Assembly: GCA_947449695.1 (NCBI GenBank)
Contig: CANFST010000024.1
Coordinates: 1-40,869 of the forward strand
Source: Chitinophagales bacterium
GTDB lineage: Bacteria > Bacteroidota > Bacteroidia > Chitinophagales > CAIODY01
Reading direction: 5' to 3'
DNA length: 40,869 bases
Each line of letters starts with the position of its first letter. The first letter of the stretch is position 1. Both the position numbers and the translations under genes were made by a program. Under the pieces are notes generated by a model, which was given only the letters and a program-made list of their open reading frames with translations, was not told where the DNA came from and did not search any database. Positions 1 to 40,869 of the stretch are shown here, in pieces.

Positions 1-497
1 CCCATTTTTTCATACACCACATCATTTGGTTGCCAGAGCTCCAGTTTGTTTCCTTCTAAATCAAGTATATGAACAAACTTACCATAATCATACGATTCAA
101 TAGTGTCAACTACGGTAACACCATTTTGCTTTAGTTCTTTTACCAAAGCATCCAGATTTTCAACCCGGTAGTTAATCATATAATCTTTGGTGGAAGGCTC
201 AAAGTATTTTGTTTTCTCATTAAACGGACTCCATTGTGTAAATCCTTTTTTGGTGCTGTCAGCGCCCTGATACCATTCAAACACTGCACCATATTGATTA
301 GTATTGATGCCCAGATTTTTCTGATACCACTCCCTTACTTTTTTCGGCTCTTTACATTTAAAGAAAATGCCGCCAATGCCAGTAACTTTTTTGCTTGCAT
401 TACTTTCATTTGATGGATTGCTGATGATAGTTTTAAAAGCAAAACCAAAGCCGAACGAAACGGCAATGATTAAAATTAGCAGACTTGTTTTTTTCAT
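1..497 (-). CDS. VOC (glyoxalase/bleomycin-resistance fold) protein with N-terminal signal or anchor, 3' end missing
   Basis: The gene starts at the ATG complementary to 495-497 and runs off the left edge, leaving 165 residues. Residues 1-22 (MKKTSLLILIIAVSF and following) form a Lys-Lys plus hydrophobic stretch like a signal peptide or membrane anchor. From about residue 40 it reads as one VOC module: GIGGIFFKCKEP, then VREWYQKNLGI, and near the cut end ILDLEGNKLELWQP, whose Glu is a usual metal-ligand position. VOC proteins of this kind are usually cytosolic, so an exported form is unusual. It lies 34 bases downstream of the MarR gene on the same strand and is probably its operon partner. 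The substrate cannot be read from sequence. The family call is firm; the export is inferred from the hydrophobic N-terminus. Confidence 0.85.
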   Translation of the reverse strand, partial: MKKTSLLILIIAVSFGFGFAFKTIISNPSNESNASKKVTGIGGIFFKCKEPKKVREWYQKNLGINTNQYGAVFEWYQGADSTKKGFTQWSPFNEKTKYFEPSTKDYMINYRVENLDALVKELKQNGVTVVDTIESYDYGKFVHILDLEGNKLELWQPNDVVYEKM

Positions 498-531
498 GTT
501 GATTTGATTTAAAGATTTAAAATTAACCCTT

Positions 532-987
532 CTAATTCCCTAATAACGCAATCAGGTTTTTGTTGAAGTCTTTGGTTTTGCTGCCCAGAATTTTAAAGAA
601 GTCCGTATCAAATTGCTCCACAGTTACCACCGCTTTTTTAATTACTTTTTTTCCTTCTTCCGTGAGTGCAACTGTTTTTGCCCGAGTATCGGTTTGATGT
701 TCCTGACGACCAATAAAACCTTTTTGTTGTAAAGTCCGCAAAACGGTGGAAGTAGTCATAGGGTCAATTTTGGTATGTGCCGATAATACAATCTGTGTTA
801 CTTCCTGCTTGTGTAAAGTGAGCCAGTGAATACTTGCCATCAGTACAAATTGCGAATGCGTCAGCCCATATTTTTCCAGCGCTTTTTTTATTTCACGTTG
901 CCACAAATTGGTGACCTGCCACAATAAAAACCCTGAACTGTCATCAGGTTTTTCTACACTAAAAGTATTGTCGGTTGATTTACTCAT
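532..987 (-). CDS. MarR-family winged-helix transcriptional regulator
   Basis: This 151-residue protein has the length and plan of MarR repressors. A helical N-terminus (FLLWQVTNLWQREIKKALEK) is followed by the winged helix: LTHSQFVLMASIHWL, then TQIVLSAHTKIDPMTTSTVLRTLQQKGFI as recognition helices, then a wing with the characteristic D-R pair (QTDTRAKTVALTEEGKK, about residues 98-114). MarR proteins bind palindromic operators as dimers and release on binding phenolic or oxidised ligands; the ligand here is unknown. The downstream VOC gene is 34 bases away, which suggests the pair responds to a small electrophile or aromatic compound (inference). A TAttTTTG -7 box lies just upstream at about 1011-1018 on the minus strand. 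Confidence 0.9.
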   Translation of the reverse strand: MSKSTDNTFSVEKPDDSSGFLLWQVTNLWQREIKKALEKYGLTHSQFVLMASIHWLTLHKQEVTQIVLSAHTKIDPMTTSTVLRTLQQKGFIGRQEHQTDTRAKTVALTEEGKKVIKKAVVTVEQFDTDFFKILGSKTKDFNKNLIALLGN

Positions 988-1010
988 TGGTTATTGATTC
1001 TTATCACTTG

Positions 1011-1018
1011 CAAAAATA
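1011..1018 (-). promoter_or_regulatory. -7 box (TATTTTTG) of the MarR-VOC operon
   Basis: The minus strand reads TATTTTTG here, matching the Bacteroidota TAnnTTTG -7 consensus, 24 bases before the MarR ATG. A clear -33 TTG at the usual 19-21 base spacing is not obvious. The intergenic repeat element begins just upstream at 1036. Confidence 0.45.
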
Positions 1019-1035
1019 CCCAACTAAATACAAAA

Positions 1036-1188
1036 ACACATAGACACATAGTTGTATTAGCTGAATAAGGTTTCAATAGTGTTTGCTATGTTAAAAAATA
1101 TTTTTCTAGATTTCACTACACCAATGCAAAGCCTTGACAAGTAAAACAATAGTCAATGCTTTGCATTGTATGCTATATTACTATGTGG
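1036..1188. repeat. Intergenic repeat element, copy B (CACATAG...CTATGTGG)
   Basis: This stretch between the MarR and SRPBCC genes shares its plan with 17584-17735. It starts with CACATAG (here as two tandem ACACATAG units, 1036-1051), has a central TTGCTATGT block (1083-1108, 22 of 26 bases identical to 17621-17646), and ends with CTATGTGG (1181-1188). The outer motifs are inverted complements. Inside is a strong hairpin: CAATGCAAAGC (1122-1132) pairs perfectly with GCTTTGCATTG (1158-1168), extended by TTGAC/GTCAA after one mismatch. It ends 15 bases from the SRPBCC stop codon, so it may serve as that gene's 3' end. No open frame of note lies within it. Confidence 0.6.
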
Positions 1189-1202
1189 TGAAAATTTATT
1201 CT

Positions 1203-1622
1203 TTACAATTTCGAAGCAGCTTTCACTTGTTCGGGCATTTCTTTAGCTAAACCATCTGCAATGCCTTGTGCTACCAGCTTTCTCCATAAGAAACCCAAAG
1301 CGCCTTCCACTTTCATAGTGGTGGTGATTCTTAAACCTTCTTTGGTTTCTTCAAAGGTATGTTCGCCATACATTTTTGCCAAAGGAAATGTAGTACAATC
1401 TACAAACTTTTTGTTTTCGATAGTTTCCACTAAAGCAATTTTCACTTTAGGGCCGCCTTTTGGTTTTAAGATAAAATGATTTCCTTTTTCAAATTTGCCT
1501 TCCATAGTAGCAAATTCAATTCCGCTATCCCAGGTATGCCAGTTGTTTACATCGGCAAATAGTTTCCACATTTGTTCTTTGGTAGCTTCGGTAGTAACGA
1601 TTGAGTGCGATTTAGTCCACAT
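1203..1622 (-). CDS. SRPBCC (START-like) lipid/hydrophobic-ligand-binding protein
   Basis: This is a 139-residue single-domain protein. It opens with the typical SRPBCC start (HSIVTTEATKEQMWKLFADVNNWHTWDSGIEFA), a strand followed by a helix with the W-x-x-W-D pattern, and ends in the long C-terminal helix (GIADGLAKEMPEQVKAASKL). Proteins with this helix-grip fold bind hydrophobic ligands in a deep pocket; no catalytic residues can be assigned. Its own promoter (TTG-N20-TATATTTG) lies upstream and a repeat element sits just past its stop, so it appears monocistronic. It is not a close copy of the four SRPBCC proteins at 8.5-11.2 kb. Confidence 0.85.
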   Translation of the reverse strand: MWTKSHSIVTTEATKEQMWKLFADVNNWHTWDSGIEFATMEGKFEKGNHFILKPKGGPKVKIALVETIENKKFVDCTTFPLAKMYGEHTFEETKEGLRITTTMKVEGALGFLWRKLVAQGIADGLAKEMPEQVKAASKL

Positions 1623-1661
1623 GATGTTTGATTTGTTGTTGAGTTAAAAATATTGAAAGTG

Positions 1662-1693
1662 CAAATATAGTATGTGTACATATAATAAGCAAG
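1662..1693 (-). promoter_or_regulatory. Promoter of the SRPBCC gene with an internal palindrome
   Basis: The minus strand carries TATATTTG (1662-1669), an exact TAnnTTTG -7 box, with TTG 20 bases upstream (about 1690-1692) as -33. The spacer contains TATGTGTACATA (1671-1682), a palindrome with 5-base arms around GT, well placed for a repressor. The nearby MarR protein is the obvious candidate, but nothing in the sequence proves it. Confidence 0.55.
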
Positions 1694-1825
1694 TATATTT
1701 ATAACGATTTGGAAATGTTATGGAAGAAGTTGAAGAATGAAGGATTTAGGTATTTATTATACCTGATTCAAATTGTCAAATCAAACTTCGTTAATTGAGA
1801 TAAAAAAATGTGTTGGTGGTAATAC

Positions 1826-3646
1826 TCAATTATTAAATTTAGATGAGTTTGTCTTAACTTTTTTATATTTCACTTCTGGCTCCAATAACGTCAATTGCTT
1901 TGAATTTATGGGCACCATAGTTTCAATGAATTCGTTCCACTTATCTAGTTTGATATTTAGGCTGAATTGCTCATTTATAGCATCAAGCTCTTCTTGAATT
2001 TTCAATCCTGAAGATTGCAATGCAAGTTTCAGGATATCTATTCGCATTAGTATATCCTTTGTAAAAGTTCGTTTCGCATCAGAAAAAGTGATTGCATGTA
2101 AAAACTCTTTTGACTTGTCAGAATTCAAAAGTATTAGTGTATAAGCTGCAAATTCCAATTTATTGAATCCAAGCAAATAGCATGTATCATCAAGCATTAT
2201 TGGTTTACCATTCTGTGGTAAAACCAAATTGAAAAAGTAGTTTTTGTATAAACCCGAAATGGTTATTTTGTATGGAGCAAAAGAGTAATCACCGATTCCG
2301 AAAATTGAATAATCTGGTTTATTGTTGTAGATACTTGATTTGCGCAAATCAAACTGTTCTTTGTTTTTGTGGAGATAGTTGAAAGTTTTTGGGAAATCTT
2401 TTTTGATAAACGAAGTGTCTTGTCCAACTTTTTTTTGTGTGATAATGGTGAATTTTCTTGTCTTATTAATAACAGTTTGTTTAAGGTCTGAGCTTTTCAG
2501 CACACCAAAAACTAAATCTTCTTCCAAATTAATTTCTTGTTGAAGCCCATTTACAAAATGTCCATTTACTCTGTCCAATTCCATAATAGAAGAACAATCG
2601 TGCTTAATTCCTTGTCGCCACTCGAATGGGGAAAGTCCATCAATATCATTGCTGTGTTTGTAAAGTCCAATGCTTGAAACAAACTTATCTTTTACCCAGC
2701 CAAATTGATTTACCATTTTCGCATGGTTGTAGAAATTAAATTCGTTACAAACAAATTCAGGAGATTCATTCAGCTTGCAAAACAACAAAGCTGCCTCAAC
2801 TGAAACATTAAACTCCTTCTTGCTGTCAATTGTTAGTTTTTGTAAGTTGGAAATTTTATAGTTGCGTTGTTGTTGATCATACACCACATTTTTTATCACT
2901 GAATTTTTTACAAGAAAAGCAATGTATCCTTTTGAATTTTGGAATGCATCAAACATCATCAGCGTAATGTATTCGCCAATATCAAAATTCCCTTTGCCTG
3001 TCATGGCATCTAAACCACTATGATTTTTAAAGTTTGATTTTGATGGAAGGTTACTCGATTCCAAGCTACTCAATTTAGAATTCGTTACCCAAGGCGGATT
3101 TCCAATAACTAAAATTTCATCTTCTGAATGTCCTTTAGCGATTTTGCTAAAATCAAAATCAAAAACATTGAAGTGGTTAATTTCTATTTCAGGTTTTCTG
3201 ACTTCGGGATTGTCAATGAAAAATTGAAGGATGTTAAACTTGGTTTCCCATACATAAGGTTTGTAAATCTCAACGCCATAAATTTTTTCAATTCGGTTGA
3301 AAGTATTTAAACAGGCTAAAATAAAATTTCCTTTTCCACAAGTTGGTTCAACAATAATTTTTGGATTCGATGAACCTTGTTTTAAAAACTTTGCAACTTT
3401 ATTTGCTAAATCGGCATTGGTTTGAAAGTCACCATATTCAGTTCTATCAGGTTCTTCAACCAAATATTCTGCTGAAGAAATTATTTCTTTCAATGCTTCA
3501 AATTCTTTCACGTAAACAAAGAAATTTTTGATTCCACAAGCATTCAAAATCTTTTCATTAGCAGATTGAAGTGTTGTTGTTTTGTACAATTCATTGCGCA
3601 AAAAATCTGAAACCTGATGCGTAATATTTGCTTCAAATATTTTCAT
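1826..3646 (-). CDS. Type II restriction-modification adenine-N6 DNA methyltransferase
   Basis: This 606-residue protein carries the gamma-class amino-methyltransferase signature. A segment YGDFQTNADLANKVAKFL (about 72-90) is typical of motif X, VEPTCGKGNFILACL (100-114) is the SAM-binding motif I, and NPPWVTNS (184-191) is catalytic motif IV. The long C-terminal half would hold target recognition. It methylates its site to protect host DNA from the nuclease encoded just upstream. ATG at 3646 is preferred, giving a TGATG stop-start overlap with the nuclease gene; a GTG one codon earlier (3649) is the alternative. Eco57I-like fused enzymes share this fold, but no nuclease motif is visible here and the separate nuclease gene makes this a two-gene system. 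The recognition site cannot be read. Confidence 0.88.
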   Translation of the reverse strand: MKIFEANITHQVSDFLRNELYKTTTLQSANEKILNACGIKNFFVYVKEFEALKEIISSAEYLVEEPDRTEYGDFQTNADLANKVAKFLKQGSSNPKIIVEPTCGKGNFILACLNTFNRIEKIYGVEIYKPYVWETKFNILQFFIDNPEVRKPEIEINHFNVFDFDFSKIAKGHSEDEILVIGNPPWVTNSKLSSLESSNLPSKSNFKNHSGLDAMTGKGNFDIGEYITLMMFDAFQNSKGYIAFLVKNSVIKNVVYDQQQRNYKISNLQKLTIDSKKEFNVSVEAALLFCKLNESPEFVCNEFNFYNHAKMVNQFGWVKDKFVSSIGLYKHSNDIDGLSPFEWRQGIKHDCSSIMELDRVNGHFVNGLQQEINLEEDLVFGVLKSSDLKQTVINKTRKFTIITQKKVGQDTSFIKKDFPKTFNYLHKNKEQFDLRKSSIYNNKPDYSIFGIGDYSFAPYKITISGLYKNYFFNLVLPQNGKPIMLDDTCYLLGFNKLEFAAYTLILLNSDKSKEFLHAITFSDAKRTFTKDILMRIDILKLALQSSGLKIQEELDAINEQFSLNIKLDKWNEFIETMVPINSKQLTLLEPEVKYKKVKTNSSKFNN

Positions 3647-4323
3647 CACTTAGATTTATTTAGACTAACAATTTTTGTTATTCCCTTAACGTTTTCATCT
3701 AAGGTTACAATCCTTTGATATTGCAATCTCCATTGCAAGGCATTAGAAATAGTGAGGTATCCCTGTTCGGGTGGTGTCTGCAAAATTTGTTCAGCTAACT
3801 TTGATAAAGTTATTTCATCAGCAGGTATATTTTTGTCATGAAGAAAAGCAACAATGTCTTCTTCATTGGCTTTGTCTTTAACCATTTCTCTTAATCGAAA
3901 AGTGGTTGTATAATCAGCGGTTCGTTCTCTTGAAACAAACGAACAACTTACAAAATTCAAAAGTGCAGTTTTCGTTTTTGAGTCATCTGTTTTATCATAA
4001 ACAAATACTAGTAAATTATAGCCGAGTCCAAAAACCTTTTGTTTAGCATCTTTAAAAGGACAAGAAGATTGTGGTTGTTTTATTGAAGTAACTTTAATGT
4101 CAGTTAAAATATCTGCCGATGGCAAATCAATTCCACTTGCCGAAGAGCCAATTGCAACCTCATATTTGTCATTCAAATGCTTTTGAAATTTCTGTTCAAT
4201 TAGTGTTCCGACTGCTTTGCCATCCGTTACTCCAAACAGCTCTTTATGTTGAAATTTTGATTGTGATGCACAGAATATTTCAGCTTCTTCAATTAATTTA
4301 TTGATAGTTAATTTCCTTTTCAT
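3646..4323 (-). CDS. Type II restriction endonuclease, PD-(D/E)XK fold
   Basis: This 225-residue protein lies directly upstream of the adenine methyltransferase. A plausible PD-(D/E)XK core is visible: helix ELFGVTDGKAVGTLIEQKFQ (28-47), then GIDLPSADILTDIKVTS (64-80) with D66/D71 and D75-I-K77 as metal ligands and catalytic lysine, then the strand LGYNLLVFVYDK. The remainder is presumably recognition and dimerisation. It would cut unmethylated foreign DNA at the partner enzyme's site. I do not recognise a named restriction enzyme. Its start is immediately followed upstream by AT-rich promoter-like sequence and then the 20-bp-period array, so array and promoter are close neighbours. Confidence 0.75.
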   Translation of the reverse strand: MKRKLTINKLIEEAEIFCASQSKFQHKELFGVTDGKAVGTLIEQKFQKHLNDKYEVAIGSSASGIDLPSADILTDIKVTSIKQPQSSCPFKDAKQKVFGLGYNLLVFVYDKTDDSKTKTALLNFVSCSFVSRERTADYTTTFRLREMVKDKANEEDIVAFLHDKNIPADEITLSKLAEQILQTPPEQGYLTISNALQWRLQYQRIVTLDENVKGITKIVSLNKSK

Positions 4324-4420
4324 TGTTGACTAAAATTATTCTGCTAAATTAATATTCTAAACACCATTTCAATTTTTTTATCAAAGTCATTTATTTTTTT
4401 TGAACAAGATTCAAATGCTT

Positions 4421-4980
4421 AATTATTTCAAAACTTCCATAGAAATCTGAAAAGTTCTATGGTTATTTTCAAAAGAGTATAGTTGTTTCCAAATTACTAA
4501 GGTAATTTCCAAAGTTCTTGAGTTGTTTAAGCCAAGAGTGGAGTAATCTCCAAATAACTTCGGTTATTTCCAAATAACTGGAGTAATCTTAAAAGTTTAG
4601 TCCTCATTTACAAAGTTGTGCTCACATTTCAAGATTTGAGTTCTTATTTTAAAATCTGCACTATAATTTTCAAAAGAGTGTAGTAATTTTCAAATCAGAG
4701 CTCTGATTTCTGAAAGAGTGCTATAATTTCAAAATTTGAGCATTCATCTCCAAAAGAAAGCTTTAATCTTAAAATCTGAATTCAGATTTTCAAATTAGAA
4801 CTCAGATTCCTAAAGAGAGTCTTAATTCCAGAATTTGAATTCTAATCTTAAAATGTGAGCTTTAATTTCAAAAGTTGAGTCTTAATTTTCAAATAAGCGT
4901 TCAGATTTCCAAATGAGTGTTCCTGTTTCAAAATTGCATGGGAAATCTTCAAATCACTAAATAAGTTTTCAAAGAAATTT
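4421..4980. repeat. Degenerate tandem array, strict 20-bp period, about 28 units
   Basis: Between the restriction operon and the copper-storage gene, about 560 bases divide into roughly 28 consecutive 20-base units with only one or two bases of total phase drift. A typical unit is ctttaatttcaaaatttgag; nearly every unit has a core resembling ATTTCAAA or ATCTTAAA at the same position, followed about 10 bases later by GAG/GTG/TGA-like bases. The units are diverged, with few exact copies, but spacing is preserved. All frames contain many stops, so it is noncoding. T-tracts and A-tracts recur every 10 and 20 bases, the helical period, which would favour intrinsically curved DNA. There is no repeat-spacer alternation, so it is not CRISPR. 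Function unknown. Confidence 0.85.
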
Positions 4981-5165
4981 TTTCGTGCGCTCAACTTGAT
5001 ATGCTATCTGTTTTTTCTTTCCACTTTTTTTAATGGAGAAATACTATTCGCAAATTGTTAGGTGTGAATGATGCAACTAATAATAATAGCAATGTAACGC
5101 CACAACCTTTTATTGCGCTGAATTTTGTAGCCTAATTTTTTGAAACAATTTAACTATCAAACAAA
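4981..5165. other. Leader of the Csp gene with a possible coding remnant
   Basis: This completes the gene-free stretch 4324-5165. From TAA at 5031-5033 to TAA at 5133-5135 one forward frame is open for 33 codons and reads protein-like at its end (LLGVNDATNNNSNVTPQPF, then IALNFVA). No start codon with an upstream site is obvious, and 33 open codons can occur by chance. It may be the tail of a lost gene. A short ATG frame (MEKYYSQIVRCE) overlaps it in another phase. The final bases before 5166 are A-rich and would be the Csp ribosome binding region. Confidence 0.3.
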
Positions 5166-5492
5166 ATGAAAAACGTTAAAAGTTGTGTTGCCGCTTGCTT
5201 GGCATGTGTGGTTACTTGCGAAACTTGTATTACTGATTGCATAAAAGCTGGCAATCAGGAATGCATTAAACTATGCAGAGATTGTGCTGACATCTGTGCA
5301 TTGTGTGCCAGATTAGAAGCTCGTGGTTCGGCTTACACTATGGCATTGCATGCTTTGTGTGCTGAAGTTTGTGAAGCATGTGCGACCGAATGCGCTAAGC
5401 ATGCTGCTCATCATGATAGCTGCAAAGCTTGTGCTGATGCTTGTAAAGAATGCGCTGCTATTTGCGAAGAAATGGCTACTGCTAAAGCTTAG
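5166..5492 (+). CDS. Four-helix-bundle copper-storage protein (Csp3-like, DUF326)
   Basis: This 108-residue protein contains 20 cysteines, mostly in CxxC and CxxxC spacings along four predicted helices (C7, C11, C14, C18, C21, C25; C33, C37, C40, C44, C47; C65, C69, C72, C76; C86, C89, C93, C96, C100). Csp proteins are known to line the core of a four-helix bundle with cysteines and hold many Cu(I) ions. There is no signal peptide, so this is the cytosolic type, buffering copper inside the cell. It is transcribed towards the arsenic operon and ends at a shared hairpin. The pattern is distinctive and the call is firm; the metal could be checked only experimentally. Confidence 0.95.
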   Translation: MKNVKSCVAACLACVVTCETCITDCIKAGNQECIKLCRDCADICALCARLEARGSAYTMALHALCAEVCEACATECAKHAAHHDSCKACADACKECAAICEEMATAKA

Positions 5493-5498
5493 TTATTT

Positions 5499-5535
5499 AA
5501 ATAAAAAAGGGAAACAACATGGTTTCCCTTTTTTT
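5499..5535. terminator. Bidirectional terminator between csp and the arsenic operon
   Basis: AAAAAAGGGAAAC (5503-5515), a six-base loop, then GTTTCCCTTTTTTT. The perfect stem is flanked by A and T runs, so it can end transcription of csp on the plus strand and of the MIP gene on the minus strand, whose stop codon (5534-5536) lies inside the T run. The 17 bases before the loop and 11 bases after it are identical to the hairpin at 8239-8272, at the other end of the arsenic operon. Confidence 0.85.
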
Positions 5536-6169
5536 ATTTTATCATTTTCCAGGTGGCAGTGGCTGCTGCTGCGCCAATGATGGGAGCAGTTAAGTAAATC
5601 CACACATTGGTTAAATTACCTGAAACAATGGCTGGCGCTAAGCTTCGAACCGGATTCATAGATGCTCCACAAATCGGTCCTGCAAATAATGCTTCTAATA
5701 ATACAGTGCCGCCAATGGCTAAACCTGCCATTACGCCTACTTCTTTCGAGCCTTGCGAAGTGAATAAAATCACCAGCATTAAAAAGTAAGTGAGGATGAA
5801 TTCTAACACTAAGGATTGCGCTGCCGAGCCTGAAGGCATGGTTGCACCCAATGAAATATTGTCGGGGAATAAAAAATGAAGTGTGTAAGAAGCTGCCAGT
5901 GCACCCACGATTTGAGCCACTACAAAAGGAATAATTTGTTTGGGATTAAAAAGCCCTGCGATGGAAAATGCAATGGTAACAGCTGGGTTGAAATGTGCGC
6001 CTGATGTACTACCAAACGTATAAATCATGGCAGTAACAATTAAACCAAAAGTGATAGCAATGCCTAAATGTGTGATAGCTCCACCAGTTTGTTGATTGAT
6101 AATAATGGCACCTGTGCCACAAAAAACCATGGCGAATGTGCCAATGAATTCAGCTACGTATTTTTTCAT
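5534..6169 (-). CDS. MIP-family channel (aquaglyceroporin-like), arsenic operon member
   Basis: This 211-residue protein has six hydrophobic segments and the two MIP half-helix motifs. The first is canonical (AHFNPAVTIAF, about residue 60); the second is NPV instead of NPA (GASMNPVRSLAPAIV, about residue 170). The N-terminus KKYVAEFIGTFAMVFCGTGAI is typical of the family. MIP channels conduct water, glycerol or neutral As(OH)3. It is the last gene of an operon with arsR and arsC, and AqpS of Sinorhizobium meliloti is a known channel that takes the place of an arsenite pump in an ars operon, so arsenite exit is the likely role (inference from context). It overlaps the upstream gene by 4 bases (ATGA). 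Confidence 0.92.
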   Translation of the reverse strand: MKKYVAEFIGTFAMVFCGTGAIIINQQTGGAITHLGIAITFGLIVTAMIYTFGSTSGAHFNPAVTIAFSIAGLFNPKQIIPFVVAQIVGALAASYTLHFLFPDNISLGATMPSGSAAQSLVLEFILTYFLMLVILFTSQGSKEVGVMAGLAIGGTVLLEALFAGPICGASMNPVRSLAPAIVSGNLTNVWIYLTAPIIGAAAATATWKMIK

Positions 6170-6891
6170 TTTGTTTGTTTTTTACGCCAGTCAATATGTG
6201 AAATCCAAGAAAGTTGCAAATAAAAAAACTTTGTAAGGTCGGTTTGATTGCCTACCCAAAAAGTATGTAAAATGCCTACTTCTAAAGTATTGCTTTTGTT
6301 GAAATTATATCCAACACCAGCATACGCCCAATTTTCAGCGTAAATAGCATTTGCACTTTTAAAAGTGTTGAAGAAAAATTCATTGTAAGCACTCAAATAA
6401 ATTTTATCGGATTGCTTTTGAAGTGGTGTTGAAATGCCAAACAAATAACGAACTCGTGATGTGAGGGGGCTTTTGTTTGCCAAGCGGTCTTGAATAAATC
6501 TTTCGTCAAGACGAATACGATGTTTTAATGTAGTTCGATTGAGGTTGTATTTATAAGTGGCTTGCAAATAAATTCGGTTTTCATTTCGATAGTTGTTTTC
6601 TGTGGGGTGTTGTCTTTCGTAAACATAACTACCAGTAAATGAAAGGTGTGGATTTACTTTATAAGTTAAGGCTTGTTCTGAATAGAAAACAAAGAAATTG
6701 GGTTTTTCATTGGTTGAATTAATCAAATTAAATTCTCCAAAATAATACAAGCTATAATCAAACTTGTTGGATAAAGTACCGCTATGGTCAATGGTGGGGA
6801 ACAAGCCAAAATGCTGTGTGTTTTGAGCATTTGACATACGACAAGTGAGCAAAGCAATTATTATAAATGCTTTGAGTTTTAGTTTTTGCAT
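6166..6891 (-). CDS. DUF2490-like outer-membrane beta-barrel protein
   Basis: This 241-residue protein has an N-terminal signal peptide (KLKAFIIIALLTC, ending near SNAQ). The mature part is rich in alternating aromatic and polar residues in short strands (HLSFTGSYVYERQ, IYLQATYKYNLNR, LKHRIRLDERFIQDR, SAYNEFFFNTF, WAYAGVGYNFNKSN, FFYLQLSWISHIDWR), the pattern of an outer-membrane beta barrel. The HRIRLDERF segment is typical of DUF2490. Function is unknown for the family. It sits between arsC and the MIP channel with a 4-base overlap to the latter, so it might let small solutes such as arsenite cross the outer membrane; that is a guess from position only. Confidence 0.75.
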   Translation of the reverse strand: MQKLKLKAFIIIALLTCRMSNAQNTQHFGLFPTIDHSGTLSNKFDYSLYYFGEFNLINSTNEKPNFFVFYSEQALTYKVNPHLSFTGSYVYERQHPTENNYRNENRIYLQATYKYNLNRTTLKHRIRLDERFIQDRLANKSPLTSRVRYLFGISTPLQKQSDKIYLSAYNEFFFNTFKSANAIYAENWAYAGVGYNFNKSNTLEVGILHTFWVGNQTDLTKFFYLQLSWISHIDWRKKQTK

Positions 6892-6911
6892 GAATTATTA
6901 AGATGTGATAA

Positions 6912-7346
6912 TTATTGGTTGTTGATTTCTTGAATGAAACCTTTAACAGCTTCTTTGATTTTGTTTCTAACCTCTCTAGTAACCGCTAATTTTTCTTCGT
7001 GTGTGCCAGTAAGTGAAGAAGGGTCGGTAAAATTCCAGTTTATTTTTTTATTCAATCCTGGAAAGATTGGGCAGCGGTCAGAAGCTTCTTTATCACAAAC
7101 TGTGATTACATAATTATACAAACGTCCTTCTTTGAAGAAATCGAAAACGGCGTTGGTTTCATTTTGTGAAATGTCAATGCCTTCTTCTTTCATTACTTCC
7201 ACTGCTAATGGATTGAGTGTGCCTTTTTCTAAGCCAGCACTTTCTACATGAAATTTATCGCCACCTAATTGTTTTAAATAGGCTTCGGCCATCTGGCTAC
7301 GTGCTGAATTGTGGATGCAAAGGAATAATACTTTTGTTTTGCTCAT
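6912..7346 (-). CDS. arsC: Arsenate reductase, thioredoxin-coupled low-molecular-weight phosphatase type
   Basis: This 144-residue protein begins KTKVLFLCIHNSARSQMAEA, the Cys-x5-Arg-Ser phosphatase loop with nucleophile C10 and R16. The two further cysteines of the thioredoxin-linked ArsC cascade are C84 and C92 (VITVCDKEASDRCPIF), close to the C82/C89 pair known in S. aureus ArsC. A conserved aspartate follows in NFTDPSSLTG. The enzyme reduces arsenate to arsenite, passing the disulfide from C10 to C84 and then C92 before thioredoxin regenerates it. It lies in the middle of the arsenic operon, and its product arsenite would be the substrate of the downstream channel. Length and residues match the family, so confidence is high. 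Confidence 0.95.
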   Translation of the reverse strand: MSKTKVLFLCIHNSARSQMAEAYLKQLGGDKFHVESAGLEKGTLNPLAVEVMKEEGIDISQNETNAVFDFFKEGRLYNYVITVCDKEASDRCPIFPGLNKKINWNFTDPSSLTGTHEEKLAVTREVRNKIKEAVKGFIQEINNQ

Positions 7347-7379
7347 GATTTTATGTTTTTGATTTGATGAATAAAATGA

Positions 7380-7850
7380 TTAACAACAGCCGCCACCTGG
7401 TGTGCAGCAAGATGCACCTTGTTTAATGTCGGCTAAATTCAATTTGTATTTTTCTGAATCAACACCACATACTTCGGATGCAAGACATTCAGTGTATTTG
7501 TTGATTAACTGAAACTGATTGCCATTGAATTCCACTGCATATTTGCCAATGGTATTGGTTTGATATTCGGCTTCTATTTCAAAATCGGCATTGCCGGTAA
7601 TGAATGCTGATTTATTTAAGATGTCAGCAATCTTAGCGGCAGTTAATCGGTGATTAACATCTTCGGCTACCCAGATTTGAAAAGAGATTAATTTCGAGAT
7701 TCGTTCTTTGCCGCCACAATCAATAAAGTGTTTGGTGATTAAACCCACTTCGGTGATGTGAAAGTGTTGTGGAACGCTGCTATTGTCAGGCAATAGAATA
7801 GTAATGTCACTGACAGTTTCGATGGCTTTTTTAAATTCGGAATATTTCAT
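7380..7850 (-). CDS. DUF6428-like protein of the arsenic operon with Cys-rich tail
   Basis: A 156-residue protein when started at the ATG complementary to 7848-7850 (MKYSEFKKAIETV). A start 87 bases further upstream is open but would overlap arsR by about 70 bases and adds low-complexity sequence, so I reject it. The body looks like DUF6428 proteins that accompany arsR and arsC in Bacteroidota: a phosphohydrolase-free alpha/beta fold with HFHITEVGLITKHFIDCGG. It ends with ASCCTPGGGCC, two vicinal cysteine pairs that could bind As(III). A further pair of cysteines occurs at ECLASEVCG. The biochemical role is not established; an arsenic-binding or handover protein is an inference from the cysteines and the operon. 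Confidence 0.75.
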   Translation of the reverse strand: MKYSEFKKAIETVSDITILLPDNSSVPQHFHITEVGLITKHFIDCGGKERISKLISFQIWVAEDVNHRLTAAKIADILNKSAFITGNADFEIEAEYQTNTIGKYAVEFNGNQFQLINKYTECLASEVCGVDSEKYKLNLADIKQGASCCTPGGGCC

Positions 7851-7866
7851 TTTGTTTGATTTTAGA

Positions 7867-8199
7867 TTAACAACATTTGGGGTTGTTAGAATTTGTTTTA
7901 GTAAAGAATTCGTTGAATGTTTTTTCAAACTTTTCAAAGGTTTTGTAATTGATGCAATAGCAAGATTTTACACCATCCACTGTTCCTTTGATGAGTTCGG
8001 CTTTTAATAATTCTTTGAGATGTTGTGAGACTGTGGATTGTGCTAATGGTAATACTTCTACTATTTCACCACAAATACAAGATTCACGTTTTGCAATTTC
8101 TTTTAAAATAGCCACCCTAGCAGGATGACTGATGGCATTAGCAAAGTCGGCTAATTCATTTTCCTTTTTGCTGAACTCATCTTTTTTATTTAGTGCCAT
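7867..8199 (-). CDS. arsR: ArsR/SmtB-family arsenic-responsive repressor
   Basis: This 110-residue winged-helix protein is the first gene of the arsenic operon. The DNA-binding region reads LADFANAISHPARVAILKEIA then CICGEIVEVLPLAQSTVSQHLKELLKAELI; the two cysteines C41 and C43 (ESCICGE) sit in the helix position used by arsenite-sensing ArsR proteins (ELCVCDL in E. coli). Further cysteines lie in SCYCINY and at the extreme C-terminus (NPKCC). It should repress the operon and release DNA when As(III) bridges the cysteines. A matching inverted repeat overlaps its own -7 box at 8214-8231, which indicates autoregulation. Confidence 0.93.
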   Translation of the reverse strand: MALNKKDEFSKKENELADFANAISHPARVAILKEIAKRESCICGEIVEVLPLAQSTVSQHLKELLKAELIKGTVDGVKSCYCINYKTFEKFEKTFNEFFTKTNSNNPKCC

Positions 8200-8213
8200 T
8201 GTCAGAATTATTA

Positions 8214-8231
8214 TATCGCAAATATACGATA
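8214..8231 (-). promoter_or_regulatory. ars promoter with ArsR operator overlapping the -7 box
   Basis: The inverted repeat ATCG-N8-CGAT (8215-8230), extended by one T/A pair on each side, resembles known ArsR/SmtB operators. The minus-strand TATATTTG (8219-8226) fits the Bacteroidota -7 consensus TAnnTTTG exactly and lies inside the repeat, 20 bases before the arsR start. A bound repressor would directly cover the -7 element. No convincing -33 box at normal spacing was seen. Confidence 0.7.
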
Positions 8232-8238
8232 GAATTTC

Positions 8239-8272
8239 AAATAAAAAAGGGAAACGATTTTGTTTCCCTTTT
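8239..8272 (-). terminator. Terminator of the nine-gene SRPBCC operon
   Basis: AAAAAAGGGAAAC (8243-8255), loop GATTTT, GTTTCCCTTTT (8262-8272). The perfect stem lies 21 bases past the stop of the 69-residue gene and just upstream of the ars promoter, so it separates the two operons. Apart from the loop it is identical to the hairpin at 5499-5535. Confidence 0.85.
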
Positions 8273-8292
8273 GATAACTATAAATTAATTCT

Positions 8293-8502
8293 TCACTCCA
8301 ACACTTCTCCATCACAATTATTTTCTTGCAGCAAGGTGATGATGCTTTCAGGAGAAATGGAATGTCCTTCCATCCTTAGAATCCTATCACAATCTTCTAA
8401 ATCAAAATTGATTTTATGATGCGGAAAAGCCCTTTGCAACAAACCTATTAAGCTTTTTGCATGTCCTTCAGAACTGACATTGGTTTTAAAAACTTCTACC
8501 AT
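8293..8502 (-). CDS. Small 69-residue protein, possible HMA-like fold, last gene of operon
   Basis: The protein reads as beta-alpha-beta-beta-alpha-beta: VEVFKTNV, SEGHAKSLIGLLQRAFP, KINFDLEDCDRILRMEG, SPESIITLLQENNCDGEVLE. That order is the ferredoxin-like plan of heavy-metal-associated domains, but the metal-binding CxxC loop is absent, so it is not a copper chaperone in the usual sense. The two cysteines (C38 and C64) are isolated. It follows an SRPBCC gene by 13 bases and precedes the operon terminator. Similar short proteins are common in Bacteroidota, but I know of no assigned function. Confidence 0.65.
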   Translation of the reverse strand: MVEVFKTNVSSEGHAKSLIGLLQRAFPHHKINFDLEDCDRILRMEGHSISPESIITLLQENNCDGEVLE

Positions 8503-8515
8503 TTCCTAATTCACT

Positions 8516-8944
8516 TTATTTCAAAAAATCCTGCAATGAAATATTGATGATATGATTCCAACCATTGTCGAAATTGTGAATTGCAAAATCAGTTATTACG
8601 CTTGGGAAAGTATCAATACCTGTATGAGTAAGCGTAAGCAATGTTTGCTCTCCATCAGGTTGCAATTCAAAAGTCACAAATGAAATGCCTTCATAGCCTT
8701 CATATCGCCAACTATATGTTAGTTTTGATTCAGGAATCACTTCCGTCACTTCGCATAAATGCACATAAGTTTTTTCAGGTGTCCCTCCGCTGAATTGAAA
8801 TTTGAAACCCAGTTCAGCTCTAAAACTAGGAATATCAAAATACCATTGTTTCATTATTTCAGGTTGTGTAAGTGCTTCCCAAATTGTTTGAGCATTGGCA
8901 TTAAAAACACGTTCAATTTTTACGATGTTGTTTTCAGTTATCAT
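8516..8944 (-). CDS. SRPBCC / AHSA1-like domain protein
   Basis: A 142-residue AHSA1-type protein when started at MITENNIVKIERVF (ATG complementary to 8942-8944); a start 27 bases upstream (8971) is open but would overlap the VOC gene's end. It shows the family opening IVKIERVFNANAQTIWEALTQPEIMKQWYF, a central strand set (TYVHLCEVTEVIPESKLTYSWRYEG), and the closing FDNGWNHIINISLQDFL helix. The fold binds hydrophobic ligands or client proteins; no catalytic residue can be named. It is the eighth gene of the ArsR-led operon. It is more diverged from the three tandem SRPBCC genes at 9.7-11.2 kb than the two at 9.7 and 10.2 kb are from each other. Confidence 0.85.
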   Translation of the reverse strand: MITENNIVKIERVFNANAQTIWEALTQPEIMKQWYFDIPSFRAELGFKFQFSGGTPEKTYVHLCEVTEVIPESKLTYSWRYEGYEGISFVTFELQPDGEQTLLTLTHTGIDTFPSVITDFAIHNFDNGWNHIINISLQDFLK

Positions 8945-8954
8945 AGTTTGAATT

Positions 8955-9332
8955 TTATTTAGCATATTCATCTACTTCAAAAATGCCGAAAGTATTCTGG
9001 TCAGCATCTAAAAAATAACCCTGCCAGCAACGACTCGGAATGGCAAACTTTTCCATGGCCACTATTCCGCCATTTGCTAAAATTAGTTTTGCAGTAGCGT
9101 CAAAATTTTCAACCTGTATGGAATTTACAAAAGCATTTTTTCCAAAGCTTTGTGGTGGAGTAGGAGCAGGACGTTTTAACAGACCTCCAAAAATGGAGTT
9201 GGTTTCAATGTGATAATATTCAACAGGTGCAAATTCCTGTTTGTTGAATTTCCATCCAAACACCGCTTGGTAAAATTTAATTTCTCTGGCTGGATTGGAA
9301 GATTGAATTTCAAAATAGCCGATTGTATTCAT
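8955..9332 (-). CDS. VOC-family protein (glyoxalase-like)
   Basis: This 125-residue protein is a single VOC module pair: GYFEIQSSNPAREIKFYQAVFGWKFNK at the N-terminus, the core YYHIETNSIFGGLLKRP, then NSIQVENFDATAKLILANGGIVAMEKFAIP, and a terminal YFLDADQNTFGIFEVDE, whose Glu is a usual metal-ligand position. VOC proteins include glyoxalases, dioxygenases and antibiotic-binding proteins; the reaction here cannot be assigned. It lies 3 bases from the DoxX gene and 10 bases from the next SRPBCC gene, well inside the operon. Confidence 0.88.
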   Translation of the reverse strand: MNTIGYFEIQSSNPAREIKFYQAVFGWKFNKQEFAPVEYYHIETNSIFGGLLKRPAPTPPQSFGKNAFVNSIQVENFDATAKLILANGGIVAMEKFAIPSRCWQGYFLDADQNTFGIFEVDEYAK

Positions 9333-9335
9333 GAT

Positions 9336-9716
9336 TTATTGATTGGAAATTTTTCTGTCAGCAGGTCGGAAATACCATGATGTTAGAATAAAGATGGTTT
9401 GAAAAACCGGACCTAAAATATCTTTCACACCATACTCTCCACAAGCCAAATGCGAAATCAATGCACCTGTCATTACAAAGAAAAAACCTGCATAAGCCCA
9501 TTCCTTCAATAGTTTGAATTTAGGTATCAGAATAGCAGCTACACCTAGTATTTTCCATACGCCAATGATGACCATAAAATAAGTGGGATAACCCAGCTTC
9601 GACATATTTTTAATGATTTCAGGATTCAGAATTACTTGTTGAACTCCGCTGCCTAGCATGCCTACACTCATTAATGCTGTGGCAACCCAATAAATGATTT
9701 TGTTTCTTTTTTCCAT
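9336..9716 (-). CDS. DoxX-like small integral membrane protein
   Basis: This 126-residue protein has four hydrophobic segments: IIYWVATALMSVGMLGSGV, YFMVIIGVWKILGVAAILI, WAYAGFFFVMTGALISHLA, and VFQTIFILTSWYF. The first pair and the conserved GFPxYFxxxxGxxK-like region (GYPTYFMVIIGVWKILG) are typical of DoxX/DUF4260-type proteins. Such proteins are of uncertain function; some partner with thiol-oxidising or stress systems. It is the only membrane protein of the ArsR/SRPBCC operon, with 3- and 6-base gaps to its neighbours. The third segment contains a His and a Cys (ISHLACGEYG). Confidence 0.85.
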   Translation of the reverse strand: MEKRNKIIYWVATALMSVGMLGSGVQQVILNPEIIKNMSKLGYPTYFMVIIGVWKILGVAAILIPKFKLLKEWAYAGFFFVMTGALISHLACGEYGVKDILGPVFQTIFILTSWYFRPADRKISNQ

Positions 9717-9722
9717 GATGTT

Positions 9723-10193
9723 TTATTTTTTGTTGTTTAAGATTTCTTGTAAACGATTGTGCGCCATATTCAAGCCGAAAGCAAATGGCAACTTTAATAA
9801 ATTATCCCGATGCTCTACCGATTTAAAAATGGATTGCATCATCAGTTTGCATTTGCCATTTTCAATATTTTCAAATTCCAGAAATTCAATCTGAACAGAA
9901 AATGGCGCATTTCCCATTTCAAAAGTTCGGATGATTTTTTCATTTGGAATGAAATCATGAAATGCTCCACCAGCTTTAAATACTATATTGCCTGATGGGT
10001 CTTTAGTTGCAAATTCATAGCTTCCATTTTTCTTGAAATCAAAATGTAAAACTTCTGTTCCCATCCAGACCGCAAAAATTTCAGCATCAGAAAAAGCTTG
10101 AAAAACTAATTCTTTCGGCGCATCAAATTCACGAACAACTGTAAGTTCTTGTCTGTTCGGTTCAGCAATGACTTGTGTTTTTTGATTGGACAT
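9723..10193 (-). CDS. SRPBCC / AHSA1-like protein, tandem paralogue 3
   Basis: This 156-residue protein shares its opening with the next upstream gene: KTQVIAEPNRQELTVVREF here against KTQIIAEPGKQEIFIIREF there, followed by DAPKELVFQAFSDAEIFAVWMG, showing a tandem duplication. The central strands (YEFATKDPSGNIVFKAGGAF, NGKCKLMMQSIFKSVEHRD) and the C-terminal helix FGLNMAHNRLQEILN complete the helix-grip fold. The pocket would bind a hydrophobic ligand. It lacks recognisable active-site residues. Spacing is 5-6 bases to both neighbours, so it is translated with them from one message. Confidence 0.88.
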   Translation of the reverse strand: MSNQKTQVIAEPNRQELTVVREFDAPKELVFQAFSDAEIFAVWMGTEVLHFDFKKNGSYEFATKDPSGNIVFKAGGAFHDFIPNEKIIRTFEMGNAPFSVQIEFLEFENIENGKCKLMMQSIFKSVEHRDNLLKLPFAFGLNMAHNRLQEILNNKK

Positions 10194-10198
10194 AAAAA

Positions 10199-10687
10199 TT
10201 ATTTAAGCGTTTTAAGGATTTCATCCAGACGTTCATGCCCTTCCTGTACGCCTCTTTCCATGTCACTTTGAATCATTCCATCTCTATCCATCAATGTTTT
10301 GAAAATAGCATGGATAGTTATTTTTGTTCGATTATCAGGCAATGCTTCTAATGTTAAAAACTCCAAAGAAACATGACCTTTTTCTGGCAAGCCTTCAAAC
10401 TCAAAGGTTCTGATAATTCTTTCAGGAGCACAAACTTCATGAATGGTTCCATTGAAAGCGAATTCAAATCCATCTCTTCTTGTATGAATAAATCGCCACG
10501 AACCATGTGAACGATTATCCAGTTTTTCGATTTTGGTTTTCAAATCTTTTGGCCCCATCCAATTGGCAATTAATTCAGCTTCTGAAAATGCACGATAAAC
10601 TAATTCACGTGGTGCATCAAATTCTCTAATAATAAAAATTTCTTGTTTGCCAGGTTCAGCAATGATTTGTGTTTTATAACTTGACAT
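10199..10687 (-). CDS. SRPBCC / AHSA1-like protein, tandem paralogue 2
   Basis: A 162-residue AHSA1-type protein: FDAPRELVYRAFSEAELIANWMGPKDL, then GSWRFIHTRRDGFEFAFNGTIHEVCAPERIIRTFEFEG, then TKITIHAIFKTLMDRDGM and a terminal helix VQEGHERLDEILKTLK. The VxxPxRIVxTFEFEG pattern is a hallmark of AHSA1-like SRPBCC proteins. Its N-terminal 20 residues are nearly the same as in the next gene downstream, and its C-terminal helix LDEILKTLK matches LDEVLKTLK of the gene upstream, so the three genes look like a duplication series. No specific ligand can be named. Confidence 0.88.
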   Translation of the reverse strand: MSSYKTQIIAEPGKQEIFIIREFDAPRELVYRAFSEAELIANWMGPKDLKTKIEKLDNRSHGSWRFIHTRRDGFEFAFNGTIHEVCAPERIIRTFEFEGLPEKGHVSLEFLTLEALPDNRTKITIHAIFKTLMDRDGMIQSDMERGVQEGHERLDEILKTLK

Positions 10688-10692
10688 AAAGT

Positions 10693-11187
10693 TTACTTTA
10701 GTGTTTTTAAAACTTCATCCAAATTATTATGCCCCATCGCAAAACCGCCTTGAAAGCCCATTTCTATCATTTTGTTCATTCGCTCTAATGATTCATTGTA
10801 AATTTCAATGCTCACTTTTGTTGAATCATTTGCTTCCATGAAATTCAAATCCCAATTAGAACCAGGCAAATCCATATTTTCATTCGCATCTGAAAAAGCA
10901 TTCAGCATTTTGAAATTTGATTTTGGTGCAATAGAAATAAATTTTTGTACCGACCAAAACTCTTGACCTTCAGGGCTTACCATTGCGTAAACTCTTTTTC
11001 CACCTACTTCAAAATTCATAGATTTTGTTTTTGCTTTCCATGGTCTTGGCGCCCACCATTGGTCTAGGATTTCCTTTTCAGTCCATGCTCTCCATACTAA
11101 TTCGAGTGGCGCATCAAAGGTGCGTTGAACAAAAACTTTCTGTTGTTCAAAATTGACATCGTATTGTGTTTGAAAAATTGTTGTCAT
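10693..11187 (-). CDS. SRPBCC / AHSA1-like protein, tandem paralogue 1
   Basis: This 164-residue protein opens with [33 protein letters not shown], the strongest AHSA1 signature of the group (WTxxExLxxWWxP). It continues with [26 protein letters not shown] and ends [22 protein letters not shown]. Members of this family are commonly encoded beside ArsR-type regulators, as here. The fold is a ligand pocket rather than an identifiable enzyme. It is 12 bases from the VOC gene upstream and 5 bases from the SRPBCC gene downstream. Confidence 0.88.
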
Positions 11188-11199
11188 TGTTTTTTGAGA

Positions 11200-11643
11200 T
11201 TAATATTCAGCGATTATAATTTTTGTTTGTTTCATCATCACTTGTCCAGCATTGGGTTTGCTCATCAGTTCTCCCATGTTTTTTGGAATAATTTGCCAAC
11301 GCAAACCGAATTTATCCATGCACCAACCACACATTGATTCCTTCCCATCTTTCGTAAAATAATTCCAGTGTTTATCAATTTCAGTTTGGTCATCGCAATT
11401 CAACATGATAGCAAATGAATCGTTGAATGGATGATGTTCTTTAGAAGTGGTCATCCATAAATAAGTGTTGCCAAATAATTTGATGTGGCACATTTCGGCA
11501 TAACCACTTGGCGTTTCGCCCAATGGCATAAGATGTCCTGATTCAAATTCATTTTCAAAAATGGATTTGTAATAATCCAAAACGTGTTTCATTTTTCCAT
11601 CAGAAGTGTGAAACCAAAGTGCTGGTGTAATTTTGTTTGACAT
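11200..11643 (-). CDS. VOC-family protein, PhnB / 3-demethylubiquinone-methyltransferase-like
   Basis: This 147-residue protein starts NKITPALWFHTSDGKMKHVLDYYKSIFENEFESGHLMPLGE and contains MCHIKLFGNTYLWMTTSKEHHPFNDSFAIMLNCDDQTEIDKHWNYFTKDGKESMCGWCMDKFG split over two segments, which is the arrangement of the PhnB-like VOC subfamily; the WQIIPKNMGELM tail is typical. Despite the old family name these proteins are not shown to be methyltransferases. It is the second gene of the ArsR-led operon, 18 bases after the regulator's stop, a position often seen for PhnB-like proteins next to ArsR/SRPBCC genes. Confidence 0.88.
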   Translation of the reverse strand: MSNKITPALWFHTSDGKMKHVLDYYKSIFENEFESGHLMPLGETPSGYAEMCHIKLFGNTYLWMTTSKEHHPFNDSFAIMLNCDDQTEIDKHWNYFTKDGKESMCGWCMDKFGLRWQIIPKNMGELMSKPNAGQVMMKQTKIIIAEY

Positions 11644-11661
11644 GTTTTTGTTTTTATGTGT

Positions 11662-11994
11662 TTATGATTTTTGTTTAGATTTTTCTTTTTGAATTTTAGC
11701 TAAATATTTATCCAGATTATCGAATCGGTCTTCCCACAATTGGCGGAAAGGCTCGAGCCATTTATCTATTTCTTTTAGTTTCTTTGCTTCCACTTGGTAA
11801 TAAATTTCTCTTCCAATTTGTTCGCTTTTCACCAAACCACTTTCTTGCAAAATTTTAATGTGCTTCGAAACAGCTTGTCGGCTGCTGTCAAATTTTTCTG
11901 CCAAAGCATTGGGTGTCATGGCTTGCACCATGATTAAACTGATGATGGCTCTTCGTGTCGGGTCGGCGATTGCCTGAAAAATATCTCTTTTCAT
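11662..11994 (-). CDS. ArsR-family winged-helix regulator lacking cysteines, first gene of SRPBCC operon
   Basis: A 110-residue protein with start MKRDIFQAIADPTRRAIISLI (ATG complementary to 11992-11994). A longer open frame reaches 12108, but it would run through the promoter and operators at 12005-12050 and is rejected. The recognition helices read MTPNALAEKFDSSRQAVSKHIKILQESGLV, followed by the wing KSEQIGREIYYQVEAKKL. There is no cysteine in the protein, so it cannot be a thiolate metal sensor like the arsR gene at 7867; its inducer is unknown. ArsR regulators of this subtype usually sit next to AHSA1-type genes. Two perfect operator-like repeats in its promoter imply autoregulation of the operon. 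Confidence 0.9.
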   Translation of the reverse strand: MKRDIFQAIADPTRRAIISLIMVQAMTPNALAEKFDSSRQAVSKHIKILQESGLVKSEQIGREIYYQVEAKKLKEIDKWLEPFRQLWEDRFDNLDKYLAKIQKEKSKQKS

Positions 11995-12004
11995 ATTTCG
12001 ATAT

Positions 12005-12050
12005 GCAACTAATCGGTTGCAAATATATGTGCAACTTTTTGGTTGCGCAA
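12005..12050 (-). promoter_or_regulatory. Dual-operator promoter of the ArsR-SRPBCC operon
   Basis: Two perfect inverted repeats of the same type, GCAAC-N6-GTTGC, occupy 12005-12020 and 12031-12046, centres 26 bases apart. Between them, on the minus strand, is TATATTTG (12020-12027), an exact TAnnTTTG -7 box, with TTG exactly 20 bases upstream (12048-12050) as the -33 element. One operator therefore covers the spacer and the other lies at the start site. Both arms and spacing are identical, which is strong evidence for a specific repressor, most likely the ArsR protein encoded 11 bases downstream. This also fixes the ArsR start at 11994. Confidence 0.8.
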
Positions 12051-12082
12051 GTTTTTGAAGAAAAAAAATTAAAAGAGAAATA

Positions 12083-13150
12083 TTATGCAGGGATTGCAGA
12101 ATGTTCAATCATGTTTGAAACCATTTCCCAACGTTTGATTTTTGGTGCTTTGACGTTTCTTATTGAAGATAAATCAGCCATTATTTTATTTGCCAAAACA
12201 TTTGCCATTCTTACAGGAACTGCATTGCCAATCATTTTGTAGCCATCTGCAATGTTCTTATAATAGAATTTGAAATTGTCAGGAAAGGTTTGAATTCTTG
12301 CACACTCTCTAACACTCAATCTGCGATACAAATCTTCTTTTCCTGGCACAAAAATTCTAACATTTTGTTCTACAAACTGAAACTTTGGAGCTTGAGGATG
12401 ACATGGTGCATGACGACCACCAGCTTGAATTGTAAATGAAACTTCATCCCAAGAACGAACACGATTTCTTGACATATAAATAGATGAAAAACCACCAGTC
12501 ATATATTCGTGGTTAGATACTAAACAATTTTCGCCATTGGTAACATTTCCTTTCAATGCAGGTAAAACATTGTCTTTTAAATCACCAATTGCTTTGCTTA
12601 ATGGAATTTTATTTTCTAAAGTTGTAGGCGATGGAAATTCAAATTCAATTCCTAAATCAGAACGATAGCCAACGAAGAAAACTCTTTTTCTATCTTGTGG
12701 TACGCCATAATCTGAAACATTCAACATTTGAAAGGACAAATTATAACCACATTCGCGAAACATACTCTTAATATTTTCCAAAGCATTTCCGTGTGCTGCT
12801 AAAAGCATTCCCGATACATTTTCTGCAAGAAAAAATTTAGGTTGTTTATCTGCAAGAATTCTAATAAAGTCATAAAAAAGTTGACCACGTTTATCTCCAA
12901 TGCCTCTCATAGCGCCAGCTTCACTCCAGCTTTGACAAGGCGGACCACCAATTATTCCATCACAATCAGGAACTTCTTTTGTTGGAATATCTGTGATACT
13001 TCGTGTGTCTAAAAAAACACCGCTGTGGTTTTTCTCATAAGTTTCCCAAATTGATTTATCATATTCATTTGCCCAAATAACATCAAAGCCAGCTTTTGAA
13101 AAGCCTAAATCTAAACCGCCAGCACCTGCAAAAAATGTAACCAATTTCAT
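12083..13150 (-). CDS. DNA cytosine-C5 methyltransferase of an NgoPII-like (GGCC-type) system
   Basis: This 355-residue enzyme has the C5-methyltransferase motifs in order: FAGAGGLDLGF (7-17, SAM binding), GGPPCQSWSEAG (68-79, catalytic C72), AENVSGML (109-116), VPQDRKRVFFVGYR (150-163), RECARIQTFPDNF (281-293) and GNAVPVRMANVLA (308-320). The enzyme flips out a cytosine and methylates C5, protecting the host site. Its partner nuclease resembles NgoPII, whose known site is GGCC, so GGCC is the likely target (inference). It overlaps the ATPase gene by 4 bases. Its C-terminal end reaches close to the ArsR promoter. Confidence 0.93.
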   Translation of the reverse strand: MKLVTFFAGAGGLDLGFSKAGFDVIWANEYDKSIWETYEKNHSGVFLDTRSITDIPTKEVPDCDGIIGGPPCQSWSEAGAMRGIGDKRGQLFYDFIRILADKQPKFFLAENVSGMLLAAHGNALENIKSMFRECGYNLSFQMLNVSDYGVPQDRKRVFFVGYRSDLGIEFEFPSPTTLENKIPLSKAIGDLKDNVLPALKGNVTNGENCLVSNHEYMTGGFSSIYMSRNRVRSWDEVSFTIQAGGRHAPCHPQAPKFQFVEQNVRIFVPGKEDLYRRLSVRECARIQTFPDNFKFYYKNIADGYKMIGNAVPVRMANVLANKIMADLSSIRNVKAPKIKRWEMVSNMIEHSAIPA

Positions 13151-14676
13151 ATTGTGTTTTTTAAATTAGTTAAAAATTGGTTTAAATGTTCCTTATTCCC
13201 TGATTTCCATCTATTAAATAACTTAGAATAGCCTCTACCAAAAAAATCTTTTTTTAGCCCTTCATCCTCAAACCAATTTTTAGCTATATTTTGATTTGAA
13301 CCATTTTGGTGGTCTTTAAAACAAGTTTCCTTTGTATGATTTAATGCCTCATTCCAAAAGTTATCAGAATCTGACAAAGATTTAATAAAATGATACATTT
13401 CTACTTCAACTCCTTTATCAGTAGGTAAAAAGCAAATATTTTTCGGAACACCTTTTTTATCAAATTCTATACGAACATCTCCATCCAACACATATCTACA
13501 TTTTTGCAACTCTTTATTTTTGCTCTCTGCTAAGTTCTTAAGATTTCCTTTGGGTAAATTAGCACCACAAGGATTTATTGTTTTGCTTAATTCAGTATTT
13601 GAAATTAAATTTTTAATCCAAAGTTCAGCGGATAAGTCTTCACATACAACATTTATTTTTTTTATTTTTTCTATTTTTTCTTTTTTTCCTCTTTCAGCTT
13701 TAATTTTCAATTTAATAAAATCAATTGAAGGATTGATTTCACATTTAATTTCTTTATCAAATAATTTAAGAAAATTAATCTTCACCCCTTTACCCAAAAA
13801 GGTATCTTCTCTAATGTTTTTATCAATAACCTCTAAAATCTCAAGAGAATGTGTTGAAAAAATAATTTGCAAGTTTAAATCAGCTGCATATTTATTCAAT
13901 ACTTCAATTAATTTAATTTGAGAGCCTGCATAAAGCGTTGCATCAATTTCATCTATAAGTATTATACCTCCATGATATCCTATTCCTAAACTCTTTTTCA
14001 ATCTTTTGAAAGATAATATTGATGATACTATTTGCCCTATATTATCTTGTCCAGCAGAGTTTCCTAAATGACTGTATTTATCAGTCTTCATTGCCAAAAT
14101 TTTTTTGTTAGTAGTCCTAATGGAATCTACCTTTATATCATCTCCAAATATTAAAAGAATTTCTTTAGAAAGAGCATTAAACAAATTGGATTCTTCTGTG
14201 GTAAGATTAATGATATTTTTTTCAATTTTATCTTCTGTTGCAATTGGAATTAATCTTTTCAAACCAAGATAAATTATGGGGTAATCGATAGCTTTTTTAC
14301 CCTCTCCTTTATTTCTATTAAAATCAGCTCTATATCTTTTGTCTTTGGAATTAGTAATTACAGTAAGTCTTGTTGAAATATCTTTATCATTGATGTTTTC
14401 TTGAATACTATATTTGAATTTAACTTTATAGTTTTTATCCCAATCACTATCAGGACAGAATCTAAATATTTTACTCCAGTCTTCTTCAAATTTATTACCA
14501 TTCAATTGTTTTTCTGAGCCATTGTATTTACATAATTGTGCAACCCAGCCTAATACAGAAGACTTACCTGTACCATTTTGACCAGCAATGACTGTTATTC
14601 TTTCTCCAAATTCAATAGTTGTGCCTTTAATATGTCTAAAGTCCTCGATAAATAAATTCAGTAGCCTCATAATCAA
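13147..14676 (-). CDS. OLD-like AAA ATPase with C-terminal TOPRIM-type nuclease region
   Basis: This 509-residue protein starts RLLNLFIEDFRHIKG, then Walker A GQNGTGKSS (32-40), an ABC-like signature NSAGQ (206-210), Walker B GGIILIDEIDATL (236-248) and the switch histidine in FSTHSLEIL (273-281). The C-terminal region has VVCEDLSAELW (E346) and YVLDGDVRIEF (D398 and D400), matching the acidic Glu and DxD motifs of TOPRIM nucleases, followed by LPTDKGVEVEMYHF. OLD-family proteins are ATP-driven nucleases in phage defence, for example in Gabija and retron-linked systems. It lies between the restriction nuclease and the methyltransferase, overlapping both by 4 bases, so it is part of that operon. 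Its exact role there is unknown. Confidence 0.85.
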   Translation of the reverse strand: MIMRLLNLFIEDFRHIKGTTIEFGERITVIAGQNGTGKSSVLGWVAQLCKYNGSEKQLNGNKFEEDWSKIFRFCPDSDWDKNYKVKFKYSIQENINDKDISTRLTVITNSKDKRYRADFNRNKGEGKKAIDYPIIYLGLKRLIPIATEDKIEKNIINLTTEESNLFNALSKEILLIFGDDIKVDSIRTTNKKILAMKTDKYSHLGNSAGQDNIGQIVSSILSFKRLKKSLGIGYHGGIILIDEIDATLYAGSQIKLIEVLNKYAADLNLQIIFSTHSLEILEVIDKNIREDTFLGKGVKINFLKLFDKEIKCEINPSIDFIKLKIKAERGKKEKIEKIKKINVVCEDLSAELWIKNLISNTELSKTINPCGANLPKGNLKNLAESKNKELQKCRYVLDGDVRIEFDKKGVPKNICFLPTDKGVEVEMYHFIKSLSDSDNFWNEALNHTKETCFKDHQNGSNQNIAKNWFEDEGLKKDFFGRGYSKLFNRWKSGNKEHLNQFLTNLKNTI

Positions 14677-15518
14677 TTAACTTTAAAGGTTATTAATTTA
14701 CAATTCAACAATTGTGCTGGATTATTTGGATTTTTGATTTGAACATCCTCAAAAGAATAATTTTCTTTTTTTAGATTTTGAAGAGCCATTTTATCAGCAG
14801 TTGGAAATGAATTAAACTTATCAGTTTTCATTAAACACAAAATTTGAAACGATGTATTTGGGTCAACTTTGTTTAAATACGAAAAGATTTTGTGTGGATT
14901 TTCAATATGCCACATACCACGAATTCGCAAATCAGTTACACCCAAAGGGTCAACTTTTTTTACTTTGCCTAATTCATTTGTTTCGGTAAATTCAACATTA
15001 GGAATGGTAGTTATTCCAGAAGAAATGGTTGTCTTGATTTTTTCGTAAACCTCTTTATCGGCTGAGAAACAATCACCATAAACAAACCATAGATACTTAA
15101 TGTCTGTGTCGTTTGTATGACCAATGATGTAAACAATATCTTTTTCAGTCCAATCTTCACAATTTTTACAAGCCTGTGTAATCATTGGGCTATCCGCAAA
15201 AAGTTTAGCTTTAGGATATGAACTATTCAACGCCAAAGCGCTTGTTGGGCTTTGAACTTTTTTGGTTTCGATGGCATCTCCATTACGAAGAATTATATCA
15301 GGTGGGTTATTTTGATTTCCTAAATAGGAAAAGACTTCATTGAACTTTTGCAATCTTTCGGCTTCGGATAATTCAAATGAATTAGCAAAAATATCTTTCA
15401 CATAATTTTCCAACGCTTCGCCCACAGAGTTAGCTCTGTTGCGACCAGTGTAATAATCTTTAACCTGAATAATTGGATTTTCTGTGATTCTTTTTATTGC
15501 TTGTAAAAGATTGGACAT
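14673..15518 (-). CDS. Type II restriction endonuclease, NgoPII family
   Basis: This 281-residue protein matches my recollection of the NgoPII family along its length: LLQAIKRITENPIIQVKDYY, TGRNRANSVGEALENYVKD, and GVTDLRIRGMWHIENPH. The catalytic core is PPDIILRNGDAIETKKV: D74, E84 and K86 form a PD-(D/E)XK site. NgoPII is known to cut GGCC; the adjacent C5 methyltransferase would protect the same site. It is the first gene of a three-gene operon with the OLD-like ATPase and the methyltransferase. A TAAATTTG -7 box sits 27 bases upstream. The family call is strong; the recognition site is inferred from the family. Confidence 0.88.
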   Translation of the reverse strand: MSNLLQAIKRITENPIIQVKDYYTGRNRANSVGEALENYVKDIFANSFELSEAERLQKFNEVFSYLGNQNNPPDIILRNGDAIETKKVQSPTSALALNSSYPKAKLFADSPMITQACKNCEDWTEKDIVYIIGHTNDTDIKYLWFVYGDCFSADKEVYEKIKTTISSGITTIPNVEFTETNELGKVKKVDPLGVTDLRIRGMWHIENPHKIFSYLNKVDPNTSFQILCLMKTDKFNSFPTADKMALQNLKKENYSFEDVQIKNPNNPAQLLNCKLITFKVN

Positions 15519-15544
15519 GCTTCGAATGAAAAATTTTGAGACTA

Positions 15545-15552
15545 CAAATTTA
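15545..15552 (-). promoter_or_regulatory. -7 box (TAAATTTG) of the NgoPII-like operon
   Basis: The minus strand reads TAAATTTG, an exact match to TAnnTTTG, 27 bases before the restriction nuclease ATG. A good -33 TTG is not seen at the usual spacing. No controller-protein (C-box) repeat was found in this short upstream region. Confidence 0.5.
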
Positions 15553-15666
15553 CTAAATTCATTCTGAAATAATTTTAAATGCTTTTAAAGAACAAAGAAA
15601 TTTTTGGGTTATCAAAAAAAACTCTCTCTCCTCAACAATCTAACTCAAAACAATTTTTTAAAATAA

Positions 15667-15699
15667 AAAAAGTCGGCTGTGTTTTACAACCGACTTTTT
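15667..15699 (-). terminator. Terminator after the DinB-like gene
   Basis: AAAAAGTCGG (15667-15676) pairs with CCGACTTTTT (15690-15699), extended inside by TGT/ACA. T runs on both strands allow termination of the DinB-like gene on the minus strand. It separates that gene from the restriction operon. Confidence 0.8.
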
Positions 15700-15721
15700 C
15701 TTTTTAATGCTGTTGAGAAAA

Positions 15722-16213
15722 TTATCCTAAAGCTACTGTCCAGGCTTCTTTGGTGCCCAAATGTGTTTTGCCATTCATCTTTAAGTATAAAAACAATTGC
15801 ATGCGGTAAGTTGCCAACCATTTGATTGGCGCATTAATAATTGCAGCACCCAAAACCATTTCTTCTTTGTTGGGCAACAAAACTTTTTTGTTGATTAAAT
15901 CATCCTCGGTGATGCCATCCATGTAGGCAATTATTTCTTTGCGTTGTTCTTCTAATCGTTCAGCAAAGTTTTCAATAGTGAGTGTTTTGCGATAAGCTCT
16001 GATTTTTTCCCATTCTTCAGGGTTCAAATCATTTTTTATAAACCAACGCAACATCGTAGCGCCAATGCCCGATACATACATCATCAGCTCGTGAGTACTT
16101 CTCACTTTTTCATTGGGGCGAAATTCTAAATCATCTGCTTCAATGTGTGTAGCCAAGTTTTTCAGCAAATCAATTTCACGAAGCAGGTTGTCAGTCAAGT
16201 GTTGTTTGTACAT
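15722..16213 (-). CDS. DinB-like four-helix protein
   Basis: This 163-residue protein is all-helical and has the DinB-family plan: HLTDNLLREIDLLKNLATHI, then STHELMMYVSGIGATMLRWFI with a histidine in the helix where DinB-like proteins bind a metal, then FAERLEEQRKEIIAYMDGI and PIKWLATYRMQLFLYLKMNG, ending in THLGT with another histidine. DinB-like proteins often act as thiol-dependent transferases or are of unknown role. It is divergent from homogentisate dioxygenase with a shared 166-base upstream region, so a link to aromatic catabolism is possible but not shown. Confidence 0.8.
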   Translation of the reverse strand: MYKQHLTDNLLREIDLLKNLATHIEADDLEFRPNEKVRSTHELMMYVSGIGATMLRWFIKNDLNPEEWEKIRAYRKTLTIENFAERLEEQRKEIIAYMDGITEDDLINKKVLLPNKEEMVLGAAIINAPIKWLATYRMQLFLYLKMNGKTHLGTKEAWTVALG

Positions 16214-16293
16214 AATTATTTTGCGGATTATTGTTTTAGAATTAGTGAAACAAAGATAGTGGTAGGTTGTTCAAAAAAATAAAACACTTAAAA

Positions 16294-16339
16294 ACTTGAC
16301 CTTAATCATCTTTCAACTTGACAACAATCATTGAATTTG
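16294..16339 (+). promoter_or_regulatory. Direct repeats upstream of homogentisate dioxygenase
   Basis: ACTTGACCTTAATCAT (16294-16309) and ACTTGACAACAATCAT (16316-16331) agree at 13 of 16 positions and are 22 bases apart, close to two helical turns, followed directly by TGAATTTG (16332-16339), a one-mismatch -7 box. The arrangement suggests a regulator contacting two in-phase sites. A dedicated regulator gene is not identifiable nearby. Confidence 0.45.
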
Positions 16340-16379
16340 GCATTTCACTTTTGAAACCTTTGCCCAAAATTATTTCATC

Positions 16380-17576
16380 ATGCCAGTATATCGTCAGTTA
16401 GGTTTAATTCCACAAAAGCGTCACGTAGTTTTCCGTCAGGAAAATGGAAATTTATATCACGAAGAATTGTTTGGAACAGAAGGTTTTGCAGGGCTTTCGT
16501 CATTGGTGTATCATTTGTATCCGCCAACCCGAGTGAAAGAAATTGGCAAGCCTTATTCGGTTCGTCCGAAAGTGATGGTAGAAGATAATTTGCAGGCAAG
16601 AAGCTATTTAACTTTTGATGCTGCACCCGAAGAAGACTATCTGGATAGTCGCAAAACCATGTTTGTAAATGATGACATGACCATCGGAATTGCTGCACCA
16701 AAAAACAGCATGAAAAATTATTTCTACAAAAATGCTGATGCAGATGAAATGTTGTTTGTACATAAAGGCAGCGGCATGTTGCACACGATGTATGGCACCA
16801 TCAATTTTGAATATGGTGATTACATCGTCATTCCGAGAGGCACGATTTATCAATTAAAATTCAACGACCATGATAATCGTTTGTTGATTGTTGAATCACA
16901 TGGACCTATTGAAACACCAGCTCGTTACAGAAATAATTATGGTCAATATTTAGAAAACTCTCCGTTCTGCGAACGTGATTTTAAAATGCCACAAAATTTA
17001 GTAACGCATGATGAGCAAGGTGATTTTTTAATCAAAATAAAAAAACGTGGATTGATTTATCCTTACGTGTATGAAAATCATCCATTCGATGTAGTAGGCT
17101 ATGATGGCTGCTGCTACCCTTATGCATTTTCAATTTTCAACTTCGAACCCATCACAGGTCGCATTCATATGCCGCCACCGATTCACCAAACATTCCAAGG
17201 CAAAAACTTTGTGATTTGCTCGTTTGTGCCTCGTTTGTATGATTATCATCCGCAAGCAATTCCTGCGCCTTATCATCACAGCAATATTGACAGCGATGAG
17301 TTATTGTATTATGTAGATGGCGATTTCATGAGCAGAAATAATATCCAGAAAGGACAAATCACTTTGCATCCTGGTGGCTTGCCTCATGGTCCGCATCCTG
17401 GTGCTATTGAAAGAAGTATTGGTAAAAAAGAAACCAATGAATTGGCGGTGATGATTGACCCATTCAATCCAGTAAAAATCACTTCAGATGCAATGAATTT
17501 AGAGATTGAAGAATATTACCAAAGCTGGCTCAATAGCGCAAAGCATCCTAGTGTGAAAGAAGGTTTGCTGATGTGA
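16380..17576 (+). CDS. hmgA: Homogentisate 1,2-dioxygenase
   Basis: This 398-residue enzyme opens homogentisate to maleylacetoacetate in tyrosine breakdown. It carries family sequences such as VYRQLGLIPQKRHVVFR, FGTEGFAGLSSLVYHLYPPT and RIHMPPPIHQTFQGKNFVIC. The likely iron ligands are a histidine in PYHH (299/300), E307 in DELLYYVDG and H336 in GGLPHGPHPGA. It is shorter than the roughly 440-residue animal and Pseudomonas enzymes, as is common in Bacteroidota (recalled). Its product's downstream enzymes (isomerase and fumarylacetoacetase) are not in the window. It precedes hppD, which makes its substrate. Confidence 0.95.
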   Translation: MPVYRQLGLIPQKRHVVFRQENGNLYHEELFGTEGFAGLSSLVYHLYPPTRVKEIGKPYSVRPKVMVEDNLQARSYLTFDAAPEEDYLDSRKTMFVNDDMTIGIAAPKNSMKNYFYKNADADEMLFVHKGSGMLHTMYGTINFEYGDYIVIPRGTIYQLKFNDHDNRLLIVESHGPIETPARYRNNYGQYLENSPFCERDFKMPQNLVTHDEQGDFLIKIKKRGLIYPYVYENHPFDVVGYDGCCYPYAFSIFNFEPITGRIHMPPPIHQTFQGKNFVICSFVPRLYDYHPQAIPAPYHHSNIDSDELLYYVDGDFMSRNNIQKGQITLHPGGLPHGPHPGAIERSIGKKETNELAVMIDPFNPVKITSDAMNLEIEEYYQSWLNSAKHPSVKEGLLM

Positions 17577-17583
17577 AAATAAA

Positions 17584-17735
17584 CCACATAGCAACATAGG
17601 AAACAATAGAAAATGCATGATTGCTATGTGAAAAATTTATTTTCTATGCTACTCTGAAATTGTGGAAGAGTTGCAATAGAGAAACAGAGCGAAAGCATAG
17701 CTTTCTTAAACTATGATAACTATGAATCTATGTGG
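17584..17735. repeat. Intergenic repeat element, copy A (CCACATAG...CTATGTGG)
   Basis: The element begins 8 bases after the hmgA stop with CCACATAG and ends with its exact inverted complement CTATGTGG (17728-17735). CACATAGCAA (17585-17594) and TTGCTATGTG (17621-17630) form a perfect 10-base stem, and GAAAGC-ATA-GCTTTC (17691-17705) a second. The block 17621-17646 matches 1083-1108 at 22 of 26 bases, and the ends match those of the copy at 1036-1188, with the same overall length of about 152. No coding frame is convincing. It could be a small mobile element without its own protein or a structured 3' end. Confidence 0.65.
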
Positions 17736-17763
17736 TAAAAAATAAAAACAAAATTCAAATAAA

Positions 17764-18918
17764 ATGATACCCGATTTAACCGCCGTAAAGAATTTCGATT
17801 ACGTTGAAACAAAAAAAATATTTCCTGAAGCACAAGATTTCTTGCCGATTTTAGGAACTGATTATGTTGAGTTTTATGTTGGAAATGCAAAGCAATCAGC
17901 ACATTATTACAAAACAGCTTTTGGCTTTCAGGAGTTAGCTTATGCTGGCTTGGAAACGGGCGTTCGCGACAGAACAAGTTATGTTTTGCAACAAGGAAAA
18001 ATTCGATTGGTATTAACTACACCATTGAATAATGATGCCATTTCAGAACATTTGAAAAAACATGGTGATGGTGTAAAAGTAATTGCCTTATGGGTGAATG
18101 ATGCATATGACGCTTACGAACAAACAGTCAGCCGTGGCGCCAAATCTTATGTTGAGCCGCATGAAGTGAAAGATGAAAATGGTGTGGTTCGTATTTCTGG
18201 TATTCATACTTATGGTGATACTGTTCATTTATTTATTGAAAGAAAAAACTACAATGGTGTGTTCTTGCCAGGTTATGAAAAATGGCAAACAGAATATCAA
18301 CCAACACCTACTGGATTGAAATATGTTGACCACATGGTGGGCAATGTAAGCTTAGGCGAAATGAACGTGTGGAGTAAATTTTATGGCGAAGTAATGGGCT
18401 TTTATAATCTGGTAACCTTTGATGATAAAGACATTTCAACAGAATACACTGCTTTGATGAGTAAAGTGATGACCAACGGAAATGGTTATATCAAATTCCC
18501 AATTAACGAGCCTGCAAAAGGTTTGAAGAATTCTCAAGTACAAGAATATCTCGACTTCTATAATGGTCCTGGTTGCCAGCACATTGCAGTAGCAACTGAT
18601 GATATTGTTTTTACTATTTCTGAAATGAGAAAACGTGGTGTTGAATTCTTGTATGTTCCTGGTACTTACTACGATACAGTTCGCGACAGAGTGGGCATTA
18701 TTGAAGAAGATTTAAATGAATTGAAAAAATGGGGCATCATGGTTGACCGCGATGAAGAAGGCTATTTATTGCAAATCTTCACCAAACCAGTTGAAGACCG
18801 CCCAACATTATTCTATGAAATCATTCAACGCAAAGGCGCTAAATCATTTGGTAAAGGCAACTTCCAAGCTTTGTTTGAAAGCATTGAAGCGGAACAAGCA
18901 AGAAGAGGAACTTTGTAA
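17764..18918 (+). CDS. hppD: 4-hydroxyphenylpyruvate dioxygenase
   Basis: This 384-residue enzyme converts 4-hydroxyphenylpyruvate to homogentisate, feeding the upstream hmgA enzyme. It has two VOC-type domains; the C-terminal one holds the iron site H190 (GLKYVDHMVGNV), H273 (GPGCQHIAVATDD) and E352 (RPTLFYEIIQR). The last motif, FTKPVEDRPTLFYEIIQRKGAKSFGKGNFQALFESIE (split here over residues 339-375), is diagnostic for the family. It is separated from hmgA by the 152-base repeat element and is followed by the phenylacetate genes, so the region covers both tyrosine and phenylacetate breakdown. Confidence 0.96.
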   Translation: MIPDLTAVKNFDYVETKKIFPEAQDFLPILGTDYVEFYVGNAKQSAHYYKTAFGFQELAYAGLETGVRDRTSYVLQQGKIRLVLTTPLNNDAISEHLKKHGDGVKVIALWVNDAYDAYEQTVSRGAKSYVEPHEVKDENGVVRISGIHTYGDTVHLFIERKNYNGVFLPGYEKWQTEYQPTPTGLKYVDHMVGNVSLGEMNVWSKFYGEVMGFYNLVTFDDKDISTEYTALMSKVMTNGNGYIKFPINEPAKGLKNSQVQEYLDFYNGPGCQHIAVATDDIVFTISEMRKRGVEFLYVPGTYYDTVRDRVGIIEEDLNELKKWGIMVDRDEEGYLLQIFTKPVEDRPTLFYEIIQRKGAKSFGKGNFQALFESIEAEQARRGTL

Positions 18919-18990
18919 TTCAAAATTTTAAATTTAAAATCGAAATGCCTTGAAAGAATTTCTTTATTGCATTTTATAAATTGAATCAAC

Positions 18991-19935
18991 ATGACTGACG
19001 AACAAAAATTAGCAAAATTTGAAGCCAGAATTTTAGCTGGCGAAAAAATAGAACCTAAAGACTGGATGCCTGAAGCATACAGCAAAACCTTATTACGTCA
19101 GATGTCGCAGCATGCACACTCTGAAGTGATTGGTATGCAACCTGAAAGCAACTGGGTTTTAAGAGCACCATCATTAAGAGCTAAAAAAATCTTATTGGCA
19201 AAAATTCAGGATGAAGGTGGTCATGGTTTATATCTGTATTCAGCGGCTGAAACTTTTGGAATTGACAGAGCTGAAATGATTGAACAATTGCAAACTGGCA
19301 AAGCAAAATATTCAAGCGTATTCAATTACCCAACATTAAATTGGGCTGACATCGGCGCAATTGGTTGGTTGGTAGATGGCGCTGCTATTGTGAATCAAAC
19401 AATGCTTGCTAAATGTTCTTATGGACCTTATTCAAGAGCGATGATTCGCATTTGTAAAGAAGAAGGTTTTCATCAACGTCAGGGTTATGAAATCATGGCG
19501 AAAATGATGACAGGGACTGCTGCACAAAAAGAAATGGCACAAGATGCAATGAATCGCTGGTGGTGGCCTGCATTGATGATGTTTGGTCCTCATGATGCTG
19601 AATCGGTGCATACTTCTGAATCCATGCGTTGGAAAATTAAAGTGGAAAGCAATGATAAATTACGTCAGCGTTTTGTAAACAGAACGGTTGAACAAGCACA
19701 TCATATTGGTTTAACTGTACCTGATGCGAATTTGAAATACAACAAAGAAACCATGAATTGGGAATTCAGCGAAATCAACTGGGATGAATTCTGGGCAGTT
19801 GTAAAAGGTAATGGCCCTTGCAATCATCAGCGTATGGCGCATCATATCAAGTATCACAACGAAGGTGCCTGGGTTCGTGAAGCAGCAATTGCTTATGAAA
19901 ACAAATTGCAGCAAAAACAAAAAACCACAGTTTAA
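18991..19935 (+). CDS. paaA: Phenylacetyl-CoA epoxidase, catalytic subunit A
   Basis: This 314-residue protein is the diiron subunit of the multicomponent monooxygenase that epoxidises phenylacetyl-CoA. Diiron ligand segments are visible: [21 protein letters not shown] (E-x2-H) and [16 protein letters not shown] (E-x2-H). Other PaaA landmarks are [20 protein letters not shown] and [20 protein letters not shown]. It is the first of four consecutive paa genes (A, B, C, D) with short gaps. The gene lies 72 bases after hppD, and the intergenic sequence has no terminator-like hairpin, so joint transcription with hppD is possible. Confidence 0.96.
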
Positions 19936-19962
19936 TTTTCAAACATTCAAAAACAAAAAATC

Positions 19963-20256
19963 ATGTCAAATAATAATAGTCAATTCCCACAGTGGGAAGT
20001 ATTTATTCAGGAAAAAAGCGGTAGTGCATTCGAACATGCAGGCAGTGTACATGCTACCGATAAAAAAATGGCTTTGCAAAATGCCCGTGATATTTACACC
20101 CGTAGAAACGAAGGCAGAGCCTTGTGGGTGGTGATGACTGATAATATTGCTTCAACAACCCGTGATGACGAAGAAGAATTTTTCGACCCATCAGAAGATA
20201 AAATTTATCGCACACCCAATTTTTACAAAATGCCTGCTGGCACAACTAATCTTTAA
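19963..20256 (+). CDS. paaB: Phenylacetyl-CoA epoxidase, subunit B
   Basis: A 97-residue small subunit, the usual length for PaaB. The sequence QWEVFIQEKSGSAFEHAGSV, then HATDKKMALQNARDIYTRRNEG and ALWVVMTDNIASTTRDD is the standard PaaB pattern. The protein bridges PaaAC heterodimers in the complex and has no active site of its own. It sits 27 bases after paaA and 18 bases before paaC. Confidence 0.95.
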   Translation: MSNNNSQFPQWEVFIQEKSGSAFEHAGSVHATDKKMALQNARDIYTRRNEGRALWVVMTDNIASTTRDDEEEFFDPSEDKIYRTPNFYKMPAGTTNL

Positions 20257-20274
20257 TTCACAAACACATTTATC

Positions 20275-21033
20275 ATGAACACAAAAGAGGCATTATATAA
20301 TTTCTGTTTGAGATTAGCCGATAACAATATTGTATTAGGTCAGCGCTTGGCTGAATGGTGCAGCCGTGGCCCGATTCTGGAAGAAGATTTAGCTATGACT
20401 AATATTTCGTTAGATTTATTTGGCGAAGCTGAAAGCATGTATGAATATGCTACCACATTGGTCAACAACAATTCAACTGCTGACCATTTAGCATTTTTAA
20501 GAAGCGAAAGAGAATACTTCAACAACTTGTTGGTAGAACAACCCAATGGTGATTTTGCACAAACGATGATGAAACAGGTATTGTTTTCAGCATTTGCAAA
20601 ACACTTGTATGAAGCATTGTGCAACAGCAATGATGAAACATTGAAAGGCTTAGCCGCAAAAGCTTTGAAAGAAACAAAATACCATTTGCGTCATAGCAGT
20701 GAATGGATAATTCGATTTGGTAATGGAACTGAAGAAAGTATGCGTCGTACTCAATTTGCATTGAATGAATTGTGGCGTTTTACTGATGATATGTTTGTAA
20801 TGAATGAAGTTGATGAAGAATTAATTTCAATGGGCATCAGTTTTAATTTGAATGATATTCAGGCTAAATGGAAATTCACAATCAGTGAAATATTTGCTGA
20901 AGCGAATTTGCAAATGCCTGAAGCAACTAACATCATCAAAGGTGGCAGCAAAGGTATTCATACTGAGCATTTAGGACATTTACTTTGTGAAATGCAATAC
21001 TTGCAACGTGCACATCCCGGAGCGACATGGTAA
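20275..21033 (+). CDS. paaC: Phenylacetyl-CoA epoxidase, structural subunit C
   Basis: This 252-residue protein has the ferritin-like fold of PaaA but serves as the scaffold subunit. Landmarks are RLADNNIVLGQRLAEWCSRGPILEEDLAMTNISLDLFGEA (residues about 13-52), ALKETKYHLRHSSEWIIRFGNGTEES and the C-terminal GIHTEHLGHLLCEMQYLQRAHPGATW, the typical PaaC ending. It overlaps the start of paaD by 7 bases, which suggests translational coupling. Confidence 0.95.
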   Translation: MNTKEALYNFCLRLADNNIVLGQRLAEWCSRGPILEEDLAMTNISLDLFGEAESMYEYATTLVNNNSTADHLAFLRSEREYFNNLLVEQPNGDFAQTMMKQVLFSAFAKHLYEALCNSNDETLKGLAAKALKETKYHLRHSSEWIIRFGNGTEESMRRTQFALNELWRFTDDMFVMNEVDEELISMGISFNLNDIQAKWKFTISEIFAEANLQMPEATNIIKGGSKGIHTEHLGHLLCEMQYLQRAHPGATW

Positions 21034-21536
21034 ACCTTGATCCACAATTAACCAACGAAAAAGTATGGGAACTGCTTAATCAGATTCCTGACCCCGATAT
21101 TCCAGTTATCAGCATCACTGAGTTGGGCATTGTACGCCATGTGGAACAAGGTGATGGTGATAAATGGATTGTCACTATTACGCCCAGTTATTCGGGCTGC
21201 CCTGCTATGTCGGTTTTTAGAGAAGATATTAAAACTGTTTTGATGGAACATGGTGCTAAAGAAGTGGAACTAAAAATCTCACATTCCCCTGCTTGGACAA
21301 CCGATTGGCTAAGCGAAAGCACACGTGAAAAAATGCGCCAGCATGGTATTGCGCCACCCGAAACTAATTCATCACAAAATGTTGAATTATTTGCTGATTC
21401 AAAAAGAAAAATAAGCTGTCCACATTGTAGCAGTCAAAGCACACATCGTACTTCACAATTTGGTTCAACACCTTGTAAAGCTTTGTGGTATTGTGATTCC
21501 TGCCAACAGCCATTTGAATATTTTAAGTGTTATTGA
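21027..21536 (+). CDS. paaD: PaaD, iron-sulfur/diiron assembly factor for phenylacetyl-CoA epoxidase
   Basis: This 169-residue protein has a MIP18/DUF59 domain (WELLNQIPDPDIPVISITELGIV, then TITPSYSGCPAMSVF with a conserved cysteine) and a C-terminal zinc ribbon (SCPHCSSQSTHRTSQFGST, then CKALWYCDSCQQPFEYFKCY). PaaD is needed for maturation of the epoxidase. A paaE reductase gene, often next in this operon, is absent; a truncated haemoglobin gene follows by 3 bases instead. Confidence 0.94.
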   Translation: MVNLDPQLTNEKVWELLNQIPDPDIPVISITELGIVRHVEQGDGDKWIVTITPSYSGCPAMSVFREDIKTVLMEHGAKEVELKISHSPAWTTDWLSESTREKMRQHGIAPPETNSSQNVELFADSKRKISCPHCSSQSTHRTSQFGSTPCKALWYCDSCQQPFEYFKCY

Positions 21537-21539
21537 AAA

Positions 21540-21935
21540 ATGAAAAGAGATATTTCAGATAAAACCGACATCAAAATATTGGTTGATTCTTTTTATGCAA
21601 AAGTAAAATCGGATGAATTGCTTGGTAAAATTTTTGATGACATCATGCAAGTAAATTGGGAAAAGCATTTGCCCAAAATGTATGATTTCTGGGATAATAT
21701 TTTGTTCCGAACCAACAATTATCAAGGTCGTCCGTTTCCGCCACATTTAGATGTGAATGATAAAATCACACTCAACAACGAGCATTTTGAGTGTTGGTTA
21801 AAATTGTTCTACACCACTGTTGATGAGCATTTCATTGGCAAAAATGCCGAAGAAATTAAATTCAGAGCCAACTCCATCAAGCAGATTTTTAATTACAAAA
21901 TCAATTTCATCAATCATCATCTAACAAATTTGTGA
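21540..21935 (+). CDS. Group III truncated haemoglobin
   Basis: This 131-residue protein has the group III plan: IKILVDSFYAKVKSDELLGKIF, WEKHLPKMYDFWDNILFRTN, the motif GRPFPPHL, then HFECWLKLFYTTVDEHF where H82 is the likely proximal haem ligand and W85 follows, and AEEIKFRANSIKQIF. Such globins bind oxygen or nitric oxide; their role is not settled. It follows paaD by 3 bases and so probably belongs to the phenylacetate operon, where oxygen handling for the epoxidase is a possible job (inference). Confidence 0.92.
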   Translation: MKRDISDKTDIKILVDSFYAKVKSDELLGKIFDDIMQVNWEKHLPKMYDFWDNILFRTNNYQGRPFPPHLDVNDKITLNNEHFECWLKLFYTTVDEHFIGKNAEEIKFRANSIKQIFNYKINFINHHLTNL

Positions 21936-22149
21936 TTTGTTCGGCAGCGAAATTTTTAAAGAATACAGAATAGAAGTTTAATTAGAATATAAAACCAATT
22001 AAATAAAACTAAAAATATATCACTTTAAAATTTCACAACTAATTGGTTAACTGAAGTCAATTATTAAAAAAGGTAACGCACTAAAACCTCCAATTGTTGC
22101 AACTTATGAATATTAAAATACTACTGAAAGGTAATACTGGTAAAATTAA

Positions 22150-22605
22150 TCACATTCTGTAAATCATAACTGGACAATTTGAATTTCTCATCACTGATTC
22201 AGCTACACTACCCATTAATACCCTGTCCCATCCTTTTCTGCCATGAGAACCCATTACAATCAAATCAGCATTTATTTCTTTGGATATGTTTAAAATTCCA
22301 TCCACTGCATCCGACAATGTAATAATATTATAGTGGAAAACTACATTACTAAATTTGCTTTTATAATCATCAATAAAGTTTTTTAGTTTTAATTCTGCGT
22401 CTTGCTTCGATTGGTCCAAAATTTCGGCTGAATTAAAATTAAATGTATTTGTCATGCTCCAATCATACAGAAAAATTTCAGGAATAATGTGCAACAAATG
22501 TATGGCGGCATGATTTGCATCTGCAATTGGCAAAGCCATTTGTAAAGCTTGTATTGAGTTGTCAGAAAAATCTAACGGGCAAACTATTTTTGAAATCATT
22601 TGCAT
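22150..22605 (-). CDS. Universal stress protein, UspA family
   Basis: This 151-residue single-domain protein starts SKIVCPLDFSDNSIQALQMALPIAD and ends with the ATP-binding USP motif: LIVMGSHGRKGWDRVLMGSVAESV, then NCPVMIYRM (G-x2-G-x9-G-S/T pattern). Such proteins bind ATP and respond to starvation or stress. It is transcribed convergently with the truncated haemoglobin gene and divergently from the CAP-domain gene. The 214 bases between it and the globin gene hold a 9-base inverted repeat with a long spacer but nothing else of note. Confidence 0.93.
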   Translation of the reverse strand: MQMISKIVCPLDFSDNSIQALQMALPIADANHAAIHLLHIIPEIFLYDWSMTNTFNFNSAEILDQSKQDAELKLKNFIDDYKSKFSNVVFHYNIITLSDAVDGILNISKEINADLIVMGSHGRKGWDRVLMGSVAESVMRNSNCPVMIYRM

Positions 22606-22805
22606 GTTTTGTTATTTTTTTAAAATTAAATTACCTTACAAGGAAGACCTTTTAATTTATCTTTTTAGATTTTGTTCCAATTATTTTTTGTTTAAAACTT
22701 TCAACAAAGAAAAACTCAAAAAATAAAATTTAAGGTTCGCAAAAAAGTTGAAACGATTTTTAAAAAAATTCGTATAACCATTTTCACATTTCAACTTCTA
22801 TCAAT

Positions 22806-23393
22806 ATGAAAAAGCTTTGTTTATTCATTGTAAGTCTTATAACAGTATTTAATGTTTATGCTCAAAGCTGGTCGACAGAACAATTACAAAATGCTAAAAC
22901 AGCTAAAGATATCAGTTATCTGACCAATGCAGAACGAGATGCAATTATGTATATTAATTTAGCAAGATTGTATCCTAAAGAATTTGTACAATTAGAATTA
23001 ATAAAATATGAAGCGCCTAAAAAATATGGTGCTTATCTAAAAAATTCATCCTTCAAAAAATCATTGATTAATCAATTGAATCACAATAAAACTTTGCCTG
23101 TATTAACTTTTAACGAAAAACTTTATGCCGATGCAAAATGCTTTGCCGAGGAAATGGGCAACAGAGGAGAAATTGGTCATAGCAGACGAAAATGCGCTGA
23201 AAATAATTTTGCTGAATGTTGTTCGTATGGCATGGAAACAGGCTTGGATATTGCTATGCAATGGCTGATTGATCATGATGTAGCAGATTGTGGTCATCGA
23301 AAAATTTGCCTAGATTTGAGCTATTCTAAAATTGCAATTTGCATACATCCTCACAAAAAATGGGCTGTTTGTGCGGTGGCGGAAATAATTTAG
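22806..23393 (+). CDS. Secreted CAP/SCP-domain protein
   Basis: This 195-residue protein has a signal peptide (KKLCLFIVSLITVFNVYAQS). The mature part shows a CAP domain: LTNAERDAIMYINLARLYPKEF, LPVLTFNEKLYADAKCFAEEMG, IGHSRRKCAENNFAECCSYG and AMQWLIDHDVADCGHRKICL, with the two histidines (H in GHSR and GHRK) and acidic residues that form the CAP cavity. Six cysteines suggest disulfides in the periplasm or outside. The function of bacterial CAP proteins is not defined. It stands alone, with UspA on one side and the convergent J-domain gene on the other. Confidence 0.88.
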   Translation: MKKLCLFIVSLITVFNVYAQSWSTEQLQNAKTAKDISYLTNAERDAIMYINLARLYPKEFVQLELIKYEAPKKYGAYLKNSSFKKSLINQLNHNKTLPVLTFNEKLYADAKCFAEEMGNRGEIGHSRRKCAENNFAECCSYGMETGLDIAMQWLIDHDVADCGHRKICLDLSYSKIAICIHPHKKWAVCAVAEII

Positions 23394-23426
23394 ACCCCAA
23401 TAAAATAGAAAATTATTTTATTAAAA

Positions 23427-23873
23427 CTAAGCTGTAACCAATTTACTTACGCTGCGATAAACATACGAATTGAAAATATGCCTACGAGCAAATCGGGCTT
23501 GCGTTGGCGCATTCACCAAATTTTGATACACCGATTTTGGCACATCAAAATATTCATAATTACTACCATCAGTAAAAGTAACACTCAATGTTTGTCCTTT
23601 GTATTGAAAGTCCTCAATGCCAGCCGCAGTAATAGTTTGCGCATATTGTTCTGCCGAAGCGGCAATAGTTTCTGGCGCTATGCTCACTAAAAAATGATAA
23701 GCTTCAATAATAGTTTTACTTTTTTCTTCAGCGGCTAATTTTGCGGCTTCATCATTCACAAATTTATCAGGATGACAATCCTTCATCAAATTTCTGTAAA
23801 CAGTTTTTAACTCTTTTAATTCGGCGTCTTTTGTAACTGCCAACAACTTTCTATAATCATTTATTAATTTCAT
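23427..23873 (-). CDS. J-domain and KTSC-domain fusion protein
   Basis: This 148-residue protein has an N-terminal J domain: YRKLLAVTKDAELKELKTVYRNLMKDCHPDKF, with the HPD motif at 34-36 that stimulates DnaK. The C-terminal half (from about residue 85) reads GIEDFQYKGQTLSVTFTDGSNYEYFDVPKSVYQNLVNA, a KTSC domain. A KTSC domain is named after its occurrence at the end of lysyl-tRNA synthetases and is of unknown activity. The protein would recruit the Hsp70 chaperone to an unknown client. It lies between the CAP gene (convergent) and prfC (same strand, 65 bases). Confidence 0.87.
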   Translation of the reverse strand: MKLINDYRKLLAVTKDAELKELKTVYRNLMKDCHPDKFVNDEAAKLAAEEKSKTIIEAYHFLVSIAPETIAASAEQYAQTITAAGIEDFQYKGQTLSVTFTDGSNYEYFDVPKSVYQNLVNAPTQARFARRHIFNSYVYRSVSKLVTA

Positions 23874-23938
23874 ACTGGCGGCGAAGGTAATAGTTTGCAG
23901 CCTAATAAAGGAATTAGGTATGTAGTTTTAAAGTTAAA

Positions 23939-25528
23939 TCAAACTTCATCCTTCATAAATTCACTCGTGAAATGAAAATGAATAGCAGGATTATTTTTTC
24001 TTTCGGTATCCAGATACCAACTGCTTTGCGCTAAGTAAACCAAGCGACCATCTTTATCATTTGCTAAAAACTGATTTTTGAATTTGCAGAAATCTTCTAA
24101 TTTTTTCGCATCATCACAAGTAATCCAACAAGCTTTGTAATAAGGCAGTGTAACAAAGCTAACCGTTGCGCCATACTCGTGCAACAAGCGATATTGAATC
24201 ACTTCAAATTGCAATTCACCCACAGTTCCAATGATTTTTTTATGCCCCATATTTTGCGTAAACAATTGTGCCACACCTTCATCAGTTAATTGTTGCAAAC
24301 CTTTTTCTAATTGCTTGGTTTTAAGTGGGTCTTTGTTTACCACCTCTTTAAATATCTCCGGTGAGAAGCTTGGAATGCCTGTAAACATTACGTTTTCACC
24401 TTCAGTTAAAGTATCGCCAATTTTAAAATTGCCTGTATCAAACAAACCAACCACATCGCCAGGAAATGCATCGTCTAACACGTTTTTACTTCGAGCCATA
24501 AAACTAAACGGGCTGCTGAAGCGAACATCTTTATCTAATCGAACATGATGAAAGAATTTATTTCGCTCAAATTTTCCACTACACACTCTTAAGAATGCGA
24601 TTCTATCACGATGACGTGGGTCAAGATTAGCATGAATTTTAAAAATAAATCCAGTGAATTTATCTTCGTTCGGCGATACTTCACGTTTGTCCGTTGGTCT
24701 TGCCAAAGGCTTGGGAGCTATTTGGATAAAGGTTTCCAACAATTCTCTTACACCAAAATTATTCATCGCACTTCCAAAAAATACAGGAGCTATATGTCCG
24801 CCTAAATATTCATTCACATCAAATTCATGATACACACCTTCTATCAATTCAACATCGCTGCGCAATTGATTAGCATCCGTTTCACCGACTTCTGCATCAA
24901 GATTTTTATCTGATAAATTTTCTATCGTGATTTTTTCATCGTCTTTTTGTTTGGCTTGAAACAACTGTAGTGTTTTATCATACAAATTGTAAACACCCTT
25001 GAAAGTGCTACCCATATTGATTGGCCAGCTTAACGGTCTAACTTTGATTTTTAATTTTGCTTCTAATTCATCCAATAAATCGAAAGCGTTTTTTCCATCA
25101 CGATCCATTTTATTGATGAAAATAATTACAGGAGTGTTTCGCATTCTGCACACTTCCATCAGTCTTTCTGTTTGCTCTTCCACACCTTTCACACAGTCCA
25201 CTACAAGAATTACAGAGTCAACCGCAGTCAAGGTTCGGTAAGTATCTTCAGCGAAATCTTTGTGACCTGGTGTATCCAACAAATTTACGTTGATGCCATT
25301 GTATTCAAAACACATTACCGATGTAGCCACCGAAATACCACGTTGTTTTTCAATTTCCATGAAATCACTAGTAGCATGTTTTTTAATTTTGTTTGACTTT
25401 ACAGCACCAGCCACCTGAATAGCGCCACCAAATAATAGAAACTTTTCGGTGAGTGTGGTTTTACCAGCATCGGGGTGACTTATAATGGCGAATGTTCGGC
25501 GTTTAATTATTTCTTCAGCGTACTTCAA
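23939..25528 (-). CDS. prfC: Peptide chain release factor 3
   Basis: This 529-residue translational GTPase has G1 [15 protein letters not shown] (17-31), a G2 region [21 protein letters not shown]3 [14 protein letters not shown], and G4 NKMDRDG. The insertion and domain II/III features ([74 protein letters not shown]-like [12 protein letters not shown]) are specific to RF3 rather than EF-G. RF3 recycles RF1 and RF2 from the ribosome. Length matches E. coli RF3 (529 residues). Housekeeping gene. Confidence 0.97.
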
Positions 25529-25586
25529 TTTTCAAAATTTTGAGGCGCAAAGATATATGAATTGGTTAATGGTTTTTTTAAAACTA

Positions 25587-26822
25587 TTATTGCAATTCAT
25601 TTTCCCATTTGCTTACCACTACTGTTGCAACTGCATTTCCAACCACATTGGTAGCAGAACGACCCATATCTAATAATTGGTCAATTCCCATCAATAATAA
25701 CAAGCCAGCTTCTGGAATATGAAAAGTAGATAATGCGCCTGAAATCACAACTAATGAAGCTCGTGGCACACCAGCAATGCCTTTGCTGGTGAGCATCAAG
25801 ATTAATAACATGCTTAATTGCTGGGCAAAGGTTAGTTGAATATGATAGCATTGAGCGATGAACAGCGAAGCAAATGTCATGTACATCATGCTTCCATCTA
25901 AATTGAAAGAATAACCTAAGGGCAAAACGAAACTTACTATTTTATTGCTGCAACCAAATCGTTCTAATTGTTGGGTTAGTTTTGGAAATGCCGATTCGCT
26001 GCTGGCAGTTCCGAAAGCTAACAACACGGCATCCTTAATCGATGAAATTAAATGAGTGATTCGCTTGCCAATTACTAAAAATCCAAGTGTTACCAAAATA
26101 CACCAAAGAATAAATAAGCCTAAATAAAATTCAGCAATCAGTTTGCCGAATGTGCCTAAAACTTCTAAACCATTTTGTGCAATGGTGGCACTGATGGCTG
26201 CGAAAACTGCGATTGGCGCAACATTCATCACATAATGTGTGATTTTTAGTATGATATGCGTAACGGCATCTAAAGCTTTGATGACAGGTGCTGAAATTTC
26301 TGGCATGGCTGCGCAAGCCACACCAAAAAACAAGGAGAAAATAATGATTTGTAAAATTTCATTATCCGCTAAAGCTTTAATGATTGACGTAGGGAATATA
26401 TGCGAAACAAAATCAGATACATTCAGCGAAGTAGCAACCACTCCTGCTTTAACTGATTCATCAGGAATTGGAATATTCATATTAGCACCTGGCTGAAAGA
26501 AGTTTACCAAAAACATTCCGAGGGATAATGAAATGATAGTAGCAAAAATAAACCACGAAAGTGTCTTTCCACCAACTCTGCCCACCACTTTTACATCACC
26601 TAATTTGGCAACGCCCACCACTAATGATGAAAACACCAACGGACCAATAATCATCTTAATTAAGTTGAGGAATATTTTGGTGGCAATAGATATTTTATCG
26701 GTGTAAAATGCTACATCAGCTTTGCCATCTGACTCTAAATATTGATTATGAATGAAGCCGCCAACAGCTATTCCGGCTAACATTGCTGAAAAAATAAAAA
26801 GAGTTAGTTTGTTTTTTATCAT
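25587..26822 (-). CDS. Dicarboxylate/amino acid:cation symporter (DAACS)
   Basis: A 411-residue transporter started at MIKNKLTLFIFSAML (ATG at 26822); the in-frame start at 26840 lies inside the -7 box, so it is rejected. It has about eight membrane segments and hallmark motifs: SSSESAFP-like FGTASSESAFPKLTQQLERF, GYSFNLDGSMMYMTFASLF, SKGIAGVPRASLVVISGAL and a C-terminal GIDQLLDMGRSATNVVGNAVATVVVSKWE. The last has the R-x-x-x-N-V-x-G-N/D motif for substrate binding. The family imports dicarboxylates or glutamate with sodium or protons. Substrate cannot be fixed from sequence. Confidence 0.95.
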   Translation of the reverse strand: MIKNKLTLFIFSAMLAGIAVGGFIHNQYLESDGKADVAFYTDKISIATKIFLNLIKMIIGPLVFSSLVVGVAKLGDVKVVGRVGGKTLSWFIFATIISLSLGMFLVNFFQPGANMNIPIPDESVKAGVVATSLNVSDFVSHIFPTSIIKALADNEILQIIIFSLFFGVACAAMPEISAPVIKALDAVTHIILKITHYVMNVAPIAVFAAISATIAQNGLEVLGTFGKLIAEFYLGLFILWCILVTLGFLVIGKRITHLISSIKDAVLLAFGTASSESAFPKLTQQLERFGCSNKIVSFVLPLGYSFNLDGSMMYMTFASLFIAQCYHIQLTFAQQLSMLLILMLTSKGIAGVPRASLVVISGALSTFHIPEAGLLLLMGIDQLLDMGRSATNVVGNAVATVVVSKWENELQ

Positions 26823-26837
26823 AAAATAAATTCTTTG

Positions 26838-26845
26838 CAAAATTA
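26838..26845 (-). promoter_or_regulatory. -7 box (TAATTTTG) of the symporter gene
   Basis: The minus strand reads TAATTTTG, matching TAnnTTTG, 15 bases before the chosen ATG at 26822. A start at 26840 would lie within this box and upstream of any transcript made from it, so this promoter decides the start. Confidence 0.5.
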
Positions 26846-26941
26846 CAAGAAGAACTGATTGTCTTTAGAAAAAATAAATTATAGATTATCAAAATCTAAA
26901 ATATTTTTCAAAAAAAACTTTAACAATCCATTGCTTAACGT

Positions 26942-26949
26942 TACTTTTG
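26942..26949 (+). promoter_or_regulatory. -7 box (TACTTTTG) of tRNA-His
   Basis: TACTTTTG matches TAnnTTTG and ends 11 bases before the first tRNA base. A TTTA-type -33 candidate lies about 20 bases upstream. The position fits a tRNA promoter. Confidence 0.5.
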
Positions 26950-26960
26950 CGCCCTCAAAT

Positions 26961-27035
26961 GGTGGGTATAGCTCAGTTGGTTAGAGCACTAGATTGTGGT
27001 TCTAGGGGTCGTGGGTTCGAGCCCCATTATCCACC
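26961..27035 (+). tRNA. tRNA-His (anticodon GTG)
   Basis: The cloverleaf folds fully: acceptor GTGGGTA (26962-26968) with TATCCAC (27028-27034); D arm GCTC/GAGC; anticodon stem CTAGA (26989-26993) with TCTAG and loop TTGTGGT, anticodon GTG at 26996-26998; T arm GTGGG-TTCGAGC-CCCAT. The extra 5' G at 26961 pairing with discriminator C at 27035 is the specific histidine identity feature. The 3' CCA is not encoded. Confidence 0.96.
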
Positions 27036-27041
27036 CTTGAT

Positions 27042-27073
27042 AAAATGGCTGATAATTTTTTATCAGCCATTTT
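27042..27073 (+). terminator. Terminator after tRNA-His
   Basis: AAAATGGCTGATAA (27042-27055) pairs perfectly with TTATCAGCCATTTT (27060-27073) around a TTTT loop, followed by T-rich sequence. It ends the tRNA-His transcript. Confidence 0.88.
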
Positions 27074-27194
27074 TATTTTACAAGTTGTTTCAAGTTAATT
27101 TATAACAATTAATTTTATTTGTTAATATTCCACAAAAGTATTTATCAAGTAAGCAGTTGACTAAGCATCATCATTCAAAATGAAAAATTTTGTG

Positions 27195-27202
27195 TAGTTT
27201 TG
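27195..27202 (+). promoter_or_regulatory. -7 box (TAGTTTTG) of the serine palmitoyltransferase gene
   Basis: TAGTTTTG matches TAnnTTTG, 38 bases before the ATG at 27241. A -33 TTG at standard spacing is not seen. Confidence 0.45.
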
Positions 27203-27240
27203 CCATACATTTTTTTAACTTAAATTTAATAGAATAAACA

Positions 27241-28512
27241 ATGAGTGTAGATTTATTTGCGAAGTTTAAAACCGATATGGGTCCATTAGGGCAACATGCG
27301 AAAATGGCTCACGGATATTTTGCTTTTCCGAAATTAGAAGGTCCGATTGCAAGCCGAATGATGTTTAAAGGAAAAGAAAGAATCGTTTGGAGTTTGAATA
27401 ACTATTTAGGATTGGGCAACCATCCTGAAGTTCGTAAAGCTGATGCTGATGCAGCGGCTGAATTTGGATTAGCTTATCCAATGGGTGCTCGTATGATGAG
27501 TGGTAACAGCAATTTGATTGAACAATTTGAAAGAGAATTAGCTGATTTTGTGAAGAAACCAGAAGTATTTATTTTGAATTATGGTTACCAAGGTGTGTTG
27601 TCAATTATTGATGCAGTTGTAAATCGTCATGATGTGATTGTTTATGATGCTGATTCACATGCTTGTATTTTAGATGGTGTTCGCTTGCACATGGGTAAAC
27701 GATTTGTATATAAGCACAATGACATTGAAAGTTTCAAAGTGCAAATGGAACGTGCTACAAAATTGACTACCGAAACAGGTGGTGGAATTTTAGTAATCAC
27801 CGAAGGTGTTTTCGGCATGAGTGGTAACATGGGTAAATTAAAAGAAATTGTTGACTTGAAAAAGAATTACAATTTCCGTTTGATGGTAGATGATGCGCAT
27901 GGATTCGGTATGATGGGTAAAACAGGCGCAGGAACAGGTGAAGAACAAGGTTGCCAAGAAGGAATTGATTTGTATGTAAGTACATTTGCAAAAGCAATGG
28001 CAAGCATCGGCGCATTTGTAGCAGGCGATGAAGAAATAATTAGCTATTTGCGCTACAACACTCGTTCGCAAACATTTGCTAAAACATTACCAATGCCAAT
28101 TGTGAAAGGCAATTTGAAACGTTTGGAATTATTGCGCAGCAAACCCGAATTGAAAGCAAAATTATGGCATAATGTAAACCGCTTGCAAGGTGGTTTACGT
28201 GAAATAGGACTAAACTTAGGAGCAACAAATACTTGTGTTACACCTATTTATTTGCAAGGCACAACTACTCAAGCAGCTAATTTAATTTTTGATTTACGTG
28301 AAAACTTCAACATTTTCTGTTCGATAGTGGTTTATCCAGTAATTCCTAAAGGACAAATGTTACTACGTTTGATTCCAACTGCTGACCATACAGATCAAGA
28401 TGTTGATGATACTTTACATGCTTTCCGTGAAATTTATCGCAAGCTTACAACTGGCGAATACGATAAACAATTTGAAGGAATGGCAATGATTGAAGCTATT
28501 GGAGGAGTTTAA
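27241..28512 (+). CDS. PLP-dependent alpha-oxoamine synthase, serine palmitoyltransferase type
   Basis: This 423-residue enzyme belongs to the alpha-oxoamine synthases, which condense an amino acid with an acyl-CoA. Motifs: VWSLNNYLGLGNHPEV, DADSHACILDG (H140 stacks on PLP), LMVDDAHGFGMMGKTGAG (D217/D218 and H220), and the PLP lysine K251 in STFAKAMASIGAFVAGD. The family also holds glycine C-acetyltransferase and AONS; in Bacteroidota the version with the long N-terminus and TFAKAMASIGAFV is known as Spt, the first enzyme of sphingolipid synthesis. I favour serine palmitoyltransferase. It is monocistronic, between the tRNA-His terminator and its own hairpin. Confidence 0.87.
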   Translation: MSVDLFAKFKTDMGPLGQHAKMAHGYFAFPKLEGPIASRMMFKGKERIVWSLNNYLGLGNHPEVRKADADAAAEFGLAYPMGARMMSGNSNLIEQFERELADFVKKPEVFILNYGYQGVLSIIDAVVNRHDVIVYDADSHACILDGVRLHMGKRFVYKHNDIESFKVQMERATKLTTETGGGILVITEGVFGMSGNMGKLKEIVDLKKNYNFRLMVDDAHGFGMMGKTGAGTGEEQGCQEGIDLYVSTFAKAMASIGAFVAGDEEIISYLRYNTRSQTFAKTLPMPIVKGNLKRLELLRSKPELKAKLWHNVNRLQGGLREIGLNLGATNTCVTPIYLQGTTTQAANLIFDLRENFNIFCSIVVYPVIPKGQMLLRLIPTADHTDQDVDDTLHAFREIYRKLTTGEYDKQFEGMAMIEAIGGV

Positions 28513-28535
28513 AAATTTTACTGCAAATCTTCTTA

Positions 28536-28573
28536 AATACAAAAGCCTGAAAAATATTTCAGGCTTTTGTATT
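28536..28573. terminator. Terminator after the PLP-enzyme gene
   Basis: AATACAAAAGCCTGAAA pairs with TTTCAGGCTTTTGTATT around a short loop, about 17 base pairs, with T-rich ends on both strands. It can serve the PLP-enzyme gene; dprA converges on the same interval from the other strand (stop at 28629). Confidence 0.85.
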
Positions 28574-28628
28574 TAATGTAGTTCATAATAACTTTTCTTA
28601 TAATAGCTTGGTACATTAATAAAATTGG

Positions 28629-29735
28629 TTATTCAATTAATTTATATTGTTTGCCTGGTAAGGTTTTTACATAACCTCTTAATTCTAAATTCAGCAACAA
28701 ATTTGCAACAATAGAAGTGGGCATTTTACTTTGGAAGACCAGTTCATCAATTGATATTTTTTCTGACTTTGAGATAGTTTCAATGATTGTTTTTTCTTGT
28801 TCTGTTAATTCATCAAATATTTTTTTTTGCTTTACTGAAACATTATTCTTTACATCCCACATCAAAGCATTTACAATATCCTCCACATTTTCAAACAACA
28901 TGGCTTGATTAGTTTTTATCAAATAGTTACAGCCAGCAGAATATTCATCTGTAGTTTTACCTGGCAGCGCAAATACATCCTTATTATATGAATTGGCCAA
29001 TGAAGCAGTAATCATTGCGCCACCTTTTGCAGCCGTTTCAATCACAATCAAAGCATCGCAAATTCCAGCTACTATTCTATTTCGTTGTGGAAAGTTTTGT
29101 TTGTCCGCTACTTGTCCGCTTCCATATTCTGAGATGATGCCACCATTAGCTACCATATTTTTCAAATATTTAGTATGATCGGCTGGGTACATTTTATCGA
29201 AACCATTGGCAACCACAGCAACAGTTGGTATATTATTTTTTATTGCAGCTTTATGAGCAGTTACATCCACTCCATAGGCCAAACCACTAACAATAACAGG
29301 GGAATATTGAGATAAAGATTCTACTAATTTTTCACATTGTGACTTACCATAATCAGTTATTCTTCTTGTTCCAACTATTGAAATTATTTTTGAAGAATTT
29401 AAATCTGCATTTCCTTTATAATAAATCAAAGAAGGACTGTCAGGTTGTTGTAATAACCTTTTAGGGTAATTTTTATCCGTAAAAAAAATAGGTTTAATAG
29501 CATTTTTTTGGATGAACAATATTTCATCTTCAGCTCGTTTCAATGCAGCACCTTTAGATGCAATTATTGATTCAATTCTTTGCTTGCCGATACCAGGCAC
29601 ATCATATAATTTCTTTTTAGATGCAGTAAAAATAGCTTCAGCATTCCCCAAATAAGCTATCAAATTTTTTGTTGAAACAACACCAATATCATCTAAAAAA
29701 GTTGTAGCTATGCAAAATAAAAGTTCATTATTCAT
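28629..29735 (-). CDS. dprA: DNA-processing protein DprA
   Basis: This 368-residue protein has an N-terminal helix-hairpin-helix region (NLIAYLGNAEAIFTASKKKL then DVPGIGKQRIESII), then the Rossmann-like DprA core: SIVGTRRITDYGKSQC, IVSGLAYGVDVTAHKAAI, TVAVVANGFDKMYPADHTK, NFPQRNRIVAGICDALIVIE and MITASLANSYNKDVFALPGK. The end is a winged helix (TEQEKTIIETISKSEKISID, then LLLNLELRGYVKTLPGKQY). DprA binds single-stranded DNA and loads RecA during transformation. Standard chromosomal gene; length is typical. Confidence 0.96.
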   Translation of the reverse strand: MNNELLFCIATTFLDDIGVVSTKNLIAYLGNAEAIFTASKKKLYDVPGIGKQRIESIIASKGAALKRAEDEILFIQKNAIKPIFFTDKNYPKRLLQQPDSPSLIYYKGNADLNSSKIISIVGTRRITDYGKSQCEKLVESLSQYSPVIVSGLAYGVDVTAHKAAIKNNIPTVAVVANGFDKMYPADHTKYLKNMVANGGIISEYGSGQVADKQNFPQRNRIVAGICDALIVIETAAKGGAMITASLANSYNKDVFALPGKTTDEYSAGCNYLIKTNQAMLFENVEDIVNALMWDVKNNVSVKQKKIFDELTEQEKTIIETISKSEKISIDELVFQSKMPTSIVANLLLNLELRGYVKTLPGKQYKLIE

Positions 29736-29771
29736 TACAGCTCAAATATTTTTTTTGAGTAGAATTAACTT

Positions 29772-30650
29772 TTAAGCCAAAGCGTAGGCACTTTTAATTA
29801 ACTCAGGCGAACATTTAAACAAATATTTGTCAGGTTGTAAGCCATTGATTTTTTTAAACAATTGCTTCCATTCAATCAAATTATAATTAAGTTGCTGGGC
29901 AACAGAGGTCATTGATTTTTTTTGCGAAAGTATTAATCTAACTGATTGTCGGATAGCTCTAATCTGAATAATTGCTTCTGGATTTACATTAAATATTTTA
30001 ATAGTTGCATCTTCGATATTATTGTAAGGTTCGTTCATGATATCTGCATAAAACGCTACATCGTGTTGAACATCAAAATAATTTTCAACCAATGATAAAA
30101 AAGAATTCAGACGCTGCTTATCGGCAATGGTCATAGTTGGTGGCAAAATTTCTTTCAAAAATAAATCCTGAAAAAGACTTAAAGCCGACATGAAATATTC
30201 TGAAGCCTGCAAAGATTGTTTAGCCCTGTAAGGATTCTCGAAATATCTGTTCAACATATCAATTTTTGCGTATAATTCAAGATGAATGATACTATCAAAA
30301 CTGAGTACAGAATTGGGTTTGCAACATGATAAATAAAATTGCAGAATCGAAGATATTGCACCAGGAATAGGAGAAAATTCGTAGGAGTTTATCTTACAAA
30401 CATCTTGAGAAATAACGCCCATATAAACCCCTTTAGGCACTAAATAAGCACCAGGCTGCTTTACTTCTATCATGTTACCATCCCAGTAAATGTAAGATGC
30501 TTCAGATTGAATGTGAATCAGCCTCCAATATTCGCTTACTGCAAAAGGAATGGCAATCTTGTTGCCAATTTTGTTAAACTGATAAGTGGAAAATAAAATG
30601 TTCATAGGTAAAATAGTAGTTTGAGCTGCGAACAAAGGGAGTTTATCCAC
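29772..30650 (-). CDS. AraC-like helix-turn-helix regulator with cupin-type N-terminus
   Basis: This 292-residue protein has an N-terminal sensory half that looks like a small beta fold (SYIYWDGNMIEVKQPGAYLVPKG) and a C-terminal AraC-type pair of helix-turn-helix motifs: FLSLVENYFDVQHDVAFYADIMN, then SVRLILSQKKSMTSVAQQLNYNL and FKKINGLQPDKYLF. The usual GFxxxSxFxRxFKKxxGxxPxxYR signature is degenerate (YNLIEWKQLFKKINGLQPDKYLF), but order and length fit. It is divergent from the APC permease, 126 bases away, and may control it. A start at MNILFSTYQF (30605) is also possible. Inducer unknown. Confidence 0.75.
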   Translation of the reverse strand: MDKLPLFAAQTTILPMNILFSTYQFNKIGNKIAIPFAVSEYWRLIHIQSEASYIYWDGNMIEVKQPGAYLVPKGVYMGVISQDVCKINSYEFSPIPGAISSILQFYLSCCKPNSVLSFDSIIHLELYAKIDMLNRYFENPYRAKQSLQASEYFMSALSLFQDLFLKEILPPTMTIADKQRLNSFLSLVENYFDVQHDVAFYADIMNEPYNNIEDATIKIFNVNPEAIIQIRAIRQSVRLILSQKKSMTSVAQQLNYNLIEWKQLFKKINGLQPDKYLFKCSPELIKSAYALA

Positions 30651-30776
30651 AGCCCATTGTGCAAAATTATAACTTTTTTTTCATTTTATATAATTTCAAA
30701 AGTATTTTTTAAAATCGTGCAGAAACGAAAAAAAATATCCAATAGTAGATTGTACATTCGCAGTCATTTTTAAAAA

Positions 30777-32213
30777 GTGAGTCCAGAAAAATCCAGCAAA
30801 CTTATTGGCTTAAACACCGCCACATTTTTGGTTATTGCCAATATGATTGGTACGGCTGTATTTACAAGCATTTGTTTTCAGATTGCAGATATTCATTCAG
30901 GAATGGCACTAATCATGCTTTGGGTGATTGGCGGTTTAATTTCTATTTGCGGAGCATTTGTATATGGTGAATTAGCTTCTGTGTTTCCAAGAAGTGGTGG
31001 CGAATACAATCTACTTTCAAACATTTATCATCCTGCAATTGGTTTTATTGCTGGCTGGGTGAGTATTACTGTTGGCTTTGCAGCTCCAGTTGCTTTGAGT
31101 GCTATGACTTTGGGAATTTATTTGCAAGATTTATTTCCGCAAATTGACGCATTGAGAGTTTCGATTGCTGTAATTATTTTTATTACCATTATTCATTCCA
31201 TCAGTATAAAATATGGTAGCTTATTTCAAAGTTTTTTCACTTCTTTCAAGATTATTTTGATTGCACTTTTAATCTTGGGTGGATTATTTTTAGTTCCAGC
31301 AAGTGATACTCATTTCAATTTCGACCACCAATTTTTCAGAGACATTACGAGTGCACCGTTTGCTGTTTCATTGTTTTATATTTCTTATGCGTACAGTGGT
31401 TGGAATGCAGCTGCTTATTTTGCTGGTGAAGTAAAAAACGGCAAAAAAAATGTGCCTCGAGCTTTGCTATTTGGAACAATGTTCGTGACTATAATATACG
31501 TAGGATTGAACTATATTTTTTTAAGGGTAATTCCATTTCACCAAATTCCAATGTTCAATCCATCAGCCTCAAAAACATCAATTGATGTGGGGATTGTAGC
31601 AGCGAAATATATTTTTGGCAGCGTTGGCGGAAAATTATTTGGCGCAGCATTAAGTATTGCTTTAATGGCATCCGTTAGCTCAATGATTTTTGCAGGACCA
31701 AGAGTTACAGAAACAATGGGCGAAGATTATACGTTCTTCAAATTTGCAACAATTAAAAACAAACAAGGAGCGCCTTATGTAGCCACTTTGATTCAAATGA
31801 TGATAACCATTTTATTGGTTTTGTTTCAAAAGTTCGATGCTGTATTTGAATACATTGGGTTCACTTTAAACTTGATTACAACACTTACTGTTATTGGAAT
31901 TTTTGTAGTTAGATACAAGAAATTAAATACTGCAGACGGCTATAAAACTTGGGGCTATCCCATTACCCCAGTTATTTTTATTGGTTACAGTTTGTACATC
32001 ATTTACTTCTTGTTGCAAAAAGATTTTCAAAAAATAATGTTGTTTGAAAAAGGATTACTACCATTTTCAGAAGCAATACCAGTAAGTATTGTAGGGTTTC
32101 TAACAGTTTTATCTGGTTTGATTTTCTATTATTTTTCGCCCAAGAAAAAAACTTTTTCTTCCGTAAAAAAAGAAGATGAACCAACTGAAGAACGTAATTT
32201 TGACCGCTTATAA
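30777..32213 (+). CDS. APC-superfamily amino acid permease
   Basis: A 478-residue protein with about twelve membrane segments. The N-terminus LIGLNTATFLVIANMIGTAVFTSI and GGLISICGAFVYGELASVFPRSGGEYNLLSNIYHPAIGFIAGW (residues about 52-95) are typical of the amino acid-polyamine-organocation family, including the conserved E in YGELA and the SGGEY loop. The start is GTG (30777); the in-frame TAA at 30771-30773 excludes anything further upstream and no ATG precedes the first membrane segment. The substrate is probably an amino acid. It is followed after 31 bases by a lipoprotein gene on the same strand. Confidence 0.9.
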   Translation: MSPEKSSKLIGLNTATFLVIANMIGTAVFTSICFQIADIHSGMALIMLWVIGGLISICGAFVYGELASVFPRSGGEYNLLSNIYHPAIGFIAGWVSITVGFAAPVALSAMTLGIYLQDLFPQIDALRVSIAVIIFITIIHSISIKYGSLFQSFFTSFKIILIALLILGGLFLVPASDTHFNFDHQFFRDITSAPFAVSLFYISYAYSGWNAAAYFAGEVKNGKKNVPRALLFGTMFVTIIYVGLNYIFLRVIPFHQIPMFNPSASKTSIDVGIVAAKYIFGSVGGKLFGAALSIALMASVSSMIFAGPRVTETMGEDYTFFKFATIKNKQGAPYVATLIQMMITILLVLFQKFDAVFEYIGFTLNLITTLTVIGIFVVRYKKLNTADGYKTWGYPITPVIFIGYSLYIIYFLLQKDFQKIMLFEKGLLPFSEAIPVSIVGFLTVLSGLIFYYFSPKKKTFSSVKKEDEPTEERNFDRL

Positions 32214-32244
32214 TTTCTAAAAAATAAATACTCAATCAATAAAA

Positions 32245-33411
32245 ATGAAAATGATTTTCAACCTGCTTATCGGCATCAGTTTCACCAGTTTGGTGGCTTG
32301 CAACAATCACAAAACAGATACTGTTGCTGTAAAAAAAGACACGGCTTATGTCTTTAAAGACAATGCTTACAACGAGGCTGCACGATACATTGCAGGTATG
32401 CCGCAGTTAGAAAAAAATGATTTTGAAACTTTAGAATCGAAAAATGTTTGGGTAAATTATTCAAAGCATGTTGATTCGGTTTGGAAAATGTATGATACCA
32501 AAAGATTGCAAGTGATGCAAAAATGGTATGATGAACAATTTGGAAAATATCGCAAGCAAGAAGCCAATGTTTTCTACCCTTTCAGCGGACCAGATTGGTT
32601 GAATATTTATGAAATTTATCCAAATGGAAATAAGTATGTGTTGGCTGGTTTGGAGTTGGTTGGCAATGAAATTCATCCTAAAGAAATGAATGAAAAAGAT
32701 TTGAACCGTGGATTTACTGAATTAAACAAAGGCTTGAAAACCTTGATTGAACGTGGTTATTTCATCACTAGCTATATGGGGCATGATTTTTATGCTTCGA
32801 AATTTACAGGTGTTTTACCGGTGATTTATTTTTTCTTGGCTCGAACAAATTGCAATATTGTTGACCAGCAATTTATTGGCTTAGACAAAGCTGGCGCAGA
32901 GCATGTGATTGCAACGGGCATGAAAGATGAATCAAACAAAGATTTTATTCGTGGAGTGAAAATTACTTTTGTAAATCCATCTACAAAAAAATTAGCAACG
33001 CTATATTATTTCAGCGGTGATGTAGAAGATAAAGCGATTGCAGCAGGTAACACAGGCTATGTAAATTTTGTAAAAAAGAATTTTGACCACACACAAACAT
33101 TTATCAAAGCTGCTTCGTACTTGATGCACACCCCAACATTTAGCACGATGAAAAATTTGGTGTTGGATAAAAGTTCTATCATTTTAAATGATGATAGCGG
33201 CTTGCCTTTAAATGCAGTAAATGACGGAAAATGGAATTTAACTTACTATGGTGCATTTACTGGGGCAACACGTGATTTTCCTTATATCCATGAAAAAGAT
33301 AGATTGACCTACTATCAAAACAATGCAAAAACAATTGCTCCAATTCCCTTTGGCACTGGTTACAAATGGAAGTTGAACGAAAGTAATTTATTGTTTTGTG
33401 TAAAGAAATAA
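32245..33411 (+). CDS. Lipoprotein of unknown function, 388 residues
   Basis: The N-terminus MKMIFNLLIGISFTSLVACNN ends with a lipobox (SLVAC, C19), so the protein should be lipid-anchored in the envelope. The body is mixed alpha/beta with YNEAARYIAGMPQLEKNDFE, VFYPFSGPDWLNIYEIYPNG, YFITSYMGHDFYASKFTGV and ATLYYFSGDVED. I recognise no named domain, though similar sequences occur in Bacteroidota. No catalytic motif is identifiable. It lies 31 bases after the permease and may be transcribed with it. Function not assigned. Confidence 0.8.
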   Translation: MKMIFNLLIGISFTSLVACNNHKTDTVAVKKDTAYVFKDNAYNEAARYIAGMPQLEKNDFETLESKNVWVNYSKHVDSVWKMYDTKRLQVMQKWYDEQFGKYRKQEANVFYPFSGPDWLNIYEIYPNGNKYVLAGLELVGNEIHPKEMNEKDLNRGFTELNKGLKTLIERGYFITSYMGHDFYASKFTGVLPVIYFFLARTNCNIVDQQFIGLDKAGAEHVIATGMKDESNKDFIRGVKITFVNPSTKKLATLYYFSGDVEDKAIAAGNTGYVNFVKKNFDHTQTFIKAASYLMHTPTFSTMKNLVLDKSSIILNDDSGLPLNAVNDGKWNLTYYGAFTGATRDFPYIHEKDRLTYYQNNAKTIAPIPFGTGYKWKLNESNLLFCVKK

Positions 33412-33498
33412 ATATGAGTTGACTACAAACATCCAACCTCATTGCTTGTTTTGTATTTGTTATAGTTACTTTGGCTTTGTTATTAAATTTTTCAATGT

Positions 33499-34620
33499 AT
33501 GGAATTAGCAACTTTAAAAAAAACAGCGATATCATCTGAACTTTTAGCCATTGCAGAAAAAGTTTTTGCGGAAATAAGAATTAACAATGATGAATGTTTA
33601 ACACTTTACAACACTGCAGAGATAGGCTTTTTAGGTTGGTTGGCAAATATTGTAAGAGAAAAAAAAAATGGTAATCAAGTTTTTTTTAATCGCAATTTTC
33701 ATATTGAGCCGACTAATCTTTGTGTGTTCCATTGCAAGTTTTGCAGTTATAGCAGGACATTAAAAGAAGGAGGGGATGGTTGGTTTATGACACAAGAACA
33801 AATGTTACACATTGTTCAGAAGTATGATGGGCAGCCTGTTACTGAGGTTCACATTGTTGGTGGTGTGCATCCAAAATTAACCATACAATGGTTTGGTGAA
33901 GTGTTGCAACAGATAAAAAAAATGCGTCCCGATTTGCACATTAAAGGTTTTACGGCAGTGGAATTAGAATACATGTTTCGCAAAGCAAAAGTGAGTTATG
34001 TAGATGGGATGAAATATTTACAACAACATGGCTTAGACTCTATCCCAGGTGGTGGCGCTGAAATATTTGCTGAGGAAATAAGAGATCAAATTTGTGCCGA
34101 CAAAGCCAGTGCTGAAGCATGGTTAGGCATTCATCAAGCAGCACATCAAATTGGCATGCACAGCAATGCAACAATGCTGTATGGACACATTGAAAAGTTT
34201 GAGCATCGAGTTGATCACATGAGCCGCTTACGAAATTTGCAAGATGAAACGAAAGGATTTAACACATTCATTCCTTTAAAATTCAGAAAAGAAAACAATG
34301 AAATGAGCCATGTGAACGAAGTTTCGGTAATCGAAGATTTGCGTAATTATGCCATCAGTAGAATTTATTTAGATAACTTTAATCACATCAAAGCCTATTG
34401 GCCTATGATTGGAAGGCAAACTGCACAATTGAGTTTAGCATTTGGTGTGGATGATTTGGATGGTACAATTGATGATTCAACAAAAATTTATTCGATGGCT
34501 GGAGCCGAAGAAACAAATCCAAGTTTAACTACAGAAGAATTAGTTAAAATGATTAAAGCCGTTGGCAGAAGTGCTGTTGAACGTGATACTTTGTATGGTG
34601 TGATAAATGAGTGGAACTAA
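33499..34620 (+). CDS. mqnE: Aminofutalosine synthase (radical SAM), menaquinone biosynthesis
   Basis: This 373-residue radical SAM enzyme has FNRNFHIEPTNLCVFHCKFC with the cluster cysteines C75, C79 and C82 (CxxxCxxC). MqnE landmarks are EGGDGWFMTQEQML, VTEVHIVGGVHPKL, IKGFTAVELEYMFRKAK and GLDSIPGGGAEIFAEEIRDQI. MqnE joins SAM and a carboxyvinylbenzoate derivative to aminofutalosine in the futalosine menaquinone pathway. It is distinguished from MqnC by the HIEPTN and GGAEIF context. The 3' end overlaps the Nudix gene start by 14 bases, so the two are co-translated. Confidence 0.94.
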   Translation: MELATLKKTAISSELLAIAEKVFAEIRINNDECLTLYNTAEIGFLGWLANIVREKKNGNQVFFNRNFHIEPTNLCVFHCKFCSYSRTLKEGGDGWFMTQEQMLHIVQKYDGQPVTEVHIVGGVHPKLTIQWFGEVLQQIKKMRPDLHIKGFTAVELEYMFRKAKVSYVDGMKYLQQHGLDSIPGGGAEIFAEEIRDQICADKASAEAWLGIHQAAHQIGMHSNATMLYGHIEKFEHRVDHMSRLRNLQDETKGFNTFIPLKFRKENNEMSHVNEVSVIEDLRNYAISRIYLDNFNHIKAYWPMIGRQTAQLSLAFGVDDLDGTIDDSTKIYSMAGAEETNPSLTTEELVKMIKAVGRSAVERDTLYGVINEWN

Positions 34621-35089
34621 ATTTTACAACTTGTTTTCAAAAATAAAATACTGGCTCGTCGGTTTTATTTCACCGATAATTCCCACTGATTTTTTTTCAA
34701 AAAAATATCCAGTAAGCATAAAAGGAATTGTGAAAGTTGATGAGAAAATTATTCTGTTAAAGAACGAACGCAACGAATGGGAACTGCCTGGTGGAAAATT
34801 AGAGGATAATGAAACTGCTGAACAATGCGTAGTTCGGGAGATTAAAGAAGAATTGAACTTGGATGTTGTGGTTGAAAAATTGGTTGATGTTTGGCTTTAT
34901 AACATTCAAGGCAAAGTGAAAGTGCTAATAGTAACTTATCAATGTAAATTAAAAAATTCATCTTCAACTGAAATAAAAATCAGCCACGAACACAAAGAAG
35001 TTGGTTTGTATTCAATAGCTGAAATCATTAATCTTAAATTACCAGAAGGTTATAAGAAATCGATTGAACTTTCAGCAAAAATGATATAG
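34607..35089 (+). CDS. Nudix hydrolase
   Basis: A 160-residue protein with the Nudix box from G63: GKLEDNETAEQCVVREIKEE, then LNLDV, matching G-x5-E-x7-R-E-U-x-E-E-x-G-U except that N84 takes the glycine position. The start at 34607 overlaps mqnE by 14 bases; no other start is available before the box. Residues 7-30 (YNLFSKIKYWLVGF and following) are hydrophobic and could contact the membrane. Substrate is unknown: Nudix enzymes split nucleoside diphosphate derivatives. Confidence 0.9.
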   Translation: MSGTKFYNLFSKIKYWLVGFISPIIPTDFFSKKYPVSIKGIVKVDEKIILLKNERNEWELPGGKLEDNETAEQCVVREIKEELNLDVVVEKLVDVWLYNIQGKVKVLIVTYQCKLKNSSSTEIKISHEHKEVGLYSIAEIINLKLPEGYKKSIELSAKMI

Positions 35090-35099
35090 ATAATTAATA

Positions 35100-35852
35100 T
35101 TAATCTACAACAAACTTCATTATTTTACTTTTGCCACCAATTTCTAATTTCAGTAAATACATTCCTTTTTCAGTAGCCCCAATTTGATTAAGATTAGCCG
35201 TGAATGAGTTCCCCATAAATTTGGTGTCAAATATTTGGCTGCCATCCATTTTAAAAACAGTCACTGCATAAAAGCTAGTTTTTGTTTTTTCATCCAAACT
35301 CAATACTAATTCTTCATGGGTTGGGTTGGGTACAATTGAAATTTTTATTTCATCATTTGTAATAGAAACAATACCTGTAGCAGCTTTAAAATAAAACTTT
35401 CTTCTTGCAAAATTATTATTGTAATTATCGTCAGTAAAAGTTGTACTTGGCCAAATAATCACTTCATTATCTTTATTTATCATTGCATAAGCTGCACCTC
35501 CAGGAATGCTAATTGGTCTGGAAACAATGAAAGAATCGCCCGGCAACATCAAATTTGAGGGAATTGTAACACTATCAGATATGATGGGTGACAATCCATA
35601 ACTAAAAGGTGTTGAAGTTGAACTATCAATATAAATATTATAGTAAAAATGATTACTTGAAAAAGTATCAACACCATTCGTACTATTATTTTTAACTACA
35701 AAATAAATAGAGTCGATAGAATTAGCTAAAACTGTGTCACTCAAAATTACATGACGAATTACAATATCACCCGAACCTTGAGCCAATAAAGATTTTGAGC
35801 CGACTATCAATAGAGTCGAAAAAGACAGAATGAATTTAAAAATACTTTTCAT
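35100..35852 (-). CDS. Secreted protein with type IX secretion (T9SS type A) C-terminal domain
   Basis: This 250-residue protein has a signal peptide (KSIFKFILSFSTLLIVGSKSLLAQ) and ends with the T9SS sorting domain: SIVPNPTHEELVLSLDEKTK, then FKMDGSQIFDT and KGMYLLKLEIGGKSKIMKFVVD. The middle part has a beta-sandwich look (SDTVLANSIDSIYFVVKN, LPGDSFIVSRPISIPGG), like CARDB-type domains. It is exported by the T9SS and displayed or released at the surface. A TACTTTTG -7 box lies at 35877-35884. Convergent with the Nudix gene (11 bases). Confidence 0.88.
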   Translation of the reverse strand: MKSIFKFILSFSTLLIVGSKSLLAQGSGDIVIRHVILSDTVLANSIDSIYFVVKNNSTNGVDTFSSNHFYYNIYIDSSTSTPFSYGLSPIISDSVTIPSNLMLPGDSFIVSRPISIPGGAAYAMINKDNEVIIWPSTTFTDDNYNNNFARRKFYFKAATGIVSITNDEIKISIVPNPTHEELVLSLDEKTKTSFYAVTVFKMDGSQIFDTKFMGNSFTANLNQIGATEKGMYLLKLEIGGKSKIMKFVVD

Positions 35853-35876
35853 GTTGTTTTATTTTAAACTTTGAAA

Positions 35877-35884
35877 CAAAAGTA
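35877..35884 (-). promoter_or_regulatory. -7 box (TACTTTTG) of the T9SS cargo gene
   Basis: The minus strand reads TACTTTTG, matching TAnnTTTG, 25 bases before the ATG. The TTG upstream is 25 bases away rather than about 20, so the -33 element is doubtful. Confidence 0.45.
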
Positions 35885-35948
35885 AAGGTGTTTTTTTATT
35901 TTTTTTTGACAAAATAAATTTTATCTTACGGGTTCAAATTTACAATCA

Positions 35949-37457
35949 ATGAATCATTTAGGTGATATTATTCCACTGATGAACAAAGAAGAAATCAGAG
36001 GATATAAAATTTTTGCTGATAGAATTCAGTTTGAAAACAGTGATAAGAAAATGATTGCACTTTTTCATTTTATTAAAAATGAAATCCATAAAGAGAATGA
36101 TAAAGAATTAGTGAAGAAATTATTTGGGGCAGCCAATATGAATGCCCATTACAGGCTAAAAAACAGATTGAAAGATGATATTGAAAGAAGTTTATTACTT
36201 CATCATAGCAACTTAGATGAAAAAGTTGCTTCGCTTAATTTATTAATCTTATCAAAGATTTGCTTTTATAAATCGGCTTATACTCAAGCTTACAATTATT
36301 TGAAACAAGCCGAAAAAATTGCAAAGGCTAAAAAATATTTTGATGTTTTAAACTCAATTTATGATGAGATGTTGGTGCTTTGCAGATTTTATAATGACAT
36401 CAATCCAAATGAGATAAATCACTTACAATCAGTTAATGCTCATCAATATATTATTTTACAAAAAACTAATGCATTGATTGCAACACTTAATTATCAATTG
36501 CGTCAAAGCAATTATTCAGGCAAAGACAAGGAATTGACAAAGGCAATTAACAAAGCCAAGCAACAGTTAAATTTGACTGAGAGAAATCTTAAAACACCTG
36601 AAATAAAATTTCAAATTCATGATTGTGTAAAAAATGCTTTGCTTCAAAACAAAGACTTCAAAGCGTTAGAGAATTATCTAATAAAGAGTTTTAATGATTT
36701 CAACAAACAAAAATTATTCAACAAAGAATTACATGACAAAAAAATTGTTTTATTAATATGGATAATCAATTCGAAATTTAAAAACAAAAAACCAAAAGAA
36801 ACTGAGCAATATTTAAAACTACTTTTTACTTCACTTCAACAATATAACAAAATTCATTTTGACAAATATTATGGCTCTTATATTTTTAGTCAAATGTATT
36901 ATTTAATTTATACTAACCAGTTAAATGAAGCCATCGAAATTTTATCTGACTATAAAAAATATAATACTGACAAAGGTTTTGAGCAAAATATGTTTAATAT
37001 AAATCTTAATCTTTGTACACTATATTTTTATCAAAATAATTTTAATGACGCTATTAAAACTTTGGGCAAATTATTTTTGAAAAATGCTTTTCAGCAATTA
37101 TCAACTGAATGGAAATTATCAATTTCGTTGCTTGAAATTATTTTTCAATATGCCAATAAAGATTTCAATTTTGCAGAAATGAAGTTGACTGAAATAAAAC
37201 GAACTTTCAAAAAACAATTGAAGCAACAAAATTTCGAAAAAGAAAATTTATTTGTTCAGATCATTACCAAACAAATAAAATCGAAATTTTTATTGAACAA
37301 AAAAACTTCTTCTGATTTAATTGAATCATTTATTAAAAAATATAAAACTGTTGAACCTGGCTCGAATGAAGCCATTAATTACACTTTGTTTTTGAAAAGC
37401 GAATCAGAAAAACAAACCTATTATTCATTGCTTTTAAAAGATATTAATCATCACTAA
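35949..37457 (+). CDS. Large helical protein with TPR-like repeats, unknown function
   Basis: This 502-residue protein is almost entirely helical, Lys/Asn-rich and without signal peptide or membrane segments. Helical pairs like AYTQAYNYLKQAEKIAKAKKY and QLNEAIEILSDYKKYN, and the spaced FNDAIKTLGKLFLK, suggest degenerate TPR-like repeats. The N-terminus reads LMNKEEIRGYKIFADRIQF. Proteins of this shape occur in Bacteroidota beside secreted proteins, but I do not know a function. The next gene begins 4 bases after its stop, so both are co-transcribed. Confidence 0.75.
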   Translation: MNHLGDIIPLMNKEEIRGYKIFADRIQFENSDKKMIALFHFIKNEIHKENDKELVKKLFGAANMNAHYRLKNRLKDDIERSLLLHHSNLDEKVASLNLLILSKICFYKSAYTQAYNYLKQAEKIAKAKKYFDVLNSIYDEMLVLCRFYNDINPNEINHLQSVNAHQYIILQKTNALIATLNYQLRQSNYSGKDKELTKAINKAKQQLNLTERNLKTPEIKFQIHDCVKNALLQNKDFKALENYLIKSFNDFNKQKLFNKELHDKKIVLLIWIINSKFKNKKPKETEQYLKLLFTSLQQYNKIHFDKYYGSYIFSQMYYLIYTNQLNEAIEILSDYKKYNTDKGFEQNMFNINLNLCTLYFYQNNFNDAIKTLGKLFLKNAFQQLSTEWKLSISLLEIIFQYANKDFNFAEMKLTEIKRTFKKQLKQQNFEKENLFVQIITKQIKSKFLLNKKTSSDLIESFIKKYKTVEPGSNEAINYTLFLKSESEKQTYYSLLLKDINHH

Positions 37458-37461
37458 TTTT

Positions 37462-38250
37462 ATGAGGAAATTTTTTCTTTTGTGTGTATTATTAACTGCC
37501 TGCAAACACCCTTCAACTGAAATAATTGAAACCTTTTGGGATAGTGCAAAAATCAAAATCAAAGAGCACTATTTTGTTTTGAAGGACAATCACGATGCAA
37601 AACAAGATGACTATATTTCTTATTACAACAATGGAAAAAAGGAGTTTATTAAACATTTTGAAAACAATCAATTAGTTGATTCATTTTTCCATTTTAATGA
37701 AAAAGGTGTTTTAATCGAAAGTGCATTTTATAAAAAAAACAACTTAGATGGTACAAGGCTGCTTTATAACGATTCAGGTGTTTTAGTTACGATTGAACCG
37801 CATTTCAATGGTTTATTCCAAGGTATTTACAAATCTTTTTATGACAATGGAAAGCCTAAAGAAATTGGTAATTATATCAATAACAAAATGGAAGGTGAAT
37901 GGAAATATTTTTATGATGATGGCAAATTAAAGGAAATTGTAAATTATATAAATGGCTCTGAAAATGGCTCATATCAAGGTTTTTATCCTACTGGAAAAAT
38001 AAAATCAATTGGATTTTATAAAAATGAAAAAGAAGACAGCACCTGGCATAATTATTATGAAAACGGAAAATTGATGGAAATTGTAAATTATAAATTAGGA
38101 AAGGAAGAAGGCTTAACGCAGATGTTTTCGAAAGATAGTATTTTAATAAAAGAAATCATTTATAAGCAAGGCATCCCAATAGATTACAATGATTTAGTTA
38201 ATCATATTCATACAAAACATAATTTTGATTTTTTGAAGACCGATAAATAA
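37462..38250 (+). CDS. YwqK-repeat (MORN-like) lipoprotein
   Basis: This 262-residue protein has a lipoprotein signal (MRKFFLLCVLLTACKH, C14). From about residue 50 it consists of roughly seven repeats of the YwqK/MORN type, such as SFYDNGKPKEIGNYINNKME, YFYDDGKLKEIVNYINGSEN and YYENGKLMEIVNYKLGKEEG, with the YxxGxxxxxxxYxxGxxxG pattern. Older annotations call such proteins the antitoxin YwqK, but no toxin partner is visible here. It probably acts in the envelope, in an operon with the helical protein upstream. Confidence 0.87.
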   Translation: MRKFFLLCVLLTACKHPSTEIIETFWDSAKIKIKEHYFVLKDNHDAKQDDYISYYNNGKKEFIKHFENNQLVDSFFHFNEKGVLIESAFYKKNNLDGTRLLYNDSGVLVTIEPHFNGLFQGIYKSFYDNGKPKEIGNYINNKMEGEWKYFYDDGKLKEIVNYINGSENGSYQGFYPTGKIKSIGFYKNEKEDSTWHNYYENGKLMEIVNYKLGKEEGLTQMFSKDSILIKEIIYKQGIPIDYNDLVNHIHTKHNFDFLKTDK

Positions 38251-38299
38251 GAATATTTTAAGTTAATTTATTTTTATCTTTACAAACACTAAATTTAAA

Positions 38300-40869
38300 A
38301 TGATGAATAAATTACTACGCCTATTTTCGATTGCATTTATCTCAGTTTTATTTTCCCTTAATTATTGTTTTGCCCAATGTCCACCAAATGTTAATTTTGA
38401 ATATGGCAATTTAGCAAACTGGCAATGCTTTAAAGGAACTGTTACAACTGGTACAGGAACTTGCCCACTTTGCACACCTTCAATTCCAACATGGAATCCT
38501 ACAACGCCTGTCAGCCCAGTTGCAGGTCGGCATCAAATAATGAGTGGCATTGCATTAGACCCCTATTTTTTAAAACCTCCCTCAGTAAATTGCCCTGTTG
38601 TTTGCCCTTATATTACTGGAAATTCTTTCTCTTTAAAATTGGGGAATGATCATACAAATGATTCGTGTGAAAAGATTAGATATTTTGTTAGAATACCAGC
38701 TGGGCAAAACTATTCCACCTTTACTTATTGGTATGCCGTTGTTTTAGATAACCCCGGAAGTGGACACCTACTTAATGCAATGCCAAGGTTTCAGGTACAA
38801 GCAATTGATTCTGCTACAGGTAGTTTGATAGATTGTTCCACCTCTAATTTTATTTGCGGCAGCTCTATGCCTGGTTTTGTTGGTCATTACAATAGTTCTG
38901 CTGGATTGGTAAATGATTTTGATACTACTATGTGTAAGAATTGGGCTCCGGCTATGTTGAATTTTAAAAACAGAGGTGGAACAACTGTAATCATTGAGTT
39001 CATGACAGCTGATTGTACTTATGGTGGTCACTTTGGGTATGCTTATCTTGATTTTGATAATTGTACTGCTGCTGTTATACGAATGGCAAATTGTGCTGGC
39101 TCTAATTGTGATACATTAATTGCTCCACCAGGTTTTCAAAGTTACAAATGGTTTGATTCAACTTTAACAACTACCTTAGGAAATGGTGATTCGTTGTTTC
39201 TTTGCCCTGCCCCTACAGATACCTTTAAACTAAAATTAGCAGTTTATCCCTATACAAATTATGGATGTGCTGATACATTTACCGTTACCATTTATCCTTC
39301 TATTCCCCCTGTTGCTAATTTTACTTTTAGCGATAGCTTATGCCCAGGCTTCCCATTTCAGTTTTATGATTTATCCTCAACAATAAGTACAGGTCAATAT
39401 ATCAATAACTGGAAATGGGATTTTGGTGATCCTTATGCTACAGGAGCGAATTCTAATTTTTCTACTTTACAAAATCCCTCTCATATTTATGATAGTGTTG
39501 GTACTTATCAGGTTAGCTTAATTTCATCAACCAATGCCCATTGTTTTTCTGATACCATTATTAAGACAATTCACATCTTAAATAAAAATCATGTTTTTGC
39601 AAGCAAAAATGATACGATTTGTGCAGGCACTTCATTCATTTTAACAGCAACTGGTTTTGGACCAATACCACCAGCCATTTTGCCTTGTGCTTTAAATACC
39701 ACAGGCGGCTGTAGTGGCTCAACATCAGCTGCACAAGTAGGTAGTGGCACTAACACTTCAGCTACATTTACACCTTTTGATAATAACTACACTAACGAAC
39801 GAAGTATGTTGCGTTATAGCGCAAGCAGTTTGAGTGCAGCACTAGGAGCAGGGGTAAAAGTATTAACTGCTTTGCAATTAAATATTACCACCAAACAAAG
39901 CTTTTTCCCTTTCACTGGTTTAACAATTAAAGTGGGTTGCATTCCTTCACCTACAGGTGCTTGGAGCAGTGGGGCAATAAACTTTCCATCCATTACAAAC
40001 TTTGTGGTTTATGGACCCAACAACTATTCAACTACTGCAGGCTGGAATACATTCACGTTTGCGAATCCATATAATTGGGATGGTGTAAGTGATCTGATTG
40101 TAGAAATTTGTTATGCAAGCAGTTTGTTCTCTAATGCAGATATTGTACAAAAGACTGTTACGGCTGGCAATACAGTTATTTTCGGAGAAAATGTTGGCGC
40201 TCCTGCTGGATGCAATATCACATCAGGCAACGCAAGCAATTTATTACCCAATATCAAATTTTCATATTGCACTGTGCCTTTGATTAATGGTTATAATTAT
40301 CAATGGATTTCTTCACCAGCCAATGCATTTACAAGTACACCATTTAATGATTCTTTAATTGCTGCACCAACAGGAACAACTACATATACAGTAAATATGA
40401 TTGGAACAACACCATGTATTGTAACTGATAAAGTAGTATTACATATTGTTCCAGCATTTGGTGTTATTCATTCCCCAAATAGAGCAAAATGTGTTGGCGA
40501 CACCGTGAAATTATTTGCCAACAGCAATAATCCATTAGCCAACATTACTCATTGGAAATGGATAAGCAAACATGGCAATCCAATAAACTGTGATACTTGC
40601 AATTTACCAATAGTCACCATCAATAAAAGAGATACAATAGTAGTAAAAATTTCTACCTCTTCTGGCTGCTTTAAGCAAGATACTATTTATTTAGATACAT
40701 TGGCTTCCCCCCTTGCCAGCTTTGTATTAAACCATAGTCATCAGTGTAGTGGGCTGAAAGTAATAGCGACCTCAACATCAGCAGTAAATGCAGGCGGCGG
40801 ACCAGTAACTTATACCTGGAATTTTAACAGTCCTGATTATTTTGGTGCCAATACCACCAATAATATTGA
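38300..40869 (+). CDS. Large secreted PKD-domain protein, 3' end missing
   Basis: The frame from ATG 38300 (MMNKLLRLFSIAFISVL...) is open to the right edge, about 856 codons without a stop. A signal peptide ends near NYCFAQ. PKD domains are visible: FYDLSSTISTGQYINNWKWD then FGDPYATGANSNF at about residue 355, and a later one near TYTWNFNSPDYF at the end. Other parts contain Cys-rich strands and a Thr/Asn-rich region. PKD domains mediate adhesion and often precede a T9SS sorting domain, which would be beyond the edge. It follows the YwqK lipoprotein by 49 bases. Function: surface adhesin or enzyme scaffold, not determined. Confidence 0.88.
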   Translation, partial: MMNKLLRLFSIAFISVLFSLNYCFAQCPPNVNFEYGNLANWQCFKGTVTTGTGTCPLCTPSIPTWNPTTPVSPVAGRHQIMSGIALDPYFLKPPSVNCPVVCPYITGNSFSLKLGNDHTNDSCEKIRYFVRIPAGQNYSTFTYWYAVVLDNPGSGHLLNAMPRFQVQAIDSATGSLIDCSTSNFICGSSMPGFVGHYNSSAGLVNDFDTTMCKNWAPAMLNFKNRGGTTVIIEFMTADCTYGGHFGYAYLDFDNCTAAVIRMANCAGSNCDTLIAPPGFQSYKWFDSTLTTTLGNGDSLFLCPAPTDTFKLKLAVYPYTNYGCADTFTVTIYPSIPPVANFTFSDSLCPGFPFQFYDLSSTISTGQYINNWKWDFGDPYATGANSNFSTLQNPSHIYDSVGTYQVSLISSTNAHCFSDTIIKTIHILNKNHVFASKNDTICAGTSFILTATGFGPIPPAILPCALNTTGGCSGSTSAAQVGSGTNTSATFTPFDNNYTNERSMLRYSASSLSAALGAGVKVLTALQLNITTKQSFFPFTGLTIKVGCIPSPTGAWSSGAINFPSITNFVVYGPNNYSTTAGWNTFTFANPYNWDGVSDLIVEICYASSLFSNADIVQKTVTAGNTVIFGENVGAPAGCNITSGNASNLLPNIKFSYCTVPLINGYNYQWISSPANAFTSTPFNDSLIAAPTGTTTYTVNMIGTTPCIVTDKVVLHIVPAFGVIHSPNRAKCVGDTVKLFANSNNPLANITHWKWISKHGNPINCDTCNLPIVTINKRDTIVVKISTSSGCFKQDTIYLDTLASPLASFVLNHSHQCSGLKVIATSTSAVNAGGGPVTYTWNFNSPDYFGANTTNNI

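Follow-up and report, generated by a model that had tools for sequence, protein, structure and literature searches.

The 20-bp array in our window (the whole 40,869-nucleotide stretch of Chitinophagales DNA that we analysed) appears to belong to a class of intergenic arrays found across its genus. These arrays have in common a pitch close to two turns of the helix (20, 20.5 or 21 bp), are often dyad-symmetric and have no common sequence. We propose that a symmetric protein binds them, and give this reading, which we built from sequence comparison, a probability of about 0.4.

The array itself is real. A sequence-only reading had described a noncoding array of about 28 units at 4421-4980 with an exact 20-bp period, and its coordinates and unit count were essentially right (Table 1). 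The autocorrelation it asked for shows a sharp peak at lag 20. Identity is 0.556 at lag 20, 0.535 at lag 40 and 0.508 at lag 60. Across 500 dinucleotide shuffles of 4421-4980, identity at lag 20 is 0.296±0.020, with a maximum of 0.372. A unit caller that leaves the spacing free to vary returns 25 spacings of 20 bp, one of 21 bp and one of 19 bp. The "almost no indels" of the sequence-only reading thus amounts to two changes among 27 spacings.

The sequence of the units is far less uniform. Neighbouring units have a mean identity of 0.56 versus a background of 0.29, the mean over units is 53%, and similarity drops with distance along the array. Units carry the core TTTnnAAAT, which places regular TTT/AAA tracts every 20 bp. 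Several inter-core positions hold about 0.1 bit, versus up to 1.6 bits. Tandem Repeats Finder, which had been proposed as a check, recovers only fragments (periods 20, 21 and 99) because the units are too diverged. The array is non-coding, since there are 12-20 stops in each of the six frames and its coding score is below zero.

Table 1. Features in and around the array; positions refer to the window unless a contig of its genome (G000) is named.
Feature	Position	Strand	Basis
Array: 28 diverged units of 20 bp with core TTTnnAAAT	4418-4977	.	Autocorrelation and free-spacing unit calling; consensus on the minus strand resembles GCTCTAATTTTGAAATTAAA
Homologous segment, about 4.5 units in the same order as in the G001 array	4425-4513	-	blastn E 4e-17; best of all registers
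Perfect 18-bp palindrome unit AAATCAGAGCTCTGATTT	4692-4709	.	Read directly from sequence
Perfect 20-bp palindrome unit AAAATCTGAATTCAGATTTT	4771-4790	.	Read directly from sequence
Type II restriction endonuclease gene	3646-4323	-	NCBIfam NF052465, E 1e-101
Probable DNA methyltransferase gene, same system	1826-3649	-	MmeI_Mtase, weak match E 1.3e-4, under curated cut-off
Four-cysteine DUF326 protein gene, opposite side of array	5166-5492	+	Pfam PF03860
70-bp two-hairpin element	G000 C4:53304-53372, C17:10365-10433, C19:28035 and 28528

The same period recurs with different bases at other loci of the same genome. This comes close to a check suggested by the sequence-only reading, which was to look for it next to other restriction or defence operons. 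Our scan covered 1.34 Mb of the genome to which the window belongs (G000, about 43%; estimated to be 99% complete and 4% contaminated) and 0.51 Mb of a sister genome of the same genus (G001, about 17%). The scan assumes no period (9-90 bp, scanning frame 105 bp, z≥5.5), and coding and non-coding arrays were separated by a dicodon model trained on the scanned DNA itself, with crude gene calls. Of the 16 non-coding tandem arrays in G000, 14 repeat every 20-21 bp or at twice that period: one array at 20, nine at 21, three at 41 and one at 42, the others being at 11 and 14. Three arrays are marginal with z<6 (C2 at 11, C3 at 42 and C7 at 41); with z≥8, 12 of 13 lie at 20, 21 or 41. The 47 coding arrays of G000 do not peak there: nearly all are multiples of three, and only three are at 21. 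Ten of the 11 non-coding arrays of G001 lie at 20, 21 or 42. There is no peak at 20-21 in 0.40 Mb of G036, from another family of the order, where both non-coding arrays have period 14. The 0.30 Mb of E. coli contain two non-coding arrays, neither at 20-21 (one in the annotated gene gfcA, one a tRNA cluster), and 1 Mb of simulated Markov sequence contains none.

Arrays of the class are intergenic and occur in every gene orientation. Their units are mostly unrelated (TGGGCGGATGCCCACAACTTT, TTTTCGCAGGTGCGAAACTTT, AAACATTTTGTTTCCGCATGG, ATTCCGTTTATCATAAACGGA, TTTTCTATCCTATCAATTTGA, CTCTTAATTATCAATAGTTGAATAAGTTATTGATGGTTTTG and others); the arrays at C7 and C19:28330 have both a common unit and a common flank. 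The consensus is more dyad-symmetric than column-shuffled units in about half of the arrays (8 of 17 at P≤0.01).

Two pairs of arrays illustrate the turnover of units at each locus. The arrays on C4 and C17 of G000 have a 70-bp left flank element that is 100% identical and a 196-bp right flank that is 94% identical. Their units are only 46% identical between the arrays, versus 64 and 74% within them, and one dyad pair is A-T in six of eight units of one array and G-C in five of six of the other. Similarly, the G000 array at C1:990 and its positional counterpart in G001 have a 92% identical flank and a common 21-bp pitch, with units 64% identical between and 83 and 69% within. A 42-bp array of G001 (L252) has no array at the matching G000 locus, and the G000 array at C1:22 kb is missing from G001. 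With arrays gained and lost from one sister species to another, no single array is essential, a point against our protein-bound reading. A dispersed 70-bp two-hairpin element (GTTGTCGGAGTTTGTCCTCCGACAAC and CGTTGGTGAACAAACACCAACG; Table 1) adjoins some 21-bp arrays and resembles REP-type elements.

Spacing is conserved much more strictly than sequence, as the sequence-only reading had claimed. In aligned non-coding DNA of G000 and G001 the indel:substitution ratio is 19/184=0.10; from the published mutation-accumulation data on seven bacteria in Table 1 of PMC4978911 we compute about 0.10-0.36. After correcting neighbour identity for background, a ratio of 0.10 predicts about 15 spacing changes in the window array where we see two (P=3.8e-5), with unit divergence being a rough estimate and the units sharing ancestry. 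The deficit has P=0.02 for a ratio of 0.05 and is not significant for 0.03. Among the class arrays, 17 of the 19 analysed keep a spacing of exactly 21, 41 or 42 bp throughout, with neighbouring units 49-87% identical. For these strict arrays we expect between 21 (ratio 0.03) and 71 (ratio 0.10) spacing changes and see none, a deficit inflated because detection favours regular arrays and overstated because one frame stays free of stops in some of the 21/42-bp arrays. For the 20- and 41-bp arrays, coding is impossible. These results suggest that spacing, not sequence, is what is kept, and selection on the period is plausible.

The main rival needs no selection. A tandem-duplication process of the genus could prefer 20-21-bp repeats that contain palindromes, for example by slippage through hairpins or between sites two turns apart, and error-prone local copying would then yield diverged units whose spacing is neither selected nor used. 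Gain and loss of arrays among close species, homogenisation of units locus by locus, a similarity that drops with distance along the array and a near-perfect 21-bp repeat in a sister genus all speak for a purely mutational origin. It requires no protein and explains the sequence diversity at once. However, simple decay is not expected to bring units down to 49-60% identity and hardly touch their spacing, and core positions are conserved between species. We regard duplication with a two-turn step as a possible though somewhat doubtful cause, and hold the geometry of a protein-bound array above it.

Conservation of the core is seen when the window array is compared with its relatives. One draft genome per species represents the genus: G000, G001 and a second sister genome, G002. 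Each of the three yields exactly one array when searched with a pattern of four cores spaced 20 bp apart, and 38 other genomes of the order yield none; the same pattern reversed, as a control, matches once, in G024. Searching for the window core in 398 genomes of the order returns arrays only in this genus, bar a few that are built differently. In G001 the array (C121:22.5-22.9 kb, 19-20 units) comes after a gene for a T9SS-type protein, close to gyrA. In G002 the array (C2:0.66-1.04 kb) has a VOC-family gene on one side and a broken sigma-factor gene on the other. In G000, gyrA adjoins parB and parA (L178:7428-13483, contig C51); downstream of gyrA, G001 has accessory genes and the 20-bp array.

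The three arrays are related by descent. Over 89 bp, about 4.5 units in order, the G000 and G001 arrays are 81% identical without gaps (blastn), far above the 53-59% typical between units within one array. The same register is also the best for G001 versus G002. In the homologous segment the core is 89-93% identical and the remainder 48-69%, a contrast that is partly a product of how the segments were found; the one clean comparison, G000 versus G001, gives 91% in the core versus 69% elsewhere (P=0.012). Outside the homologous segment each species has its own unit consensus, which is concerted evolution.

The relatives also bear on the restriction genes. The sequence-only reading had placed the array directly behind the promoter of a restriction-modification operon. 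That promoter is putative; the array lies 94 bp upstream of the start codon of the minus-strand type II restriction gene. A control region of this operon is one rival reading of the array. The homologous arrays in G001 and G002 adjoin other genes, with no restriction genes alongside, and many other intergenic regions carry arrays of the same period. No common neighbour gene was found among the three homologous arrays. Stretches of synteny between G000 and G001 are generally short, so the differing neighbours of their arrays are not special. An unrelated 20-bp array beside a type I hsdM-hsdS pair in another genome (L150, below) speaks for such control, as does the 94-bp distance. The sister genomes have already largely refuted it; we consider it very improbable, and on present evidence the restriction endonuclease gene is not part of the array's function. 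The sequence-only reading had said that homologous arrays with freely varying unit length and no link to neighbouring genes would count against it. The link to neighbours is indeed absent, but unit length does not vary freely.

The window holds two further gene groups. At 12083-15518 lies a second restriction-modification island, with an NgoPII-type endonuclease, an AAA ATPase and a C5 cytosine methyltransferase. It is missing from the matching place in G001 (blastn break, window 12060-16290) and is thus a recent gain or loss. An aquaporin, a DUF2490 protein, an arsenate-reductase-like phosphatase and an ArsR-like regulator follow in a row at 5534-8199, probably an arsenic resistance cluster.

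Phased A/T tracts that bend the DNA, another idea of the sequence-only reading, did not hold up. The TTT/AAA tracts are regular at 20 bp, which speaks for intrinsic curvature. However, in two wedge models, predicted curvature is no higher than in dinucleotide shuffles, and often lower: it is not raised in the window, G001 or G002 arrays, and a Bacillus array (L149, below) is predicted to be straighter than its shuffles. Bends at a period of 20 rather than 21 would rotate out of plane, and the conserved part of several class arrays is GC-rich. By these models, intrinsic curvature is the least probable of our alternatives.

Alternatively, the arrays could act as RNA, with tandem hairpins serving stability, termination or as a sponge, or as single-stranded DNA that forms cruciforms under supercoiling. 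Both strands fold strongly (z of -5.7 and -5.8), the units are dyad-symmetric and the dyad pair is swapped between C4 and C17. But the two strands fold equally well, gene orientation around the arrays varies and Rfam gives nothing above chance. Among dyad mismatches there is no G-U versus A-C asymmetry (P=0.83), and this missing strand bias points to double-stranded DNA. Covariation within arrays is positive, but it is weak, and choosing the centre biases it upward; within units it is too weak to prove hairpins. A role as RNA or single-stranded DNA is improbable, though cruciforms would be compatible with these points.

Other candidates were dropped. Tandem Bacteroidota promoters (TAnnTTTG) number zero in the three genus arrays, and sigma-70-like sites (9 versus 4.7±2.5 expected) are not convincing. 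Short 20-bp arrays beside 269- and 720-aa genes in Paenibacillus raised the suspicion of Tn7-like or IS-end binding sites; neither gene has an NCBIfam match, and the 720-aa gene has no Pfam match. A phage or plasmid origin of the array found no match.

Our best guess is therefore stated for a cooperative binding array, and the protein, its cooperativity and any effect on neighbouring genes are what we infer. The units of one array would be multiplied and homogenised locally, so that loci and species drift apart, each towards a consensus of its own. What would be retained through this drift is the pitch, often the symmetry and, in the window array, the TTTnnAAAT core. Each unit would be a site for a symmetric (dimeric) protein that binds double-stranded DNA. 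The units are too different for one sequence-specific protein, so recognition by shape must be assumed, and the putative protein would probably be of the nucleoid type. At a two-turn pitch the units would lie on nearly the same helix face and be bound cooperatively as a filament, and cooperativity would keep the pitch. The window array has the regular pitch and conserved symmetric core that such binding calls for, though with a pitch of exactly 20 rather than 21 its units are not strictly all on one face. The putative filament may have a local effect on supercoiling or insulate promoters nearby, without being tied to one gene. We read the array at best as a platform of double-stranded DNA with fast turnover, whose geometry would be kept, probably for a repeatedly bound dimeric protein. 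The fuller version, a genus-wide class of intergenic DNA set by geometry and not sequence, with often dyad-symmetric units at two helical turns that change fast at each locus and are read by a putative shape-specific nucleoid protein, strikes us as rather unlikely.

If spacing is selected, most such intergenic arrays are functional yet invisible to similarity searches, and in other bacteria they would come to light in a simple test for period across the genome. They would also offer a tractable bacterial model for a period conserved during sequence turnover, which is otherwise studied in eukaryotic satellites. If the geometry reading is true, the arrays are a prokaryotic counterpart of satellite DNA, with the period and not the sequence under selection. 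If the cause is mutational, the arrays point to an undescribed duplication process in the genus, whose step is fixed at two turns.

Similar 20-bp arrays in Bacteroidetes (L137, L150) and Bacillus (L149) mean that the phenomenon may be wider; all three were found by a pattern that fixes the period and are no evidence for the period itself. L150:4342-4640, in the Bacteroidetes MAG Umea_bin-03168, is the array beside hsdM-hsdS, with 15 units unrelated to those of the window. L149:2541-3002, in Bacillus sp. HF117, is intergenic, with 23 units (TTTCGAAATCCGGATAGTAA) at 20 bp, two spacing changes and 75% identity, and is a possible cultivable model. In another family of the order, long and more uniform arrays (L081; G057 C272:31 kb and C97:16.7 kb) alternate between 20 and 21 bp (mean 20.6; consensus AAAAAAAACACTTGATTTTG). 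The near-perfect 21-bp repeat of the sister genus (CACCCTTCACCATTCCCTCTT; L183:11195-11366, at the end of G003 C6) runs off the contig end and is possibly a young member of the same class.

Several known systems come close. Bacterial minisatellites (VNTRs) also consist of head-to-tail intergenic units of about 10-100 bp with local gain and loss and homogenisation per locus, and the 28 units of 20 bp fit this form. Minisatellite units are near-identical, with a copy number that varies within a species, whereas ours are far more diverged (53%) and still hold their spacing, and one period is common to many unrelated loci. Plasmid iterons are direct repeats of about 20-22 bp, on one helix face and bound by protein. 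They adjoin a replication initiator gene; the window array has no replication gene close by, 28 highly diverged copies, chromosomal-type neighbours (restriction and DUF326 genes) and no plasmid match. Phased A-tract curved DNA likewise has A/T tracts whose period is close to a multiple of the helical repeat, but the window array is not predicted to be curved. Structured RNA arrays show strand-specific pairing, in which one strand tolerates G-U, and clear covariation, which the window array lacks along with any Rfam family. In the open-access literature, of which our coverage was partial, we found no description of degenerate 20-21-bp intergenic arrays in Bacteroidota with a common pitch and no common sequence. 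REP and BIME clusters and REPINs (PMC3116915) are palindromic intergenic units that are sometimes clustered. They disperse one family sequence genome-wide, whereas the window unit occurs in one array per genome, and the class has a unit per locus at a fixed 20-21-bp pitch. The window array thus resembles minisatellites, REP elements and iterons in part and lacks a defining feature of each. Beggiatoaceae also carry many sets of intergenic direct repeats, TAACTGA, within one genome, with a proposed regulatory role (PMC4679880). There, one heptamer is common to all sets; here, it is the period that is common, and not the sequence.
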